From positions 62,001 to 126,000 of the forward strand of contig NZ_FWXD01000001.1 of NCBI RefSeq assembly GCF_900176275.1: a stretch of DNA of 64,000 bases, read 5' to 3'. The stretch is from Andreprevotia lacus DSM 23236. Lineage in GTDB: Bacteria > Pseudomonadota > Gammaproteobacteria > Burkholderiales > Chitinibacteraceae. Within the stretch, counting starts at the first letter, position 1, and each line of letters starts with the position of its first letter. Position numbers and translations under genes: made by a program. The notes under the pieces are model-generated. The model ran no database searches. It had not been told where the DNA came from and saw only the letters and a program-made list of their open reading frames with translations. Shown here in pieces: positions 1-64,000 of this stretch.

Positions 1-916
1 GCAGCTGCACCAGCGCCAGGCGTGCCTCGATCAGCTTGCTGTTGAGTTGCTGCACCAGATCATCCTGGCCACGGCTGGCGATGTAGTCATCGAAACCGAT
101 GCCCTTGTCGTCACCCAGCAGCACGCTGCGGATGCCGTCGAAGCCGGCCAGCAGGCTTTGCTTGGTCTGGCCAGCGCGCCAGTCGGGGAAGCGGGTCTTG
201 GGCGGTGCGATGTCCTGGTGCGCCAGCTTCCAGCCGGCCAGCTCTTTCAGCCCGGCAATGGAGCGGCCCAGCGCATCGGTCAGGAAGGGGCGGTAATAGC
301 TCAGGTCGTAATTGAGGCCGGTACGCAGGCCACGCCATTCATAACCCAGCGTGGTGGCGCGGCGTGCCACACCTGCCGCTTGCCACAACGCATAGCGGCA
401 GCGGTTGTCGTCCTTCAGTCGCGCCAGCTGCTTGTCGGCGTTGTTCTCGCTGAACAGCAGGTATTCGATGGCGGGCAGGCCGCCAGCCGGCGTGGGGTTC
501 TGCATCCACTCGCCGACTGAGCGCGGGCTGGTCGGGTCGGTCGGTGTGTTGGGCAGCGCCTGGTCCAGTGCCTGCACATCCAGCGGCCACGGGTCGATCA
601 GCGCCACCAGATTGCCTTGCCCCAGCGGGCCGACGCGGGCGGCCTCGATGCGCCGCCAGGCAGCACTGGCGTTGCGCCAGCTGGCCTGTGCCTCGGCCAG
701 CTTGTCCTTGCTGGGGGCCACACACAAGGCGGTCATCGATGCGGTCAGCCGCGTAGCAGCGTCTTCCAGCGTCTGGGTGGCAGGGAGCAACACCTTGTCG
801 GTGAGGCTGATGGCCAGCTCTGGCGGCTGGATGCGTACTTCCTCGGCCAGGGCATGGCCGGCAAGCAGGGCGCCAGCCAGTTGAGCCAGGCGGAAGCCGG
901 TTTTCAAAAAGTCCAT
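1..916 (-). CDS. Imelysin-family periplasmic protein (C-terminus outside window)
   Basis: The reading frame is open from 916 to the left edge, so about 305 residues are visible and the C-terminus is missing. The first 24 or so residues form a signal peptide ending near GHALA. Residues 146-155 read GLPAIEYLLF, a form of the signature seen in imelysin/M75-like proteins, whose usual core is GxHxxE; here Pro replaces His. Members are periplasmic or outer-membrane proteins linked to iron uptake, but a peptidase role is doubtful for the family. The ATG at 916 is preceded by AAGGAA at good spacing. It diverges from the small membrane-protein gene at 1131. The family assignment is fairly safe; the substrate is unknown. 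Confidence 0.75.
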   Translation of the reverse strand, partial: MDFLKTGFRLAQLAGALLAGHALAEEVRIQPPELAISLTDKVLLPATQTLEDAATRLTASMTALCVAPSKDKLAEAQASWRNASAAWRRIEAARVGPLGQGNLVALIDPWPLDVQALDQALPNTPTDPTSPRSVGEWMQNPTPAGGLPAIEYLLFSENNADKQLARLKDDNRCRYALWQAAGVARRATTLGYEWRGLRTGLNYDLSYYRPFLTDALGRSIAGLKELAGWKLAHQDIAPPKTRFPDWRAGQTKQSLLAGFDGIRSVLLGDDKGIGFDDYIASRGQDDLVQQLNSKLIEARLALVQL

Positions 917-1130
917 ATTGTTTCCTTCCATCCTTGTGTCGGTCCCGCCATGCGCCACGGGCCGGCTGCTCTGGGGCAGCAATAGCTTGATACCACAGTT
1001 GCCGCGCCGCTGTCAGCAACCGGGCCGCCGGGCGTGGCTTGCAATTTGTGACGGTGGCCGGGAAACTTGCCGGCCTTGGCGATGGTCCGAGCAGACTTCG
1101 CGATCAACCGGATTCAGAAAGGAATAAACA

Positions 1131-1505
1131 ATGGCGTTTTATTTGCGCGCGGATCAAGTGCCCGAGCTGCAGGGGCTGACCAGCTGGGAGCGGCGCGTGC
1201 TGCTGCGGGGCACCTTCCTGAAGGAACGCTCGATTTCCACCGTTTTCCTGCTGGTGGCCGCGTTCGGCAGCATCCAGTTCGTCATCAACCCGCTGGTGCG
1301 CCATCTGGCGCCGCAACTGGCCACCAACCAGATCGGCTACGGTATCGTGTTGCTGGCGTGGGTGCTGATCCTGGTAACCCTGCGCGACATCGTGATGATG
1401 AATGTGCTGCGCCCCAAGATCGCCGCCAAGCGTGCGGCGCAGACGGCCGCCAAGGTAGCCGGGCTGGAGCAGGCGCAAGACCAGCCGGCTCAGCCCGACG
1501 CCTGA
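1131..1505 (+). CDS. Small membrane protein, unknown function
   Basis: This 124-residue protein has two hydrophobic segments (about residues 36-54 and 69-88) separated by a short loop, then a charged Ala/Lys/Gln-rich tail. The ATG at 1131 follows AAAGGAATAAACA, a good ribosome binding site. I do not recognise a family. Its stop overlaps the convergent MFS gene by 16 bp, so the two genes share their 3' ends. It probably sits in the inner membrane with a cytoplasmic tail. The function cannot be inferred from neighbours. Confidence 0.7.
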   Translation: MAFYLRADQVPELQGLTSWERRVLLRGTFLKERSISTVFLLVAAFGSIQFVINPLVRHLAPQLATNQIGYGIVLLAWVLILVTLRDIVMMNVLRPKIAAKRAAQTAAKVAGLEQAQDQPAQPDA

Positions 1506-2662
1506 GCCTTGCGCAGCACGCGGGCGCCATCGACGGCAATCCAGCCGATGGCGATCGCCACTACCAGCATGCCCCAGCGCAGATTGCTGTGCTGGGTGAC
1601 CATGCCGATCAGCACCGGGCCCAGCAGCAGGCCCACATAGGCCAGCCGTGCCACGTCGGCAATGGCTTCGGCCGGCGAGATGCCCGGCAGACGCGATGCG
1701 GCCAGAAAGAACAGCGGTACCAGATTGGCGCAGCCCAGTCCCATCAAGGTAAAGCCCAGCAGGCTGGTGGCGGGCCACGGTAGCGCCACCGCCAGCGCGA
1801 TGCCGGCAAAGCCCACCCAGCCCGACAGTTTCAACAGTTGCTCCATGCCAAAGCGGGCGCGCAGCGCATCGCCGCCAAAGCGCCCCAGCGCCATGCCGCC
1901 GGAGAAGGTGGCATAGGCCATGCTGGCCAGCTCGGCCGAATGTGCCACGTCGCGCAGATAGATTACCGTCCAGTCATACATCGCCCCTTCGGCAATCAGG
2001 CCAAGGAAGGCCAGCAGGCCCAGCAGCCACAGCACGCGGCCGATGTGATGCTGGCCGGCCTTGGCTGGCGCCACCGGGTGGTCTTCCTGCATGCGTGGGT
2101 GTGCCCACCAGATCGTCAGCAGAATCAGCGCTGCCATGCCGGCACAATGCAGCAACGGCGGCACGCCCAGCTTGATCAGCACACCGCCCACCGATGCACC
2201 CACCATGCCACCCAGGCTGAACATGCCGTGGAATTGCGCCATCACGGGTTTGGGGGCGCTGGCTTCCACCGTGGCGGCGTGGGCGTTCATGGCCACGTCG
2301 TAGCCGGTGTTGCCGATGGCAAACAGCACCAGCACCGGGATCAACAGCCAGAAACTGGGCGCCACCATGATCAGTGCCACTGCTGCGGCATACACCAGCC
2401 CGGCCTGCCACGCTGCCCGTGCGCTGCCCTGACGCGCCACCCAGCGGCCAACCGGCTTCATTACCGTGATGGCACCGGCTGCCATGGCAAACATGGCCAT
2501 CGACAGCGCACCGGCCGACAGGCCGAATTTGTCGCGTATGGTCGGGATGTGCACGCCCCAGGTGGCGTAGCAAGCGCCAGCCATGAAAAACAGCCACATG
2601 GTGGCCCAGCGGGCGCGGGAGAAAACAGCGTAGGGGACGGTGAGGGCTGTGGATTCGGTCAT
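1490..2662 (-). CDS. MFS transporter
   Basis: A 390-residue, strongly hydrophobic protein with about 12 membrane segments, starting with MTESTALTVPYAVFSRARWA and a first helix ATMWLFFMAGACYATWG. The pattern (WGVHIPTIRDKFGLSAGALS, an early loop with RQGSARA, a central break near residue 200) fits the major facilitator group that contains YbjJ-like proteins. The substrate is not deducible. The ATG at 2662 is chosen over a longer in-frame start at 2719 because the extension is not membrane-like and runs toward the proS promoter. It is divergent from proS and overlaps the end of the gene at 1131-1505. Confidence 0.8.
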   Translation of the reverse strand: MTESTALTVPYAVFSRARWATMWLFFMAGACYATWGVHIPTIRDKFGLSAGALSMAMFAMAAGAITVMKPVGRWVARQGSARAAWQAGLVYAAAVALIMVAPSFWLLIPVLVLFAIGNTGYDVAMNAHAATVEASAPKPVMAQFHGMFSLGGMVGASVGGVLIKLGVPPLLHCAGMAALILLTIWWAHPRMQEDHPVAPAKAGQHHIGRVLWLLGLLAFLGLIAEGAMYDWTVIYLRDVAHSAELASMAYATFSGGMALGRFGGDALRARFGMEQLLKLSGWVGFAGIALAVALPWPATSLLGFTLMGLGCANLVPLFFLAASRLPGISPAEAIADVARLAYVGLLLGPVLIGMVTQHSNLRWGMLVVAIAIGWIAVDGARVLRKAQASG

Positions 2663-2834
2663 GGGGGCAGTGTGCTGATTTCCGCTGCGTGCGGCCATTC
2701 GGGATGTACCGCACCTCAAGCGGTGTGGTTATTGGGCAACCCGCTGGCGATTTCCGTCGGGCCAGCCCTATCAAGGGGCGCTTCTTGCTAGAATTGCACT
2801 CTTTTCTTTTCAAATCATCACGATTCCCGACACC

Positions 2835-4547
2835 ATGCGTACCTCGCAACTGTACCTGTCCACCCTCAAGGAAGCGCCTTCCGAGGCCGAGCTGATCTCC
2901 CACAAGCTGATGCTGCGCGCCGGCTTGATCAAGCGTCTGGGGTCGGGCCTGTATACATGGATGCCACTGGGGCTGCGCATCCTGCGCAAGGTGGAACGCA
3001 TCGTGCGCGAAGAAATGGACAAGGCCGGTGCGCAAGAGCTGCTGATGCCGGCGGTGCAACCGGCTGAACTGTGGCAGGAAACCGGCCGCTGGGACGTGTT
3101 TGGCCCGCAAATGCTCAAGATCAAGGATCGCCACGAGCGCGATTTCTGCTTTGGCCCGACGCACGAGGAAGTGATTACCGACATCGCGCGCAACGAGCTG
3201 CGCTCGTACAAGCAGCTGCCGGTGAATTTCTATCAGGTGCAGACCAAGTTCCGCGATGAAATCCGCCCGCGCTTTGGCGTGATGCGTGCGCGTGAGTTCC
3301 TGATGAAGGATGCGTACTCGTTCGACGCGTCCTTCGATGGCCTCAAGGCCAGCTACGCCAAGATGGCGGTGGCCTATGCCAATATCTTCACCCGTCTGGG
3401 CCTGAAGTTCCGCGCCGTGGCAGCCGATTCCGGCGCCATTGGCGGTGACGGCAGCCAGGAATTCCACGTGCTGGCCGATGCTGGCGAAGACCTGCTGGCG
3501 TATTGCCCGACCTCCGATTTTGCCGCCAACGTCGAAGCCGCCGAGGCACTCGCGCCGACCGCACCGCGCGCTGCCGCGACCGAAACGCTGCGTGATGTCG
3601 AGACCCCCAAGCAGACCACCTGCGAAGATGTGGCTGCCCTGCTGGGCATCAGCATCGAGCGCACCGTGAAGCTGATTGCACTGGTGGCGGCCGATGGCCA
3701 GTTCGTCATCGCGCTGCTGCGTGGCGACCACAGCCTGAACGAAGTGAAGCTGGGCAAGCTGGCCGGCATGGGCGATTTCCGCTTTGCCACTGAAGAAGAA
3801 ATCCGTAGCACGTTCAACTGCCCGCCGGGCTTCCTCGGCCCGGTCGGCATTGCTGCCGATATCAAGGTGATTGCCGACCGCACCGTGGCCGCCATGAGCG
3901 ACTTCGTCTGCGGCGCCAACAAGCCCAAGTTCCACATCGCCGGTGTCAACTTTGGCCGTGATCTGCCCGAGCCGGCGCTGGTGGCCGACATCCGCAACGT
4001 GGTGGCCGGTGATCCTTCGCCGGACGGCAAGGGCGTGCTGGAACTGTGCCGTGGTATCGAAGTCGGTCATATCTTCCAGCTGGGCACCAAGTATTCCAAG
4101 GCCTTGAATGCCACGTTCACCGATGTGGATGGCGCGCTCAAGCCGTTCGAGATGGGTTGCTACGGCATCGGCGTCAGCCGCGTGGTCGGCGCCGCCATCG
4201 AGCAGAATTTTGACGAGCGTGGTATCAAGTTCCCGCAAGCCATGGCGCCGTTCGAAGTCGCCATCGTTGCGGTGGGCTATCACCGCTCGGAAGCGGTCAA
4301 GGAAGCTGCCGAGCAGCTGTACGCCGAACTGGCCGCTGCCGGTGTGGATGTGCTGCTGGACGACCGCAACGAGCGTCCAGGCTCGATGTTTGCCGATATG
4401 GAGCTGATCGGCGTGGCGCACCGCTTTACCATTGGTGACAAGGGCCTGGCCGACGGCGTGGTGGAATACGTGGCACGCGCCGGTGGCGAGATGCAGAAAG
4501 TGGCACTGGCCGAGGTGCCGGCGTTTGCCAAGGCGCTGGCGGTCTGA
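2835..4547 (+). CDS. proS: Prolyl-tRNA synthetase
   Basis: Prolyl-tRNA synthetase charges tRNA-Pro with proline in the cytoplasm. The 570-residue length fits the bacterial type, which carries an editing (INS) domain between class II motifs 2 and 3; here the insert covers roughly residues 230-400. The N-terminus [20 protein letters not shown], the class II motif around [15 protein letters not shown], and [20 protein letters not shown] are typical of ProS. The C-terminal anticodon-binding domain includes [18 protein letters not shown]. The ATG at 2835 follows a short AT-rich stretch. A tRNA-Pro gene lies at 53922 in the same window but is not linked. Confidence 0.97.
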
Positions 4548-4636
4548 TGCATTTGCCGTGCGCGGGTGGTGATCAGGCCGCCCGTGCTTGCAAGTGCCGC
4601 AAAGCGGCTTAGGATGGAAGTTCGGGGCGATGCAAC

Positions 4637-4966
4637 ATGTTGCACCAATGGTTGTTGAATTATTTGCTGCCCGTCTGCGTGACGGTAGCGCTGTTCGGAT
4701 CGCTGGTTTACATGTATCTGGTCAACCGTATCTACGATGTGTGCCGCGAGCACTATCCGGCGCTGGTTGACATCGAACCGCATCACTACCGGACCAATCT
4801 CGACCAGCCCTTCGTTGCCTTCAGCAAGGTGCCGCCCCTGCTGGGGGCAAAAAGCTGGCAGGAAATGGCTTCTGCCAGCCATCAGCGTCTGTGCCGGGTG
4901 GCCATGTGGTTGCAGCGTGCGGTCATTGCCGCACTGCTGGGTTTGTTGGTGCCGTTTTTTATTTAG
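4637..4966 (+). CDS. Small membrane protein between proS and a lytic transglycosylase
   Basis: A 109-residue protein with a hydrophobic segment near each end (about residues 5-27 and 92-109) and a hydrophilic middle, ending right after the last helix (LLGLLVPFFI). The ATG at 4637 follows 'gttcggggcgatgcaac', a weak ribosome site. It ends 8 bp before the next gene, so it is probably translated together with the transglycosylase. I do not recognise the family. Confidence 0.65.
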   Translation: MLHQWLLNYLLPVCVTVALFGSLVYMYLVNRIYDVCREHYPALVDIEPHHYRTNLDQPFVAFSKVPPLLGAKSWQEMASASHQRLCRVAMWLQRAVIAALLGLLVPFFI

Positions 4967-4974
4967 AACTTGTG

Positions 4975-5613
4975 ATGGCTAGCTTGAATCCTTTTCGAAT
5001 GAACACCCGCTCGCTGCTGCTGTGCCTGCTGCTGGGCTGCAGTGCCGTGAGCTGGGCAGGCGCGCAGAAAGAAGAAGCGCTATCCGACTCGGTGCAGTCG
5101 TCGATGTCGCGCGCGATTGCCGACGGCATGCAGCCGCGCCTGGTGTTTGCCAATGCGACGGAAGGACAGGCCTGGCTGGACGAAATGAGCGCCCGCCTGG
5201 CCAAGCGCATCCCCGATGAGTTCATGCGCCGCAAGCTGCTGACCGTCGCGCAATACGAGGCCACGCGTGCCGGGCTGGACCCGCAGCTGGTGCTGGGGCT
5301 GATCCATGTGGAAAGCGGCTTCAACCGCTACGCACTCAGCCCGGTGGGCGCGCGCGGGTTGATGCAGGTGATGCCGTTCTGGCAGCGCCAGATCGGCACG
5401 TCGCAGCAAAGCCTGTTCGATCTGGCGACCAATCTGCGCTACGGTTGTACCATCCTGCGCCATTATCTGGATGTCGAGAACGGTGACCTGTTCCGCGCGC
5501 TGGGCCGCTATAACGGCAGCCTGGGCAAGCCGGAATACCCCAATCTGGTTTATGGCGCGTGGAAGAACTACTACGCGTGGACCCCGTCGCCGCAGCAGGT
5601 TGCCCAGCAATAA
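4975..5613 (+). CDS. Lytic transglycosylase (SLT domain)
   Basis: An exported peptidoglycan-cleaving enzyme that cuts between MurNAc and GlcNAc. Residues 9-29 form a signal peptide (MNTRSLLLCLLLGCSAVSWA). The SLT core follows: AGLDPQLVLGLIHVESGFNR with catalytic Glu113, then SPVGARGLMQVMP and the NLRYG and YNGS motifs. Total length is 212 residues. The start may be 4975 or the in-frame ATG at 4999, which begins exactly at the signal peptide; neither has a strong ribosome site. A cysteine at residue 22 is not in a clear lipobox. Neighbours suggest transcription with proS. Confidence 0.9.
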   Translation: MASLNPFRMNTRSLLLCLLLGCSAVSWAGAQKEEALSDSVQSSMSRAIADGMQPRLVFANATEGQAWLDEMSARLAKRIPDEFMRRKLLTVAQYEATRAGLDPQLVLGLIHVESGFNRYALSPVGARGLMQVMPFWQRQIGTSQQSLFDLATNLRYGCTILRHYLDVENGDLFRALGRYNGSLGKPEYPNLVYGAWKNYYAWTPSPQQVAQQ

Positions 5614-5676
5614 ACCCGATAGTCGCCATGCACCCCGCGTGCTAGCGTGGCGGCTCGTTGTACGAAGGACTTCCGC

Positions 5677-6120
5677 ATGTCGATCTGGTATCGCAACTAC
5701 GCCGTTGCCGACCTGGACAAACTGTGTGCCGATACGGCCGTTTCCTATCTGGATATCCGCTTTGCCGAGCTGGGCGAGGATTTTGTCAGCGCCAGCATGC
5801 CCGTTGATGCGCGCACCGTGCAGCCCATGCGCGTGCTGCATGGCGGCGCATCGTGTTTGCTGGCGGAAACGCTGGGCAGTGTGGCCAGCAACCTGGTGAT
5901 CAATCCTGATGCGTTCTACGCGGTGGGCGCAGAAATCAATGCCAGCCACCTGCGCCCGGCCACGCGCGGGCGGGTGACCGGCATTGCGCGGCCGATCCGG
6001 CTGGGCAGCAGCCAGCACGTGTGGGATATCCGCATAGAGAACGAGGCGGGCGGTCTGGTGTGCATTGCCCGGCTGACCAATGTGGTGCGTCGTCGCCGTG
6101 ACAGCGTAGAGCGCGATTGA
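5677..6120 (+). CDS. Hotdog-fold thioesterase (YdiI/EntH-like)
   Basis: A 147-residue single hotdog domain. The segment HGGASCLLAETLGSVAS, including the active-site Glu, is characteristic of the EntH/YdiI (MenI-like) thioesterases, which hydrolyse aromatic or acyl-CoA or carrier-bound thioesters. The actual substrate is unknown. The ATG at 5677 follows AAGGACTTCCGC and matches the family N-terminus better than the upstream in-frame ATG at 5647. It is convergent with the Crp/Fnr gene, with a hairpin at 6208-6228 between them. Confidence 0.85.
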   Translation: MSIWYRNYAVADLDKLCADTAVSYLDIRFAELGEDFVSASMPVDARTVQPMRVLHGGASCLLAETLGSVASNLVINPDAFYAVGAEINASHLRPATRGRVTGIARPIRLGSSQHVWDIRIENEAGGLVCIARLTNVVRRRRDSVERD

Positions 6121-6207
6121 GCATCTGATTCAGCGTACTTCACTCATGCCCGTTGCGGGGGAAGGCGCACGCCGTGGCGGCCACGGTTGTGCATGCCAGA
6201 AAGCCAG

Positions 6208-6228
6208 GAACCCGGCCAGGCCGGGTTC
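6208..6228. terminator. Hairpin between convergent genes
   Basis: GAACCCGG (6208-6215) pairs with CCGGGTTC (6221-6228) around a 5-base loop. There is only a short T stretch after it, so it is a weak candidate terminator for the thioesterase and the Crp/Fnr gene. Its sequence matches the first hairpin of the intergenic repeat family described at 10528. Confidence 0.5.
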
Positions 6229-6263
6229 TTGATGCAGTGTGTAGACGGGTACTGGCTACAGGC

Positions 6264-6938
6264 TCAGACCGGCAGCTGTTCGGGCTTGAGCAGGCGGATG
6301 TAGCCGCTGCTGACCAGCTCGATCAAGCCTTCGTTTTCCCACGCATTCAACTGCTTGTTCACCGATTCGCGGCTGGCGCCGACGAGGTTGGCGATCTCCT
6401 GCTGGCTGAGCTTGAGGTCGATCAAGGTGCCGCGTGGCCCCGAAGAGCCATGCTGGGCGCCAAGCTGGCGCAGCACCTTGGCCAGCCGCTGCGTCATGGG
6501 CAGGAACAGCGTGTCCTGCAGCAGCTCGTCGGCGCCGCGCAGGCGCTGGCACAGCGCGGCGATCAACTGGCGCATCACCTTGGGGTGGGTTTCAAGGTAG
6601 CTCAGCACCACATCGCGCTTGAGCACCAGCAATTCACAGGGTTCCAGTGCCTCGACGCTGGCGGTGCGGGCGCCGCCATCCAGCATGGCGATCTCGCCGA
6701 ACACCTCGCCGCCCTCCAGGATGGCCAGCGTGGCTTCCTTGCCCTCGCTGCTGGTGCGCGACACCTTAAGGCGGCCGCGCAGCACGGCGTACATCTCCTC
6801 GCCCTCGGTGCCTTGCGCAATCACCACCTGCTTGGCGCGAACCTCGCGCAGCTCGGCGTGGTGGGCCAGGCCGGTCAACTCATCGGCGGTCAGCTCGCAA
6901 AACAGGCAACTGCCGGACAGGAGTTTGCTTTTATCCAT
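6264..6938 (-). CDS. Crp/Fnr-family transcriptional regulator
   Basis: A 224-residue protein with an N-terminal cyclic-nucleotide-binding-like beta roll (about residues 10-120, with GEVFGEIAMLDGGARTASV) and a C-terminal winged helix-turn-helix (about 150-215; LSQQEIANLVGASRESVNKQ). Two N-terminal cysteines (SCLFC) are present, but I do not see the full four-cysteine set of oxygen-sensing FNR, and the phosphate-binding cassette is only partly Crp-like, so the ligand is uncertain. The ATG at 6938 follows GAGGGAACC. It starts 10 bp after the xth stop, so the two are likely co-transcribed. Confidence 0.88.
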   Translation of the reverse strand: MDKSKLLSGSCLFCELTADELTGLAHHAELREVRAKQVVIAQGTEGEEMYAVLRGRLKVSRTSSEGKEATLAILEGGEVFGEIAMLDGGARTASVEALEPCELLVLKRDVVLSYLETHPKVMRQLIAALCQRLRGADELLQDTLFLPMTQRLAKVLRQLGAQHGSSGPRGTLIDLKLSQQEIANLVGASRESVNKQLNAWENEGLIELVSSGYIRLLKPEQLPV

Positions 6939-6948
6939 TTTGGTTCCC

Positions 6949-7719
6949 TCAGTCGCGGAAGCTGGCCCAGACCGGCGTATGGTCGGACGGACGCTCGTGC
7001 TTGCGCGGTTCGCGGTCTATGCCGCTTGCAGTCAGTTTTTCGGTCAGTGCCGGGGTGATCAGCAGGTGGTCGATACGCAGGCCGGCGTTTTTCTTGAATG
7101 AGAAACCCCGGTAGTCCCACCAGCTGAACGACTTGTCGGGTTGTTCAAACGCGCGGAAGGCATCGCTCAGCCCCAGCGACAGCATGTCCTGGAACGCCTG
7201 CCGCTCGGCTGGCGAAACCAGCACGCCGCCTTCCCACTTGCTGATGTCGTGCACATCGCGGTCTTCCGGTGCGATGTTGTAATCGCCAGCCAGGATCAGC
7301 TGCGGGTGGCGCGCCAATTCATCAGCCAGATAGCCCTGCATCACCTTGAGCCAGCCCAGCTTGTACGGGTATTTTTCAGAATCCAGCGCCTGGCCATTGG
7401 GGATGTAGGCGCAGATGAAACGCACGCCTGCTACGGTGGCCGCAATCACGCGTTTTTGCGGGTCGTCGTAGCCGGGCAGGTTGTACTGGACGTCGGCCAG
7501 CGGCTCACGTGCAATGATGGCGACGCCATTGTATGTCTTTTGCCCGATGTAGGCGACGTGAAAGCCGGCGGCCTCAATCTCGGCTTGCGGAAAAACCGCA
7601 TCCTCCATCTTGGTCTCCTGCAGGGCGAGCGCGGTCAGGTCCGGGTTGGCGGCCAGCCATTCCAGCACCTGCGGCAGGCGTACCTTGAGGCTGTTGACGT
7701 TCCAGGTGGCAAAACGCAT
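6949..7719 (-). CDS. xth: Exodeoxyribonuclease III
   Basis: A base-excision-repair AP endonuclease and 3'-5' exonuclease. The 256 residues show the endonuclease/exonuclease/phosphatase fold: MRFATWNVNSLKVRLPQVLEW at the start, LALQETKMED with the metal-binding Glu, AGDYNIAPEDRDVHD, FSWWDYRG, and a C-terminal RIDHLLITP plus ERPSDHTPVWASF with the catalytic Asp-His. Length is normal for the Xth family. It is the first gene of a two-gene unit with the Crp/Fnr regulator. Confidence 0.95.
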   Translation of the reverse strand: MRFATWNVNSLKVRLPQVLEWLAANPDLTALALQETKMEDAVFPQAEIEAAGFHVAYIGQKTYNGVAIIAREPLADVQYNLPGYDDPQKRVIAATVAGVRFICAYIPNGQALDSEKYPYKLGWLKVMQGYLADELARHPQLILAGDYNIAPEDRDVHDISKWEGGVLVSPAERQAFQDMLSLGLSDAFRAFEQPDKSFSWWDYRGFSFKKNAGLRIDHLLITPALTEKLTASGIDREPRKHERPSDHTPVWASFRD

Positions 7720-7950
7720 CGCGGCGGCTCCGTACTAAAGGCGCCAGTTTAATGGAGCGTAGGGGCTGTGTTGCAAAAGAAATCGTCGTACTGTCATCCG
7801 GCCGATAGGCTGCTACCTATGGCAGCAGCCCAAACTGGCGGATATATGGAAAGTGGAAAGTAAGCTTGGCGGTATTTGCTGCTGTGTCCGGCTTGGGCAA
7901 GCGGCGAACTCAAACAGCCGGTCACGGCGGGCGTGCAGTCACTCTTCGCT

Positions 7951-8430
7951 TTAGCGCTGCGGCACCTTGAAACCCGCCTTGGACAGCGCCGCGCTCCACA
8001 ATGTGCGATCCCAGGTTTTGTAAACGTCGCTACCTATGACCATCACCGGAGGCCGCGCGTTCATGCTGCCCACGATCCCGACGAACTTCACCATTTCTGC
8101 CTCCGAGGTGCCTATGGTTTTAACCTCGTATTCAACCCGGCGCCCGTCCAGCAACGACAGGGCCTCTTCACAGGGCAGACCGCAGCCCTGGCTGATATAT
8201 AGCGTTACTGCGTAATTGGAAGTGATCGCTTCTTTCTTTGGGCCGCTGGCATTGCCACTGCCGATGATGTTGGAGCGCAGGTTGCGCTCGCGGGCAGCCT
8301 GGCCCGGTGGTGGTTGGTCGGCGTAATACACGTTGCCATCGGCGTCGCGCCATTGATACACCTTGGCCGTGGCCAGCGGAATGGCATGCAGCACCAGCAG
8401 TGCGACGGTAAGCAAAAACCCTGATCTCAT
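7951..8430 (-). CDS. Exported DUF4124 and glutaredoxin-like protein
   Basis: A 159-residue protein with a signal peptide (first 22 residues), a DUF4124 segment (KVYQWRDADGNVYYADQPPPG, about 23-45), and a C-terminal glutaredoxin-like domain (about 72-155). The redox site reads CGLPC, with three residues between the cysteines instead of the usual two. DUF4124 often precedes glutaredoxin-like domains in exported betaproteobacterial proteins of unknown role. A function in periplasmic thiol chemistry is inference. Upstream, 7720-7950 has no gene that I can support; it contains a 7-bp hairpin at 7808-7830. Confidence 0.75.
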   Translation of the reverse strand: MRSGFLLTVALLVLHAIPLATAKVYQWRDADGNVYYADQPPPGQAARERNLRSNIIGSGNASGPKKEAITSNYAVTLYISQGCGLPCEEALSLLDGRRVEYEVKTIGTSEAEMVKFVGIVGSMNARPPVMVIGSDVYKTWDRTLWSAALSKAGFKVPQR

Positions 8431-8555
8431 GGGTCGATTATCACGTAAGGATACTGTTCCGTCATCCTGGTCATGCCGCTTGGCTGCGCACTCGTGGCGG
8501 GTTCTATGTTTTAGCTTAATCCGTTGTGGCGCGCTGCCAACATATCAGTGGGCAC

Positions 8556-8990
8556 TTATTGTTGTTTTGTCAGGATGCGGGCGGTTTGGCCATCTATGGT
8601 CAAGGTCAATTGCCAGTCGGTACGGCGCTGTGTGCAGATCGGCAATGCCGTGCTGGCGCGCCAGTCTGCCGGGGCTTGTTGTTGCAGCAGGTAGCGATTC
8701 GGCCCCATTTCCATGCCCTGCATTTGCCACGATGCTTCGACCTTGGCTGCCTCGCCTCGCACTTGCAGCAACACGGGCTTGCCGCCGCTCAGCGGCGCTG
8801 CGCTGCGTACCTCGTAGTCGCGCCCGCCCAGCATGAAATGGCATGTCTGGCTCAGATCTGCGCATTGCAGGGAGGGCTGCTGATCCGCCGGGTGTAGGGG
8901 CAGCCAGCCCATCTGTTGCAACAGCATCAGCGTGCCCAGAGCGGCTGCGGCCAGTGCCATCAACGCCTGCCGCCAGTGTGCCTGCGTCAT
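8556..8990 (-). CDS. Membrane-anchored protein, unknown function
   Basis: A 144-residue protein with one hydrophobic segment near the N-terminus (about residues 8-27, ALMALAAAALGTLMLLQQMG) and a polar remainder with three cysteines (two in QCADLSQTC), suggesting a periplasmic domain held by an uncleaved anchor. The ATG at 8990 overlaps the stop of the mutT fusion gene in an ATGA arrangement, so it is probably translationally coupled to it. I do not recognise the family. Confidence 0.7.
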   Translation of the reverse strand: MTQAHWRQALMALAAAALGTLMLLQQMGWLPLHPADQQPSLQCADLSQTCHFMLGGRDYEVRSAAPLSGGKPVLLQVRGEAAKVEASWQMQGMEMGPNRYLLQQQAPADWRASTALPICTQRRTDWQLTLTIDGQTARILTKQQ

Positions 8991-9934
8991 GCCCAGGCTC
9001 CCGACAGACGGGCAATGCCATGGCCGCCGTGCTGACGGGCGGTGGCCACATCGTTGTCCTTCATGCCGCCCAGTGCATAGACGGGGAAGGGCCAGCCCTG
9101 GCCGACCAGTGTGGCAAAACCGTCCCAGCCCAATGGCGTGGCGCCGGGGTGGGATGCGGTGGCCTGCACATGGCCCAGCAAGGCAAAATCGGCGTCGATG
9201 CGTTCCGCCTGCGCCAGCTCGGTGCCGCTGTGGGCGGATACCCCCAGCCAGTCGATGCCGGTCGGGCGGCGATCCAGCCCGGCCGCGATCCGGGCGGGCA
9301 GCTGCACACCATCTGCGCCCAGCTCGCGCGCCAGTGCGATATCGCCGTGCAGCAACACGCGGCAGCAGGCTGACCTGCAGCGCGCGATCACCGTTTCGGC
9401 CAAGGCGCGGTATTGCGCGGCGTCGAGGGCGGGTTCGCGCAGGATCAGCCAGCGCAGGCCGGCAGCCAGCCGCTGGTCCAGCTTGTCCAGCCATGCGGCC
9501 GTACCCAACCCGGCGGCATTGGACAGCGCCATGTCATCAGGCAGCATTAACCCGCGCAGGATGGGGCCGTTGGCCGGCAGGATGGGGGATACGTTCAGCG
9601 CACCAGCCTGTTGCCAGGCAAACTGCTGCCCCTCGTGCGGTTTGGGTTCGCCCTGCCAGCCGGTCACGCGGAAAAAGTGCAGCCGCACCGTGGCGTGCGG
9701 GTAGGTGAAGGTTTGCACGATCCAAGGCGTGGCGGCCGTGGTGACGATGCCCATTTCCTCCATTAGCTCGCGGCACAGCGCATCGTGCGGGGTTTCGCCC
9801 GCCTCGAGCTTGCCGCCCGGAAACTCCCAGTAACCTGCGTAAACCTTGCCGGCAGGCCGGCTGCCCAGCAGAAAACGGCTGTCGCCATCAATCAGGATTC
9901 CGGCGGCCACCGCCACCTGCTTGTCCGTACTCAT
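8987..9934 (-). CDS. mutT: Nudix hydrolase (MutT) fused to a thiamine-phosphate-synthase-like domain
   Basis: Residues about 1-130 form a MutT-type Nudix domain whose box runs from GGKLEAGE to RELMEEMG, expected to hydrolyse 8-oxo-dGTP and so keep oxidised G out of DNA. Residues about 140-315 resemble ThiE/TenI: LLHGDIALARELGADGVQLP, GVSAHSGTELAQAE and VYALGGM. This two-domain form is known in many proteobacteria, where the second domain's role is unclear. Length is 315 residues. The ATG at 9934 has a poor ribosome site. It overlaps the downstream gene by 4 bp. Confidence 0.9.
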   Translation of the reverse strand: MSTDKQVAVAAGILIDGDSRFLLGSRPAGKVYAGYWEFPGGKLEAGETPHDALCRELMEEMGIVTTAATPWIVQTFTYPHATVRLHFFRVTGWQGEPKPHEGQQFAWQQAGALNVSPILPANGPILRGLMLPDDMALSNAAGLGTAAWLDKLDQRLAAGLRWLILREPALDAAQYRALAETVIARCRSACCRVLLHGDIALARELGADGVQLPARIAAGLDRRPTGIDWLGVSAHSGTELAQAERIDADFALLGHVQATASHPGATPLGWDGFATLVGQGWPFPVYALGGMKDNDVATARQHGGHGIARLSGAWA

Positions 9935-10038
9935 TGGGAGTTTCCCGTATGCAAATGTTTGAAATTATTTAATAAACTTGAATTATTCTGTTGTTGATTG
10001 CTAATATCAGGCAATGCTTTTGTAAGCTTGGAGCTGAC

Positions 10039-10482
10039 ATGAAGCGCATCATCGAGCTGCAAGGCGGGCCTGACCACAGGTTGGTACGCCAGTTGGCTAC
10101 CCTGGCCGCAGAGTCGGCCACGCTGTGCAGTATTGTGTCGTTTGCGCCGCAAACGCTGGTTGCGCGCGCCGGTTGGGGCGCCAGCGTCAACGTGCTGATT
10201 GTACAGGACGAGAACAGCTATTTATTGCGCGGCGGCCGCCTCTCCATGCTGCGCGAAATGTCCGACATGCTGCTCGAAACCGGCCGCCCGGCCTTCTTTG
10301 TGCCGCGCCGGACCATTCCGCTGAATGAATGGGCGGCAGAGGAAGCTGCACGCTTCCTGATTGCCTTGCCGCCGGTCTTGCTGGCGTCCGACACCTTGGT
10401 GCGCATGCGCGATGTTGCGCAGCCCATGCACGGTGAAATGATCGACCTCATCAGCCCGGTGCAGCAGCGTGCGCTTGCCTGA
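10039..10482 (+). CDS. Cytoplasmic protein, unknown function
   Basis: A 147-residue soluble protein (MKRIIELQGGPDHRLVRQLA) with no signal peptide or membrane segment. The middle contains ASVNVLIVQDENSYLLRGGR and a helix-rich C-terminus. The ATG at 10039 follows TTGGAGCTGAC, a good ribosome site, and is preferred to an upstream in-frame codon at 9991. It stands alone, divergent from mutT, and a hairpin with a T-run follows at 10525-10556. I do not recognise the family. Confidence 0.65.
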   Translation: MKRIIELQGGPDHRLVRQLATLAAESATLCSIVSFAPQTLVARAGWGASVNVLIVQDENSYLLRGGRLSMLREMSDMLLETGRPAFFVPRRTIPLNEWAAEEAARFLIALPPVLLASDTLVRMRDVAQPMHGEMIDLISPVQQRALA

Positions 10483-10524
10483 ATGCCGGATGTATTTCAG
10501 GCGGTATTGATGAAGCAGTATCAG

Positions 10525-10558
10525 GAACCCTGCCAGGCCGGGTTCTTTGTAGTTTTTT
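10525..10558 (+). terminator. Intrinsic terminator
   Basis: GAACCC (10525-10530) pairs with GGGTTC (10540-10545), followed by a T-rich run to 10558. It follows the gene at 10039-10482 and also forms the left end of repeat copy A. Confidence 0.7.
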
Positions 10559-10620
10559 CGGGGAAAACTGCGGTTCGCCCGGTTTGATCCCCCACCCTCG
10601 CCGTCGCGAGGGCGCTTTGC
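10528..10620 (+). repeat. Intergenic repeat copy A (diverged)
   Basis: It shares the two end hairpins of the family seen at 40865, 44153 and 57467: a left CCxGGC/GCCGGG hairpin and a right CCCTCGCCGTCGCGAGGG hairpin, joined by a T/C-rich middle with CGGTT and TTTGATCC blocks. The middle is the most diverged of the four copies. It lies between convergent gene ends (10482 and 10706). Confidence 0.6.
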
Positions 10621-10705
10621 CAGAGACAGGAGACGGGGCTTTGCAAATCAAAGACCCCGGCGCATGGCAGGTGATGACGGCTCCATCCTCTGCCGGTGCA
10701 CGCGT

Positions 10706-11590
10706 TTACGCGTCCCGGCTTTTTTCTTGCCCCACGCGGTCCCGCGCGAACTGCCATGCCACCCGACCATTGCGTGCGCCACGGCCTTGCGCCCATTGCA
10801 ATGCCTCGCGCTCGGCTGCGTTGTCCCATGCGCTGCCGCCCAGTGTCGTGCACCAGTGGCGGCAGGCAGTCAGATATTCGTCCTGGCTGAAGCCATAGAA
10901 AGATAGCCACAGGCCAAAGCGCTCGGACAGCGCGATCTTTTCTTCGGTGGCTTCGCCTGGGTGGATTTCGCCATCGACATAGCGTGTCTGACGGTTTTCG
11001 TCGTGGTATTCCGGCAGCAGGTGACGGCGATTGGACGTCGCGTAGATCAGCACATTGGCGCTGGGGGCGGCAATCGAGCCATCCAGTGCCGTCTTCAGTG
11101 CCTGATAGCCCCAGTCGCCTTCCTCAAAGCTCAGGTCGTCGCAGAAAATCAGGTACTGTTCGGGCCGGTCGGCTACCAGTGCCACGATATCGGGCAGGTC
11201 GACCAGATGGGTTTTTTCCACCTCGATCAGCCGCAGCCCCTGGTCGCGGAATTCGTTCCAGACTGCTTTGACCAGCGAACTCTTGCCGCAGCCGCGCGCG
11301 CCGGTCAGCAGCACATTGTTGGCGAGCTGGCCGCGCACGAACTGGCGGGTATTGGCCAGCAGACGGTCTTTTTGCAAATCGACATTCTGCAAATCACTCA
11401 ACTGCACACGATGCGGGTGCGCCACCGGCTGCAGATAGCCGTGATCGTGCGGCTTGCGCCAGCGGTAGGCGACAGCCTGCCAGTCCTGTGCCGGCGGCGT
11501 AGGCGGCAAGGAGGACTCCAGCTTGGCCAGCAGGGTATCGGTGCGGTCTATCAGTTGCTGGAAGTACACAGCGAGCGGGTGTTGATCCAT
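10706..11590 (-). CDS. DUF815-family AAA+ ATPase
   Basis: A 294-residue ATPase of the DUF815 family. Residues about 90-105 hold a P-loop, LTGARGCGKSSLVKAVWNEF, followed by a Walker B-like FCDDLSFEEGD and a sensor region ATSNRRHLLPEY. The C-terminus has a helical lid. Members are conserved but poorly characterised cytoplasmic ATPases. The ATG at 11590 lacks an obvious ribosome site, but no better start is seen. A GC-rich hairpin lies downstream of its stop at 10634-10659. Upstream of it, 11591-11957 (367 bp) contains no protein gene, only the promoter and leader of the next small gene. Confidence 0.85.
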   Translation of the reverse strand: MDQHPLAVYFQQLIDRTDTLLAKLESSLPPTPPAQDWQAVAYRWRKPHDHGYLQPVAHPHRVQLSDLQNVDLQKDRLLANTRQFVRGQLANNVLLTGARGCGKSSLVKAVWNEFRDQGLRLIEVEKTHLVDLPDIVALVADRPEQYLIFCDDLSFEEGDWGYQALKTALDGSIAAPSANVLIYATSNRRHLLPEYHDENRQTRYVDGEIHPGEATEEKIALSERFGLWLSFYGFSQDEYLTACRHWCTTLGGSAWDNAAEREALQWAQGRGARNGRVAWQFARDRVGQEKSRDA

Positions 11591-11733
11591 GATGTTGACG
11601 GCAGAATGGCGGATGGAAGACGGGGTTCAGGGTAACGCCAGAGCGCGCCGCCTGTCGTGCTGCTTTTGCCTGATTTGCGTCGGTGTTTTCCCTAAGTGGC
11701 TGTTTTTTATTGAAATAATTCCTTTGTTTCAAT

Positions 11734-11763
11734 TTGACGGCATTGCGGGGGCGGTGCTAGAGT
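11734..11763 (+). promoter_or_regulatory. Sigma-70-type promoter of the 47-codon gene
   Basis: TTGACG (11734-11739) and TAGAGT (11758-11763) are 18 bp apart, with a TG two bases before the -10 box (extended -10). The region just upstream, about 11700-11733, is AT-rich. Transcription would begin near 11770, leaving a leader of about 190 nt before the ATG at 11958. Confidence 0.6.
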
Positions 11764-11769
11764 GATTTT

Positions 11770-11957
11770 GCCGTCATTGCAATTGTGCCGTGGCGGACGT
11801 TCGGTTGTGCAAACAGGCCGGCATGCCCCTAAGGTGTGTCGCGCGGCCGGAGACGACACTCCGGCAACGAGTCGCCCGATCCTGATGCAGGTGGGGGTGA
11901 CACCTGTCAGCAAAATCTGCGACGTAGATAGTGAAACCTTCGCCAAAGGAGATCGCC
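11770..11957 (+). promoter_or_regulatory. Structured 5' leader of the small gene
   Basis: The leader contains a perfect 7-bp hairpin, GCCGGAG (11846-11852), loop ACGACA, CTCCGGC (11859-11865), and a second 6-bp hairpin, CAGGTG (11888-11893), loop GGGGTGA, CACCTG (11901-11906). Neither is followed by a T-run, so they are not terminators. I do not recognise a known riboswitch class. The length and two ordered hairpins suggest post-transcriptional control. Confidence 0.45.
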
Positions 11958-12101
11958 ATGCGATTCGACTTCATGGAAGGCTTAGCGAGTACGGTCAACG
12001 ATGCGTTGATGAACTTGTTCCGGGCCTTCAAACCCTCTACCCAACTCGACCACGATGATTCGAGGAATCTTGCCCTCGAGATCGCGGAACCGTACCGGTA
12101 G
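11958..12101 (+). CDS. 47-residue small protein
   Basis: The reading frame runs ATG to TAG and encodes MRFDFMEGLASTVNDALMNL then a basic, polar tail ending AEPYR. The ATG follows AAAGGAGATCGCC, the strongest ribosome site in this part of the window. The first 24 residues could form an amphipathic helix (FDFMEGLASTVNDALMNLFR); the rest is acidic then polar, with no signal peptide. It has its own promoter, long leader and intrinsic terminator, so it looks like a real, independently expressed gene. I recognise no family. Confidence 0.7.
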   Translation: MRFDFMEGLASTVNDALMNLFRAFKPSTQLDHDDSRNLALEIAEPYR

Positions 12102-12133
12102 CTACTCTGGCCAGGTAAAACCTGATTCCCGTT

Positions 12134-12170
12134 AAAGGGCGAGGGGGCGATATGCCCCTTCGCCCTTTTT
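12134..12170 (+). terminator. Intrinsic terminator of the small gene
   Basis: GGGCG (12137-12141) pairs with CGCCC (12161-12165) and GGGG (12143-12146) pairs with CCCC (12155-12158), flanked by AAA and a run of five Ts at 12166-12170. A classic strong terminator. Confidence 0.88.
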
Positions 12171-12194
12171 GCATATGATGGGCAGATCATCACC

Positions 12195-12950
12195 TTGCGA
12201 TCCGTGACCTGCGTGCATACCGTATTCCGTCTGTTACCGCTGTTCGTGCTGGCCTTGCCGCTGCTTTGCCAGGCGGCGGGCCCCACCATGTTCGACGTGA
12301 TCTTTGCCCGTCGCCCGCCGCTGTATTACGCCGAGGAAGGCGCCGACGGCGCGGTGCAGACCCGTGGGGTGGTCTACGAACGGGTGCGCGCGGCGTTTGC
12401 TGCGGCGGCCATTCCGGTGCGTTTTGTCGAACAGCCGACCAAACGGGTGGTGGCCTCGGTGCGGGACGACTCGCAGCCATTGTGTGCGATGGGCTGGTTC
12501 AAAACACCGGAGCGCGAGGGTTTTGCCAGGTTCTCTGCCCCCATTTACCAGGACAAGCCCTGGGTAGTGGTCACGCGCAAGGCCATGCATCCGCGCCTGC
12601 AGACCTACAAGACGCTGGCTGCGCTGCTGCGTGACGGCCATCTGGTGCCCTCCATCCTCGATGGCATCTCGCACGGCAACTATATCGATGGCCTGCTGGC
12701 CAAAGCGCGCATCGAGCGCGCCACCATCGATCCGATCCAGAACCTGCGCAAGATCGAGGCCAGTCACGGCGACTACACCATCTTGCCGTCGGATGTCTTC
12801 GATTTCTATCGTGCGCAGAACCCGGCCACAACCCTGGTGGCGCTGGTCTATCGCGATGTGGAGCCGGGTGAAAAGCTCTACCTGATGTGCAGCAAGAGCA
12901 CGCCGGATACCCTGATCGAGCAATTCAATATCGCGTTGCGCATGCAGTAG
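12195..12950 (+). CDS. Exported solute-binding-like protein
   Basis: A protein of about 251 residues with a signal peptide (VFRLLPLFVLALPLLCQAAG) and a fold resembling family 3 periplasmic binding proteins: VVYERVRAAFAAAAIPVRFV, ARFSAPIYQDKPWVVVTRKA and a C-terminal half with PSDVFDFYRAQNP. In Neisseriales, stand-alone proteins of this type are common and need not belong to ABC transporters; no permease is nearby. The first possible start is TTG at 12195; GTG at 12204 or 12213 are equally plausible because the ribosome site is weak. The ligand is unknown. Confidence 0.75.
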   Translation: MRSVTCVHTVFRLLPLFVLALPLLCQAAGPTMFDVIFARRPPLYYAEEGADGAVQTRGVVYERVRAAFAAAAIPVRFVEQPTKRVVASVRDDSQPLCAMGWFKTPEREGFARFSAPIYQDKPWVVVTRKAMHPRLQTYKTLAALLRDGHLVPSILDGISHGNYIDGLLAKARIERATIDPIQNLRKIEASHGDYTILPSDVFDFYRAQNPATTLVALVYRDVEPGEKLYLMCSKSTPDTLIEQFNIALRMQ

Positions 12951-12983
12951 CGCCCGGGTTGAAGCGTTGCCGGTCCTGCCACG

Positions 12984-13817
12984 TCAGTCTGCCAGCGGCA
13001 CGTGGATCAGCGTGCGCAGCGCTGCGGGCGGCGTAATGCGCGGGTCGTTCAGGTATTCCTCGAACTCGGGGAAATCGCCTGGTAGTTCATCATTGGCCGG
13101 TAGCCAGTGCTGGTACAGCCAGGTGCAGACGCCGGCAATGCCCGCATACGGCCCGACATATTCCAGCGTGGCGCAGCGCATGGCTGGCACGGCCAGCGAC
13201 CGCGTATCGTCATCTTCGATATAGCCGGCAGGGCTACCCATCGCGGCGGCGGCCGTGTACGGCGTTGCGGACGTACCGCCTTCTTCGCAGTAAAACAGCC
13301 CGAACACCCTCGCCGCGTAGGGGTCGACATCATGCTGGCGGGCCCACAGGAACAAACGATCAAATGCCTGGCCGATTTCCATAAAGGTGCCGCTGTGCAT
13401 CACAGCGGTCAGTGCCGTGGGGGTCAGCGTTGCGACGTGTACGGCAGGGGTGTGGTCTGGCGGCGGATAGCCTGCGGCCTGCGCGGCGCGGAATGATGAC
13501 GGCGGCAGGCCGAATGCCTGGCGGAACGCGCGGCTGAACGCGGCGGCCGAATCATAGCCGGCACGCTGGGCGATCTGTCCCAGTGCCGCCGTGGTGGCGG
13601 CCAGCTCGCCCGATGCCCGATGCAGCCGCAGGCGACGCACCGTGTCGGCGATGGTTTCGCCCGTCCAGGCACGCCAGACGCGGTGGAAGTGGAATGGCGA
13701 CAAACAGGCAATGTCGGCCAGCCGATACAGGTCGGGGTCCAGGTCCAGATGCTGGTTCAGGTAATCGATCACCCCGGTCAGGCGCCGGGCGTAGAGCTGT
13801 TGCGTGCTTGCTTTCAT
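12984..13817 (-). CDS. AraC-family regulator with GyrI-like effector domain
   Basis: A 277-residue protein with an N-terminal AraC-type DNA-binding domain (two helix-turn-helix units, about residues 1-105, including RLADIACLSPFHFHRVWRAW and AQRAGYDSAAAFSRAFRQAF) and a C-terminal GyrI/SOUL-like small-molecule-binding domain (about 115-277). This architecture matches Rob/SoxS-like drug-response regulators. The ATG at 13817 follows CCGGAGGCCGC, a good ribosome site. The target is unknown; the two small transporters at 15330-15996 are nearby candidates, but that link is inference only. Confidence 0.88.
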   Translation of the reverse strand: MKASTQQLYARRLTGVIDYLNQHLDLDPDLYRLADIACLSPFHFHRVWRAWTGETIADTVRRLRLHRASGELAATTAALGQIAQRAGYDSAAAFSRAFRQAFGLPPSSFRAAQAAGYPPPDHTPAVHVATLTPTALTAVMHSGTFMEIGQAFDRLFLWARQHDVDPYAARVFGLFYCEEGGTSATPYTAAAAMGSPAGYIEDDDTRSLAVPAMRCATLEYVGPYAGIAGVCTWLYQHWLPANDELPGDFPEFEEYLNDPRITPPAALRTLIHVPLAD

Positions 13818-13881
13818 GCGGCCTCCGGTTGGGAATGGTAATCGCGGATGTGTTGCAGATTTTGCTTTTCTGCGCCCCGCG

Positions 13882-14637
13882 TCACACCAGCGTGAGCGCG
13901 ACACCGGCTTGTCGCAGTGGCGCCAGTTGTGGATCGGGCACGCTCTGCTCGGTGATGATGCCGCTCACCGCATCCAGCCCGGCAATCAAATAGGGCGATG
14001 CTGCAGCGATTTTCTCGGCCGAGGCCAGCACCACGGTTTCGGCCGCACGGGCCATCAGCGCGCGCTTCATGTAAGCCTCTTCCAGATCGCCGGTGCTCAG
14101 GCCGGCCTCGGCATGCACGCCGGTCACGCCCATGAAAAACACATCGGCGCGTATCTGGCCCAGTGATTCCAGCGCTGCCGTACCCATGGTCACCACCGAA
14201 TGCTTGAACAGTCGCCCGCCGATCATGATGACCTCGACCGTGGGGTGGAGGGCCAGCGCCACCGCCACGCTGGGGCTGTGGGTGACGATGGTAGCCCGCA
14301 ACGCAGGGGGCAGCTGGCTGGCCAGCTGTACAGCGGTGGTGCCGCCATCGAGCAGGACCACTTGCCCATCCTCGATCAGCCCGGCAGCGGCGCGGCCGAT
14401 GCGCGCCTTGCCATCGCCGGCGATCTGGCTGCGCCCGGCAAAGTCGGCCACCGCCGGCGAGGCGGGCAGGGCGCCACCGTGCACACGTTGCAGCAGCCCT
14501 TCGGCGGCCAGCTCGCGCAGGTCACGGCGTATGGTGTCCTCGGAGACTTCCAGCTGCTGGCTGAAGGTCTTGGCGACCAATTGGCCATCGCGTTGCAGGG
14601 TAGCGAGGATGAGTTGCTTGCGTTGACTGGTCAGCAT
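13882..14637 (-). CDS. DeoR-family transcriptional repressor
   Basis: A 251-residue protein with the DeoR layout: an N-terminal winged helix (MLTSQRKQLILATLQRDGQL, SEDTIRRDLRELAAEGLLQR, VHGGALP) and a sugar-phosphate-binding C-terminal domain with DGGTTAVQLASQL and the FMGVTGVHAEAGLS segment. Such proteins repress sugar or nucleoside genes and respond to phosphorylated sugars. The ATG at 14637 fits the family N-terminus; an in-frame ATG at 14661 would place coding sequence over the phased repeats at 14641-14680, which read as operators. It is divergent from nudK. Confidence 0.88.
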   Translation of the reverse strand: MLTSQRKQLILATLQRDGQLVAKTFSQQLEVSEDTIRRDLRELAAEGLLQRVHGGALPASPAVADFAGRSQIAGDGKARIGRAAAGLIEDGQVVLLDGGTTAVQLASQLPPALRATIVTHSPSVAVALALHPTVEVIMIGGRLFKHSVVTMGTAALESLGQIRADVFFMGVTGVHAEAGLSTGDLEEAYMKRALMARAAETVVLASAEKIAAASPYLIAGLDAVSGIITEQSVPDPQLAPLRQAGVALTLV

Positions 14638-14640
14638 GTT

Positions 14641-14680
14641 TGCACGAAATTTCTTGACCATGCACGAAATTGCACGATAC
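14641..14680. promoter_or_regulatory. Phased operator repeats between deoR-type gene and nudK
   Basis: TGCACGAAAT occurs at 14641 and 14661, and the related TGCACGATAC at 14671. The spacings are 20 and 10 bp, that is two and one helical turns, so bound subunits would line up on one face of the DNA. The right-hand copies overlap the proposed -35 box of nudK. They are likely sites for the DeoR-type repressor. Confidence 0.6.
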
Positions 14681-14697
14681 CTTGGCCGCAGTATAAC
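14670..14697 (+). promoter_or_regulatory. Candidate nudK promoter
   Basis: TTGCAC (14670-14675) and TATAAC (14692-14697) are separated by 16 bp. The -35 box overlaps the right-hand operator repeat, consistent with repression. Confidence 0.5.
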
Positions 14698-14726
14698 CCG
14701 CTTTGCAAACCTGTGGAGATTGGCTC

Positions 14727-15314
14727 ATGGCATCGGATCGCATCAGGATCGTCGAGGAACGCGTATTGTCGGACGACTGGTTTTTGCTCAAGAAAACCAC
14801 CTTCGATTTCCGTCGCAACAACGGCAGCTGGCAGCGGCAAAGCCGCGAGACCTACGATCGTGGCAATGGCGCCACCATCCTGCTGTACAGCCTGGCGCAG
14901 CGCAGCGTCATCCTCACCCGGCAGTTCCGTTTTCCAACCTACGTTAATGGCCACCACGGCTGGCTGATCGAAACCGCTGCCGGCTTGCTTGACCACGCCA
15001 CGCCCGAGCAACGTATCCAGTCCGAGGTGGAAGAGGAAACCGGCTATCGCGTACAGCAGGTGCGCAAGGCCTTCGAGGCCTATATGAGCCCCGGCTCGGT
15101 GACCGAGAAGCTATATTTCTTCGTCGCCGAATATGACCCGGCATCGAAAGTGGGGGCGGGTGGCGGCATCGAAGCGGAGGGCGAGGACATCGAGGTGCTG
15201 GAGCTGCCGTTCGACACCGCACTGGCCATGGTGGAGCGCGGCGAGATTGTCGATGGCAAGACCATCATGCTGCTGCAGTATGCGGCGTTGCGGCTGTTTG
15301 GAACGATGAGCTGA
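14727..15314 (+). CDS. nudK: Nudix hydrolase, NudK (GDP-mannose pyrophosphatase) type
   Basis: A 195-residue protein of the NudK/ADP-sugar pyrophosphatase group. It shows TILLYSLAQRSVILTRQFRF, the Nudix segment GLLDHATPEQRIQSEVEEET with EVEEET, then SPGSVTEKLYFFVAEY and an acidic loop EGEDIEVLELPF. NudK cleaves GDP-mannose to mannose-1-phosphate and GMP. The ATG at 14727 follows GGAGATTGGCTC; an in-frame codon at 14703 has no ribosome site. It is divergent from the DeoR gene, whose sugar-phosphate type fits regulation of a sugar-nucleotide hydrolase. Confidence 0.88.
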   Translation: MASDRIRIVEERVLSDDWFLLKKTTFDFRRNNGSWQRQSRETYDRGNGATILLYSLAQRSVILTRQFRFPTYVNGHHGWLIETAAGLLDHATPEQRIQSEVEEETGYRVQQVRKAFEAYMSPGSVTEKLYFFVAEYDPASKVGAGGGIEAEGEDIEVLELPFDTALAMVERGEIVDGKTIMLLQYAALRLFGTMS

Positions 15315-15329
15315 GGGGGCGGGGCGAGG

Positions 15330-15662
15330 TCAGCTACGCGGAGCAAGCATGATGATGGCCATGCCCAGCAGTGCCACCGCGCCGCCCAGCAAATCCCACT
15401 GCGTAGGGCGTATGCCATCCACCTGCCATAGCCACAGCAGCGCCACCACGATGTAAACACCGCCATAGGCCGCATAGGTACGGCCGGCGGCGGTCGGGTG
15501 CAGGGTCAGCAGCCAGGCGAAAACGCCGAGTGCCAGTGCCGCCGGCAACAGCAGCCACGGCGAGCCTCCACGCTTGAGCCACAGCCATGGCAGATAGCAG
15601 CCGATGATCTCGGCCACGGCGGTAAGGGCGAATAGCAGTGTGGTGTGCAGGAGTTGCGGCAT
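15330..15662 (-). CDS. YnfA/UPF0060-family membrane protein
   Basis: A 110-residue, four-helix inner-membrane protein ([57 protein letters not shown]) matching the UPF0060/YnfA family, which is distantly related to small multidrug-resistance proteins. Length is normal. It starts 4 bp after the SMR gene stop, so the two are very likely one operon and may act together. The substrate is unknown. It ends 15 bp from the nudK stop with no terminator between. Confidence 0.88.
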
Positions 15663-15666
15663 GAGG

Positions 15667-15996
15667 TCAGTGGGGTAATGATCTGGAGAACAGGTTGATC
15701 ACCAGCACGCCGGCCATGATGAGGGCGATGCCGGCCAGTGCCGGTAGATCCAGCGTCTGCCGGTACAGCAGCCAGCTTGCCAGCGAAACCAGCACGATGC
15801 CGACCCCCGACCATACCGCATACGCAACGCCGACCGGCAGCGTGCGCAACGTCAGCGACAGGCAGTAGAACGCCACCGCATAGCCGCCGATAACCAGCGC
15901 ACTAGGCAAAGGCCGGGTAAAGCCGGCGGCTGCCTTGAGCGCCGAGGTGGCAATCACTTCGGCAATGATGGCTATGCCCAGATACAGCCAGTGCAT
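15667..15996 (-). CDS. Small multidrug resistance (SMR) family transporter
   Basis: A 109-residue, four-helix protein of the EmrE/QacE type. [20 protein letters not shown] contains the membrane Glu14 that binds protons and cationic substrates in this family, followed by [19 protein letters not shown] and [19 protein letters not shown]. Substrates are typically quaternary ammonium or other cationic compounds. The ATG at 15996 follows CATGGAGGACGCATC, a good ribosome site. It is the first gene of a pair with YnfA. Confidence 0.9.
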
Positions 15997-16015
15997 GATG
16001 CGTCCTCCATGAAAT

Positions 16016-16043
16016 GACAAAACCCCGGCGTGCGGCCGGGGTT
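16016..16043 (-). terminator. Intrinsic terminator after argJ
   Basis: CCCCGGC (16023-16029) pairs with GCCGGGG (16035-16041), extended by AA/TT. On the minus strand the hairpin is followed by TTTTGT, so it would end argJ transcription before the SMR gene. Confidence 0.75.
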
Positions 16044-16127
16044 CTGTGCCATCGTGCCATGATGGCAGCTTGTGGCTGGCAGGCAAGTGGACTGCTACCG
16101 CGTGGCAGCGTGCTTTTGCCCGCGCAA

Positions 16128-17357
16128 TCAGCTGCGGTAGTCGGCGTTGATCTTCACGTAGTCGTAGCTGAAGTCGCAGGTCCAGACGGTGGCGTTTTCG
16201 CTGCCACGGCCCAGCTTCACGGTGATGGTGATTTCGCTTTCCTTCATCACGCGCTGGCCTTGCTCTTCGGTATAGCTGGCGGCACGGCCACCCTTTTCGG
16301 CCACCAGTACGTCGCCCAGCCAGACTTCCAGCTGATCGACATCCAGATCGGCCACGGCCGAATAGCCGATGGCGCACAGGATGCGGCCCAGATTGGGGTC
16401 GCTGGCGAAGAAAGCAGTCTTGATCAGCGGCGAGCGGCCAATGGCATAGCCGACGGTCTTGCACTCGTCGCGGTCCTTGCCACCTTCGACGTTGATGGTC
16501 ATGAACTTGGTGGCGCCCTCGCCATCACGGATGATGGCCTTGGCCAGCGTTTGCGCCACGTCCAGCAGCGCATCGCGGAAGGCGGCGAAATCGGCGCTGC
16601 CGGCATCGCTGATCTCGGCATTGCCGGCTTGGCCGGTGGCGATGAGGATATAGCTGTCGTTGGTGCTGGTATCACCATCGACGGTGATGCTGTTGAACGA
16701 GCGGTCCGCCGTCCAGCTCACCAGCTCCTGCAGCAGCGGCTGGCTGATGGCGGCATCGGTCGCCACATAGCCCAGCATGGTGGCCATGTTCGGGTGAATC
16801 ATGCCGGCGCCCTTGCTGATGCCGGTGATGGTGACGGTCTTGCCGCCGATCACCACCTGCTTCGACGCGGCCTTGGGGGCCACGTCGGTGGTCATGATGG
16901 CCTTGGCCGCCTCGGCCCAGTTGCCAGCCTTCAGGTCGGTAATGGCGGCCGGCAGTGCGCCGATCACCTTGTCCACCGGCAGCGGTTCCAGAATCACGCC
17001 GGTCGAGAACGGCAGCACTTGTGCCGGTGCAATGTTCAGCAGCTCGGCCAGTGCAAAACAGCTTTTCTTCGCGCGCTCGAAGCCATCCACACCGGTACCG
17101 GCGTTGGCATTGCCGGTGTTGACTACCAGCGCACGGATGTCGCCACGCTCGGCCAGATGGGTGCGGCAGATGCGCACCGGGGCGGCACAGAACTTGTTCA
17201 GTGTGAACACGCCTGCGGCACGGCTGCCTTCGGCCAGCTTGATCACCAGCACGTCTCGTCGGCCGGGCGTCTTCACACCGGCAGAAGCAATACCCAGTTC
17301 CACGCCAGCGACGGGAAAGAGGCTTGCAGGATCGAGTTCGGGCAGGTTGACGGGCAT
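16128..17357 (-). CDS. argJ: Bifunctional ornithine acetyltransferase / N-acetylglutamate synthase
   Basis: ArgJ recycles the acetyl group in arginine synthesis, moving it from N-acetylornithine to glutamate, and can also use acetyl-CoA. The 409 residues are normal length. The self-cleavage and nucleophile site is ATML in [20 protein letters not shown]; the N-terminus has [20 protein letters not shown] and the C-terminus [16 protein letters not shown], typical of the family. The ATG at 17357 is followed by [10 protein letters not shown]. Whether it performs one or both reactions cannot be told from sequence alone. Confidence 0.96.
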
Positions 17358-17585
17358 GGCAGCATCCTTGTGCAGTCAGGGTTGAATCGAAACGCGATTG
17401 TACTCGCGCACGCACGCGTGTTGTGTTGCAGCACACGCAAAAGTTGCACGTTGTGACGATTCACGGCGGGGTAATCAGTCACTGCGCCGCAGGGGGCTGC
17501 TTCCTTAGCATGGTTGCCAGATCAGCGCTGCAGGCATCAGCTGCCGGCGCAATGGTCGAACCATGTTTGCATCTGGAGAAACACC

Positions 17586-18158
17586 ATGAATACCCTGCGT
17601 ACCCTGTTGGCCATTTCCACCCTGGGCCTTGCTGCCGGCGCCTATGCCGTCGACGCGGGCAAAACCTATCTCTATGGCGACATCGGCCAGTCGCGTTATG
17701 ACGCGGGCGATGCCGTCGGCAAGCTCGGCGGTGCCGGCAGCAATGAAACCGACTTTGCCGGCAGCATTGGCGCCGGTTACCGCATCACGCCGAATGTGGC
17801 GGTCGAAGCCGGTTACCTCAATCTGGGCCGCATGACGGCGGGTAACAGCAACGCTACCGCCAAATACAGCGCGCAGGGGCTGGGCCTGCAGGCCGTCGGC
17901 ACCGTGCCGCTGAATGACCGCTTCGGCGTGTATGGTAGCGCCGGTCTCAACCCGCTGTACGTGAAATCCAGCCTGGCTGGCGCCACGGACAGCGAATGGC
18001 GCGTGGTGCCCAGCGTGGGCGTTGGCGTGAGCTACAAGGTCAGCGACGCGCTGGGCGTGCGCGGTGGTTATACGCAGTACTTCAACACTGTCGATAACCA
18101 GGGCGTGAAGTCCGACACCGGCATGCTCAGCATGGGCATGACTTACGGCTTCAACTGA
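17586..18158 (+). CDS. Outer-membrane beta-barrel protein
   Basis: A 190-residue exported protein: signal peptide MNTLRTLLAISTLGLAAGAYA, then alternating strands typical of an eight-stranded OmpA-like or OmpX-like barrel (KTYLYGDIGQSRYDAG, SIGAGYRITPNVAVEAGYLN, GVYGSAGLNPLYVK) and a final GMTYGFN ending in an aromatic residue near the C-terminus. The ATG at 17586 follows GGAGAAACACC. It stands alone and has an intrinsic terminator at 18177. The role could be adhesion or structural; nothing more specific is visible. Confidence 0.85.
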   Translation: MNTLRTLLAISTLGLAAGAYAVDAGKTYLYGDIGQSRYDAGDAVGKLGGAGSNETDFAGSIGAGYRITPNVAVEAGYLNLGRMTAGNSNATAKYSAQGLGLQAVGTVPLNDRFGVYGSAGLNPLYVKSSLAGATDSEWRVVPSVGVGVSYKVSDALGVRGGYTQYFNTVDNQGVKSDTGMLSMGMTYGFN

Positions 18159-18176
18159 GCTGGCTATGTCACTGGA

Positions 18177-18203
18177 CAAAACGGGCCATACGGCCCGTTT
18201 TTC
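18177..18203. terminator. Bidirectional intrinsic terminator
   Basis: ACGGGCC (18181-18187) pairs with GGCCCGT (18192-18198) with AAA before and a T-run after. It serves the outer-membrane gene and overlaps the stop of the convergent mutY gene. Confidence 0.88.
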
Positions 18204-19239
18204 ATGTCTGCGCGGTCAACAGCTTGCGTAGCGGTGTGGGTATACCTGCCGCCAGTGCATCTGCGGTGCTGAACCAGCGCAGCGCATCGTCATGCACTGC
18301 ATGCGTTGCGCCGCTCACTGTTGCCGGCTGCGGCGTGATGGTCAGGCGGAAGTGGGTAAAGACGTGTACGAAGTCGGGCAGGGCGGGGTCGAGCTCGACC
18401 GCCAGGCCCAGTTGCTGGCAGCGCGCAGTGGCCTGCAGCGTAGACGTGCTTTCCGGCAGGCACCACAGCCCGCCCCATATGCCGGTGGGCGGGCGTTTTT
18501 CCAGCAGCAGTCGGCCTTGGGCATCGCGGATCAGCAGCATGGTGGTGTGCCGCTCCGGGATGGCTTTTTTCGGTTTGGGCGTGGGCAGCTCAAGCTGGCA
18601 GCCTTCTGCTTTGGCACGACAATCATCTGCCAGCGGACAGGTCAAACAGGCCGGTTTGCGCGGGGTGCAGACGGTGGCACCAAGATCCATTTGCGCCTGC
18701 GTGTAAGCCGGCATGTCGGCCGCGTTGGGCGGCAGTAGCGATTCGGCCAGTGCCCACAGGCGGTTTTCTATCGCCTTTTCGCCCGGAAAACCCTCGATGC
18801 CGGCCCAGCGGGCCAGCACGCGTTTCACGTTGCCGTCGAGGATGGCGCTGCGGGTGTTGAAGGAGAAAGCAGCAATCGCCGCAGCGGTCGAGCGCCCTAC
18901 GCCGGGCAGCTCGGCAATCTCGGCCGGTGTGCGTGGAAAGGTGCCGCCAAAATGGCCCATCACCATCTGCGCGGCGGCGTGCAGGTTGCGCGCCCGGCTG
19001 TAGTAACCCAGCCCGCTCCAGTGCGCCAGCACGTCGTCTTGCGTGGCGGCGGCCAGATCGGCAACAGTGGGAAAGCGCTGCAGAAAGCGCTCGTAATACG
19101 GAATGACGGTGGTGACCTGGGTCTGCTGCAGCATGATTTCGGACAGCCAGACGCGGTACGGGTCGCTCACCTGCCAGGGCAGATCGTGCCGGCCGCATTC
19201 GGCCTGCCAGCCCAGCAGGCGGCGGGAAAAATCGCTCAT
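18202..19239 (-). CDS. mutY: Adenine DNA glycosylase
   Basis: MutY removes adenine mispaired with 8-oxoguanine. The 345 residues contain the helix-hairpin-helix with LPGVGRSTAAAIAAFSF and catalytic Asp in the following helix, an iron-sulfur cluster motif C-x6-C-x2-C-x5-C (TVCTPRKPACLTCPLADDC), and a C-terminal Nudix-like 8-oxoG-recognition domain (about 230-340). Length is typical. Its start overlaps the asmA stop by 4 bp, so the two genes are translationally coupled. With MutT (8987-9934) it forms part of the oxidised-guanine defence. Confidence 0.96.
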   Translation of the reverse strand: MSDFSRRLLGWQAECGRHDLPWQVSDPYRVWLSEIMLQQTQVTTVIPYYERFLQRFPTVADLAAATQDDVLAHWSGLGYYSRARNLHAAAQMVMGHFGGTFPRTPAEIAELPGVGRSTAAAIAAFSFNTRSAILDGNVKRVLARWAGIEGFPGEKAIENRLWALAESLLPPNAADMPAYTQAQMDLGATVCTPRKPACLTCPLADDCRAKAEGCQLELPTPKPKKAIPERHTTMLLIRDAQGRLLLEKRPPTGIWGGLWCLPESTSTLQATARCQQLGLAVELDPALPDFVHVFTHFRLTITPQPATVSGATHAVHDDALRWFSTADALAAGIPTPLRKLLTAQT

Positions 19240-21512
19240 GATTTCTTGTGCTTTGCGGCTGGCCTGGTGGCCGCTTTGGCTGCCGGGGCCTTGCCGGTTT
19301 TGGCAGGCGCCCTGGGGGCCGCCTTGGCTGGTGTGCTGGCCTTGGTCTGCTCGGCTTTTTGCCGCGCGATGATCTGGTCTTTCAGACTGGCGTAGTCGAT
19401 CTTGTATTCCGGTGTGGCCAGGGTACCGCCAAGCTGGATTGGCAGCACCAGCCCCAGCAGCCCTTGCAGCTCGGGCACCTTGGGGTTGGCATTGGCGGCC
19501 AGCTTGTAGTCGATGCTGCCATTGGCCAGATCGAGCACGCCGCCGCCCTTGAGCTGCAGCACGCCGGCGGTCACGGCCAGATCGTTGTTGGTCGCCACGC
19601 CATGCTTGAGCTGCATGGTGGCCTTGAGCTCCGAGAAGCGCGTACGCGCATCCAGATTGAAGCTGGGTGCAGCGCCATCACCCTGCATGGCCTTGAGCTG
19701 CTGGCTGGCTGCGCGCAGCAGCGCTTCGATGTCGATGCCGCGGATCGCCCCCTTGTTCAGCAGCACGCGCACATCGCCGCCGGCCGTGCGCTTGAGGTCG
19801 GACAGCTTGTCGCCAGTGGCGGCAATGTCGAGGTCCAGATGACCGCGACCTTCAAAGCGGCTGGTATCGAGCACGTCGGCCAGCAGGGTATTCACGTTCA
19901 TGTCCGACAGCTTTTGCGTGATGCGCCAGGCCGGCTTCTTGCCGCTGGCATCCAGCTCCAGCTTGCCGTCCAGCTGGCCCTCGTACAGCGTGGCCGACAG
20001 CGGGTTCAGCGTGAGTTTCTTGTCGGCGGCCACCAGCTTCATCGACAGTTTGTCGATATGCAGCTTTTGCAGCACCAGCTCGCCGATGCGCAGCTCGCCT
20101 TCTGCATTCAGCGTGTCGAGCAAGCCCAGATCAAGCGGGGCGTCGATGTTGACCGCCTTGGCCCCCTCGGCAACTACGGGCAGATAGGGGCTGAGGTCGA
20201 GCTTGGCCAGATCGAACTGGAAGCGGTAACGCGGCTTCACGAAGTCGTCGAGGTCGAAGTGCGACGTGAGCGGTGCCTGGTCGAAATTGCCATGGCTGCC
20301 CACCTGCAGCGATTCGTTGCGCAGGTCCAGCATGGCGTCGCCGGAGAGGGTCAGCGGGATGGCGCCGCGCGGCAGTGCCGTGTTGCTGTACTGGCCGGTG
20401 AGCTTGTAGCCCGGCAGGCGGGCCACGGTGCCACCGTGCAGTTCCAGCGGGCTTTTGAAATCGAGCGACAGCGTTTGCTTGGGCGATTTCAGATAGACGT
20501 TGAGGATGGCGTCGTCGGCATGCATGGTGCCCTGCTGCGTGGCGGTCAGCGACGGGATGGCAATGCCGGTATTGAAACGCACGCCCTGGCTTTGCATGGT
20601 CAGGCCGAGCTTGAGCTGATACAGGCCGAGCTGGTTTTCGGTCAGCTTGATTTCCGGCACGTTCAGCTCGCCCTGCCATTGCTGGTCGGCACGCGTGCCC
20701 TTGCCGGTGAGCTTGAGCTCGCCCCCGGTCAGCCGCAGCGGTTGCCAGCCATAAACCAGATTGCCGGCAATCTGCACCTCGACACCGTGCACGTTGACGC
20801 CGGGTCGGCTATCGCCATCCTGCGTCAGCGTCACCAGCAGATCATTCACCAGCAGGTTGCGCTGGTTCTGGTGATAGCGCATCGCTGCACCGGCCTTGAT
20901 GCGGCCCTGCCACAGCGGCGATTTTTCCGGGCCGATCATCACCTTGCCGTCTACATCCAGGCTGCCGTTCTTGGGGTCGGCCAGGTTGTCCATGGTGAAG
21001 TCGAGCGGGCCGAGCCGGGCGCTTTCACCCAGGAAGGCATCGCGGTAGTCAAAGCGTGCCTCGTGAAAGCGCAGCCGGTTCAGGTCGAACTGCAGCTTGT
21101 TGCCCGGCTGGTGTTTTTGCAGCAGGTCTTCAAAGTTGTAGCTGCCATCGCTGCGGTGCTCGACCAGCATTTGCGGCTTTTCAAAGTCGATGGCCTCGAT
21201 GGCGAAACGGCCGGACAGCAGCGGCCACATGCCCAGCGTGACTTTCACGCTGTCGGTCTTGGCAAAGATATCGGGATGATCCGGCTCGGACAGCGTAACG
21301 TCGGTCAGCAGCACGGCCGGGCGCGGCAGCAGCACCACGCGGGTCTGGCCGCGTATGGCCAGCGTGCGGCCGGTATCGCGCTTGAGCTGCGTGGTCAGCA
21401 GGTCGCGCGCCCAGTCGGCTTCAAAGAAATAGGGCCCGATGCCGGCAATGGCGGCCAGCATGGCAACCAGCAGCAGGCAGATACGAAACGGGCGAGAGTG
21501 GCGCAGGTCCAT
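19236..21512 (-). CDS. AsmA-family inner-membrane protein
   Basis: A 758-residue protein with one N-terminal membrane anchor (ICLLLVAMLAAIAGIGPYFF) and a long periplasmic beta-rich repeat domain. The AsmA C-terminal region (about 450-700) is recognisable from segments such as GRGHLDLDIAATGDKLSDLK and GALRGIDIEALL-like GAIRGIDIEALLRAASQQLK. AsmA proteins are thought to help lipid movement or outer-membrane assembly. An unusual tail of about 50 residues rich in Ala, Lys, Pro and Thr ends in KHKKS. It is upstream of, and overlaps, mutY. Confidence 0.88.
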   Translation of the reverse strand: MDLRHSRPFRICLLLVAMLAAIAGIGPYFFEADWARDLLTTQLKRDTGRTLAIRGQTRVVLLPRPAVLLTDVTLSEPDHPDIFAKTDSVKVTLGMWPLLSGRFAIEAIDFEKPQMLVEHRSDGSYNFEDLLQKHQPGNKLQFDLNRLRFHEARFDYRDAFLGESARLGPLDFTMDNLADPKNGSLDVDGKVMIGPEKSPLWQGRIKAGAAMRYHQNQRNLLVNDLLVTLTQDGDSRPGVNVHGVEVQIAGNLVYGWQPLRLTGGELKLTGKGTRADQQWQGELNVPEIKLTENQLGLYQLKLGLTMQSQGVRFNTGIAIPSLTATQQGTMHADDAILNVYLKSPKQTLSLDFKSPLELHGGTVARLPGYKLTGQYSNTALPRGAIPLTLSGDAMLDLRNESLQVGSHGNFDQAPLTSHFDLDDFVKPRYRFQFDLAKLDLSPYLPVVAEGAKAVNIDAPLDLGLLDTLNAEGELRIGELVLQKLHIDKLSMKLVAADKKLTLNPLSATLYEGQLDGKLELDASGKKPAWRITQKLSDMNVNTLLADVLDTSRFEGRGHLDLDIAATGDKLSDLKRTAGGDVRVLLNKGAIRGIDIEALLRAASQQLKAMQGDGAAPSFNLDARTRFSELKATMQLKHGVATNNDLAVTAGVLQLKGGGVLDLANGSIDYKLAANANPKVPELQGLLGLVLPIQLGGTLATPEYKIDYASLKDQIIARQKAEQTKASTPAKAAPRAPAKTGKAPAAKAATRPAAKHKKS

Positions 21513-21608
21513 TGGGTTTGAATGTTGTCGGGCCAGCAGGGAATGCGGGCGATTATCACCAAGACCCGCCAGAATTCAAAGTGCTAATATTTGTCGGTTT
21601 CCTGACCG

Positions 21609-22034
21609 ATGGCACCGCAAATGCTGCATAAAACCGAAATCAAGGTGCGGGGCTACCACCTCGACCTCTATGGCCACGTCAACAATGCACGCTATCTGGA
21701 GTTTCTGGAAGAGGCACGGTGGGGCTTGCTAGAGACCACCAGCGACATCGGCTGGTTCATGCAGCAGCAGCTGGCGCTGGTGGTGACGCGCATCGATATC
21801 CGCTACAAGCGCCCGGCCACCATGGGCGACGTGCTGGTGATCGAAACGCAGCTGGATCGCATTGAAGAAAAGGCGGCTGTGGTCGCGCAGCGCATCGTGC
21901 GCGCCGATAACGGCAAGCTGGTGGCCGAGGCCGACGTAACCTTTGCCGTGGTGCACCCCGATACCATCGGTGCGTTGACCATAGACGGTGAACTGGCCCA
22001 GCGCCTGGGCGCCCTGCGTGGAGCACAAGCATGA
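21609..22034 (+). CDS. fadM: FadM-type long-chain acyl-CoA thioesterase
   Basis: A single hotdog domain of about 140 residues. IKVRGYHLDLYGHVNNARYLEFLEEARW matches the FadM/YbaW active-site segment, including the Asp of YGHVNNARY context; FadM cleaves long-chain acyl-CoAs that block beta-oxidation. The start may be 21609 or the in-frame ATG at 21621, which aligns better with the family; neither has a clear ribosome site. Its stop overlaps the next gene start (ATGA), so they form an operon. Confidence 0.88.
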   Translation: MAPQMLHKTEIKVRGYHLDLYGHVNNARYLEFLEEARWGLLETTSDIGWFMQQQLALVVTRIDIRYKRPATMGDVLVIETQLDRIEEKAAVVAQRIVRADNGKLVAEADVTFAVVHPDTIGALTIDGELAQRLGALRGAQA

Positions 22035-22504
22035 AACGCATCCTGATGGTGTTGTTGTGCCTGTGGCTGGCCGCTTGCGCCAGCGTGCCCACCCATTTCG
22101 AGAAGCCGCGTGTGGCGATTGCCGATATCCAGCTCAAGGATGTGGGCCTGCTGCAGCAGCGTTTCGTACTTACCTTGCGCGTGCAGAACCCGAACAAGAT
22201 TGCCATCCCCATCGATGGGCTGGATACCACCCTGAGCATTGCCGACAAGCCGCTGGCGCAAGGCGTATCGCACGAGCGGGTGACTTTGCCGGCATTGGGC
22301 GAGGCTACCTTGCCGGTGGAGGTGACTGCAGACCTGGCGTCGCTGCTCAAGGCGTGGCGCTCCATGCAGGCGCAGGGCAGCTACAAGCTGAGTGGCCGCC
22401 TGTTCCTGCCGCAACGCGCCGATGGCGTACCGTTTGAATACGAGGGCGAGTTGCCTGCCTTGCAGGGTTTGTTCGAACAGTTGGTGCCCGGCGCCAGGTT
22501 CTGA
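22031..22504 (+). CDS. LEA type 2 (WHy domain) lipoprotein
   Basis: A 157-residue protein with a lipoprotein signal (MKRILMVLLCLWLAACA; lipobox LAAC, Cys17) and a water-stress LEA type 2 domain: VAIADIQLKDVGLLQQRFVL, TLRVQNPNKIAIPIDGLDTT and LPALGEATLPVEVT. It is expected to be anchored in the outer or inner membrane. The family is linked to stress protection but its bacterial role is unproved. It is coupled to fadM by a 4-bp overlap. Confidence 0.88.
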   Translation: MKRILMVLLCLWLAACASVPTHFEKPRVAIADIQLKDVGLLQQRFVLTLRVQNPNKIAIPIDGLDTTLSIADKPLAQGVSHERVTLPALGEATLPVEVTADLASLLKAWRSMQAQGSYKLSGRLFLPQRADGVPFEYEGELPALQGLFEQLVPGARF

Positions 22505-22574
22505 CACTGATACCGTGCGCAGATACACGTTAATTGGTTAAGCTTAGGGCTCTCCACTTTCTCCTGCCGAGCCC

Positions 22575-23204
22575 ATGTCCGCCGAACCGACCGCATCCGC
22601 GCCTGCACCAGCCGCTGCTCCTGCTTCGTCCGAATCCAAGCTCAAGCGCATGGCGCTGCCACTTGCCATTGGCGGAGGCGTGCTGGGCGTCGTGTTGTTC
22701 CTTTGCATCGGCATCGGCATCGGCATGGCCAAGCGCCAGTTCGAGCGCAAGGGTTATGTCACGCAGATTGATAAACTCAAGGCTGCACTGGCCGAATCGG
22801 TGACCCAGCGTACCGAAGCCGAAGAGCGCGTGGAGAAGATGCGCGAGGAGCTCAAGGCCAAGCGCGATGAAATTCACGAGCTGGAGCTGAAGGTGGACGA
22901 GGCACAGCAAAATGCCGAGCGCGGTGGCAAGCACGAGGCTGCCCCCGCCCCCGCTGCGCATGGCGAGCAGGGCAGCACAGCAGCACCCGCAGCCGGCAAT
23001 GCTGAGGCGGGTGGCACGGCCAAATTCGCCAAGAAGGGCGACTGCGTGTTGAGCACCGGCCAGAAGGGTGCAGACTGGAAAGATTGTCTCGGGGTGTCCA
23101 AGCCACCAGTGGAAGGCAAGGGCGAAGCGGCCAAGGGTGCCACCAAGGCGCCGGCTGAAAAGCCGGCCGAGAAGCCGGTTGAAAAGGCGCACGGCGAGCA
23201 CTGA
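22575..23204 (+). CDS. Membrane protein with coiled coil, unknown function
   Basis: A 209-residue protein: an Ala/Pro-rich N-terminus, one membrane helix (about 27-50, ALPLAIGGGVLGVVLFLCIG), then a heptad-rich coiled coil (about 55-115, including EERVEKMREELKAKRDEIHE), and an Ala/Lys/Pro/Glu-rich tail with one Cys pair (GDCVLSTGQKGADWKDCLG). The tail resembles periplasmic linker proteins. The ATG at 22575 lacks a strong ribosome site. A perfect bidirectional terminator follows at 23227. Function unknown. Confidence 0.65.
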   Translation: MSAEPTASAPAPAAAPASSESKLKRMALPLAIGGGVLGVVLFLCIGIGIGMAKRQFERKGYVTQIDKLKAALAESVTQRTEAEERVEKMREELKAKRDEIHELELKVDEAQQNAERGGKHEAAPAPAAHGEQGSTAAPAAGNAEAGGTAKFAKKGDCVLSTGQKGADWKDCLGVSKPPVEGKGEAAKGATKAPAEKPAEKPVEKAHGEH

Positions 23205-23226
23205 CCCGCCGCTGGCGCCAGCCAAC

Positions 23227-23256
23227 AAAAAACCCCGATCATGTTCGGGGTTTTTT
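23227..23256. terminator. Bidirectional intrinsic terminator
   Basis: ACCCCGA (23232-23238) pairs with TCGGGGT (23245-23251), flanked by A6 and T6. It separates the coiled-coil gene from the convergent aminotransferase. Confidence 0.92.
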
Positions 23257-23289
23257 GTTGGGTCGCCAGCCAAATGGCTGGCTGGCCGA

Positions 23290-24492
23290 TTACAGCACCT
23301 TGGCGATCGACGCAGCGACGTAGCCGATGTTCTTGCTGTTGAGCGCAGCCAGGCAGATACGGCCGGTCGACACGGCGTAGATGCCGAAGTCGTTCTTCAG
23401 TGTTTCCACTTGCGCAGCGGTCAGGCCGGTGTAGGAGAACATGCCGCGCTGGGCGATCACGAAGCTGAAGTCCTGCGTCACGCCTTCAGCCTTGATGGCT
23501 TCGACGAGGCCGGTGCGCATGGCGCGGATGCGGTCACGCATGCCGGCCAGCTCGTCTTCCCACTGCTGACGCAGTTCCGGGCTGGACAGCACGGCAGCGA
23601 CCACCGCGCCACCGTGGATCGGCGGGTTGGAGTAGTTGGTGCGGATCACGCGCTTGAGCTGGCTCAGCACGCGGGTCGATTCGTCCTTGTTGGCGGTGAC
23701 GATGGACAGTGCACCCACGCGTTCGCCATACAGCGAGAAGCTCTTGGAGAACGAGCTGGAGACGAAGAACTGCAGGCCCGAGGCCGAGAACAGGCGCACG
23801 GCTACCGCATCCGGCTCGATGCCGTCGGCAAAGCCCTGATAAGCCATGTCGAGGAACGGCACCAGACCGCGCTCGCGGCAGGCTTCGACCACTTCGGCCC
23901 ATTGCGCATCGGACAGGTCGGCGCCGGTCGGGTTGTGGCAGCAGGCGTGCAGTACGATGACCGAGCCCGGTGCATACGACAGCAGCGCAGCCTTCATGGC
24001 TGCGAAGTTCACGCCACGGGTGCCGGCGTCGTAGTACGGATAGTTTTCAACGGTGAAGCCGGCCGATTCGAACAGCGCACGGTGGTTTTCCCAGCTCGGG
24101 TCGCTGATGTAGACCTTGGATTCCGCGTTCAGGCGCTTGAGGAAGTCCGCGCCGATTTTCAGTGCACCGGTGCCGCCCAGGGCTTCTGCCGTGATCACGC
24201 GGCCGGCCGCGGTCAGCTCGGAGCCGGCGCCGAACAGCAGGTTCTGTACAGCGGTGTTATAGGCACCCAGACCTTCGATCGGCTGGTAGCCGCGCGGCGG
24301 TTGTTGTTGCAGGCGGGCCTGTTCGGCAGCCTTGACTGCAGCCAGCAGCGGGATCTTGCCGTTGTCGTCGTAGTACACGCCCACGCCCAGATTCACCTTG
24401 GTTTCACGGGTATCGGCGTTGAAGGCTTCGTTCAGGCCCAGGATCGGGTCGCGCGGCGCCAGTTCGACGGCGGCAAAAATCGAGTTGCTCAT
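23290..24492 (-). CDS. Aromatic/aspartate aminotransferase (TyrB-like)
   Basis: A 400-residue PLP-dependent aminotransferase of the AspC/TyrB group. Visible sites are the PLP lysine K250 in SSSFSKSFSLYGERVG, NPTG (187-190), the Asp215 that holds the ring nitrogen (LVPFLDMAYQGF), and R258. The N-terminus (IFAAVELAPRDPILGLNEAF) is typical. It transfers amino groups between aromatic or dicarboxylic amino acids and 2-oxoglutarate. Which substrate is preferred cannot be told. The ATG at 24492 follows GGAGAGCAGCAGC. It is divergent from the HD-GYP gene. Confidence 0.92.
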   Translation of the reverse strand: MSNSIFAAVELAPRDPILGLNEAFNADTRETKVNLGVGVYYDDNGKIPLLAAVKAAEQARLQQQPPRGYQPIEGLGAYNTAVQNLLFGAGSELTAAGRVITAEALGGTGALKIGADFLKRLNAESKVYISDPSWENHRALFESAGFTVENYPYYDAGTRGVNFAAMKAALLSYAPGSVIVLHACCHNPTGADLSDAQWAEVVEACRERGLVPFLDMAYQGFADGIEPDAVAVRLFSASGLQFFVSSSFSKSFSLYGERVGALSIVTANKDESTRVLSQLKRVIRTNYSNPPIHGGAVVAAVLSSPELRQQWEDELAGMRDRIRAMRTGLVEAIKAEGVTQDFSFVIAQRGMFSYTGLTAAQVETLKNDFGIYAVSTGRICLAALNSKNIGYVAASIAKVL

Positions 24493-24700
24493 GCTGCTGC
24501 TCTCCATGCGTGGCAATGCGGCCGTGCGATCCACGCAGCGGCCGGTCATCGGAAAATCGTAACCGCAGGATTCTAACATGGGCAACGGCGCACGCCGATA
24601 ACAGCCGGCAGCAGCCGGCCAGACGGCCTATTGTGGTAAAGATGCTTGGGGTGCTGGTAATCCGTGAATAAGCAGAACAACGATCAGGACAGAGTGTTCC

Positions 24701-27637
24701 ATGAGCCCGGCTGAAAAAAAACGTCTGGATGCACGTTATCCACTGCACATTCACATATCCACGCTCTTCGTTGCGCTCATTGCGGTCTTTGCGCTGGTCA
24801 ACATTACTTATCAGTACCGACAAACCAGCCGCATGTTGCTGTCGGCCTCGGAGACCCTGTTTGCCCGAATCGGCGCGCATACGGTGCAAACCATACAGTC
24901 GCGCTACGAACCGACCAAGCTGGCGGTTGATTTGCTGGCTCATCAGCAGGTGATGTTTGCCGGGTCATTGCGCGAACGTTTGCAGAGCCTGCCTTATTTT
25001 GTTGAGGCGTTGCGTGGTGATTTCGGCTTGTCATCGGTTTATGTCGGTTATGAGAGCGGCGATTTTTTCCTGGTGCGGCGCATTGATCGCTCTCCTCTGC
25101 TGATGCAGCGGTTTGATGCGCCGGCGGGCAGCGTGTTCATGGTGCAGAGCGTGGAGCGGCATGAGGGTGGCACCGAGGGGCGCTATCTGTTTTTCGACGA
25201 CAAGCTGCAATTGATGCGTGACAGCCCTCAATCCGATTATCAGTTCGATCCGCGTGGCCGCCCCTGGTATCAGGAAGCAACACGGCGTGGGGCTTTGTAT
25301 GTGACAGAGCCTTATCTGTTTTTCAGCAGCAAGGAGGTGGGGACCACTTTTGCCCGCCCGGCCGAAAACGGCGATGCTGTTGTCGCGGCAGACATCACGC
25401 TGGCCGAATTGAGCAACCTGCTATCCAGCCAGGAAGTGACGCCCAGCGCGGAGCTGGCCCTGGTCGGCGGCTCGAATGACGTCATTGCTTACAAGGACGC
25501 TGCGCGGCTGGTGCATCAGCAAAGTGACGGCGTGATCCAGCTGGCCAAGGTCAATGATCTGGCCATTCCGGCCCTGACCGCACTGGTGCAGCTGGACGGC
25601 CGGGCGCGCAATGGCGCCGAATTCACGGTGGGCGACCGGGAATGGCGTGGCTGGCTCGCCGCCATTCCGATGCCCGGCGGCAAGCCGGTGCACCTGGCAA
25701 TTGCAGCCCCGCAGGATGAACTGCTCAACGACGCTCTGGTTCTGCGCAGTCGTTCCATGCTGATCACGGCGGTGCTGGTTGCTGCGTCGATGCTGATCGC
25801 ACTGTGGCTGTCGCGCCTGGCTTCCAGCCCCATCCGGGCGCTGGTCGCCGAGGCGCGCGAAATCCAGGCGCTGCGCTTTGGCAGTCCGTTGCGGGTTCGT
25901 TCGCGCATTTTCGAGATCGATGAGCTGGCTCAGGCCATGGGCAAGATGAAGGCGACGATCCAGAACTTTCTGGATATCGGCAACGCGCTCGCCAGCGAGC
26001 GGCAGTTCGATTCGCTGCTTGCCCGCTTGTTGCAGGAAACCGCCGATATCGCGCAGGCCGAAGGTGGCGTCATCTACCTGCTGGAAACGGATGGCACGCT
26101 CAAGCCCGCGCAGGCGCTCTGGCATGATGAGGCGCTGGCGGATGAACTGCATCTGCCGCAATTGAGCGCAGACGATGTCGAGCATCCGGCGTGGCGCAGC
26201 TATCGTGAGGGGCGGGTGGACAATACCCTGCTGGATGCACTGGCGCTGGGTCTGCTGTTTGGTGGCATGGCGGAATTCGACTACCCGCTCAATGTACTGA
26301 CCGTGCCGCTGAAGAACCAGCAGGACGAATGCATTGGCATGCTGCTGTTGTTGCAGGATGACCGGCGCCAGCGTGCCGACGAGGCGCTGGTCGCGCTGGT
26401 CGAGGCGGTATCGGGCACGGCGGCGGTGGCCATCGAGACGCAGCGCTTGATCATGGAACAGAAAATGCTGCTCGAATCGTTCATCCAGTTGATTGCCGGT
26501 GCCATCGATGCCAAGAGCCCGTATACCGGCGGCCATTGCCAGCGCGTGCCCGAGCTGACCAAGATGCTGGCACGCGCGGCCGAGCGGCAGGTAGAAGGCC
26601 CGTATGCCGATTTTAACCTCGGCCCGGATGAGTGGGAGGAGCTGCACATCGCCGCCTGGCTGCACGATTGCGGCAAGGTCACCACGCCGGAATACGTGGT
26701 GGACAAGGCCACCAAGCTGGAAACGCTGTACGACCGCATCCACGAGGTACGCATGCGCTTCGAAGTGCTCAAGCGCGATGCCGAAATCGATTACTGGCAT
26801 GCCGTGGTGGCCGGCGGCGATCCGGCACGGCTCAAGAGCATGCTGGAGGAGGAGCTGCGGCAGCTGGATGAGGATTTTGCCTTCATTGCCGAGTGCAATG
26901 TCGGCGGCGAATTCATGGCGCCGGAAAAAATCAGTCGCTTGAAGGACATTGCCGCGCTGACTTGGCGGCGCACCTTGTCCGACCGCATCGGCATCTCGCA
27001 CGAAGAAGCCGAACGCAAGGCGCAACAGCCCGAGCCGGAGCTGCCGGCCGTGGAGCCTTTGCTGGCTGATCGCATCGATCATGTCTTTGCGCGCGGCGCG
27101 CGCGACCAGCTGCCGCAGGGGCACGGCTTTGATATGAAAGTGCCCGAGCATCTGTACAACCGGGGCGAGATTTACAACCTGAGCGTGGCGCGCGGCACCC
27201 TGAGTGAGGAAGAACGTTACAAGATCAACGAGCACATCGTGCAGACCATCGTCATGCTCAACAAGCTGCCGTTCCCGCGCCACCTGCGGCGCGTGCCCGA
27301 AATCGCCGGCGGCCACCACGAGAAAATGGATGGCAGCGGCTATCCGAAACGGCTGACGCGGGACGAGATGAGCATTGCCGCCCGCATGATGGCGATTGCC
27401 GACATTTTCGAGGCGCTGACGGCCATCGACCGGCCGTACAAGAAGGGAAAGACCTTGTCCGAATCGCTGAAAATCATGGTGGGCATGGCCAAGGGGGCAC
27501 ACGTTGATCCGGACTTGTTCCGCCTTTTTGTGCAAGGACGGGTGTATCTGGAATACGCTGAACGATATATGCAGCCGCAACAACTGGATGAGGTGGACGA
27601 GGCCGCCCTGCTGGCCGAGTTGCCGACGGCTGCCTGA
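24701..27637 (+). CDS. Membrane receptor with HD-GYP phosphodiesterase domain
   Basis: A 978-residue protein with a membrane helix at about 19-38, an extracytoplasmic Cache-like sensor (about 40-350, with FDPRGRPWYQEA), a second helix (352-370), HAMP (about 371-423), a GAF domain (about 424-580), and a C-terminal HD-GYP domain. The catalytic parts are HDCGKV (655-660), H845 in LSEEERYKINEHI, and HHEKMDGSGYP (872-882). About 185 residues separate the HD pair from H845, far more than usual, so an inserted region of about 150 residues splits the domain. It should hydrolyse cyclic-di-GMP. The ATG at 24701 follows GGACAGAGTGTTCC. Confidence 0.9.
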   Translation: MSPAEKKRLDARYPLHIHISTLFVALIAVFALVNITYQYRQTSRMLLSASETLFARIGAHTVQTIQSRYEPTKLAVDLLAHQQVMFAGSLRERLQSLPYFVEALRGDFGLSSVYVGYESGDFFLVRRIDRSPLLMQRFDAPAGSVFMVQSVERHEGGTEGRYLFFDDKLQLMRDSPQSDYQFDPRGRPWYQEATRRGALYVTEPYLFFSSKEVGTTFARPAENGDAVVAADITLAELSNLLSSQEVTPSAELALVGGSNDVIAYKDAARLVHQQSDGVIQLAKVNDLAIPALTALVQLDGRARNGAEFTVGDREWRGWLAAIPMPGGKPVHLAIAAPQDELLNDALVLRSRSMLITAVLVAASMLIALWLSRLASSPIRALVAEAREIQALRFGSPLRVRSRIFEIDELAQAMGKMKATIQNFLDIGNALASERQFDSLLARLLQETADIAQAEGGVIYLLETDGTLKPAQALWHDEALADELHLPQLSADDVEHPAWRSYREGRVDNTLLDALALGLLFGGMAEFDYPLNVLTVPLKNQQDECIGMLLLLQDDRRQRADEALVALVEAVSGTAAVAIETQRLIMEQKMLLESFIQLIAGAIDAKSPYTGGHCQRVPELTKMLARAAERQVEGPYADFNLGPDEWEELHIAAWLHDCGKVTTPEYVVDKATKLETLYDRIHEVRMRFEVLKRDAEIDYWHAVVAGGDPARLKSMLEEELRQLDEDFAFIAECNVGGEFMAPEKISRLKDIAALTWRRTLSDRIGISHEEAERKAQQPEPELPAVEPLLADRIDHVFARGARDQLPQGHGFDMKVPEHLYNRGEIYNLSVARGTLSEEERYKINEHIVQTIVMLNKLPFPRHLRRVPEIAGGHHEKMDGSGYPKRLTRDEMSIAARMMAIADIFEALTAIDRPYKKGKTLSESLKIMVGMAKGAHVDPDLFRLFVQGRVYLEYAERYMQPQQLDEVDEAALLAELPTAA

Positions 27638-27657
27638 CGCGCGGGCGGGAGATGGTC

Positions 27658-28050
27658 ATGAACGACGAGCAGCAGATACATGATTTTCTGGCCCGCTGGC
27701 GCAGTGCGACGCTGGCCGGCGACGTGGATGCCTTGCGGGCCATGTGCGCCGAAGACGCGCTGTTCCTGCAACCCGGCCAGGCGCCGATGCGCGGTGCGGC
27801 TGCATTTGCCGATGCGTTCCGCATTGCCATTGCGCAGTTTTCCATCGACTACAGCGTGCAGGTCGAGGAGGTGCGCATCCTGGGTGACCATGCCAGCTGC
27901 TGGGCCACGCTCGTGGTTACCGCAACGCCGCGGGCCGGGGGTGATCCCAGGCAGCGCGCCGGCCACACGCTGACCCTGTTCGAGCGCCGTGACGGTCGCT
28001 GGCTGCTGAGCCGCGACGCCAACATGCTGGTGGCCGTACCGCAGGTTTGA
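27658..28050 (+). CDS. NTF2-like (SgcJ/DUF4440) protein
   Basis: A 130-residue NTF2-like fold: WRSATLAGDVDALRAMCAED, MRGAAAFADAFRIAIAQFSI and HTLTLFERRDGRWLLSRDAN. Members of the SgcJ/EcaC/DUF4440 group bind small molecules or act as isomerases, but function here is unknown. The ATG at 27658 has GGGAG six bases upstream; the in-frame ATG at 27652 is too close to it. It lies 20 bp after the HD-GYP gene. Confidence 0.8.
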   Translation: MNDEQQIHDFLARWRSATLAGDVDALRAMCAEDALFLQPGQAPMRGAAAFADAFRIAIAQFSIDYSVQVEEVRILGDHASCWATLVVTATPRAGGDPRQRAGHTLTLFERRDGRWLLSRDANMLVAVPQV

Positions 28051-28183
28051 GCGCCTTGGGTATCCGTTGGGCATTGCGGCGGGCCAACCTGCAGCCCGGA
28101 CCCGCATGACACGGGCTACTGGCTGGTTTTAGGGGGCGGCGGCGTGCCTCCGCGTTGCCCCGTGCGCTCGCACTTGCCGCAGC

Positions 28184-29155
28184 TCACGGCAGCGGCACGT
28201 ATTGCACATCGAATGGCACATGCAGCGGTACCGTCTGCTTGGCCAGCGTGCGCTGGATCAGCAGCCCGTATTTCGATTCGATGAAGGCAATCCTGTTGCC
28301 TACCATTGCGCCGGATGACGGGTCGTTCAGCCCTGCCACCAGCGTGGTCGTGCTGGCTTGGGTGCCGTTGATGCGCACGCTGCTGATCTGGCCACCATAC
28401 GGGCCGTCGTTACCGAAGGCATTGCTTTCGAACACCACCAGCCGCTTGGGGCCGGCGCTGCGGATGGCATCGGCATTCTTCAAAGCACGGTCGACGGCGA
28501 TTTTGTCCAGCGGGCCGGGCTGGCCATCAGCCTTGATGCTCAGCCGCCACAGCGCTGCTTCGGCTGTGACGGCGCTGAAGTAAAGCGTGCGGTCGTCTTC
28601 CAGCGTGATGCCGTTCAGGTAAAAGCCCTCCTTGCCGGCGGGATAGGCTGCGTCGTGCCACCAGATGGTCAATTCATCGGCACCCTTACCCAAGCGCAGG
28701 ATGCGCGGGTTTTTCGAGTCGCTCACATACAGGTTGCCGGCGCTGTCCTGGGCCAGGTCGTTGCAGTAGCCGTTGTCCGGCAAGGGGTAGCTCGCCAGCG
28801 GCTTGCCGCTGGCAAGGTCGTAGCGCTTGAGCGCACTGGGTGTCTGCGGCACGGTGGTAAACCCCATATTGCCCGAGCACACCCACAGGCTGTGGCCGGT
28901 TTCGTCGACCAGCACGCCTTGCGCATTGGCCAGACCGTTGCTGCCGGGCGGGACCAGGATTTCCGGTGTATCGCTGCCGGGGCGCAGGCGGGCAACGGCA
29001 CCCTGGCGCCAGCTGCCGACATAGAGCGTGCCATCGCTGGCTGCGGCGACGCTTTCCGGATACCAGTCCTCCGGCAAGGGCAGCGGCGCAGCGGCCAGCA
29101 GCGGCCGTGCCGACAGCAGGGTCAGCAAGGTGAAAACAACAGAAGGGATACGCAT
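28184..29155 (-). CDS. Exported SMP-30/gluconolactonase-like beta-propeller
   Basis: A 323-residue protein with a signal peptide (MRIPSVVFTLLTLLSARPLL) and the SMP-30/gluconolactonase-like six-bladed propeller pattern: LPEDWYPESVAAASDGTLYV, LVDETGHSLWVCSGN, YCNDLAQDSAGNLYVSDSKN, KEGFYLNGITLEDDRTLYFS. Relatives hydrolyse lactones or bind metal; the substrate is unknown. The ATG at 29155 follows GGAGCACTGTC. It is divergent from the LysR gene at 29253 and is its likeliest target. Upstream of its stop, 28051-28183 has no gene. Confidence 0.82.
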   Translation of the reverse strand: MRIPSVVFTLLTLLSARPLLAAAPLPLPEDWYPESVAAASDGTLYVGSWRQGAVARLRPGSDTPEILVPPGSNGLANAQGVLVDETGHSLWVCSGNMGFTTVPQTPSALKRYDLASGKPLASYPLPDNGYCNDLAQDSAGNLYVSDSKNPRILRLGKGADELTIWWHDAAYPAGKEGFYLNGITLEDDRTLYFSAVTAEAALWRLSIKADGQPGPLDKIAVDRALKNADAIRSAGPKRLVVFESNAFGNDGPYGGQISSVRINGTQASTTTLVAGLNDPSSGAMVGNRIAFIESKYGLLIQRTLAKQTVPLHVPFDVQYVPLP

Positions 29156-29194
29156 GACAGTGCTCCACAAGCAAGGAGCCACCAGTTTCTTTTC

Positions 29195-29210
29195 ATCACC
29201 CTGCTTTGAT
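29195..29210. promoter_or_regulatory. Candidate LysR-box in the divergent intergenic region
   Basis: ATCA (29195-29198) and TGAT (29207-29210) form an inverted repeat with an 8-bp centre, close to the T-N11-A pattern bound by LysR regulators. It sits between the SMP-30-like gene and the LysR gene. The call rests on position and symmetry only. Confidence 0.35.
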
Positions 29211-29252
29211 AAAGTGGCACTGGCTTGAAAGAATCGGAAGCAAGGGTTTTGA

Positions 29253-30170
29253 ATGGATAAATTAACCAGCATGGCCGTGTTCGTGCAGGTGGCCGAGAAG
29301 GGCAGCTTTGCCGCCGTGGCCGATGGTTTTGGCCTGTCCACCACCATGATTGCCAATCATGTGCGTGCACTGGAGAGCGAGCTGGGCGCAAAGCTCATCG
29401 TGCGTACCACGCGCCGCCATCATCTGACCGAGGTGGGCCAGCTGTATCTGGCGCGCTGCCGCGATGTGCTGGCCAGCGTGGCGATGGCGGATCGCGTCGG
29501 CGATACGCTGCGGGCCGAGCCGCAGGGCACGGTGCGCATGACCGCGCCGGTGACCTATGGCGCGCACAAGCTGGTGCCGGTGCTGGGCGCGTATATGGCG
29601 CGCCATCCGCAGGTGAAGGTGGAGCTGGTGCTGAGTGATCAGGTGGCCGATCTGGTCGAGCAGGGCTTCGAGCTGGCGATACGCTCGGGCGAGATTGATG
29701 CCGGCCCGCTGGTGGCGCGTGCGCTGCACCAGTCCACCATGCTGGCCGTTGCCAGCCCGGCCTATCTGCAACGGCACGGCACGCCACAACACCCCGCCGA
29801 ACTGGTGGAGCATGATTGCCTCGGCTTCATGGCCTGGGGGCGCGAGCCGGTATGGCGTTTCAGCCGTGGCGAGGAGACGGCCCACATCCCGGTGCAGGGG
29901 CGCATGCGCACCAACAACGGCCAGGCGCTGCGTGCGGCGGCACTGGCCGGCATGGGCATCGTCGTGCAGGCCGACGTGCTGCTGGAGGACGATATTGCCA
30001 GCGGGCGGCTAGTGCACCTGTTGCCCGACTGGGCCTTGCCCGCGCGCACCATCTACCTGCTGCGCACGCGCGATCTGCAGCCCACGCCCAAGTTGCGCAG
30101 CCTGATCGACTTCCTGGTGGTGCATCTGGGCGGGCGGCCTGCGGTGGCTGGCGATGATTTTGTCGACTAA
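29253..30170 (+). CDS. LysR-family transcriptional regulator
   Basis: A 305-residue LysR regulator. The N-terminal helix-turn-helix reads MDKLTSMAVFVQVAEKGSF and AAVADGFGLSTTMIANHVRA, ending in RTTRRHHLTEVGQLYLAR. The C-terminal domain is the two-lobed effector-binding fold with PVTYGAHKLVPVLGAYMARH. The ligand is unknown. It starts 98 bp from the divergent SMP-30-like gene, the common arrangement for a LysR activator and its target. Confidence 0.92.
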   Translation: MDKLTSMAVFVQVAEKGSFAAVADGFGLSTTMIANHVRALESELGAKLIVRTTRRHHLTEVGQLYLARCRDVLASVAMADRVGDTLRAEPQGTVRMTAPVTYGAHKLVPVLGAYMARHPQVKVELVLSDQVADLVEQGFELAIRSGEIDAGPLVARALHQSTMLAVASPAYLQRHGTPQHPAELVEHDCLGFMAWGREPVWRFSRGEETAHIPVQGRMRTNNGQALRAAALAGMGIVVQADVLLEDDIASGRLVHLLPDWALPARTIYLLRTRDLQPTPKLRSLIDFLVVHLGGRPAVAGDDFVD

Positions 30171-30212
30171 TCTTGGGTGGTGCGCCGACTGTGCGCCTTT
30201 TATGGAGTTGGT

Positions 30213-30782
30213 ATGCCCCTGGTGATTTTTCTATGCCTGCTGCTGGTCGTGTTCCTCTACCTGGTCTCGATCTACAACAATCTGGTATCGCTCAAGCATG
30301 GCGTGAGCCGTGCGTGGGCCAACATCGACGTGCTGCTCAAGCAGCGGCATGACGAGTTGCTCAAGCTGGTCGAGGTCTGCCGGCATTACATGCAGTTCGA
30401 GGCATCCACGCTTGATGCCGTCATGCAGGCGCGTGCCGGTGTGGCGCGGGCGCGTGAAACCGGCAATATCGCCGCGCTGGGGCTGGCCGAAGGCGAGCTG
30501 CGCGCCGGCCTGAGCGCGCTGTATGCCACCGTGGAGGCTTATCCACAGCTGCGCAGCAGCGATCAGTTCACCCATCTGGCAGCCCGCATCACCGAGCTGG
30601 AAACCAGCATTGCCGACCGGCGCGAGGTCTACAACGACGCAGTCAACGCCAACAACGTGCGCATCGACCAGTTTCCCAACATCGTGATTGCGCGGCAATG
30701 CGGCTTTCGTGCCGCGCTGTTGCTGCAATTCGCTGCACCGGAAAAGAGCGACATCAATCTGGACAAGGCTTTCAAATCTTGA
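30213..30782 (+). CDS. LemA-family protein
   Basis: A 189-residue LemA protein with an N-terminal membrane anchor (MPLVIFLCLLLVVFLYLVSI), then the LemA helical bundle: NNLVSLKHGVSRAWANIDVL, LKQRHDELLKLVEVCRHYMQ and ITELETSIADRREVYNDAVN. The ATG at 30213 follows GGAGTTGGT; an in-frame codon at 30177 has no ribosome site. The family is widespread and membrane-anchored, without a firm function. The next gene encodes a GIDE-like protein, a frequent neighbour of lemA. Confidence 0.92.
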   Translation: MPLVIFLCLLLVVFLYLVSIYNNLVSLKHGVSRAWANIDVLLKQRHDELLKLVEVCRHYMQFEASTLDAVMQARAGVARARETGNIAALGLAEGELRAGLSALYATVEAYPQLRSSDQFTHLAARITELETSIADRREVYNDAVNANNVRIDQFPNIVIARQCGFRAALLLQFAAPEKSDINLDKAFKS

Positions 30783-30819
30783 GCCGGGTTGTCCTGCTGG
30801 CGCACGGGTCTAGCGTGCC

Positions 30820-31800
30820 ATGCAGATGAACCGTAACAGGCTCACCGAGGTTGGCGCGGTCTTTCTGGCGCAGGCGGTCTTGCTGCTGCTGGGCTTGCTG
30901 ACGACCTATCTGCCATGGCGGCTTGCCATGATGGCACTTGCGGCATTGCTGAGCATCCTGGCCTGGCAGCGCTACCTTGGCCGGCGGCGTGCACTGGAAA
31001 ATACGCCGGAATCCCCGATTGCCTCCACCGCACAGGGGCTGGCCGTGCTTGCCGGGCGTGCCCGCGTGCACGGCGAATTGCAGCGCACGCCCAGCGGCGT
31101 GGACTGCGTGTGGTTCCGCTGCGTGCATGCCCGGGCGATGGGCAAGGATGTCTACAATCGCCGGCAATGGCGCATCGTGCGCCGCTGGCAAACCACCGAA
31201 CCCTTCCTGATCGCCGACGAACGCGGTGCATGCCTGATCGACCCCGCGCAGGCCGAATTCGATCTGCCCGAGCCGGAGCAGCACATACGCGGTGATGACT
31301 GTTTTCTGGAATGGGCCATCATGGAGCGCACCGCGCTGCACGCGTTCGGCCGGTTCAGCAGCGAGCTGCCGGATCGTCACTCGCCGCAGGCGGTGCGTGC
31401 CGCCGTTTCCGAGCGACTGAGCGACTGGAAGTCGGATCGGGTAGACCTGCTGCGGCGCTTTGACGCCGACGGCAATGGCGAGATCGATGTGCAGGAGTGG
31501 GAGCAGGCGCGGACCGCTGCCGCGCGCGAGGTAGAGACCGAGCGTATCCGCGCCGCCGCCGCCGAGGCCACGCATACACTGGGCAAGCCGGCGGGTTTGC
31601 CGTTGATCGTCAGCACGCGCGAGCTGGCCTTGCTCGGGCAGCGCTATCGGCGGATTGCAAGATGGTTCCTGCTCAGTACCTTTGCCATCCTGCTTGGCAT
31701 GTGGTGGTTTTACCATGATGCGGCACGCCAGCATCATCGCCGCCCCGTGGTGCATCAGTCGGCGCAGGTGCACGATGTGAGCGTGCCGAGGCTGGCATGA
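30820..31800 (+). CDS. GIDE-like membrane protein with EF-hand
   Basis: A 326-residue membrane protein with helices at about 12-30, 34-50 and 281-298. Residues about 60-180 form the GIDE-like domain (ARVHGELQRTPSGVDCVWFR, KPFLIADERGACLIDP context). Residues 215-226, DADGNGEIDVQE, make a complete EF-hand calcium-binding loop. In other bacteria LemA and GIDE proteins are neighbours. The start at 30820 or 30826 cannot be decided. It is downstream of lemA and likely co-transcribed. Confidence 0.75.
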   Translation: MQMNRNRLTEVGAVFLAQAVLLLLGLLTTYLPWRLAMMALAALLSILAWQRYLGRRRALENTPESPIASTAQGLAVLAGRARVHGELQRTPSGVDCVWFRCVHARAMGKDVYNRRQWRIVRRWQTTEPFLIADERGACLIDPAQAEFDLPEPEQHIRGDDCFLEWAIMERTALHAFGRFSSELPDRHSPQAVRAAVSERLSDWKSDRVDLLRRFDADGNGEIDVQEWEQARTAAAREVETERIRAAAAEATHTLGKPAGLPLIVSTRELALLGQRYRRIARWFLLSTFAILLGMWWFYHDAARQHHRRPVVHQSAQVHDVSVPRLA

Positions 31801-31974
31801 ACGCGCGTGCCCGATTCGGTCAGGATATGACCGGGCCAGGCCGCTGTTTCGTCTACAACCGCCGGGGAGCACCCGGTTTGGCCGGATACCTGATGCCGAT
31901 TGCCCACAGATAATTGGCAGGGTGGGCATAGCAGGCGCGGCGCAGTGCCGTAAAATAGGGGCCTTGTTCTCTGT

Positions 31975-33600
31975 ATGCCGGTTGTCATGAAAATCGCTCT
32001 TGCCCAGCTCAATCCCAAAGTCGGTGACCTTGCCGGTAATTTCGACCTGATCCTTGCCGCCATTGCCGATGCCCGCGCACAGGGTGCCGACATCATCGTG
32101 ACGCCCGAGCTGGCACTGTCCGGCTATCCGCCGGAAGACCTGCTGCTGCGGCCGAGCTTTCTCAAGCAATGCCAGCGGCTGATCGGCCGCATCATCGACG
32201 AGGTGGATGACATCACCGTGGTAATCGGTCACCCGCATGCAGCCGGTGGCGAGCGCTTCAATGCCGCCAGCGTGATCCGTGACGGCAAGGTGCTGGGTCG
32301 CTACGAAAAGATGCTGCTGCCCAATGACGAAGTGTTCGACGAGGTACGCTACTTCACCCCCGGCTATGCGCCGCTGGTATTCGAGCAGCAAACGCCCGAT
32401 GGCGTAGTCAACGTCGGCGTAGTGATCTGCGAGGATATCTGGGACATCGAGCCTGCCTCTGCCGCGCGCGACGAAGGCGCCGAATTGCTGTTGGTGCTTA
32501 ATGCCTCGCCGTATCACAAGGCCAAGCAACAGATGCGCCGCGACCAGGTGGTGGCCAACCGCGTGGATGAAACCGGCATCCCGATTGCCTATGTGAACAT
32601 GGTGGGCGGGCAGGACGAGCTGGTGTTCGACGGCCACTCATTTGCGCTCAACAAGGCAGCCGATCTGGTGGCGCAAGCCCCGGCCTTTGTGCCCGCCACC
32701 CTGCTGGTGGATTACCGCGATGGTGATTTGCAGTTTGGCGACGTGGCGGCCGATCTCGACGAGGTGGCCAGCGTTTACCAGGCGCTGGTGCTGGGGGTAA
32801 AGGACTATATCGGCAAGAACGGCTTCCCCGGTGTGCTACTGGGTTTGTCGGGCGGGATTGATTCCGCGCTCACCTTGGCGATTGCCGTCGATGCGCTGGG
32901 TGCCGACAAGGTGCACGCGGTGATGATGCCGTCGCGCTATACCGCTGATATTTCGGTGACCGATTCGCGCGAAATGATCGAATTGCTGGGTTGCCAGTAT
33001 TCCGAAATCGAAATCTGGCCGATGTACGAAGCCTTCATGGCGGGCCTGGCGCCGCACTTCGCCGGCCTGCCCATGGATGCCAGTGAGGAAAACCTGCAGA
33101 GCCGCATCCGTGGCACCTTGCTGATGGCGCTGTCCAACAAGAGCGGGCGCCTTGTGTTGACCACCGGCAACAAGAGCGAAATGACCACCGGCTATGCCAC
33201 GCTGTATGGCGACATGGCGGGCGGTTTTGCCGTGCTCAAGGATGTGGCCAAGACGCTGGTGTACAAGCTGTCCAACTGGCGCAATACGCAGGGCCGCGTG
33301 ATTCCCGAGCGCATCATCACCCGTCCGCCCAGCGCCGAGCTGCGCCCGGACCAGAAGGATCAGGATTCGCTGCCCGAATACGACATTCTGGACGCCATCC
33401 TGGCGCTGTATGTCGAGGAAAACCTCAGCCGTGACGAGATCAAGGCGCGCGGCTATGCCGGCGATGACGTTGACAAGGTGGTGCGCCTGCTGCGCATCAA
33501 TGAATACAAGCGCCGCCAGGCGCCGGTGGGGCCGCGCGTGACCAGCCGTGCTTTCGGCAAGGACTGGCGCATGCCGATCACCAATGGCTATCGCGACTGA
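31975..33600 (+). CDS. nadE: Glutamine-dependent NAD+ synthetase
   Basis: NadE makes NAD+ from nicotinic acid adenine dinucleotide, ATP and glutamine. The 541 residues show an N-terminal nitrilase-type glutaminase domain (TPELALSGYPPEDL with catalytic Glu, VVICEDIWD with catalytic Cys) and a C-terminal ATP-pyrophosphatase domain with the P-loop GLSGGIDSALTLAIAVDALG. Length is normal for the two-domain form. Start at 31975 or 31987 (in-frame ATGs) is open; the family N-terminus MKIALAQLNPKVGDL favours 31987. It is monocistronic, with a terminator at 33757. Confidence 0.95.
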   Translation: MPVVMKIALAQLNPKVGDLAGNFDLILAAIADARAQGADIIVTPELALSGYPPEDLLLRPSFLKQCQRLIGRIIDEVDDITVVIGHPHAAGGERFNAASVIRDGKVLGRYEKMLLPNDEVFDEVRYFTPGYAPLVFEQQTPDGVVNVGVVICEDIWDIEPASAARDEGAELLLVLNASPYHKAKQQMRRDQVVANRVDETGIPIAYVNMVGGQDELVFDGHSFALNKAADLVAQAPAFVPATLLVDYRDGDLQFGDVAADLDEVASVYQALVLGVKDYIGKNGFPGVLLGLSGGIDSALTLAIAVDALGADKVHAVMMPSRYTADISVTDSREMIELLGCQYSEIEIWPMYEAFMAGLAPHFAGLPMDASEENLQSRIRGTLLMALSNKSGRLVLTTGNKSEMTTGYATLYGDMAGGFAVLKDVAKTLVYKLSNWRNTQGRVIPERIITRPPSAELRPDQKDQDSLPEYDILDAILALYVEENLSRDEIKARGYAGDDVDKVVRLLRINEYKRRQAPVGPRVTSRAFGKDWRMPITNGYRD

Positions 33601-33756
33601 GCGTCTACGCGGGTTCTCGGGGCGCGATCCAGCCGCGGGCGGTATCAGGAGGCCGGCATGGCCGGGTTTTCGCTGTTCATGGTGTTCGCAACCGCGACGT
33701 GTTCCGCTACCGCTCTCGCCGCCGCGCGCTAGTGGCGCCGCTTGGGCTGGCACAGC

Positions 33757-33783
33757 AAAACGGCAGCTTGCGCTGCCGTTTGT
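33757..33783. terminator. Bidirectional intrinsic terminator
   Basis: ACGGCAGC (33760-33767) pairs with GCTGCCGT (33772-33779) around TTGC, with A4 before and T3 after. It ends nadE and the convergent TetR gene. Confidence 0.85.
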
Positions 33784-33807
33784 TCATTCAGGAGTGGGAA
33801 AAACCGC

Positions 33808-34401
33808 TCAGGCTGCCTGGGCGGCGCTCAGCCGTTCAACAAAGCCGGCCGGCGGCGGCAGGCGTTCCAGCACCCATTGAATGGCGCGCACCAGCTCCTC
33901 GTGGCGGTAATCGACGCTGTAGCAGTGCATACAGGCACCGTGCAGCAGGCAGCGCAGGGCCAGCAAGTCCGGGTCGATGGGCGTATCCGGCGTCATGCCG
34001 AACAGGCGTTCGATCGAGCTGTTCATGATGGGGTTGATGCGTTCCGCCAGTTTGGCGTCGCCGCGTGCAGCCATCCATACCTCGAGGATGGCGACGGTTT
34101 CCGGCTGGATCGAGGCTTCGAGCAGGCCGAACAGCATCAGGTAGACGCGTTCGCGCGGGTTTTGCGGCTGTGCAGCTTCGATCTTTTCGCTTTGCTTGGC
34201 GATGAGTTTTTCCAGCAACACTGGCAGCAGGTCGTAGCGCCCGTTCGGGTAGTGGTGGCGCAGTGCACCACGGGTCAGGTTGGCCAGATCGCAGATGCGG
34301 GCCTCGCTGACAGCGGCATAACCTTGCTCGGCCAGCAGACGTTCGGTCGCGGCCAGCAGTTGTTGTTGGGTCTGGGTTGAGCGTTGGAGTTGGGTAGCCA
34401 T
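33808..34401 (-). CDS. TetR-family transcriptional regulator
   Basis: A 197-residue TetR regulator. The N-terminal helix-turn-helix is ATERLLAEQGYAAVSEARIC and DLANLTRGALRHHYPNGRYD; the rest is helical and ligand-binding (LFGLLEASIQPETVAILEVW, LLHGACMHCYSVDYRHEELV). The ATG at 34401 has only a weak ribosome site. It is divergent from the exported SurE-like gene, with two palindromes between them at 34428-34460. The ligand is unknown. Confidence 0.9.
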   Translation of the reverse strand: MATQLQRSTQTQQQLLAATERLLAEQGYAAVSEARICDLANLTRGALRHHYPNGRYDLLPVLLEKLIAKQSEKIEAAQPQNPRERVYLMLFGLLEASIQPETVAILEVWMAARGDAKLAERINPIMNSSIERLFGMTPDTPIDPDLLALRCLLHGACMHCYSVDYRHEELVRAIQWVLERLPPPAGFVERLSAAQAA

Positions 34402-34427
34402 GTGTGAATTCTACCTTGCCCGGTTAG

Positions 34428-34460
34428 GGATATCACCAATATCCGTGTACAAAATTTGTA
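34428..34460. promoter_or_regulatory. Candidate TetR operators
   Basis: Two perfect palindromes lie between the TetR gene and the exported SurE-like gene: GGATATcaccaATATCC at 34428-34444 and TACAAAaTTTGTA at 34448-34460, in an AT-rich stretch. Position and symmetry suggest control of both genes. Confidence 0.6.
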
Positions 34461-34538
34461 ATTGCTTATGGATTACCTATTTCATTAAAAAGACATATTT
34501 GTTTGTTTTCATGGCGGCTCTTTTTTGGAGCCTGAACC

Positions 34539-35495
34539 ATGAAATTCAATCGCATCGCCGTTGCCTTGCTGGCAGTGGGTGCTGCCTCGCCGGCATTTGC
34601 CCTCAACATCCTGCTGACCAATGACGATGGCTTTGCCGCGCCGAACATTCGTGCGCTGTATGCCAAACTCAAGGCGGCCGGTCATGATGTGATCGTCTCC
34701 GCGCCGTGCCAGAACCAGAGCGGCAAGGGTGCTTCGCTCAATTTCCTCACGCCGCTTACCCCGCTGACCAAGGATTGCCGTGGTGGTGCCGTCAAGGCCG
34801 GCGCGCCGGGCGTCGGCATTGATCCCAGCATTGCCGACATCAACTATGTCGATGGCACGCCGGTCATGGCCACCATGTACGGCCTGGATGTGCTGGCGCC
34901 GGCCCGCTGGGGCAAGGCGCCCGATGTGGTGATTTCCGGCCCCAATGAGGGCCAGAACCTCGGCGCCATCGTCAATACCTCGGGCACCGTCAGCAATGCC
35001 GTCTTTGCGGCCAATCGAGGGCTGCCGTCGATTGCCATCAGTGCCGATACCAACACTACCGACAATGCCGTGCTGGCCGACGAAGTCGCCATGCTGTCGC
35101 TCAAGCTGCTGGCCGCGCTGCAAGCCAAAGCCGGCACCGGGCCGCTGCTGCCGGCCGGCGTGGCGCTCAATGTCAATTTCCCGACCTTTACCAGCGGTGG
35201 TTCCGCCAAGCTACCGTGGGTGTTTGCCCGCTTTGGGACTTTCTCCACCACCACTCCCAAATTCGTTGCCGATCTGTCCAAGGACCCGATTGCCAGTGGC
35301 TACGGCGTGAAAGTGCCGTACCCCGGTGTAACGTTTGCCATCGGTGGTACGCCGACAGGTGCCGAGGCCGACAATGAGGCTGCGCTGAATGCCAAGGGCA
35401 ATGTCACGGTGACGGCAATGCAGGTCGGCTTTGAGGCCCGCCCGCAATCGCAGCAGTGGTTGCGCCTGCGCCTGCGCGATCTGCTGGCCAAGTAA
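34539..35495 (+). CDS. Exported SurE-family phosphatase
   Basis: A 318-residue SurE-type protein: the motif LNILLTNDDGFAAPNIRALY with the metal-binding Asp pair, SGPNEGQNLGAIVNTSGTVS and SGKGASLNF fit the SurE/5'-nucleotidase fold. Normal SurE is cytoplasmic, but this one starts with a clear signal peptide (MKFNRIAVALLAVGAASPAFA). It would dephosphorylate nucleotides or polyphosphate in the periplasm. The ATG at 34539 follows TTTTTTGGAGCCTGAACC. A TetR gene is divergent, and a lipoprotein gene follows 11 bp after its stop. Confidence 0.85.
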   Translation: MKFNRIAVALLAVGAASPAFALNILLTNDDGFAAPNIRALYAKLKAAGHDVIVSAPCQNQSGKGASLNFLTPLTPLTKDCRGGAVKAGAPGVGIDPSIADINYVDGTPVMATMYGLDVLAPARWGKAPDVVISGPNEGQNLGAIVNTSGTVSNAVFAANRGLPSIAISADTNTTDNAVLADEVAMLSLKLLAALQAKAGTGPLLPAGVALNVNFPTFTSGGSAKLPWVFARFGTFSTTTPKFVADLSKDPIASGYGVKVPYPGVTFAIGGTPTGAEADNEAALNAKGNVTVTAMQVGFEARPQSQQWLRLRLRDLLAK

Positions 35496-35506
35496 GGGGG
35501 AAGGGC

Positions 35507-36163
35507 ATGAAACGCATTTTCCTGATTCCGCCCCTGCTGCTCGGCAGCCTGCTCGCGGCCTGCGGTGGCAGCAGCGACAGCGGCAGCTCCGTTGCGCCCA
35601 CGCTACAACCCAGCGTGCAGGTGCAGGCATTGCCTGCCGGCAGCTACAACGTGGCGCTGGGTAGCGACAGCAAGCCTGCGGTGGGCCAATACCTTGCAGC
35701 TGCCGATGGCAGCCGCCTGCTGGTGGTCAATGATGACAACGAGCTGGCGCAAACCCTCTACAAGCAGGCGGCCGGCGGTGCGTGGCAGTCGGTGCCGGCG
35801 GCCAGTGCGCCGGTGAGCATCACCTTGTTGCGCAGCGATGCCACCAGCCCGGCCACGGTCGATCTGGCCCGGCTGGCTGGGCGCTATGTGGCGCAGGTAC
35901 AGGGTGGCGGTACGGCGGTGTTCACGCTGGCGGCTGATGGCAGCCTGTCGGCAGCGGGCGGCAGCTGCCAGTTGTCGGGCAAAACCGGCGTGGCAGCGTT
36001 GCCCGGCAGTGTTGCGGTCAATCTGGTGTTGTCGGGGTGCGGCAGCCTGCCGGCTGCGGTCAACGGTGTATTGCTGGTTGATGCCGCGTATGCGCCGGCG
36101 CGTTTCCGCCTGCTGGCGGATGACGGCAAGCAGGTGGTCGATCTCTGGGCGTACGCCGAGTAA
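35507..36163 (+). CDS. Lipoprotein, unknown function
   Basis: A 218-residue lipoprotein with the signal MKRIFLIPPLLLGSLLAACG (lipobox LAAC), followed by a Gly/Ser-rich linker and a Ala/Val-rich beta domain (SYNVALGSDSKPAVGQYLAA, LLVVNDDNELAQTLYKQAAG, WQSVPAASAPVSITLLRSDA, GRYVAQVQGGGTAVFTL). The ATG at 35507 follows AAGGGGGAAGGGC. It starts 11 bp after the SurE-like gene, so they likely form an operon. No known family is recognised. Confidence 0.72.
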   Translation: MKRIFLIPPLLLGSLLAACGGSSDSGSSVAPTLQPSVQVQALPAGSYNVALGSDSKPAVGQYLAAADGSRLLVVNDDNELAQTLYKQAAGGAWQSVPAASAPVSITLLRSDATSPATVDLARLAGRYVAQVQGGGTAVFTLAADGSLSAAGGSCQLSGKTGVAALPGSVAVNLVLSGCGSLPAAVNGVLLVDAAYAPARFRLLADDGKQVVDLWAYAE

Positions 36164-36366
36164 GCACGCCCGTCACGCCGGCCCGCCTGCCTCCGGGCGG
36201 CTTGCCGGTGTGAAAAAACGGTTGCCGACGGCCCCCTTGCCGGGGTGTCGTCGTGCGACAACCCCCGATGCATCATCCATTGATGTAGATGACAAGCCCG
36301 GTTTGTCACCACCCGGTAACGCATGGTGCCTAGACTGCCGGGTTTGTTGCCCGCACAACTTTCATC

Positions 36367-38163
36367 ATGCCCGAATTGCCCGAGTTGACCAGCCTTCGCC
36401 GTGACATCGAGCTGCTGCTGCAGGAAGCCCGCCTGTCCGCATTGTTTCAGCCGATCGCGTCACTCAATGACGGTGAAATCTATGGCTATGAAGGCTTGAT
36501 CCGTGGCCCATCTGACGGGTATCTGCATTCCCCGATCAATCTCTTTCGCAGTGCCGATGCCGTGGGCTTGCTGCAGTCGGTCGACTTGGCCTGCCGCAAG
36601 GCCATCATTGCTGCCTTTGTTGCCGAGCGCCTGCAGGGCCGGCTGTTCCTCAATGTCAGCCCGGCCTGCCTGACCGCGCCGGATTTCCGTCCCGGCGCCA
36701 CGCTGGACATGCTGCGTGCCGTTGGCCTGCCGCCGCAGCGCGTCGTGATCGAGTTGACGGAAACGCACTCGACCCATGACTACGCGCTGCTCAAGGACGC
36801 CTTGCTGCACTATCGCAATATGGGTTTCCAGATCGCCATCGACGATCTGGGCGAGGGTTTTTCCACCCTGCGGCTGTGGTCCGAATTGCAGCCGGACTTC
36901 GTCAAGATCGACAAGTATTTCGTGCAGGGGCTGGCGAGCGATGTGCAAAAACGCCAGTTCGTGCGCTCCATCCAGCATATTGCGCTCAATACCGCCACCA
37001 AGGTGATCGCCGAAGGCATAGAAACCCAGCCCGAGCTGGATGTGGTGCGCCGCATCGGCATCGGCTTTGGTCAGGGTTATCACATCGCGCGTCCGCAACA
37101 GCACCCGGTGCGTTTCCTCGCGCTGGAGCTGTCCGAGCCGGAGTCGCCGCGCGGCAGCGATGAGCGCCACGCGCGCAGTGCGGGCAGCTTGCTGGTCGAG
37201 GTGCCGACGGTTGCTCCGACCGAGCGCAGCGAAGCCGTCTGCCAGTTGTTTACCGGCTCGCCGCAGTTGTATGCGCTGCCGGTGGTCGAGGGTGACCGGC
37301 CAGTGGGCTTGCTCAAGCGCAACGAGGTGCTGGAGTTCTTTGCCCGGCCGTTCACGCACGAGCTGTATGGCAACCGGCCCTGCCGCGGCCTGATGGATGC
37401 CTCGCCGCTGATCGTCGAAACCTCGATGAGCCTGCAGGAATTGTCGCTGCTCGTCAGTGCGGCCGAACGACGTTATCTGGCCGACGGCTTCATCGTCACC
37501 GAGCATGGCCGCTATCTGGGCATGGGTACCGGCCACGACCTGATGCGCGCGCTGACCGAGTTGCAGATGCGCGCGGCACGTTATGCCAACCCGCTCACCC
37601 TGTTGCCGGGGAACGTGCCCATTCAGGAAGAAATCGACGGCCTGCTGGCGGATGCAGAGCCGTTTGCCGTTGCCTACTTCGATCTGGACCACTTCAAGCC
37701 CTACAACGACGTCTATGGCTATGCGCGCGGCGACAGCCTGATCCAGCTTACCGGCTCGCTGTTGCTGGAAATGGCAGACCCCCAGCATGACTTTGTCGGC
37801 CACATCGGCGGCGATGACTTCGTGGTGATCTTCCGCACCCCCGGTGCAGAGCAGCGTTGCCGGGACATGCTGGAAGGCTTCGAGCACCAGAAGCTTGAGC
37901 ATTTCGAGGCGGCGCATCGGCTCAGCGGGGGCTATGCCTCGCCGGACCGGCGTGGCGAACTGCAATGGCACAGCCTGGTGACGCTGTCGGTGGGCATCGT
38001 CGAGGTGCAGCCCGGCCGTTATCTATCCCATCACGAGGTGGCTGCTGCTGCGGCTGCGGCCAAGCGCTGTGCCAAGCGGCAGAGCGGGTCCAGCGTGTTT
38101 GTCGAGCGCCGCGCCGATGCTGCCGACATCGAGCCGCCGCAGGCGCTGTTGACGGTGGGGTAA
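36367..38163 (+). CDS. EAL-CBS-GGDEF cyclic-di-GMP protein
   Basis: A 598-residue protein with an N-terminal EAL domain (about 20-255), a CBS-pair region (about 275-400) and a C-terminal GGDEF-like domain (about 410-570). EAL residues present: E42 in EGLIR (the ExLxR form), ELTETHS, D159-D160 in IDDLGEGFS, and E216 in AEGIET, so phosphodiesterase activity is likely. The GGDEF site is GGDDF (481-485), which may be a weak or regulatory cyclase. No membrane segment is present. It is convergent with the response-regulator gene. Confidence 0.88.
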   Translation: MPELPELTSLRRDIELLLQEARLSALFQPIASLNDGEIYGYEGLIRGPSDGYLHSPINLFRSADAVGLLQSVDLACRKAIIAAFVAERLQGRLFLNVSPACLTAPDFRPGATLDMLRAVGLPPQRVVIELTETHSTHDYALLKDALLHYRNMGFQIAIDDLGEGFSTLRLWSELQPDFVKIDKYFVQGLASDVQKRQFVRSIQHIALNTATKVIAEGIETQPELDVVRRIGIGFGQGYHIARPQQHPVRFLALELSEPESPRGSDERHARSAGSLLVEVPTVAPTERSEAVCQLFTGSPQLYALPVVEGDRPVGLLKRNEVLEFFARPFTHELYGNRPCRGLMDASPLIVETSMSLQELSLLVSAAERRYLADGFIVTEHGRYLGMGTGHDLMRALTELQMRAARYANPLTLLPGNVPIQEEIDGLLADAEPFAVAYFDLDHFKPYNDVYGYARGDSLIQLTGSLLLEMADPQHDFVGHIGGDDFVVIFRTPGAEQRCRDMLEGFEHQKLEHFEAAHRLSGGYASPDRRGELQWHSLVTLSVGIVEVQPGRYLSHHEVAAAAAAAKRCAKRQSGSSVFVERRADAADIEPPQALLTVG

Positions 38164-38165
38164 GC

Positions 38166-39281
38166 TCAGGAGGGCTGTTGCAGCTTGTCCAGCGGCCAGC
38201 CCAGCCCCATCTCGCGATTGGCCAGCTCCAGCAGGGGCAGCAGGTTCTTCATCAGCGCCGGCAGATGTGGCTTCACGTCGTCATCCAGCCCCTTGTGCAG
38301 CATCACCATGGCCTCGGCCAGTAGCGGGCTGCTGCGGCGCTCCGGCTGATCGGGGATCAGCAGGCGGTTGTTGCCGGCTGCGGCGTACAGGCGTTCAGTG
38401 GCCGCGGCAAACAGGCCAGCTGCGCTGGTTTGCTGGTCGTGGATCGAGTTGGCTGCAGCGATGCTGGCGGTGACCTGTACCAGCTCGTCGCGGAAGTGTA
38501 CGCGTGCGCCGGCAATCGCCAGCCGCAAGCGCTCACCCAGTATCCTGGCTTCGTTCAGCGTGGTGCCGGGAGATACCACGGCGAACTGCGGCCCTTCCAC
38601 GTGCGCCAGCGTGTCTTCGCGGCGCAGCTTGGCGCCCAGATGCTTGGCCATCAGGCCCAGCATCTGTTCCGCAAGGCGTGTGCCCAGCTTGTCCTGCAGA
38701 TGGCCGAAATGGTCGATCTCGATCAAGAGTAGCGTGACTTCGCTGTGGTGGCGGTGGGCAAAGGCCAGCGATTGCTCGGTCTGCAGCATCAGCAGGTGGT
38801 GCGTGCCGGCGCCGGTGTGGTCGGTGGTCGCGGTTTCTGCCTGCTGGGTACGCGCGGTTTCCAGCTCTTTCTGCGTTTGCGCATGACGGATGTTGGCTGC
38901 CACGCGCGCCAGCATTTCCGAGCGATCGGTGGATTTGGTGATGAAGTCGTTGGCGCCGCATTCAACGCAGCGGCGCTTGGTTTCTTCGTCTTCCTCGCCC
39001 GAAATGATGATGATGGGCAGCTGCATCAGCCGGCCATCGCCGCTGCCACGAATGCGGGCCAGCAGGCCCATGCCGTCCAGCTCGGGCATGGTCAGGTCGG
39101 ACACCAGCAGTTGCACGTTGTATTCGGTTTGCAGGCGGCGCCAGCCAGCCTCGCCATCGGCTTCTTCGAGCACGTTGTAATGCTCGGACAGGTGCTTTCT
39201 GACGGTGGCGCGCACGATGCGGGAATCGTCGACGATGAGCACGGTGGGTAGCGGGGCGAGTTCTGTGGCTTCTTGCGTCAT
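38166..39281 (-). CDS. Response regulator with degenerate GGDEF domain
   Basis: A 371-residue protein: REC domain (about 12-135) with acidic D18-D19, phospho-acceptor D62 in LLVSDLTMPELDG, and K116; then a GGDEF-like domain (about 165-310). The active-site loop reads EGPQF (229-233) instead of GGDEF, so it should not make cyclic-di-GMP. The C-terminus has AEAMVMLHKGLDDDVKPHLP. Start chosen at the ATG 39281; a GTG at 39320 would extend it without a good ribosome site. It faces the EAL-CBS-GGDEF gene. Confidence 0.85.
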   Translation of the reverse strand: MTQEATELAPLPTVLIVDDSRIVRATVRKHLSEHYNVLEEADGEAGWRRLQTEYNVQLLVSDLTMPELDGMGLLARIRGSGDGRLMQLPIIIISGEEDEETKRRCVECGANDFITKSTDRSEMLARVAANIRHAQTQKELETARTQQAETATTDHTGAGTHHLLMLQTEQSLAFAHRHHSEVTLLLIEIDHFGHLQDKLGTRLAEQMLGLMAKHLGAKLRREDTLAHVEGPQFAVVSPGTTLNEARILGERLRLAIAGARVHFRDELVQVTASIAAANSIHDQQTSAAGLFAAATERLYAAAGNNRLLIPDQPERRSSPLLAEAMVMLHKGLDDDVKPHLPALMKNLLPLLELANREMGLGWPLDKLQQPS

Positions 39282-39397
39282 GGCAAAGGCTCTTGATCGT
39301 ATGCTTCGCCAATCTAGCACAGTGGACCGGCTTTGGCGTGACAGGCGTTCCCCGGATGGTCGGCGGCGGCAAGCCGCTATCTACGTGATAAGCTGAC

Positions 39398-39751
39398 ATG
39401 ATGAACCGGGTTCCTCTTCAGCTTAGCCTTGCCCCGTTGTCCGCGCGCGAGATTGATCTGGCGCTGCATGCGGTGGCGCGGTTGCAATTGCCGCTGTTGC
39501 GCGCCATGCGCCAGCCGCACCCGCAGGGGTGCCTGTTGCGGCTGGAGCTGGAGGTCGATCTGGGGGGCGATACGCCACGCTGGTATGCCGAGCGCATTGT
39601 TGCGCATCTGTGGCACGCGCTGGGGCGTTTTGTGCGCGCCAGTTGCTGGCTGGAAGGGCAGGCCGAGGCCGACGAGAGCGTGTGGCTGGACTTCGACGAG
39701 GGCGATTACCGCGCCTTGCTGCCGGCGTTCCGGCTTAGCCGGCGGATGTAG
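39398..39751 (+). CDS. Small protein, unknown function
   Basis: A 117-residue soluble protein (PLQLSLAPLSAREIDLALHA, GCLLRLELEVDLGG, WLDFDEGDYRALLPAFRLSRRM), with a beta-hairpin-like middle and no signal. The start is ATG 39398 or 39401. It is followed by a strong bidirectional terminator at 39771. I do not recognise the family. Confidence 0.65.
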   Translation: MMNRVPLQLSLAPLSAREIDLALHAVARLQLPLLRAMRQPHPQGCLLRLELEVDLGGDTPRWYAERIVAHLWHALGRFVRASCWLEGQAEADESVWLDFDEGDYRALLPAFRLSRRM

Positions 39752-39770
39752 GTACCAAGCGGCAGGCAAC

Positions 39771-39799
39771 AAAAAACCCGGCCAAGGCCGGGTTTTTTG
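39771..39799. terminator. Bidirectional intrinsic terminator
   Basis: AACCCGGCC (39775-39783) pairs with GGCCGGGTT (39786-39794), with A-run before and T6 after. It ends the small gene and the convergent rpsT gene. Confidence 0.92.
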
Positions 39800-39818
39800 T
39801 TGCAGCTTCTGACAAGAA

Positions 39819-40082
39819 TCAGGCCAGTGCCTTGATGGCAGCGGACAGACGGCTCTTGTGACGAGCAGCCTTGTTCTTGTGGAAGATGTTCTTGTCGGCA
39901 ATGCTGTCGATGATGCTGACGGATTGCTGGAAAACTGCCTGAGCGGCGGTCTTGTCACCAGCTTCGATCGCCTTCAGCACCTTCTTCACTGCGGTGCGGA
40001 ATGCCGAACGTTGGCTGGCATTGTGTTGGCGAGCTTGCTCAGCCTGACGCGCACGCTTGCGAGCTTGGGCGCTGTTAGCCAT
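39819..40082 (-). CDS. rpsT: 30S ribosomal protein S20
   Basis: An 87-residue basic protein matching S20: [55 protein letters not shown] and LSAAIKALA at the end. It binds 16S rRNA in the small subunit. The ATG at 40082 follows GAGTTCAAGAC. It stands alone with a terminator on its 3' side; 40083-40314 holds its promoter region and that of the divergent gene. Confidence 0.97.
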
Positions 40083-40314
40083 GTCTTGAACTCCAAATCG
40101 GTTTGAATTGTACGATCCCGGCTTGCCGGGAAAGGCACACTCGGAAACCGGCGATGATAGCCGTTATCCACGTCGTATGCAAGAGACGCATCGTGCCTTT
40201 GGCGGGTGTTGCAACATGTAACTGCCGGTGCCGGAACGAAATTGTCGTCAACGCAGGGGCTTGCGTGGCCGTTTTGATGGGGACATGTGTCGTAACGCCC
40301 CAAGGAGGGCCACG

Positions 40315-40812
40315 ATGAAGACCCCGTATATCCATGCCATGTTGCTGTTGCTGGCTGGTGTCAGTGCCGCCAGTCAGGCGCAGGAATTCTATGATCAGGC
40401 GCGTGTGCTGAGCAGTACCGCGCAGGTTGAACGCATTAACACCCCGCGCAAGGAATGCTGGACCGAAAGCCGTGAGGTGCGCGAGCAGGGCAATGCCAAC
40501 GGCACGGTGGGCGCCGTGATCGGTGGCGTGGCCGGCGGCGTGCTGGGCCATCAGGTCGGCGGCGGCCGTGGCCGTGATGCTGCCACCGTGGCCGGTGCGA
40601 TTGCCGGCACCCTGCTGGGCAACCATCTTGCCAGCGATGAACCACGCTATAGCGAGCGCGATGTGCAGCGCTGCCGCAAGGTGGACGCCTGGGAAGACCG
40701 GGTGACCGGGTATCTGGTGACCTATGAATACCGTGGCCATACGATGACCACCACCTTGCCGCAGCAACCGGGTGCGACCATTCCGGTGCGCGTGGATGTG
40801 ACCCCGGGCTAA
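40315..40812 (+). CDS. Glycine-zipper 2TM exported protein
   Basis: A 165-residue exported protein: a signal peptide (MKTPYIHAMLLLLAGVSAAS), then a glycine-zipper 2TM domain with VGAVIGGVAGGVLGHQVGGG and VAGAIAGTLLGNHLASDEPR, and a C-terminal YLVTYEYRGHTMTTTL segment. Such proteins are thought to lie in or near the outer membrane and to affect envelope stability (SlyB/OsmB relatives). The ATG at 40315 follows AAGGAGGGCCACG. It is monocistronic. A repeat element follows it. Confidence 0.85.
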   Translation: MKTPYIHAMLLLLAGVSAASQAQEFYDQARVLSSTAQVERINTPRKECWTESREVREQGNANGTVGAVIGGVAGGVLGHQVGGGRGRDAATVAGAIAGTLLGNHLASDEPRYSERDVQRCRKVDAWEDRVTGYLVTYEYRGHTMTTTLPQQPGATIPVRVDVTPG

Positions 40813-40864
40813 GCGCCTGTTGTGCACGCTTGGTCGTGATCTGCAGGTAAACCGGTATCAAGCA

Positions 40865-40965
40865 CCCGGCAAAGCCGGGTTCTCACCGGTTTTGGCAGGT
40901 GAGGCAGCGGCTCTTCCCTGTTTTATTCCATACCCCCCGCCCTCGCCGCCGCGAGGGAGCCTCGC
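40865..40965 (+). repeat. Intergenic repeat copy B
   Basis: A 101-bp element beginning CCCGGCAAAGCCGGG and ending at a hairpin CCCTCGCCGCCGCGAGGG plus GCCTCGC. Hand alignment with copy C (44153-44253, opposite strand) shows about ten differences. It lies between the glycine-zipper gene and the rep gene. Confidence 0.8.
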
Positions 40966-41016
40966 TTTGTTCGAAAGCCGCGCGAACGCGGTTATTTCGA
41001 TCAACCTACCACGGCG

Positions 41017-43011
41017 CTAACCCAGCTTGGCGAGCAGGCCGGCCAGCATGGCGCGGCCCTCGCTCTTGCTGATCGCCTGCTCGGCCTTGCCGCCGTTGAG
41101 GCGGCCGGATACGCGGATATCGTCGGCCGGCAGTTCCTTGAGGAAGCGGCTGGGCTCGGTGATCTGCCATTCGCCGGCACGCTTGCGCTTGCCGCAATAG
41201 GTAATGGTGAGCGTGCGCTGCGCGCGCGTGATGCCCACGTACATCAGCCGCCGTTCCTCCTCGACCATGCCGGTTTCGATCGAGTTGGCGTGCGGCAGGA
41301 TGTCTTCCTCGCAGCCGATCAGGAACACGTGCGGGTATTCCAGCCCCTTGCTGGCGTGCAGGGTGGACATCTTGATCGCGTCCACTTCTTCCTCGTCGCG
41401 CCCTTCCAGCATGGTGATCAGTGCAATGGTCTGGCTGACTTCGATCAGGCTGCGTTGCTTTTCCTCGCCCTGGCGGGTGACCCACTGCACCAGCTCCAGC
41501 ACGTTCTTCCACTTGCTCTCGGCTGGTTTGGGTTCGTCGCTGTCGTACAGCCAGGTTTCGTAGTCAATGGCGTCCAGCAATTCCTTGAGCAATTCGCCGG
41601 CCGGCTCGCGCGGTGCGCGGAACTGCATGCGGCCGATGAAATCGCAGAAGGTCTTGAGCGGCTCGTACTGCGTACCCTGCACCTGCCAGATGAAGCCTTC
41701 CTCGTATACCGCTTGATAGAGCGAAATCTGCCGGTCGGCGGCATAGGCGCCCAGCCGCTCCAGCGTGACGTTGCCCACGCCACGCTTGGGCGTGGTGACC
41801 GCGCGGATGAAGGCCGGGTCATCGTTCTCGTTGGCGATCAGCCGCAGATAGCTGAGGATGTCCTTGATTTCGGCACGGTCAAAAAAGCTTTGCCCGCCGG
41901 AAATCAGATAAGGAATCTTGTGCGTGCGCAGCGCGGTTTCGATGATGCGGGCCTGATGGTTGCCGCGATACAGGATGGCGTAGTCCTTGTAGTCCGCACC
42001 GGTCTCGAACTTGTGCGCCAGCAGCTTCATCGCCACCAGCTCGGCCTCGTGCTCGTCGCTCTTGCACTCGATCACCTGGATCGGGTCACCCACGCCCAGG
42101 TCAGACCACAGCGTTTTCTCGAACAGCTTGGGGTTGTTGGAGATGACCGCATTGGCGCACTTGAGGATGCGCGCCACCGAGCGGTAGTTCTGTTCCAGCT
42201 TGATCACCTGCAGCTTGGGAAAGTCGCTCTGCAGTTTGCGCAGGTTTTCCATGTCGGCGCCGCGCCAAGCGTAAATACTCTGGTCGTCGTCGCCCACGGC
42301 GGTGAACTGGCCGGTGATGTCGGTCAGCAGCTTCACCATCTGGTACTGGGTCAGGTTGGTGTCCTGATATTCGTCGATCAATAGATAGCGCAGCCGGTGC
42401 TGCCACTTTTTCAGCACCTCCTCGTTCTGCTCGAACAGATCGACCGGCAGGCGGATCAGGTCATCGAAGTCCACCGCCTGATACGCCTGCAAGGTGTCCT
42501 GATACACACGATAGATGCGCGCCAGATGCAGCTCGCCCTCCGAATCGGCCTGCAGGATCGCCTTGTCGGGCGAGATGCGGTCGTTCTTCATCATCGAAAT
42601 GCGGCTGACCGTGCTGCGTATCAGTTGCTTGTCGGTGGTGCCCAGGCTGTCGCTGATGATCTTGGCGGCATCGGCGCTGTCGAGGATGGAAAACTGTGTC
42701 TTGTAGCCGACATGGCGCGCTTCCTCGCGCATGATGCGCATGCCCAGACTGTGGAAGGTCGAGACGGTCAGCCCGCGCAGCCGGTCGGCGGACATCAGGT
42801 GGCCGACACGCTCGCTCATTTCGCGCGCAGCCTTGTTGGTAAAGGTGATGGCGGCGATATTGCGCGCGTCCATGCTGGCCTTCTCGATCAGGTAGGCGAT
42901 TTTCTGCGTGATCACGCGCGTCTTGCCCGAGCCGGCACCGGCCAGAACCAGACAGGGGCCGTCCAGATATTGCACGGCGGCGCGCTGGGCAGGATTGAGC
43001 AGATGCAGCAT
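41017..43011 (-). CDS. rep: ATP-dependent DNA helicase Rep
   Basis: A 664-residue superfamily 1 helicase. Motif I is LAGAGSGKT; motif II LIDEYQDTN; motif III AVGDDDQSIYAWRGA; motif IV KLEQNYRS; motifs V and VI TLHASKGLEYPHVFLIG and VGITRAQRTLTITYCGKRKR. The length and the MLHLLNPAQRAAVQYLDGPC start fit Rep, a 3'-to-5' helicase that helps replication pass protein blocks. The ATG at 43011 has a modest ribosome site (GAGTTTCCCCATC). It is divergent from the PilZ gene, and repeat copies B and C flank the two genes. Confidence 0.94.
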   Translation of the reverse strand: MLHLLNPAQRAAVQYLDGPCLVLAGAGSGKTRVITQKIAYLIEKASMDARNIAAITFTNKAAREMSERVGHLMSADRLRGLTVSTFHSLGMRIMREEARHVGYKTQFSILDSADAAKIISDSLGTTDKQLIRSTVSRISMMKNDRISPDKAILQADSEGELHLARIYRVYQDTLQAYQAVDFDDLIRLPVDLFEQNEEVLKKWQHRLRYLLIDEYQDTNLTQYQMVKLLTDITGQFTAVGDDDQSIYAWRGADMENLRKLQSDFPKLQVIKLEQNYRSVARILKCANAVISNNPKLFEKTLWSDLGVGDPIQVIECKSDEHEAELVAMKLLAHKFETGADYKDYAILYRGNHQARIIETALRTHKIPYLISGGQSFFDRAEIKDILSYLRLIANENDDPAFIRAVTTPKRGVGNVTLERLGAYAADRQISLYQAVYEEGFIWQVQGTQYEPLKTFCDFIGRMQFRAPREPAGELLKELLDAIDYETWLYDSDEPKPAESKWKNVLELVQWVTRQGEEKQRSLIEVSQTIALITMLEGRDEEEVDAIKMSTLHASKGLEYPHVFLIGCEEDILPHANSIETGMVEEERRLMYVGITRAQRTLTITYCGKRKRAGEWQITEPSRFLKELPADDIRVSGRLNGGKAEQAISKSEGRAMLAGLLAKLG

Positions 43012-43194
43012 GATGGGGAAACTCGACAAGGGCTTGGCGCAGCGGGGGATTTTAGCACGCGTGGTGCGCTGGCCCGGTCGTGTGCATGCACCCGTGCGTC
43101 GGGCAGAATCGCCGCCGCAGTTGTTGCGTCTGGTGTAAGCTTGTCGTTGCGGAATACATGCTCCGCTGCCGATCAATTGCCTTTTCTGAACGCC

Positions 43195-44097
43195 ATGCCC
43201 GAACACATGTTGCCCGTGCGCAAGCAGGACCTGCAGCTAGGCCAGCCAGTGCCGTACGCGATCTTCGACGCGGGCGGCCAGCTGCTGATCTCGGCCGGGC
43301 AGACCGTGCGCAGCCCGGAATTGCTGGAAACACTGCAAACCATCGGCATGTACGCAAACCCGCAATGGAACCCGGTGCGCAAGCCCGCTGCAGCCGGTGG
43401 CGCACGCGTGCACCGGGCGGAGCCCACGCCGCCGCCCGCACCGACCGCTGCTGCGCGTGGTGCCGAGTTGGCGGCGGAGCGCAAGGTTGCCGAAATCAAG
43501 CTCATGCCCGGCACCTGGCTGCAGATCGGCGAGAACGGCGCCAGCGGCCGGCCGAAAACCAGCGTGCGCCTGATCGGCTGGGTGGAAAAAAGCACGGTGT
43601 TTCTCAGCAGCGTCAATGCGCAGGGTACGGTACTGCCGTTCCGTGATGGCGAAACGCTGTCGCTCAAGACCATGGCCGGGCGCGATGTGGTGGCTTTTAC
43701 CTGTGTGGTGAGCAAGGTCAGCTTCACGCCAGTACCGCATCTCATCCTCAGCTATCCCGAGCAGGTGCAGCGCCAGCAGCTGCGCAGCTCGCAACGCATC
43801 GATACCGATCTGATCGCCAGCCTGACCCTGGGCGGCAATACGGTGCCGGCGCGGCTGATCAATCTATCGGCCGGTGGTGCGCTGCTGGTATGCAGCACAC
43901 AGTTGCATGCGGGGTCATCGCTGCAGCTGGCATTCCGGCTGACTGCGGCTGGTACCGAGCACACGCTGTCGATCAAGGCCGAAGTACGCAGCAGCAGCCG
44001 TGCCGACGGGCAGGCCGGCATCGAGTTTGTCGAGCCGGGCATGCTGGAGCGGCTGGTGCTGGACAACTTCATTTATCACCAGCTGGTAAACGGTTAA
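43195..44097 (+). CDS. PilZ-domain cyclic-di-GMP receptor
   Basis: A 300-residue protein with a YcgR-like N-terminal domain (about 1-110), a beta domain (about 110-185) and a C-terminal PilZ domain (about 186-295). PilZ ligand motifs are visible: RQQLRSSQR (R193-R197 and R197-R201) and INLSAGGALL (N223, S225, G228). It should bind cyclic-di-GMP and act on motility or envelope. Start at 43195 or 43207 (MLPVRK). It is divergent from rep. Confidence 0.88.
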   Translation: MPEHMLPVRKQDLQLGQPVPYAIFDAGGQLLISAGQTVRSPELLETLQTIGMYANPQWNPVRKPAAAGGARVHRAEPTPPPAPTAAARGAELAAERKVAEIKLMPGTWLQIGENGASGRPKTSVRLIGWVEKSTVFLSSVNAQGTVLPFRDGETLSLKTMAGRDVVAFTCVVSKVSFTPVPHLILSYPEQVQRQQLRSSQRIDTDLIASLTLGGNTVPARLINLSAGGALLVCSTQLHAGSSLQLAFRLTAAGTEHTLSIKAEVRSSSRADGQAGIEFVEPGMLERLVLDNFIYHQLVNG

Positions 44098-44152
44098 GTC
44101 CGGTGGCGTTGTTGCTGTTGCTGCACGTGAACTGTGCCAATGACGAGCGATG

Positions 44153-44253
44153 GCGAGGCTCCCTCGCGGCGGCGAGGGCCGGGGGGCGTGGAATCAAACA
44201 GGGAGAGCCGCTGCGTCACTTGCAAAAACCGGTGAGCGCCCGGCTTTGCCGGG
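44153..44253 (-). repeat. Intergenic repeat copy C
   Basis: A 101-bp element on the minus strand: on the minus strand it runs CCCGGCAAAGCCGGG... to GCCTCGC. It matches copy B (40865) with about ten differences in 101 positions by hand alignment. It lies between the PilZ gene and the polysaccharide deacetylase gene. Confidence 0.8.
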
Positions 44254-44304
44254 GGTTTGATGCAGTCCACCTGCAGACAATGTGGCCCTTTGTCATGCCA
44301 GGCT

Positions 44305-44336
44305 CGAAAAAACGGCGGCGGATTGCGCCGCCGCCG
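44305..44336 (-). terminator. Intrinsic terminator after polysaccharide deacetylase
   Basis: On the minus strand the stem CGGCGGCG (44333-44326 complement) pairs with CGCCGCCG (44320-44313 complement), followed by T6 (complement of A6 at 44307-44312). It would end the gene at 44364-46028. Confidence 0.85.
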
Positions 44337-44363
44337 TGCCCTCGAGGCAGTATCTGTTGCTGT

Positions 44364-46028
44364 TTATTGTGCTGCTTGTGCCGTCACCGAGCCTGCCGTC
44401 GGCAATACATCGACGCGGTAAACGCTGTTACCCAGTGATTTCGCGGTCAGCACCTTGCCGGCCTGGCTCAAGGTGACGCTGTTGCCGGCCACCGTGAACT
44501 CCAGCGACAGCGGCGTGGCGTACTTCACGCAATTGGCATCGGTCGCCGGGAAGTCGACCTGACCGCCATTGCTGCTCAGTGCCGGGGCGCAGTAGTCGCG
44601 GGCAAAGCGGTAACGGATCACGCTGGACGGCGTAGCCACCCACAGCAGACCGGCATCGACCTTGGATTTCACGTAGTCGAGGTGGGCCTTGTAGCGGGCC
44701 ACCGGCACCGGTTCGTAACCATCGGTGGCGTTATCGCTCACGCCGTGCATGGTGCGGGTTGCCCAGCCGCCTTGCGCAATGGCCGCATCCACGTGCAGGT
44801 TGAGGATTTCGCTGCCCATCGGATAGAGCGAATACTGGCCCGAGATGGTGAACAGATCCCACTTCACCATGTACGGATCGGTGAAGTTGGCTGCATTGAT
44901 ACCCACCGGAGCACCGATGTACTCGATATTGCCGCCACCCAGGTCTCGGTTGGTACCTCGGCCGCCCAGATAACCCGGTGCGCTGCGCAGATAGGCCTGT
45001 GCCGCGTCGGTGGCGGTATCGTTCGGCCAGATGAAGTAGGTGGCTTGATAGCCGCCCAGATTGGTGGCGATATCCTGGCGCGAATCGCTGATCTGCACGC
45101 TGTTCACCCAGCTGGCATCGCCGCTGCCGCCCAGCGGATGGCTGCGCGAGTGGTCAACGATTTCATGGCCATGGGCAATGAAGGTTTGCGCCGTCGCCCA
45201 GTCTGTCGGCAGGCACTGGCCGGTAATGGCGCCAAAGCCGGCCACCAGGCCGCGCTTGGTCAGTTCAGGGTCAGCAATCGCAACCTGGGTTTGCGTGACC
45301 ACGCTGTAGCAGAAGTCGTCATGCACCATCGAATACGCGGCGGTGGCGCCGTTGCGCCAGGTATCGACCTTGACTGCACCGATGCGCGCCGGCACCACGG
45401 TCGGGATCGGTGTTGGCGTGCCGGTAATGACCGGGGTCGGGGTGACCGTGACCACCGGTGTCGGTGTAGTGACCGGGCCGATCAGTGTCCACGGGCCGTA
45501 CGGATCGTTGGTGGGGGCGCTGTTCTGGTTCCACCACTTGGCGCTGTACTGGTTGCCGTTGTAGATCACGCACATGCCGGTGGTGTAGGCCGGGCTGCCC
45601 AGCCATGGCACGCAGTTGCCGCTGACCGGCGTCGGTGTCACGGTCGGGCCGGTGGTTGGTGTGCTGGTGGGTGTCGGCGTGGTGGTGGGTTTGAGCGTCG
45701 GGGTGGGGCTGACGGTCGGCGTCGGGGTCGTTGTCGGCTTGAGTGTGGGTGTCGGCGTGGTGGTCGGCTTCAACGTCGGGCTGGGGGTGACGGTGACCGT
45801 CGGTGTCGGCGTCGCGCTGATGGTGACCAGTTCCCACGGGCCCCACTGGTCGGCACCGGGGACGTTATTCTGTGTCCACCATTTGGCACGCCAGTCCTGG
45901 CCGTTGTAGCTGACGACCTCACCACCGGTGTACACGGTGGTCGGGCTCCATGCCGATGCGGCCAGCGCAGGCATCGCGATCACGATGGCGGGTACTGCCG
46001 CCAGCAGACATCGTTCTAACAATCTCAT
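44364..46028 (-). CDS. Exported polysaccharide deacetylase with two chitin-binding modules
   Basis: A 554-residue exported protein: signal peptide (first 23 residues), CBM5/12-like module (about 26-68, AWSPTTVYTGGEVVSYNGQD then WRAKWWTQNN), a Thr/Pro-rich linker (about 73-134), a second CBM5/12-like module (about 139-183), another linker, and a NodB-like deacetylase domain (about 215-480). NodB motifs: HDD at 236-238 and HSRSH at 293-297 for metal, and WATRTMH near 423. It likely deacetylates chitin or a related N-acetyl glycan. The ATG at 46028 follows GAGGATGGAGCA. It is monocistronic. Confidence 0.88.
   Translation of the reverse strand: MRLLERCLLAAVPAIVIAMPALAASAWSPTTVYTGGEVVSYNGQDWRAKWWTQNNVPGADQWGPWELVTISATPTPTVTVTPSPTLKPTTTPTPTLKPTTTPTPTVSPTPTLKPTTTPTPTSTPTTGPTVTPTPVSGNCVPWLGSPAYTTGMCVIYNGNQYSAKWWNQNSAPTNDPYGPWTLIGPVTTPTPVVTVTPTPVITGTPTPIPTVVPARIGAVKVDTWRNGATAAYSMVHDDFCYSVVTQTQVAIADPELTKRGLVAGFGAITGQCLPTDWATAQTFIAHGHEIVDHSRSHPLGGSGDASWVNSVQISDSRQDIATNLGGYQATYFIWPNDTATDAAQAYLRSAPGYLGGRGTNRDLGGGNIEYIGAPVGINAANFTDPYMVKWDLFTISGQYSLYPMGSEILNLHVDAAIAQGGWATRTMHGVSDNATDGYEPVPVARYKAHLDYVKSKVDAGLLWVATPSSVIRYRFARDYCAPALSSNGGQVDFPATDANCVKYATPLSLEFTVAGNSVTLSQAGKVLTAKSLGNSVYRVDVLPTAGSVTAQAAQ
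45627..45812 (-). repeat. Thr/Pro linker repeat in the deacetylase gene
   Basis: This segment codes for residues 73-134, a linker rich in Thr and Pro with repeats of LKPTTTPTPT-like units. At DNA level it is a run of imperfect short repeats that could gain or lose units. It lies between the two chitin-binding modules. Confidence 0.75.
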
Positions 46029-46280
46029 TGCTCCATCCTCTTTTTTGATTTGACCTGGCTTGGTATCCAGCGACGCTGTGTCGCTGCGCGCTACTGTGGC
46101 GCGCGGAGGGCATGGCGGGAAGCCGGGATGGAGGGCGTCTTCACGGGTGACAGCGGGTTTGCGTAAAAATCCTGTTTAAACAGTGCCTTGGTGGCAGTTT
46201 TGTCTGCCGTGGATTCACGAATGGCAAGGTGTTTTTGCCTGTAGCATGCGCTACGGCGCACGCGCGGCATGGCGCAGGCA

Positions 46281-46307
46281 AACAAAAAGGGGGCCATTGG
46301 CCCCCTT
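46281..46307 (-). terminator. Intrinsic terminator after scramblase-like gene
   Basis: GGGGGCC (46289-46295) pairs with GGCCCCC (46299-46305) around ATT. On the minus strand the following bases are TTTTTGTTT, a good T-run. Confidence 0.88.
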
Positions 46308-46327
46308 GGTGCGATGCGCAGCAATGC

Positions 46328-46915
46328 TTACTCTTTCAGCACCATATCGATGCACATCACGGCGGCCACGATCATCTGGCGCAGCGGCGAATCGGCCGGC
46401 ACGCTCGGGTCTATGGTCAGCATGTAGTTGTCGGCGCTGGTGAACAGCTCTTTGCCCAGGCCGGCCCACTTCTTGGTGACGTTGCCATAGCTCTTGCCGT
46501 CTTGCTCGAAATCGAACTCCCAGCTGGTCCACTTGCCCTTGAGCAAGCACAGCGGTTTGCCGGTAGCGTCCTGCAGCTCGAACTTGCCGCCGATGCTCAG
46601 CAGCTTTTGCTGGAAGATGCCGATCAGGCGGTCTTGCTCGTCGAGCACTTCAACGCGCGAACGGAAGATGGAAATACCGCGCCGCACGCGCACCACCTGG
46701 CCCCCCGTCGGGGTAGTGACCTTGATGTCGAACGGGGTGTAGCGCTTGTAGTCGGTAAAGCGGAATACCTTGGTGAAAATGCCCAGATCCGGCTCGCGGC
46801 ATTGCAGCACGATCTGGCTGGTGGCCGGGTCATAGATGTCGTAGTTGTTGGCTGCCTTGAGCAGGCCGACATGTTCTTTGACGAAGTACTGATTCTGGGC
46901 AAGAGCTGGATGCAT
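46328..46915 (-). CDS. Scramblase / LURP-one-like protein
   Basis: A 195-residue soluble protein with the tubby-like barrel pattern of scramblase and LURP-one-related proteins: FVKEHVGLLKAANNYDIYDP, LGIFTKVFRFTDYKRYTPFD, EVLDEQDRLIGIFQQKLLSI and KLEDATGKPLCLLKG-like FELQDATGKPLCLLKG. Related plant proteins bind lipids or DNA; the bacterial role is unknown. It is monocistronic. Start ATG 46915. Confidence 0.78.
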   Translation of the reverse strand: MHPALAQNQYFVKEHVGLLKAANNYDIYDPATSQIVLQCREPDLGIFTKVFRFTDYKRYTPFDIKVTTPTGGQVVRVRRGISIFRSRVEVLDEQDRLIGIFQQKLLSIGGKFELQDATGKPLCLLKGKWTSWEFDFEQDGKSYGNVTKKWAGLGKELFTSADNYMLTIDPSVPADSPLRQMIVAAVMCIDMVLKE

Positions 46916-47017
46916 GCAAACACCGGATAAGGTTGAAAGTGACGGTATTGTTACTTACGGCGGGCATACGATATCCCGACACGCCTCTTGCCGCAAGTTA
47001 CCGGCCGCCAGGCGGTA

Positions 47018-47668
47018 TCAGCGTCCCTTGGGCGGGGTCATTTCCTTGGTCTTGTAGTCGCACACGTCGGCAATCACGCAGCGCCAGCACTCGGGCCGGC
47101 GCGCCTTGCACACATAGCGGCCGTGCAGGATCAACCAGTGGTGGGCATTGAGACGGAATTCGGGCGCGGTGACCTTGAGCAACTTTTGCTCCACTACGTT
47201 CACATCCTTGCCCGGCGCCAGTCCGGTGCGGTTGGAGACGCGAAAGATATGCGTATCGACCGCAATGGTGGGGTGGCCAAAAGCGGTATTCATCACCACA
47301 TTGGCCGTCTTGCGGCCCACGCCGGGCAGTGCCTCCAGCGACTCGCGGTCTTGCGGTACTTCGCCGCCGTGCTTTTCCAGCAGGATGCGGCAGGTTTCCA
47401 GCAGGTGCTTGGCCTTGCTGCGATACAGGCCGATGGTGGCGATATAGCCCTCCAGCCCTTCCTGCCCCAGTGCGAGGATGGCGGCGGGGGTGTTGGCGAC
47501 CGGGAACAGCCGGCGCGTGGCCTTGTTCACACCTACGTCGGTGGCTTGTGCCGATAACAGCACGGCGGTCAGCAGCTCGAACGGGGTGCTGTATTCCAGC
47601 TCGGTGGTCGGGTTCGGGTCCAGTTCGGCCAGTCGATGGTAGAGGATGCGGCGTTTGTCGTTGTTCAT
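47018..47668 (-). CDS. nth: Endonuclease III
   Basis: A 216-residue base-excision glycosylase/AP lyase. The helix-hairpin-helix LEALPGVGRKTANVVMNTAF, catalytic Lys in it, and Asp in VDTHIFRVSNRTGLAPG are present. The 4Fe-4S site is C-x6-C-x2-C-x5-C in CKARRPECWRCVIADVC. It removes oxidised pyrimidines. The ATG at 47668 follows the DUF2164 gene by 4 bp, so it is the last gene of a three-gene operon. Confidence 0.95.
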   Translation of the reverse strand: MNNDKRRILYHRLAELDPNPTTELEYSTPFELLTAVLLSAQATDVGVNKATRRLFPVANTPAAILALGQEGLEGYIATIGLYRSKAKHLLETCRILLEKHGGEVPQDRESLEALPGVGRKTANVVMNTAFGHPTIAVDTHIFRVSNRTGLAPGKDVNVVEQKLLKVTAPEFRLNAHHWLILHGRYVCKARRPECWRCVIADVCDYKTKEMTPPKGR

Positions 47669-47672
47669 GGCG

Positions 47673-47915
47673 TCAGCGCGGAGCGGATTCGGTCTGATAG
47701 CAATGGGCGGGCAGATCGAGCGCGCGTTCGTGCATATAGTGCTGCGCATCGGCAATTGCCTGGTTGTAGATGACAGGTGCCAGCTCGGTCATGAACAGGT
47801 CGAGCAGGCCGGCTGCTTGCAGGTTGCCGATTTCCTCGTCCAGATTGCGGTTGCCCCAGTGCTGGATGGCTGCAATCAGGTGCGCCTCCTGCGGTTTGTC
47901 GAGTTGCAAGGGCAC
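47673..47915 (-). CDS. DUF2164-family protein
   Basis: An 80-residue protein of the DUF2164 family, recognised from LQLDKPQEAHLIAAIQHWG, DEEIGNLQAAGLLDLFMTEL and APVIYNQAIADAQHYMHERA. The start is GTG at 47915, 2 bp after the DinB stop, so the three genes DinB-DUF2164-nth are tightly linked. The family has no known function. Confidence 0.8.
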   Translation of the reverse strand: MPLQLDKPQEAHLIAAIQHWGNRNLDEEIGNLQAAGLLDLFMTELAPVIYNQAIADAQHYMHERALDLPAHCYQTESAPR

Positions 47916-47917
47916 GG

Positions 47918-48454
47918 TTACACCTCGTCCGGGATCAGCATGGGCAGGTCGGTTACGCCGATATCGACGCCAGCCTGGAAGAACAGTGTGCTGGCCTGGC
48001 CGCGATGGTGGGTCTGATGATTGAACACATGCAGCAGCAACGGCGCGAACGCCTTGCGCATGGCAATGCCCTTGAAGTTCTTGTAATCCAGAACGACATC
48101 CAGATCGGCCGGCTGCAGCGCGGCCACCATGCCGCTCAGCGCGTCGTCCAGCACGCTGCGGCGGGCAATGTAGCTGTCGAGGTCCGCACAGGGGATGTCG
48201 TTCAGCCCATCGGGCGTAGGCAGGGCGGCCACGCTGGCCAGTGCGGCAAAGCCGGCCGGGTGATGGGTAAAACGCTTCAGCCAGATGGTATCGGCAACGA
48301 TCAGGTGATTGAGTGTACCGAGGATGGAGCCAAAGAATGCACCCCGCTCCTGCGTCAGCGCACCGGCCGGCAGCTGGCGGGCGGCATCGATGAGCTTGGC
48401 GTTCATCCATGCGTTGTAACGGGCCAGAAGGGCAAATTGTTCAAGCTGGGACAT
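47918..48454 (-). CDS. DinB-family protein
   Basis: A 178-residue four-helix-bundle protein of the DinB/DfsB group. The metal-binding His residues are in GTLNHLIVADTIWL and LLLHVFNHQTHHRGQASTLF. Members are often metal-dependent thiol transferases or stress proteins. The ATG at 48454 follows GGAG by 9 bases; 48460 is too close. It is the first gene of the DUF2164-nth operon. Confidence 0.85.
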   Translation of the reverse strand: MSQLEQFALLARYNAWMNAKLIDAARQLPAGALTQERGAFFGSILGTLNHLIVADTIWLKRFTHHPAGFAALASVAALPTPDGLNDIPCADLDSYIARRSVLDDALSGMVAALQPADLDVVLDYKNFKGIAMRKAFAPLLLHVFNHQTHHRGQASTLFFQAGVDIGVTDLPMLIPDEV

Positions 48455-48590
48455 CGGCATGTGCTCCACGGTTGGCAGGCTGCTGATCCTAGCAGGAAAG
48501 GTGGCGCTGCAGTTTGATGCGAGTGCCGGGCCCCGCTGCCGGCTACACTGGTAATCAATCCGGCCCCGGCCAGATCGCGAGGATGAGACC

Positions 48591-49673
48591 ATGCGTAGTT
48601 GGGCTTGGCTGTTGCTGTTGTTGATGTGTCAGGCGTGTGCCGACGATGCCGCGCAACTGCGCGTGCCGGATGGCTTTCGCATCAGTGCATTCGCCCGCGT
48701 ACCCGGTGCGCGCGGCATGGCACTGGGCGGGCAGACGCTGTTTGTCGGCAGCCGTGGCGACGCGGTGTATGCGGTGCCGCTGGGGCGCGACGGCAAGGCG
48801 GGCGAAGCGGTGCAGATTGCCAACGGGCTGACCCTGCCCATCGGGGTTGCGTTTCGCAACGGTGATCTTTATGCATCGTCGGTCGACCGCATCCTGCGCT
48901 GGCCGGGCATCGAGGCCAAGCCGGGCAAGCCGCCGCAGCCACAGGTGTTTTATGCCGGCCTGCCGGCCGAGCGGCACCATGGCGGGCGTTATCTGGGCTT
49001 TGGCCCGGATGGCTGGCTATATTTTGGTGTGGGCGCACCGTGCAATATCTGCGCACCAGAGCCGGATACCTACGCCAACCTGCAGCGCATTTCGCCCGAT
49101 GGCCGCAAGCGCGAGGTGGTGGCACGCGGCATCCGCAACACGGTGGGGTTTGACTGGCAGCCGGGCAGCAAGGCGTTATGGTTTACCGACAACGGCCGCG
49201 ACTGGCTGGGCGATGATCTGCCATCGGACGAACTGAACCGCAGCACGCAGCCGGGCCAGCACTTCGGCTATCCCTACTGCCATCAGGGCGATCTGGCCGA
49301 CCCGGAGTTCGGTGCACAGCACGCCTGCAGCGAGTTCGTGCCGCCTGCTGCCAAGCTGGGCGCGCATGTAGCCTCGCTGGGCATGCGCTTTTACACGGGT
49401 ACGCAATTTCCGGCGGCGTATCGCGGGCAGATTTTCATTGCCGAGCATGGCTCGTGGAACCGCAGCAGCAAGGTGGGCTACCGCGTGGTGCGGGCGCGGC
49501 TGGATGCGCAGGGGCGGGTGGCCGAAGTCGTGCCCTTTATCGAGGGCTGGCTGCAAGGGCAGGCAGCCTGGGGGCGGCCGGTGGACATCATCGTTGCACC
49601 GGATGGGGCTTTGCTGGTGTCGGATGATGAGGGCGGGGTGATCTGGCGGGTGGGTTATGAGGGGCGGCGCTGA
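48591..49673 (+). CDS. PQQ-type sugar-dehydrogenase-like (sorbosone dehydrogenase) propeller
   Basis: A 360-residue exported protein: a signal (LLLLLMCQAC) followed by a beta-propeller matching GDH/sorbosone-dehydrogenase relatives: RVPDGFRISAFARVPGARGM, GRYLGFGPDGWLYFGVGAPC, RGIRNTVGFDWQPG, FTDNGRDWLGDDLPSDELNR, GQIFIAEHGSWNRSSKVGYR. Such proteins may bind PQQ and oxidise sugars, but the exact substrate is unknown. The cysteine near the signal end is not a clear lipobox. It is convergent with the hydrolase gene. Confidence 0.82.
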   Translation: MRSWAWLLLLLMCQACADDAAQLRVPDGFRISAFARVPGARGMALGGQTLFVGSRGDAVYAVPLGRDGKAGEAVQIANGLTLPIGVAFRNGDLYASSVDRILRWPGIEAKPGKPPQPQVFYAGLPAERHHGGRYLGFGPDGWLYFGVGAPCNICAPEPDTYANLQRISPDGRKREVVARGIRNTVGFDWQPGSKALWFTDNGRDWLGDDLPSDELNRSTQPGQHFGYPYCHQGDLADPEFGAQHACSEFVPPAAKLGAHVASLGMRFYTGTQFPAAYRGQIFIAEHGSWNRSSKVGYRVVRARLDAQGRVAEVVPFIEGWLQGQAAWGRPVDIIVAPDGALLVSDDEGGVIWRVGYEGRR

Positions 49674-49678
49674 CGTGC

Positions 49679-50449
49679 TCAGGGCAGCGCCAGCAGCTGG
49701 GCGTAGTCTGCGGCATCGCTGATGCTGTTGTGATCGGTGTGGGCGAGGGTGTGCACCCGCACGGACTGGCGGCCAAATGCGGCAATCAGCGCCAGCGAGC
49801 GCCCGCGCGCAATGACCTGGTCATCGCTGGCCAGCAGTACGCTGACCGGGGCGCTGATGCGGCTGGCGTAGCGCCAGGACTCATATTTGTCTTGCAGCAG
49901 CCACGATACCGGCAGCCATGGAAACTGTTGCTGCGCGACGTTCTGCACGCTGTCGTACGGCGTGACCAGCACCAGTCGCGTGACCGGGCGCTGCGCGGCA
50001 AGCTGCACCGCCACGCCACTGCCCAGACTGCGGCCGATGACGGTAATGCTGGCATGGCGGGTGTGCAGCCAGTCGAAGGTTTTCAGCGCATCGCCGACCA
50101 GCGCGGCCTCGCTTGGCTCGCCCGTGCTGCCACCATAGCCGCGATAGTGCTGCAGATAGATGGCCTGATCGGGAAATGCCGCAGCCAGCAACGGCAGCGT
50201 TTGCGACGCATCCTCTGCATTGCCGCCGAAATACAGCACGGCGCCGGGGCCGCTCGCCGGGCGGGTAGACAGCTGCAGTCTGGCATCGCCCACGTCGAGC
50301 ATTAGCGTGTTGCTTGCGTTGGCAAGCAGGGCAGGGGCCGGGAAGTAGAGCAGCTTGCGTTGCCACAGATAGAGCGCGGCGCAGACTATCAGCCAGGCCA
50401 GCAGTACCAGCCGCGCCAGTTTCAGGGTGACTTTCAGCAAGGCGTGCAT
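49679..50449 (-). CDS. Alpha/beta hydrolase, membrane-anchored
   Basis: A 256-residue alpha/beta hydrolase with an N-terminal membrane helix (LARLVLLAWLIVCAALYLWQ) and the nucleophile elbow VIGRSLGSGVAVQLAAQRP. The oxyanion region FGGNAEDASQTLPLLAAAFP and the C-terminal HTDHNSISDAADYAQLLALP contain the His of the triad. The substrate is unknown. It lies 15 bp after the M24 gene, so it closes the folD-to-hydrolase run. Confidence 0.82.
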   Translation of the reverse strand: MHALLKVTLKLARLVLLAWLIVCAALYLWQRKLLYFPAPALLANASNTLMLDVGDARLQLSTRPASGPGAVLYFGGNAEDASQTLPLLAAAFPDQAIYLQHYRGYGGSTGEPSEAALVGDALKTFDWLHTRHASITVIGRSLGSGVAVQLAAQRPVTRLVLVTPYDSVQNVAQQQFPWLPVSWLLQDKYESWRYASRISAPVSVLLASDDQVIARGRSLALIAAFGRQSVRVHTLAHTDHNSISDAADYAQLLALP

Positions 50450-50464
50450 GTCGGGCGGCCTGTT

Positions 50465-51169
50465 TCAGAGCTCGACAAGCTGGTTGGCATGATCAAAGTA
50501 AAAGATGTTTTCGTGCTTGAAACCCCAGCGTCCATCCTGCTGCCGCACATGCGGCTCATAGGTAAAGAACGGCAGCTCGCCGAGCCGGGTGCCCTTGCCA
50601 CGTTCTATGAAGGTGCGGTCTTCACGCCGGGTGGCAATGCTATGCCCGACGTTGCCGAGGAAGTCGAGATTCTCGAACCCGGCTGCGGCAATCTGCGCGG
50701 CCGACCAGTCGAACAATTCGCTGCAGCGGGTGTCTGGTGTGACGAAATGCCGCATGGCAGCGTGCAGGCCGGTCAGAAAACGCTGGCCTGCTTGCAGCTG
50801 AGGGTCTGTGGGGGCTGCGCTGATCCGGCCGTTTTCGAGGTAGAAAGAGCGGGCGCAATCTCCCCAATGACCGTCGATGCTGGGGCTGAGGTCGACGGTG
50901 ATCAGATTGTAGTGGCCCAGGAGCGTGCGGCTGGCTTCATAGTCGCGGCCGGAAATGGACAGGCAGGAGCGCTCGCCCGCCAGCACGAAGGCCGGGCAGT
51001 TGTAGTACCACGTATCGGGGGCGCCCAGCTCACACAGCAATCGGTAGGCGGTCTGCGTAATGCTGTATTCGCTGTCATCCGGCGTGATGTGGGCTGGCAG
51101 TGCGGCCAGCACCGCTTTGGCGATGTCCTGTACGTGGCGATGGGCTGCAATCAGCGCGGTATCGGGCAT
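50465..51169 (-). CDS. M24-family metallopeptidase-like protein
   Basis: A 234-residue protein of the M24 pita-bread family (methionine aminopeptidase/Xaa-Pro dipeptidase). The metal ligands are seen in TVDLSPSIDGHWGDCARSF (two Asp), FLGNVGHSIA (His), and KHENIFYFD plus FFTYEPHV (two Glu). It lacks the N-terminal domain of long Xaa-Pro enzymes. A start at 51169 gives a typical short form; longer in-frame codons lack homology. It is 4 bp after rnfB. Confidence 0.82.
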   Translation of the reverse strand: MPDTALIAAHRHVQDIAKAVLAALPAHITPDDSEYSITQTAYRLLCELGAPDTWYYNCPAFVLAGERSCLSISGRDYEASRTLLGHYNLITVDLSPSIDGHWGDCARSFYLENGRISAAPTDPQLQAGQRFLTGLHAAMRHFVTPDTRCSELFDWSAAQIAAAGFENLDFLGNVGHSIATRREDRTFIERGKGTRLGELPFFTYEPHVRQQDGRWGFKHENIFYFDHANQLVEL

Positions 51170-51173
51170 GTGC

Positions 51174-51932
51174 TTACTGCTCTTTGCGCAACGCTGCTGC
51201 CCGCGCCATGGCTGCGGCAATGCGTGCCTGCTTTTGTGCGTCGGCATCGCTGGTCTGGGGCTCAGCCGGAGGTGGGGTGTGGGCGCCGGCCAGCTTGGCC
51301 TGTGCGCGTGCCATCATCGCCGCGATCTTGGCCTGGCGGGCGTCGGCAGCGCTTGGTGTCGGTGTCTCGGCAACGGGGGATGCTGCCCGTGGCGATCTGG
51401 CCGCGAGCCGTGCCGCGCGCTCTTGTGCATCGCGCTGCAGGCGGAACTGGCGGAAGCGGTAGCGTTCGCGCGCGTGGCTGCGCTCGGGTTCTGCCAGCCG
51501 TGCCGGGCGTGCTGGCTGCAGTGCAGGCAGGGTGATGCAATCGACCGGACAGGGCGGCACGCACAGGCCGCAGCCGGTGCATTCGGCGGCGATCACCGTA
51601 TGCATCAGCTTGGCTGCGCCGACGATGGCATCGGTGGGACAGGCCTGAATGCACAGCGTACAGCCTATGCAGCGCGTTTCGTCGATGACGGCCAGCTCGC
51701 GTGGCTTGTCCACGCCGTGCTGCGGGTTGAGTGCAATGACGGCCCGCCCCAGCAGGGCGGCCAGCGCGGCAATGCCGGCGGCACCGCCCGGCGGGCACTG
51801 GTTGATGTCGGCCTCGCCGCCGGCGATGGCGGCTGCGTAGGGCTGGCAGCCGTCAAAGCCGCACTGTCTGCATTGCGTTTGCGGCAGGATGGCGTCGATA
51901 CGGGCGATCAACGCCGGGTCGGGCGTGTTCAC
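51174..51932 (-). CDS. rnfB: RnfB-like iron-sulfur protein
   Basis: A 252-residue protein similar to RnfB/RsxB. Cluster 1 is C21, C24, C29, C46 (CRQCGFDGC and CPPGG); two ferredoxin-type 4Fe-4S clusters follow, [12 protein letters not shown] (C88-C98) and [12 protein letters not shown] (C118-C128). A Lys/Ala-rich tail follows. It lacks the N-terminal membrane helix of canonical RnfB and no other rnf gene is in the window, so it is a soluble orphan. The GTG start at 51932 overlaps the pyrD stop. Confidence 0.88.
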
Positions 51933-52948
51933 TGGCGGGCAATCGCGTCGACGCAATCCGCCACCAGTTGCGGGCCGCGATAGATCAGGCCGCTGTAGAC
52001 CTGCACCAGCGATGCGCCGGCCTGGATTTTCTCCAGTGCGTGCTCGCCCTCGGTAATGCCGCCTACGCCGATGATGGGCAGCGCGCCATCCAGCGCCTCG
52101 GCCAGCTCGCGGATCACGTGGGTGGATTTGGCGCGCACCGGTGCGCCGGACAGCCCGCCGGCCTCGTTGCCGTGCTTGAGGTGCTCGACCCCGACGCGCG
52201 ACAGCGTGGTGTTGGTGGCGATCACACCATCAATCTTGTTGGCGATCAGTCGCTCGGCAATATCCTGGATCTGATGTTCATCCAGATCAGGGGCGATCTT
52301 CAGTGTCACCGGCACATAGCGGCCATGCTTATCGGCCAGCTCGGTCTGCTTCTGCTTGAGCGCGGCCAGCAGCTGATTCAGCTCGTCGGCCTGTTGCAGC
52401 TGGCGCAGATTCTTGGTGTTGGGCGAGCTGATGTTGACCGTGACGTAGCTGGCGTAGGGGTAAACCTTTTCCAGCCCGATCAGGTAATCGCTGGTGGCGT
52501 TTTCGATCGGCGTATCGAAGTTCTTGCCGATGTTGATGCCCAGAATGCCCTTGTACTGCGCGCGCTTCACGTTCTCGACCAGCGCATCCACGCCGTCATT
52601 GTTGAAGCCCATGCGGTTGATGATGCCCTCGGCATGCGGCAGGCGGAAAATGCGCGGCTTGGGGTTGCCCGGTTGCGGGCGCGGGGTGACGGTGCCCACT
52701 TCGATGAAGCCGAAGCCGAAGTCGGCCAGCGCGTCGAGGTGGGCGCCGTTCTTGTCCAAACCTGCAGCAAGGCCAACCGGGTTGGGAAAGTCGATGCCCA
52801 TCACCTTGGTCGGCAACGGGGCAATGCCCGGCGTGAATACGCGCAAAAAGCCCAGGCCGTGCAGCATGTCGGCACTGCTCAGGGTCAGATTGTGGGCGCG
52901 CTCGCCGTCCAGCATGAACAGCAGCGGGCGAATCAGTCCGTAACTCAT
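51929..52948 (-). CDS. pyrD: Dihydroorotate dehydrogenase (quinone), class 2
   Basis: A 339-residue flavoprotein of the class 2 membrane-associated type. It oxidises dihydroorotate to orotate with quinone. Visible features: N-terminal amphipathic membrane helix ([20 protein letters not shown]), [14 protein letters not shown] with the catalytic Ser, and [20 protein letters not shown]. The ATG at 52948 overlaps the folD stop by 4 bp. Confidence 0.95.
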
Positions 52949-53799
52949 CGGCCGCGTGCCTCGCAAGCGTCAATGGTGTTCTGCATCAGCGTCGCTACCG
53001 TCATCAGGCCCACGCCGCCTGGCACCGGGGTGATCCAGCTGGCGTTTTCCCTGGCCACATCGAATTCCACGTCGCCGCACAGCTTGCCCGATTCAAGGCG
53101 GTTGATGCCCACATCGATGACGACCGCTCCCGGCTTGATCCACTCACCCTTCACAAAATTGGGGATGCCCACACCGGCCACCACCACGTCGGCGCCGCGC
53201 ACCTTGTCGGCCAGGTCCTTGGTTTTGCTGTGGCAGACGGTGACGGTGGCGCGGGCCAGCAGCAGCTCCAGCGCTTGCGGGCGGCCGACGATGTTGGATG
53301 CACCGACGATGACTGCATCCTTGCCCACCAGATCAATGCCGGTCTTTTCCAGCAGGGTCATCACGCCGCGCGGCGTGCACGGACGCAGCAGCGGCATCTT
53401 CAGCGCCAGACGGCCGATGTTGTAGGGGTGGAAGCCATCGACGTCCTTGGCCGGGTCAATCAGTTCGATGATTTTCTCTGCGTTCAAGTGCTTGGGCAGT
53501 GGCAGTTGCACCAGGATGCCGTCCACGGCATCGTCGTGGTTCAGCTTGGTCACCAGCGCCAGCAGATCGGCCTCAGATGTTTCGGCCGGCAGGTCATAAG
53601 CAATCGAGGTGATGCCGGCGTTTTCGCACTGGCGCTTCTTGTTGCCCACGTACACCTGCGAGGCCGGATCGCTGCCCACCAGCACCACGGCCAGTGCCGG
53701 TGCGCGTTTGCCGCCAGCAAGGCGGGCATCCACCCGGGCGCGTACCTGCGCAATGATTTCCTGCGAAATGGCTTTACCGTCAAGGATCTGGGCGGTCAT
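52945..53799 (-). CDS. folD: Methylenetetrahydrofolate dehydrogenase/cyclohydrolase
   Basis: A 284-residue bifunctional FolD, which interconverts 5,10-methylene- and 10-formyl-tetrahydrofolate. The N-terminus [20 protein letters not shown], the [20 protein letters not shown] segment with catalytic Lys, [20 protein letters not shown], and NADP-binding [20 protein letters not shown] fit the family. It is the first gene of the folD-pyrD-rnfB run. The ATG at 53799 follows CCGGAGCCCCAG. Confidence 0.96.
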
Positions 53800-53921
53800 C
53801 TGGGGCTCCGGGCGGGCTGATGCAAAGCGCGTATTCTCGCATTTTCACCCCCGCCGCTCAAATTCTGCATGCGGCAGGCTTGACGTAGCGCAACGGGGCC
53901 TGTTAAATTCCTGCCTCTGTT

Positions 53922-53998
53922 CGGGGCGTAGCGCAGCCTGGTAGCGCATCTGCTTTGGGAGCAGAGGGTCGTGAGTTCGAATCCCACCGCCCCGACCA
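53922..53998 (+). tRNA. tRNA-Pro(UGG)
   Basis: A 77-nt cloverleaf starting CGGGGCG and ending CGCCCCG-A-CCA, with anticodon loop CTTTGGGAG containing TGG. CCA is encoded. It is the first of three tRNA genes. Confidence 0.93.
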
Positions 53999-54039
53999 GC
54001 AACAGTATGTTATGATCGTTCTTTGCTCTTTAGGTACCG

Positions 54040-54116
54040 GCGCTCGTAGCTCAACCGGATAGAGCAACGGCCTTCTAAGCCGTAGGTTACAGGTTCGATT
54101 CCTGTCGGGCGCGCCA
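54040..54116 (+). tRNA. tRNA-Arg(UCU)
   Basis: A 77-nt cloverleaf: acceptor GCGCTCG pairs with CGGGCGC, discriminator G, then CCA. The anticodon loop CTTCTAA contains TCT. It follows tRNA-Pro after 41 bp. Confidence 0.93.
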
Positions 54117-54180
54117 TGTGGCCCCGAAAAAAATCGCCCGAATTCGTCATGCACAGTAGTGCGTGACCCCAGTTTCGGTG

Positions 54181-54256
54181 GTGGCTGTAGCTCAGTTGGT
54201 AGAGTCCAGGATTGTGATTCCTGTCGTCGTGGGTTCGAGTCCCATCAGCCACCCCA
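54181..54256 (+). tRNA. tRNA-His(GUG)
   Basis: A 76-nt cloverleaf: acceptor GTGGCTG pairs with CAGCCAC, discriminator C, then CCA; G at 54180 can serve as the extra G-1. The anticodon loop TTGTGAT contains GTG. It ends 10 bp before a strong terminator. Confidence 0.93.
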
Positions 54257-54265
54257 TCCAAATAG

Positions 54266-54293
54266 AAAGCCCCCGAGAAATCGGGGGCTTTTT
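54266..54293 (+). terminator. Intrinsic terminator after tRNA cluster
   Basis: AAAGCCCCCGA pairs with TCGGGGGCTTT around GAAA, followed by further Ts. It ends the tRNA transcript. Confidence 0.92.
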
Positions 54294-54412
54294 GCATTGG
54301 CCACATCCAACCGGCCGTGTTTGCATCAACCACATTCCGCGCGATGCAATGCCCGTGGCTGGCGTTAGCCGCTTGTGCTGTGGCATCGTCGGCTTTTGAC
54401 AGGTCGAAATAC

Positions 54413-54913
54413 ATGGAATTGATCCCGCCCAACCGTGCCTATCAAGCCAGCTATCGTGCCTATATCGCCGAGCTGGGCGATGAAGTGCGCTACCCGTTCA
54501 CCATGGATTTGCCGCATGACGATTTCGACAGCCTGCTGCACAGGCTGGCCGAAATCGAGCAGGGCATTGCGCTGCTGCCCGGGCATGTTTCATCCAGCAC
54601 CTACTGGCTGGTGGACGATGGCGAGTTGATCGGTGTATCCAACCTGCGCCATGTGTTGAATGAGCGCATACGGCACATTGGCGGGCATGTCGGGTTGGGC
54701 ATACGCCCGAGCCGGCGCGGGCAGGGCTTGGGGACGCGGTTGCTGGCGCAAACGCTGGTTGCTGCAGGCGCGCGTGGCTTGCGGGATATTCATGTGCATT
54801 GCTATGCCGACAACCATCCTTCTGCGCGCATGATTGTGGCCAATGGCGGCGTGCTGGATTCGACCGTGCAGCTTGAAGACCGGGTGGTAGAGCGTTACCG
54901 CATCGCGTCCTGA
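54413..54913 (+). CDS. GNAT-family N-acetyltransferase
   Basis: A 166-residue acetyltransferase. The acetyl-CoA loop is HVGLGIRPSRRGQGLGTRLL (RRGQGLG). Surrounding segments WLVDDGELIGVSNLRHVLNE and DIHVHCYADNHPSARMIVAN (with the conserved N-x-x-S-x-x-x-I helix) match GNAT. The substrate is unknown. The ATG at 54413 has an AGG six bases upstream. Confidence 0.85.
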   Translation: MELIPPNRAYQASYRAYIAELGDEVRYPFTMDLPHDDFDSLLHRLAEIEQGIALLPGHVSSSTYWLVDDGELIGVSNLRHVLNERIRHIGGHVGLGIRPSRRGQGLGTRLLAQTLVAAGARGLRDIHVHCYADNHPSARMIVANGGVLDSTVQLEDRVVERYRIAS

Positions 54914-54958
54914 TCCGCCGGCCGCCCCGGGCGGGACGGCCATGCGTAGCGGTGTCGG

Positions 54959-56173
54959 TTACAGCCCCGGATAGCGCACCGTTGTACCCGGCACGCCGCA
55001 GCCCCACAGCGAATACGGGTCGGCGGCTTCGTTGATGCCCTCGCCGTAAGGCGAGCGTGCCACGTGCAGGTGTGCCAGCGCACAACTGCCCAGCTCGGTG
55101 GCGTAAATGGCTTGCGGGGTGCACAACACGCGGTGGGTCATGCTGTGCTGCGACGGGAAGGCGATGGTCTGCTGTTTTTCCACGCGGCTGTAGTCGGCAT
55201 TCATGGTCAGTTCGACCACGCCGTTGAGTGCATTGCCCGAGGCCATTGAAGACGCCAGCAGGTAAATCAGCGGCTGCGTTGCGGCCGGCGGGAAGCCGAG
55301 GTGGATGAAGCCGGCACCGGCAGCCGGGGCGCTGCCCAGCTTGTAGAAGTCGATCTGCCCGTTGGCGCGGATGCGGCCGAAGCTGCCGTTGCCGCCGGCC
55401 GAGTTGCCCAGCAGGGCAAACCACAGATTGCCATCCGGCCCCGGCACCATGCCGACCGGTGTGCTGCCGTGCTCTGGCGGTACGGGGATGACGCTGGGCT
55501 GTTCTGCGCTGCTGGCCGGGATGCGGAACAGCGCGCTGGATTGATCCAGCGTGGCGTATACGTCGCCGCTGGTGGGGTGCAACTGCGCGAAGATGGGGCG
55601 CGGCGGGCAGTCGATGATGCGGAAGTTGGCCGGATTGTCGGCATCGATCCGCACCACGTGATGGCTGTCCTTGCATGATGCCCACAGCGTATTGCCATGC
55701 TCGGCCACCACGTGCGGGCCGCGCGCCGGGGCGGGCAGCTTGATGCGCTTGAGCACGCGTGGCGCCGCGTGCAGGTCTTCGGCCACCGGATCAACCAGGA
55801 TCAGCTCGGAGGTGAACTGCAGCGTGATCCACACGCAGCCAGGGTGGTTTTTCGAGACCGTCAGGCCGTGCAGGCCGGTGAAGGCGTTGTCGATGACATG
55901 GCTGGCCGCTTCCAGCGGGCGGCCGCTGTGCGGATCGACCCGCACCTTGACCACGGCCCCGGAGGGTTGCTGTGAAACCAGCAAGGTCGTCGGCGCGATG
56001 GCGATGACTTCATGCGTCTGGCTGGAGGCGGGCAGCGGATATTCGACCACGCTTTTCAGTGCGAGGATGGGTGAATTGATTGCGGCTTCGGTCATTGGGC
56101 TCATGCCTGCAAGGGTGGGGGCGAGAGCATGATACATTGCAAAAACAAACGCGAAGCTGACTTTTTGTTTCAT
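54959..56173 (-). CDS. Exported beta-propeller, Vgb/NHL-like
   Basis: A protein of about 404 residues with a signal peptide (KVSFAFVFAMYHALAPTLAG) and a Vgb/NHL/SMP-30-like propeller: KSVVEYPLPASSQTHEVIAI, GLHGLTVSKNHPGCVWITLQ, GPHVVAEHGNTLWASCKDSH, IFAQLHPTSGDVYATLDQSS and VPGPDGNLWFALLGNSAG. Relatives hydrolyse lactones or streptogramins; substrate unknown. The start may be 56173 or the downstream in-frame ATG at 56104. It faces the small gene at 56239. Confidence 0.8.
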   Translation of the reverse strand: MKQKVSFAFVFAMYHALAPTLAGMSPMTEAAINSPILALKSVVEYPLPASSQTHEVIAIAPTTLLVSQQPSGAVVKVRVDPHSGRPLEAASHVIDNAFTGLHGLTVSKNHPGCVWITLQFTSELILVDPVAEDLHAAPRVLKRIKLPAPARGPHVVAEHGNTLWASCKDSHHVVRIDADNPANFRIIDCPPRPIFAQLHPTSGDVYATLDQSSALFRIPASSAEQPSVIPVPPEHGSTPVGMVPGPDGNLWFALLGNSAGGNGSFGRIRANGQIDFYKLGSAPAAGAGFIHLGFPPAATQPLIYLLASSMASGNALNGVVELTMNADYSRVEKQQTIAFPSQHSMTHRVLCTPQAIYATELGSCALAHLHVARSPYGEGINEAADPYSLWGCGVPGTTVRYPGL

Positions 56174-56238
56174 TTTTGTATTGTGATCAGGATTTTGAGC
56201 GTACCCCAGATGGGTATGCAGCGGGCTTGGAGGTAAAC

Positions 56239-56493
56239 ATGGCAACATCTGCCATCGCAGTAGGGGAGCGCGTGCAGCTGCTCAAGGTGCCGCAGTGGCT
56301 TGTGCACGATTTGCCGAGCGACGAACAAGAAGAAATCGCGTCATTTGTCGGCAAATGGACTGTAGTGACCGACATCGATGACTTCGGGTACTACTGGGTG
56401 GCGTTCAGCGCGACACGGGCTGAAGGCGATGTTGGTGGGTGCAGCGGGCATTCGTTTTGCGTGCCCGTGGGTTGTCTGGGACGGGCAGGCTGA
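56239..56493 (+). CDS. Small protein, unknown function
   Basis: An 84-residue protein (MATSAIAVGERVQLLKVPQW) with a short beta-rich stretch and three cysteines near the C-terminus (GGCSGHSFCVPVGC). The ATG at 56239 follows TTGGAGGTAAAC. It lies between the beta-propeller and the LuxR gene. No family recognised. Confidence 0.7.
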   Translation: MATSAIAVGERVQLLKVPQWLVHDLPSDEQEEIASFVGKWTVVTDIDDFGYYWVAFSATRAEGDVGGCSGHSFCVPVGCLGRAG

Positions 56494-56629
56494 ATTGCGT
56501 GAGGGGGCTAAGGCTTGGCAGGTAGAAGGGGTATTCCGTATGTGGTGTGAACACGGCAATCCCGTCCTTGGCGGCGGCTGCTTTGGGCACCGCCGTGTAT
56601 ACTGAATTCGAGCCCCGAGCCCCTTCACC

Positions 56630-57415
56630 ATGACGACGCAAACGCCCGATTCATCCGTAGTCCAACGCATGTCGCTGACGATCAAGTCGCTGCAGCATGT
56701 ACTGGCCTATCGCAATATCTTCATCATCTGCTTCATCAGCTCGGGCGAGATCGTCAGCCACAACTACCCGTCGCATGAAGAAGCGGCGCATATCGACAGC
56801 TTTGCCTTTCTGATCGGGCAGGACAATCTGGCGGCAATCAAGGCGTTGGTCAAAACCTCGGTCAAGGGCGACGAGGGCTGGAAGTTTTACAACCGCAACC
56901 TGATGCTGCACCTGTTCCGCGTGCAGGATGACCTGTGGCATATCGAGGTCGGCTCGCAGGAAGAGGAAAACGACGCGCACTTTCCCAACCCCGATTTCGA
57001 GAAGTTCTACAGCCTGACCGCCACCCTGGCCGAGTTCAAGGAGCTGCAGGACGGCGGTGAGGTCGATGCGCTGATGGAGCGCATCCGCCACGAGCATCTG
57101 CCGCGCATCCGCTACGTGAAGGAGTCGATCAAGGACCCCATTCTGGTGATGTGCCTGGATCTGATCGAAGGCATCGTGTCGTCCACGGTCAGTGATGACT
57201 CGAATCTGGATGCCAGCCTGTATGCGCTGCTGACGCCATCCGAGGCGCAAGTGGCCAAGTTCATCAAGGTGGGCATGTCCACCAAGGAAATCGCCAAGAG
57301 CCTGAGTGTGGCGTCCAAGACGGTGGAGAACCACCGCAACAGCCTGCGGGCCAAGCTGGGCATCACCAACAAGGGCATCAACCTGCGCAACTACCTGATC
57401 AGCCTGTCGGGTTGA
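56630..57415 (+). CDS. LuxR-type regulator with unusual N-terminal domain
   Basis: A 261-residue protein with a C-terminal LuxR/FixJ helix-turn-helix (about 200-255): LTPSEAQVAKFIKVGMSTKE and SLSVASKTVENHRNSLRAKL. The N-terminal ~190 residues (FIICFISSGEIVSHNYPSHE, GWKFYNRNLMLHLFRVQDDL) resemble no well-known sensor that I recognise; it may be a PAS-related or novel domain. The ATG at 56630 has little ribosome site (CCCTTCACC). Target unknown. Confidence 0.8.
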   Translation: MTTQTPDSSVVQRMSLTIKSLQHVLAYRNIFIICFISSGEIVSHNYPSHEEAAHIDSFAFLIGQDNLAAIKALVKTSVKGDEGWKFYNRNLMLHLFRVQDDLWHIEVGSQEEENDAHFPNPDFEKFYSLTATLAEFKELQDGGEVDALMERIRHEHLPRIRYVKESIKDPILVMCLDLIEGIVSSTVSDDSNLDASLYALLTPSEAQVAKFIKVGMSTKEIAKSLSVASKTVENHRNSLRAKLGITNKGINLRNYLISLSG

Positions 57416-57466
57416 GCGCCGCTCGCCACCTCCGTCACTCGATTCAGGGATGACTGGCAGCAAGCT

Positions 57467-57566
57467 CCCGGCAAAGCCGGGTGCATTCCGGTTTTCGGGC
57501 GCGAAGCAGCGGCGCTCATTTGTTTGGCCCCACTCCCCCGCCCTCGCCACCGCGAGGGCGCCTCGC
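57467..57566 (+). repeat. Intergenic repeat copy D
   Basis: A 100-bp element with CCCGGCAAAGCCGGG at its left end and CCCTCGCCACCGCGAGGG then GCCTCGC at its right end, matching copies B and C; the middle is more diverged. It lies between the LuxR gene and the large chitin-binding protein gene. Confidence 0.72.
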
Positions 57567-57601
57567 GTCGCTCGCCGGTGGTCGCCACCGAGCATGCATT
57601 G

Positions 57602-57629
57602 AAAAAGCCCCCGCCAAGGCGGGGGCTTT
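57602..57629. terminator. Intrinsic terminator
   Basis: AAAGCCCCCGCC pairs with GGCGGGGGCTTT around AA, with a short A-run on the left. For the minus strand it follows the gene at 57675-59879 and has As that read as Ts. Confidence 0.85.
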
Positions 57630-57674
57630 GCATTGCTGGCGCCCGGGATTGCGGCGCCGCCCATTCAGTTTGCC

Positions 57675-59879
57675 TTATTGGCAATCACGCAGGTATTGCC
57701 ACGGATCGCCTGCGGTCGGCAGGTTGTTTTGCGACCACCACTTGGCCTGGTATTCCTTGTTCAGGTACTGCGCCTTCTGGCCACCGGTGTAAACCGTTGC
57801 GGCCGACCAGACCGGCGAGCTGCACGTATTGCTCTGGCCCACCTTGAAGCTGGCGACGATGCTGTGCGCAGCGGTCACGTTGCTCAGGGTGTAAGTGCCG
57901 GAAGCTGCTACGGCAACGCCATCGACCAGGATCTTGTCGATCTGGTAGCCGACGTTCGGCGTGATGGTGAAGACCTGGTTGGTCTTTTCCTTCACCTGCA
58001 CGGTGCCGGACGGCGAGATGGTGCCGCCGGTGCCCGAGACCGAAGCCGTGACCGGATACTGGATCGCGTTGTCGATCTGGATATCCGAGAACGAGCCACC
58101 CTTGATGCCGAAGAAGTTCTTGGCAGTCAGGTCGGAGAGGTTGGTGTTGAGGAGGATCAGTTTCTTGGTATCACCGCCTGCAGCAGCGTCGGACAGGCTC
58201 AGGATGGTGTTGGCGCCATCCTTGGCCAGCTTCAGGCTGTTGAAGTTGTAGGTGAAGGCCGACAGGTTGATGGTGGTGTTGGCGGCCTGGAAGTAGTCCA
58301 CCGTCTTGGTTACGCCCCAGCCCCAGTTGGTCGACTTCAGCAGCACCGTGAACTCGATGGCGTTGAAGTTGCCCGACACGCCGGTAAACATGTCCGGTGT
58401 GACCTGGGCGCGTGTCACGCCCGGCAGTTCAACCCACGAATAGATGCCACCGTCGGCGGCTTGCGTGCCGACGAACAGGCTGCTGCCTTCCTGGAAGATC
58501 TTGATGTTCTTGAAGTCGATGCCCGAGGTGCCCTGGATCTGATCCAGCTTCGGATCAAAGCCGGTAGCCACCGAGGTGCCGCTCCATGCCAGTGTGAACA
58601 GGTGGCTGACGCCGATCACGGCCGACACATTGGCGTTCACCGCAGCAGCCGTGATGCCTTTCAGTATCACGGTCTGGCCCGAGAAGCTCAGCACGGCGCC
58701 GTTGGCGCTGTCGGTCACGGTCAGGCCGGTCAGCGGGTTGGCGATGCTCCAGTTGCGCAGCACGATCTTGTTCTTGCCGACAACGAAGTCGTTGATCGTG
58801 GTGGTGCCGCCGGCAAACTGGCTCAGCAGGATGGTGGCCTTGCTGCCGCCGATGGTGACGGTGTCGCTACCCAGGCCAGCCGACAGCGTGCTGTCGTACT
58901 GGTTGCCGGTGATGGCATCGTTGGCCGGGGTGTCGAACACGGTGTCATAGCCGCCGAACATCTGCACATAGCTGGTGTTGCAAGTGCCGGTTTCGTCGCA
59001 GGTGACCGCATCCTTGGTCAAGAGGTCGGCAGCGCCCCACGCACCGGTCAGGTGAGCGGCAGCCAGAATGCCCGACATGGTGGCCTTGATCTGGATCGGG
59101 TTGCCTTGCGCATCCTTGCCCGGCCAGCTCTTGGCCAGTACCTGGCCCCAGGTCATGTTGGCCTTGCCGATCAGGTCACTCATCACGCCGTAGTTGAAGC
59201 GCATGGCGTCACGGATGGCCAGCTCCTGCTTGTCCGGGTTCACCAGATCCTGGAAGCTGTTGATACCGTTGCGGCCGGTGAAGGTGCCTTCCCAGCGGTT
59301 CACGTCGGTGGCCTGTACGAAGTGGCCGCCCGAACCCGGGATTTCCACACGGGCTTCATGCACGCCGTTGGCCCAGGTGCTGTCCGGGGTATAGATGTAG
59401 TAGCTTTCCAGCAGCTCGTTGCCCACTTGCACCATCTTCGGGCTGTAGTAGCCGGCCGAGATCAGCACGCCTTCGCCCAGCTGGTAGCCGACAAAGCCCC
59501 ACGCGTTCAGCGAGCGATACTGCATGGCGCGGAACATGGCGGCCTGGTCGGGCGGGTTGGTGCTGTACAGGTCGATGATGCCCAGCTTGGTGAAGAACTG
59601 GCGTGCCGAGGTCGGCTCGGAAATCAGGGCACCGGTCTTGGTATCGCGCACGATGTGGCCGGGCGAGGTGACCTTGGCATAGTTGGTGAACGAGGGGTTA
59701 TCCAGGTTCGCGGCATAGACCGAGGCCTTGGCCGGATCGATGCCCGACTCGAAAGCGCGCAGCTTGTCGAGGAAGCCCTGGAAATTGCCGTTGGAGGCGG
59801 CGCTGGCGACCGGAGAAAGCGTCGCAGCAAGAATCAGCATGCACAGCAATGTCGGTTTGGACGGCATGGGGTGCTTCAT
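57675..59879 (-). CDS. Large exported protein: lysozyme-like N-terminus, chitin-binding C-terminus
   Basis: A 734-residue exported protein: signal peptide (first 28 residues), an N-terminal region (about 30-320) with LDKLRAFESGIDPAKASVYA (E44) and SGILAAAHLTGAWGAADLL (269-287), which resembles lysozyme-like glycosidases; a beta-rich middle (about 320-600); an InlB-type repeat (about 606-680, GYQIDKILVDGVAV); and a CBM5/12-like chitin module (about 688-732, SAATVYTGGQKAQYLNKEYQ and AKWWSQNN). It probably binds chitin and may cut peptidoglycan or chitin. The ATG at 59879 follows AAGGAACAGGTAACA. Confidence 0.75.
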   Translation of the reverse strand: MKHPMPSKPTLLCMLILAATLSPVASAASNGNFQGFLDKLRAFESGIDPAKASVYAANLDNPSFTNYAKVTSPGHIVRDTKTGALISEPTSARQFFTKLGIIDLYSTNPPDQAAMFRAMQYRSLNAWGFVGYQLGEGVLISAGYYSPKMVQVGNELLESYYIYTPDSTWANGVHEARVEIPGSGGHFVQATDVNRWEGTFTGRNGINSFQDLVNPDKQELAIRDAMRFNYGVMSDLIGKANMTWGQVLAKSWPGKDAQGNPIQIKATMSGILAAAHLTGAWGAADLLTKDAVTCDETGTCNTSYVQMFGGYDTVFDTPANDAITGNQYDSTLSAGLGSDTVTIGGSKATILLSQFAGGTTTINDFVVGKNKIVLRNWSIANPLTGLTVTDSANGAVLSFSGQTVILKGITAAAVNANVSAVIGVSHLFTLAWSGTSVATGFDPKLDQIQGTSGIDFKNIKIFQEGSSLFVGTQAADGGIYSWVELPGVTRAQVTPDMFTGVSGNFNAIEFTVLLKSTNWGWGVTKTVDYFQAANTTINLSAFTYNFNSLKLAKDGANTILSLSDAAAGGDTKKLILLNTNLSDLTAKNFFGIKGGSFSDIQIDNAIQYPVTASVSGTGGTISPSGTVQVKEKTNQVFTITPNVGYQIDKILVDGVAVAASGTYTLSNVTAAHSIVASFKVGQSNTCSSPVWSAATVYTGGQKAQYLNKEYQAKWWSQNNLPTAGDPWQYLRDCQ

Positions 59880-60024
59880 TGTTACCTGTTCCTTTGGTGG
59901 TTTCAGATCAAGGGAAGGCCCTTGGCGATACGGTGCCGCGTTCGGGCCGGGTAAAACGGCTTGTGATTTGCTGTCTGCTCCTTGTGCAGTGGGTCGAGGG
60001 AAAGGGGTCTGCAGGCGCGGTGCC

Positions 60025-61635
60025 TCAGATGCCCGGCGTACCTACGCAGGCACGCGCTGCCGCCTCGGCGCTGCAAGGGCGGCTGGAATAAGCGCACAGA
60101 TGGCCGACGCCCTCGGGCACCGGCAGGTAGTTGCTGCGCAGACTGATGACCACCAGGCGGCTGCCGAAGCGCTCGGCCAGCGCGGCAACCAGCTCGCGCG
60201 AGGCGTCCTGCTTGAAGTCCTCGCCCGGCAGCGGATAGTTTTCGGTGACGGCCAGAATCACCTGCCCCGGCTGGGTGGCCGCATTGGCGACGAAGGTCCG
60301 GGCCAGGTCGTGATCGAGCACCGTCACGTTGTGGTGCTGTTCCAGCAGCGCTTGCGCGAAGTATTTGAAGGCTGGCGTGGCCTGGTTGGGGCCGATGCCG
60401 CGCGGGTTGACCAGATTGTCGTAGTCGGCTTCCGGCGTGGTCTGGATCAGCACCACCGCATCGTCGCGGCGCAATGGCAGGCAATGGCCCGGGTCGGTCA
60501 GCAGCTTGATAGCGGCCTCGGCAGCCTGGCGCTCCACCTGCTGGCTTTGCGCCGGATCGAAGTCGCGGTACAGCGCCATGTGCTCCAGCCGTGCCAGCTT
60601 GAACGCCACCACGCGCTCCAGCTTGGCGTTCAGCTCGTCCTCGGGGAAGCGGCCATCGCGCACCGCGTCGGCCACGGCTTCCACCATGGCAAGCTGGCGC
60701 TCCAGATAGTCGGCCTGATGGTCGTAGTGCTCTTCGGACAGCATGATCAGATCGATGCCGGCGCGGAAGGCGCGCAGGGTGGCATCCACGGCGTCGTAAT
60801 TGCGGCGGATCGCACCCATGTTCATGCTGTCCGAAATCACGATGCCCTTAAAACCGAGCCGCTCGCGCAGGATGCCCTGCAGGATGGGCGCGGACAGCGT
60901 GGCCGGGTGCTCCGGGTCGATCTGCGGATAGCGGATGTGCGAGGTCATGATCAGCTCGACACGCGACTGGATCGCGGCCTGGAATGGCGCGAGATCTTGC
61001 TCCAGCAACTGCTCCAGCGACTTGTCCACGCTGGGGATGTCGCGGTGGGTGTCGCCGGTGGTATCGCCATGGCCGGGGAAGTGCTTGGCGCAGGCGACGA
61101 TGCCGCCGTCGTGCGCGCCGTGCACGGCCGCCGCCACATGGGCCGACACGCGCACCGGAATCTCGCCGAACGAGCGGGTGTCGATGATGGGCGAATTGGG
61201 CTTGAGGTTGATGTCGGCGCAGGGGCCGAGCACGCAGTTGAAGCCGGCCGAGCGCATCTCGTTGCCGTAGACGCCATACATCGCGGCGGTCAGCTGCGGA
61301 TCGGCCGCGCTGCCCAGTGCCAGATTGCCCGGGCCAGTGGTCGAATCGGGCGACAGCACGCTCCAGGCGCCTTCCTGATCCACGCCCAGCAGCAGTGGCG
61401 GGAAGTCGGCGCGGCGCATGCCGTCCATGGCGCGGGTCAGTTCACGCGCTTCTGCAAAGGTGTCGGCGTTGTCCTGGCTCAGATAGCAGCCGCCGAGGTT
61501 GTAGCGGGTGATCAGCGGGCGGGCGGCTTCGGCGTCCTTGCCGGGGAAGGCGAGGATGAACAGCTGACCGACTTTTTCCGGCAAGGACCATCCGGCAATC
61601 TGGGTGGCGGCTTGTTGGCGGAAGGCTTCAAACAT
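60025..61635 (-). CDS. GH3 beta-N-acetylhexosaminidase (NagZ-like)
   Basis: A 536-residue glycosidase. The His-Asp motif is KHFPGHGDTTGDTH (184-197) and the nucleophile Asp269 is in VISDSMNMGAI. The C-terminal ~190 residues are an extra domain absent from the short NagZ of enteric bacteria. No signal peptide, so it acts in the cytoplasm and would release GlcNAc from small sugars. The ATG at 61635 follows CGGAGTTACCCC. It lies downstream of a Rbs-type transporter permease. Confidence 0.9.
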   Translation of the reverse strand: MFEAFRQQAATQIAGWSLPEKVGQLFILAFPGKDAEAARPLITRYNLGGCYLSQDNADTFAEARELTRAMDGMRRADFPPLLLGVDQEGAWSVLSPDSTTGPGNLALGSAADPQLTAAMYGVYGNEMRSAGFNCVLGPCADINLKPNSPIIDTRSFGEIPVRVSAHVAAAVHGAHDGGIVACAKHFPGHGDTTGDTHRDIPSVDKSLEQLLEQDLAPFQAAIQSRVELIMTSHIRYPQIDPEHPATLSAPILQGILRERLGFKGIVISDSMNMGAIRRNYDAVDATLRAFRAGIDLIMLSEEHYDHQADYLERQLAMVEAVADAVRDGRFPEDELNAKLERVVAFKLARLEHMALYRDFDPAQSQQVERQAAEAAIKLLTDPGHCLPLRRDDAVVLIQTTPEADYDNLVNPRGIGPNQATPAFKYFAQALLEQHHNVTVLDHDLARTFVANAATQPGQVILAVTENYPLPGEDFKQDASRELVAALAERFGSRLVVISLRSNYLPVPEGVGHLCAYSSRPCSAEAAARACVGTPGI

Positions 61636-61745
61636 GGGGTAACTCCGTAGGGCGAGGCGAATTTCGGGCGCAGGAATCCCCCTTGCCGCATGGCAGCAAT
61701 TCAAAAAGGGGGAGCCGGATTCAGTTCAGGGCGTGCGGGGCGGCG

Positions 61746-62720
61746 TCAGTGCTTCTTGCGCAGATGCCCCATGGTCAGCGTGACCGAGAAGATGATGATC
61801 ACGCCGCGGAAGATCAGTTGCTGGTCGATGTTGAGGCCCATCAGCACCAGGCCGTTGTTGACCATGCCCATGATGAGCGCACCCACCATGGTGCCGGCCA
61901 CGGTGCCCTTGCCGCCGAACAGGCTGGTGCCGCCGATGATGACCGCAGCGATCACCATCATCAGGTCGTTCTCGCCCAGCGTGTAGCGCGCGCTCTGCAG
62001 GCGGCCGGCGTAGAGGATGCCGGCCAGCGCGGCCAGTACTGCGTTGAGCACCAGTACATACAGCTTGATGCGGTTGACCTGGATGCCCGAGTACATGGCG
62101 GAAATCTTGTTGCCGCCGCTGGCCAGCACTTCCTTGCCGAATCGGGTCTTGCGCAGCAGTACATGGCCGAGCACGGCAATGGCCACCATCCAGACAAACA
62201 GCACCGAGATCGGGCCGAGGTCACCCGAGCCGAAAATGAAGGCGAAGGTTTCGTTGTCGACCGGGATGGTCTGCAGTTCGGTAATCCAGCGGGTGATGCC
62301 GGTAATGATGCCGGCGGTGCCGAGCGTGACGAGGAAGGAAGGGATGCCGACCTTGGAGACGAACAGGCCGTTGACGAGGCCGCAGAACGCGCCCACCAGC
62401 AGTGCCGCGCCGACCGCAACGATCATGCCGTGCGGTAGCAGCAGTGCTACGGTAACGGCTGACAGTGCAACGATGGCGCAGAACGACAGATCGATCTCGG
62501 CCGCAGACAGCACGAAGGTCATGCCCACCGCCATGATGGAGATCATGGCGGTCTGGCGCGCGATGTTCATCAGGTTGCCGGGCTGCAGAAAGCCCTTGTC
62601 GTGCAGCGTGATCGAGAAGAACAGGAAGATGACCACGAATACGATGTAGATCAGCAGCGTATTCCATTGGATGGCCCGTTTTTTGGCGGCGGTGGCCGGG
62701 GCGTTCACAGCGATGTCCAT
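61746..62720 (-). CDS. Sugar ABC transporter permease (RbsC-like)
   Basis: A 324-residue protein with about 8-10 membrane segments, typical of RbsC: QTAMISIMAVGMTFVLSAAE, IDLSFCAIVALSAVTVALLL, YAGRLQSARYTLGENDLMMV and AVIIGGTSLFGGKGTVAGTM. It should import a sugar with the ATPase encoded next to it. The ATG at 62720 follows GAGGACACC. It is between the ATPase and the GH3 gene. Confidence 0.92.
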   Translation of the reverse strand: MDIAVNAPATAAKKRAIQWNTLLIYIVFVVIFLFFSITLHDKGFLQPGNLMNIARQTAMISIMAVGMTFVLSAAEIDLSFCAIVALSAVTVALLLPHGMIVAVGAALLVGAFCGLVNGLFVSKVGIPSFLVTLGTAGIITGITRWITELQTIPVDNETFAFIFGSGDLGPISVLFVWMVAIAVLGHVLLRKTRFGKEVLASGGNKISAMYSGIQVNRIKLYVLVLNAVLAALAGILYAGRLQSARYTLGENDLMMVIAAVIIGGTSLFGGKGTVAGTMVGALIMGMVNNGLVLMGLNIDQQLIFRGVIIIFSVTLTMGHLRKKH

Positions 62721-62727
62721 GGTGTCC

Positions 62728-64000
62728 TCATTGCACGGCGGCGAGTAGTTGTTCTTCGCTTTGCTCGTGGCGCTGCATCTGTCCGGTGATGCGGCCACGG
62801 TTCACGATGTAGGTTGCGTCGCAGAAACTGGCGATTTCGCCATACTCGCTCGACACGAAGATGACGGCATTGCCGGCTGCGGCGTAGTTGTTCACGATGC
62901 GCATGACTTCAAGCTTGGCGGCCAGATCAATGCCGAAGGTGGGGTCATCCAGCAGCAGCACGCGGGCCGATGCACTCATGCACTTGCCGATGACCACCTT
63001 TTGCTGGTTGCCCCCGGACAGAAAGCGCACCGTCTGTTGCGGCCCGCTGGTCTTGATTTGCAGCCGTTGAATCAGATCGGCCGCAATGCGCTGCCCGCGT
63101 TGTTCATCGAGCAGTACCGGCGCGGCCAGATCGCGCAGCGATGACATTAACAGGTTATCCATGACGCTGAAATCCAGCACCAGCCCTTGCTCGCGCCTGT
63201 CTTCGGGTACCAGATTGATGCCTTGCTCGATCGCATCACGCGGCGAGCGGATTTGTACCGGTTGGCCGTTGACCAGTACCTCGCCCGACAGGATGGGGTC
63301 CAGCCCGAAAATGGCATTCAGGATTTCGGTACGGCCGCTGCCCAACAGGCCTGCCAGCCCGACCACCTGGCCGGGATAAACCCGCAGCGACACGGCATCG
63401 AGCTGGCGTGTGGAGAGCGCGCGCAGCTCCAGCAGTGGCTCCATGCCGGGTGCCGGCGTGGGGCGCACCCACTCCACGCTGCTGTCGGCGTGGTGGCCGA
63501 GCATGTCGGCCAGCAGGGCTTCGATGCGGGTATCGGCGGTGCGCACGCGGCGCACGCAGCGCCCGTCGCGCAGCACGGTGATCGAATCGCAAATCTTGAA
63601 GATGTCGCGCAGGTAGTGCGTGATGTAGATGATGGCGACGCCCTGCGCCTTCAGGTGCTCGATCAGCGTGAACAGCCGGGCGATTTCCTGATTGCTTAGC
63701 GAGGCGGTCGGTTCATCCAGGATCAGGATGCGTGCTTTCTGCGCAATCGCCTTGGCGATTTCCAGAAATTGCTGCTGCCCCATGCTCAGGGTGGCGACCG
63801 GCTGGGTCGGCTCGATCTCGTCGGCAATGCCCATCTGTTCCAGCAGCTCTTGCGCCTGCAGGTTCATGCCGCGCTGGTCGAGCAGACCGAAGTGCGATTC
63901 GGCCCAGTTGGCCATGAAGATGTTCTCCGCCACCGACATGCTGTCCACCAGGCTCAGGTCCTGATACACCATGGCAATCCCGCCCTCGCGGGCATCGCGC
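62728..64000 (-). CDS. Sugar ABC transporter ATP-binding protein (RbsA-like), N-terminus outside window
   Basis: The gene is open to the right edge; about 424 residues are visible. It has two ATPase cassettes; the first is cut before its Walker A, with Q-loop YQDLSLV, signature LSMGQQQF and LILDEPTASLS; the second has GLAGLLGSGRTE, the signature SGGNQQK and LLLDDPTFGIDL. This double form is typical of RbsA/MglA carbohydrate importers. With the permease and the GH3 gene it suggests uptake of an amino-sugar or oligosaccharide, but the substrate is not shown. The solute-binding gene is probably outside the window. Confidence 0.92.
   Translation of the reverse strand, partial: RDAREGGIAMVYQDLSLVDSMSVAENIFMANWAESHFGLLDQRGMNLQAQELLEQMGIADEIEPTQPVATLSMGQQQFLEIAKAIAQKARILILDEPTASLSNQEIARLFTLIEHLKAQGVAIIYITHYLRDIFKICDSITVLRDGRCVRRVRTADTRIEALLADMLGHHADSSVEWVRPTPAPGMEPLLELRALSTRQLDAVSLRVYPGQVVGLAGLLGSGRTEILNAIFGLDPILSGEVLVNGQPVQIRSPRDAIEQGINLVPEDRREQGLVLDFSVMDNLLMSSLRDLAAPVLLDEQRGQRIAADLIQRLQIKTSGPQQTVRFLSGGNQQKVVIGKCMSASARVLLLDDPTFGIDLAAKLEVMRIVNNYAAAGNAVIFVSSEYGEIASFCDATYIVNRGRITGQMQRHEQSEEQLLAAVQ

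Follow-up and report, generated by a model that had tools for sequence, protein, structure and literature searches.

A covarying leader RNA with riboswitch-like anatomy accompanies a free-standing 47-codon gene in Chitinibacteraceae

The window analyzed here is a 64,000-nucleotide stretch of DNA from Andreprevotia lacus, a bacterium whose relatives include known degraders of chitin. Positions 11734 to 12170 hold a well-supported stand-alone transcription unit made up of a promoter, a structured leader, one small-protein gene and a terminator. In alignments of related genomes several predicted leader helices covary, the leader and the open reading frame (ORF) occur together, and the promoter and terminator are conserved. 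The best reading, to which we give an even chance, is that the leader is a riboswitch-like orphan RNA that regulates in cis and serves a single small gene. The leader RNA matches no catalogued family among those searched. A preliminary description of the same DNA had proposed a self-contained gene with a structured leader, and this proposal is supported by conservation at the protein level, by covariation in the leader and by the lack of need for any neighbor. The transcription unit is bounded by these features:

11734 to 11763, + strand: promoter with -35 TTGACG, an 18-nt spacer and extended -10 TGCTAGAGT (pattern scan; conservation across loci)
11958 to 12101, + strand: 47-codon ORF MRFDFMEGLASTVNDALMNLFRAFKPSTQLDHDDSRNLALEIAEPYR, ATG at 11958 and stop codon at 12099-12101 (ORF list; conservation)
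about 12134 to 12170, + strand: intrinsic terminator, a stem followed by a T run (scan; stem pairs covary among relatives)

The promoter and terminator are credible because they are conserved across relatives; the scans on their own were unconvincing, with one promoter found versus 0.4 expected and two terminators found versus 0.8 expected. An extended -10 element had been noted in the preliminary description, and the pattern TGnTAnAnT recurs in 16 of 17 loci with L013 as the exception. The -35 element of the 17 loci reads TTGAC in 11 and TTGCC in two, and is poor in four. The terminator noted at the same time was confirmed as a stem with a T run whose pairs vary jointly across relatives. The consensus promoter scan detected no promoter-like site on the - strand within 11590-12210. 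The position of the promoter predicts a transcription start near 11770, and the promoter and ORF positions together would make the leader a 5′ UTR.

The ORF runs from ATG 11958 to the stop at 12101 and encodes the predicted 47-residue protein. Comparison of codons points to selection at the protein level. The proteins of 11 aligned relatives are 74-96% identical to the window protein, the C-terminal codons vary synonymously while the residues are kept, and conservation extends to the C-terminal half and the place of the stop codon. The conserved protein ends are F-x-EGL-x-STVND and EP[FY]R. Three further loci, L028, L029 and L043, keep the F-x-EGL-x-STVND start and an EPFR end around a different middle. 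The window protein has no Pfam, NCBIfam or PHROGs family at E 10 and no matching PDB sequence at E 10, and 12 members of set A5 have no Pfam or PADLOC family at E 1; an NCBIfam MreC match to a single A5 member (E 0.17) was taken as chance. As for a type I toxin, which would be a short hydrophobic transmembrane peptide, the AlphaFold2 model has two helices (mean pLDDT 68, pTM 0.34) and the hydrophobic-moment sum gives a moderate amphipathic moment. The window protein has a net charge of -3, compared to -3 in L017, -2 in L028 and +4 in L043. The earlier suggestion of a membrane-active peptide has the low-confidence helix model and the moderate moment in its favor and is tentative; the protein may work as a short amphipathic helix whose ends are conserved.

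Searching 61 genomes with the protein gave matches in 17. A profile search across the family recovered the full-length ORF from 17 of 43 Chitinibacteraceae genomes (E 6e-28 or better), along with two partial relatives (E 3.9e-6 and 5.2e-6); the remaining matches, at E 0.087 to 0.94, were treated as noise. The 12 named loci come from Andreprevotia (2), Chitinilyticum (2), Chitinolyticbacter (1), Chitiniphilus (2), Chitinibacter (2), Amantichitinum (1) and two MAGs, one of them labeled Formivibrio. Of 399 genomes sampled evenly across the order, 10 match, nine within the family and one, G232, in another family. Two of the five genomes of that other family match at E 0.05, G232 clearly (8.7e-20) and the other partially (0.04). 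The single match among 369 genomes of a class-wide sample is the window's own genome.

The leader has a length of ~188 nt, in agreement with the ~190 nt given in the preliminary description, and folds at -83.3 kcal/mol compared to a mean of -67.9 for dinucleotide shuffles (z -3.2, below 200/200 shuffles). Sixteen leaders were folded singly (L011 was left out, since the bases before its ATG are an insertion), and a common core plan was judged by eye in which P1, P1b and P2 lead to a four-way junction from which the hairpins PA, PB and PC branch, with P0 on the 5′ side. This predicted junction was missed in the preliminary description. The leader features are:

11771 to 11796, + strand: P0, 5′ leader hairpin (fold; double-sided changes in 8 of 10 pairs among 16 sequences)
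11797 to 11927, + strand: leader core, the subject of covariance model R1 (individual folds, covariation, model search)
11797-11800 with 11922-11925, + strand: stem P1, which never varies
11803-11806 with 11914-11917 and 11808-11810 with 11910-11912, + strand: P1b
11813-11817 with 11903-11907, + strand: P2, which closes the four-way junction (covariation alignment)
11819 to 11841, + strand: PA, junction hairpin of variable sequence (individual folds; alignment)
11846 to 11865, + strand: PB, junction hairpin with the invariant loop ACGACA (covariation alignment)
11871 to 11901, + strand: PC, junction hairpin (double-sided changes in 7 of 7 outer pairs)

All 17 cores were aligned with MAFFT, and the alignment was not fitted to the structure. 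In this alignment 94.9% of 630 cells are paired, and 42 cells and 11 of 39 pairs have double-sided changes; gap cells of P1b in Amantichitinum (L017), where the 3′ strand of this helix is deleted, were set aside. The core covariation score is 0.220 versus a shuffled mean of 0.113 and is reached by 0/500 shuffles, with the caution that related sequences may exceed such shuffles without any structure. The stricter counts were reached by shuffles in 2/500 cases for double-sided pairs and 7/500 for further pair types. Slid versions of the structure score 0.025-0.055 versus 0.220, a comparison that favors the true register because the structure was written by hand from the same sequences and their consensus. 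Frameshifts in relatives and a leader without covarying pairs had been named as grounds for abandoning the proposed unit; in the relatives the leader covaries and the ORF is conserved.

The covariation is distributed unevenly. In P1b and P2 nine of 12 pairs are invariant and one is double-sided, and the sole double-sided pair of PB is C-G in 9/17, A-U in 7/17 and U-G in 1/17. PA has 74.7% of its cells paired and double-sided changes in 2 of 7 pairs in the 17-core alignment, and its alignment between clades is perhaps wrong. PB is the first of two hairpins picked out in the preliminary description and is upheld. The second, CAGGTG...CACCTG at 11888-11906, was rejected: its 5′ arm falls in a loop that is variable or absent among relatives, 11888-11891 pairs within a different hairpin in the window's own fold, and in the conserved structure 11903-11907 (CCTGT) instead pairs with 11813-11817 (ACAGG). 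In the latter helix four pairs out of five are standard in 17/17 sequences and the fifth in 16/17.

The stems of P0, PA and PC are less conserved than the loop and junction nucleotides, which include ACGACA, GGTTGTG and GACGTAG. This distribution bears on a passive role, in which the folded 5′ UTR shields the small-protein mRNA from decay without sensing anything. The 5′-terminal P0 keeps its pairing in 16 sequences while its sequence changes freely, the promoter is conserved and the Shine-Dalgarno sequence (SD) is near consensus, all of which a stabilizer would explain; however, a stabilizer needs stems and not conserved loop and junction nucleotides, and we regard this role as improbable, although together with a dual-function RNA it is a serious competitor of the riboswitch-like reading.

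R1 matches the 17 ORF-bearing genomes among the 43, once in each, 26-32 nt before the ATG in 16/17 and 281 nt before it in the one with an insertion. The model was built from those 17 genomes, so the informative points are single copy, position and absence elsewhere. R1 had no match in the other 26 family genomes or in the rest of the order sample, and no R1 search placed the leader with any other gene; the filters of these searches were stricter and only a few candidates were scored in each genome, which makes the absence soft.

The preliminary description also claimed a strong ribosome site, and a good SD, AAGGAG, lies at 11946-11951, six bases upstream of the ATG. It is part of a further candidate element:

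11931 to 11956, + strand: candidate SD hairpin, GUGA/UCGC plus CCUUC/AAGG, with the SD in the 3′ arm (pairing in 16 sequences)

In 16 sequences 100% (GUGA/UCGC) and 96.9% (CCUUC/AAGG) of the cells of this hairpin are paired; its loop varies in length and its arms hardly at all. The hairpin is almost invariant and P1 is invariant, so both are beyond covariation testing. The energy of the SD hairpin is ordinary or weak, with z-scores of -0.98 in the window, -0.28 in L012, +1.14 in L028, +0.96 in L029 and -1.23 in L043; CCUUC 5′ of the SD is also found in L028, L029 and L043. When the first 26 codons were included in the fold, the SD had an unpaired probability of 0.04-0.46 and P1 had a mean pair probability of 0.24-0.93 across 16 sequences, lowest in the window (0.24), where the minimum-energy fold lacks P1. 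A mutually exclusive pairing between P1 and an anti-start strand, prompted by the consensus structure, was rejected at probabilities of 0.00-0.16. Control at the RNA level, as put forward in the preliminary description, is plausible; the almost invariant arms of the SD hairpin leave no covariation by which to judge it, and the energy of this hairpin is ordinary. We consider it likely that the leader controls translation of the 47-residue ORF.

In the riboswitch-like reading the leader would regulate, act on translation and bind a ligand. The core, with P1, P1b and P2 closing the PA/PB/PC four-way junction, would be the sensor domain and has riboswitch-like anatomy. The signal that the sensor would couple to translation of the 47-residue ORF might be a small molecule, an ion, a protein or the ORF's own product. 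The likely route would be altered access to the SD/AUG region (11931-11966), directly 3′ of P1. This reading is supported by the single R1 copy per genome, at a similar distance before the ORF in 16/17, by the core plan common to 16 leaders, by covariation of the core and P0 together with the conserved loop and junction nucleotides, by the synonymous variation of the C-terminal codons, and by the usual absence of a downstream gene to attenuate. It is weakened because in the window P1 has a low probability in folds that extend into the ORF, the energy of the SD hairpin is weak and the anti-start pairing is improbable; because the ends of the protein are also kept in loci that lack this leader (L028, L029 and L043); and because L017 has lost the 3′ strand of P1b. 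It is also weakened because the leader was found with no other gene. Most riboswitch classes occur with more than one kind of gene.

The only matches to Rfam 15 in the window at gathering scores are 3 tRNAs. A search of 11600-12250 to E 10 gave three sub-threshold matches and a search of five relative loci to E 1 gave two, none of them within the leader. The leader matches none of the known riboswitch classes of Rfam 15, and shares with riboswitches a covarying conserved structure in a predicted 5′ UTR. A sub-threshold tpke11 match lies over the terminator (12117-12195; 22.5 bits versus a gathering score of 43) and is probably a chance match to a hairpin. Among the open-licence papers listed for Andreprevotia, Chitinibacter, Chitinibacteraceae, structured leaders and small proteins, no title or start of abstract describes the leader RNA or the small gene. 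Orphan riboswitch candidates, as presented in part of a review (PMC7266159), are structured 5′ leaders whose ligand is unknown. Like the candidates in that part of the review (PMC7266159), the leader has a covarying multi-helix junction in the 5′ UTR with conserved unpaired nucleotides, a narrow phylogenetic spread and a gene of unknown function; unlike them, it occurs with one gene only, a free-standing 47-codon ORF, and has no Rfam match. The likeness is one of anatomy, and both the ligand and the expression platform of the leader are hypothetical.

The first half of the ORF appears to be constrained in its nucleotides as well as in its protein, a feature that the preliminary description missed:

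11976 to 12029, + strand: codons 7-24, with nearly frozen nucleotides and, in the window, one long hairpin (codon comparison; folds)

Codons 7-17 are identical across all 17 sequences, including the rare TTA and AGT (17/17), which account for 3/232 Leu codons and 5/109 Ser codons in eight window ORFs. Among conserved degenerate residues the codon is invariant at 13/16 sites in codons 7-24 versus 2/10 in codons 26-47 (Fisher p 0.004, with the codon-7 boundary picked after inspection of the data); with codons 2-24 instead, 13/18 sites are invariant (Fisher p 0.016). The tested stretches were picked after conservation had been seen, and the following P values are descriptive. Over codons 4-15 the window uses the same codon as L028 at 10/11 sites, versus a background of 44% at identical residues in a neighbor gene (P 0.0017), and as L029 at 9/11 versus 42% (P 0.0087); the raw count for L043 is 6/9. 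Four loci with the neighbor gene kept 16/18 to 19/19 codons over codons 4-24 (P 0.00025 to 0.012) and 7/14 to 17/20 over codons 26-47 (P 0.056 to 0.88).

Synonymous recodings of codons 5-26 reached folds as low as the natural one in 1/500 cases for L001, 6/500 for L016 and 23/500 for L017, and in 168/500 for L028 and 76/500 for L043. The fold of the whole ORF is unremarkable (89/500 for L001, 287/500 for L017 and 161/500 for L016). The long hairpin accounts for part of the freeze in the window's clade and not in L028, and was rejected as the sole cause because L028 keeps the nucleotides without a special fold. An inner stem, UCAACG/CGUUGA versus UGAACG/UGUUCA by eye, has one compensatory change in the single lineage of L028 and L029, which is suggestive only. 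Had these two loci received the block by descent without ever carrying the leader, the constraint on the RNA would predate the leader; leader loss in their lineage is an equally possible alternative.

A frozen coding block raises the prospect of a dual-function RNA, in which a trans-acting or scaffold role of the leader, or of the entire ~400-nt transcript, would come on top of coding for the protein. The nearly frozen codons 7-24 with TTA and AGT in every sequence, the persistence of the block in L028 and L029, the unit's own promoter and terminator, the mostly convergent neighbors and the single copy per genome all agree with such a function. However, the frozen stretches were chosen after their conservation was seen and a frozen ORF start also fits translation control in cis or codon-specific pausing; we consider a dual function unlikely, with a chance of perhaps one in four. 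Dual-function RNAs that encode small proteins include VcdRP of Vibrio cholerae and SR1 of Bacillus subtilis, according to parts of two papers (PMC8672173, PMC8501984). As in those accounts, the RNA is short and has a small ORF, and here a separate promoter and terminator make the unit independent; unlike them, it has a conserved long structured leader 5′ of the ORF and no known base-pairing target (PMC8672173, PMC8501984). The opening part of another paper states that some sRNAs code for peptides under selection (PMC5521070). The present unit resembles the sRNAs described there in its small ORF under selection and short independent transcription unit and differs in the large covarying leader domain tied to the ORF in 17/17 genomes (PMC5521070).

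The leader and the frozen block may also belong together. A new structured RNA class for one small gene, with a sensor-like leader and codons 7-24 of the coding region as an RNA element, is a tentative proposal that we consider less likely than not. If it is true, sensing, folding and coding for its own effector peptide would all fall to a single ~400-nt transcript. The frozen rare codons also make it possible to test whether a small coding region has a function as RNA. Structured leaders often precede enzyme or transporter genes, which reveals what they sense. In the present case the partner of the covarying leader is a free-standing 47-codon gene that belongs to no known family, so that ligand and protein function become approachable jointly.

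The genomic setting varies among relatives. Six of the 12 named loci (L018, L019, L021, L027, L028 and L029) have the unit next to a divergent gene that we take to encode an AAA-type ATPase, and the arrangement in L043, read by eye, is alike. L022, L023 and L025 keep the gene that follows the unit in the window, presumably of AraC type, and L026 keeps two genes from further left of the unit. A motif script run on ten loci from 22 genomes found the small gene beside the ATPase gene in other genera solely in L052, which is the L028 locus. Plasmid origin was rejected, since neither the protein (E up to 1) nor the DNA had a plasmid match, as was phage origin, with 11 phage records at E 4 or worse and none covering 80% of the query; 12 pattern stretches in viral contigs included no relative. 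The setting suggests a unit that was inherited vertically and underwent rearrangement, not a mobile one.

A crude ORF caller (ATG starts, at least 120 aa) found the first downstream ORF to be convergent in 9/12 loci, co-directional in two and unclear in one, consistent with the earlier statement that no neighboring gene explains the unit. These orientations largely refute the idea that the ORF is a leader peptide or attenuator of the downstream gene at 12195-12950. In the window that next ORF is co-directional and may start 25 nt past the terminator, and a co-directional ORF lies 316 and 500 nt from the ATG in the two related loci; however, the first downstream ORF is convergent in most loci, and the 47-codon ORF is conserved in its C-terminal half and stop position. 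We consider attenuation extremely improbable. A TATGAT directly after the terminator (12170-12200), seen by eye, is a possible -10 for the downstream ORF with its TTG at 12195.

The relatives form a natural series: genomes with the leader and the gene, genomes with the gene and another leader, and one strain in which a repeat separates the leader from the gene. L028 and L029 represent the second group. In these two relatives (L028:2884-2993 and L029:4842-5000) quite different leaders precede a similar start region (GTGAACCCTTC and CTGAACCCTTC), and these leader folds are not significantly stable (z -1.14 and +0.47). The promoter of both loci is TTGACA-17-TAGAGT, and no comparable promoter scored in L043. 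The separated leader is that of Chitinibacter sp. GC72, where a repeat of ~257 bp (L024:4720-4977) lies between the leader core and the SD. L011 had been a candidate for a leaderless locus, which was rejected when the leader was found upstream of a ~257-bp repeat. The GC72 ORF is intact despite the repeat, which further weakens the riboswitch-like reading, and the insertion offers a natural test of the coupling between leader and gene. The repeat has 26-nt terminal inverted repeats that are 92% complementary and matches 11 places in its own genome and six in G030 (some partial, original included), and looks like a MITE-like element.
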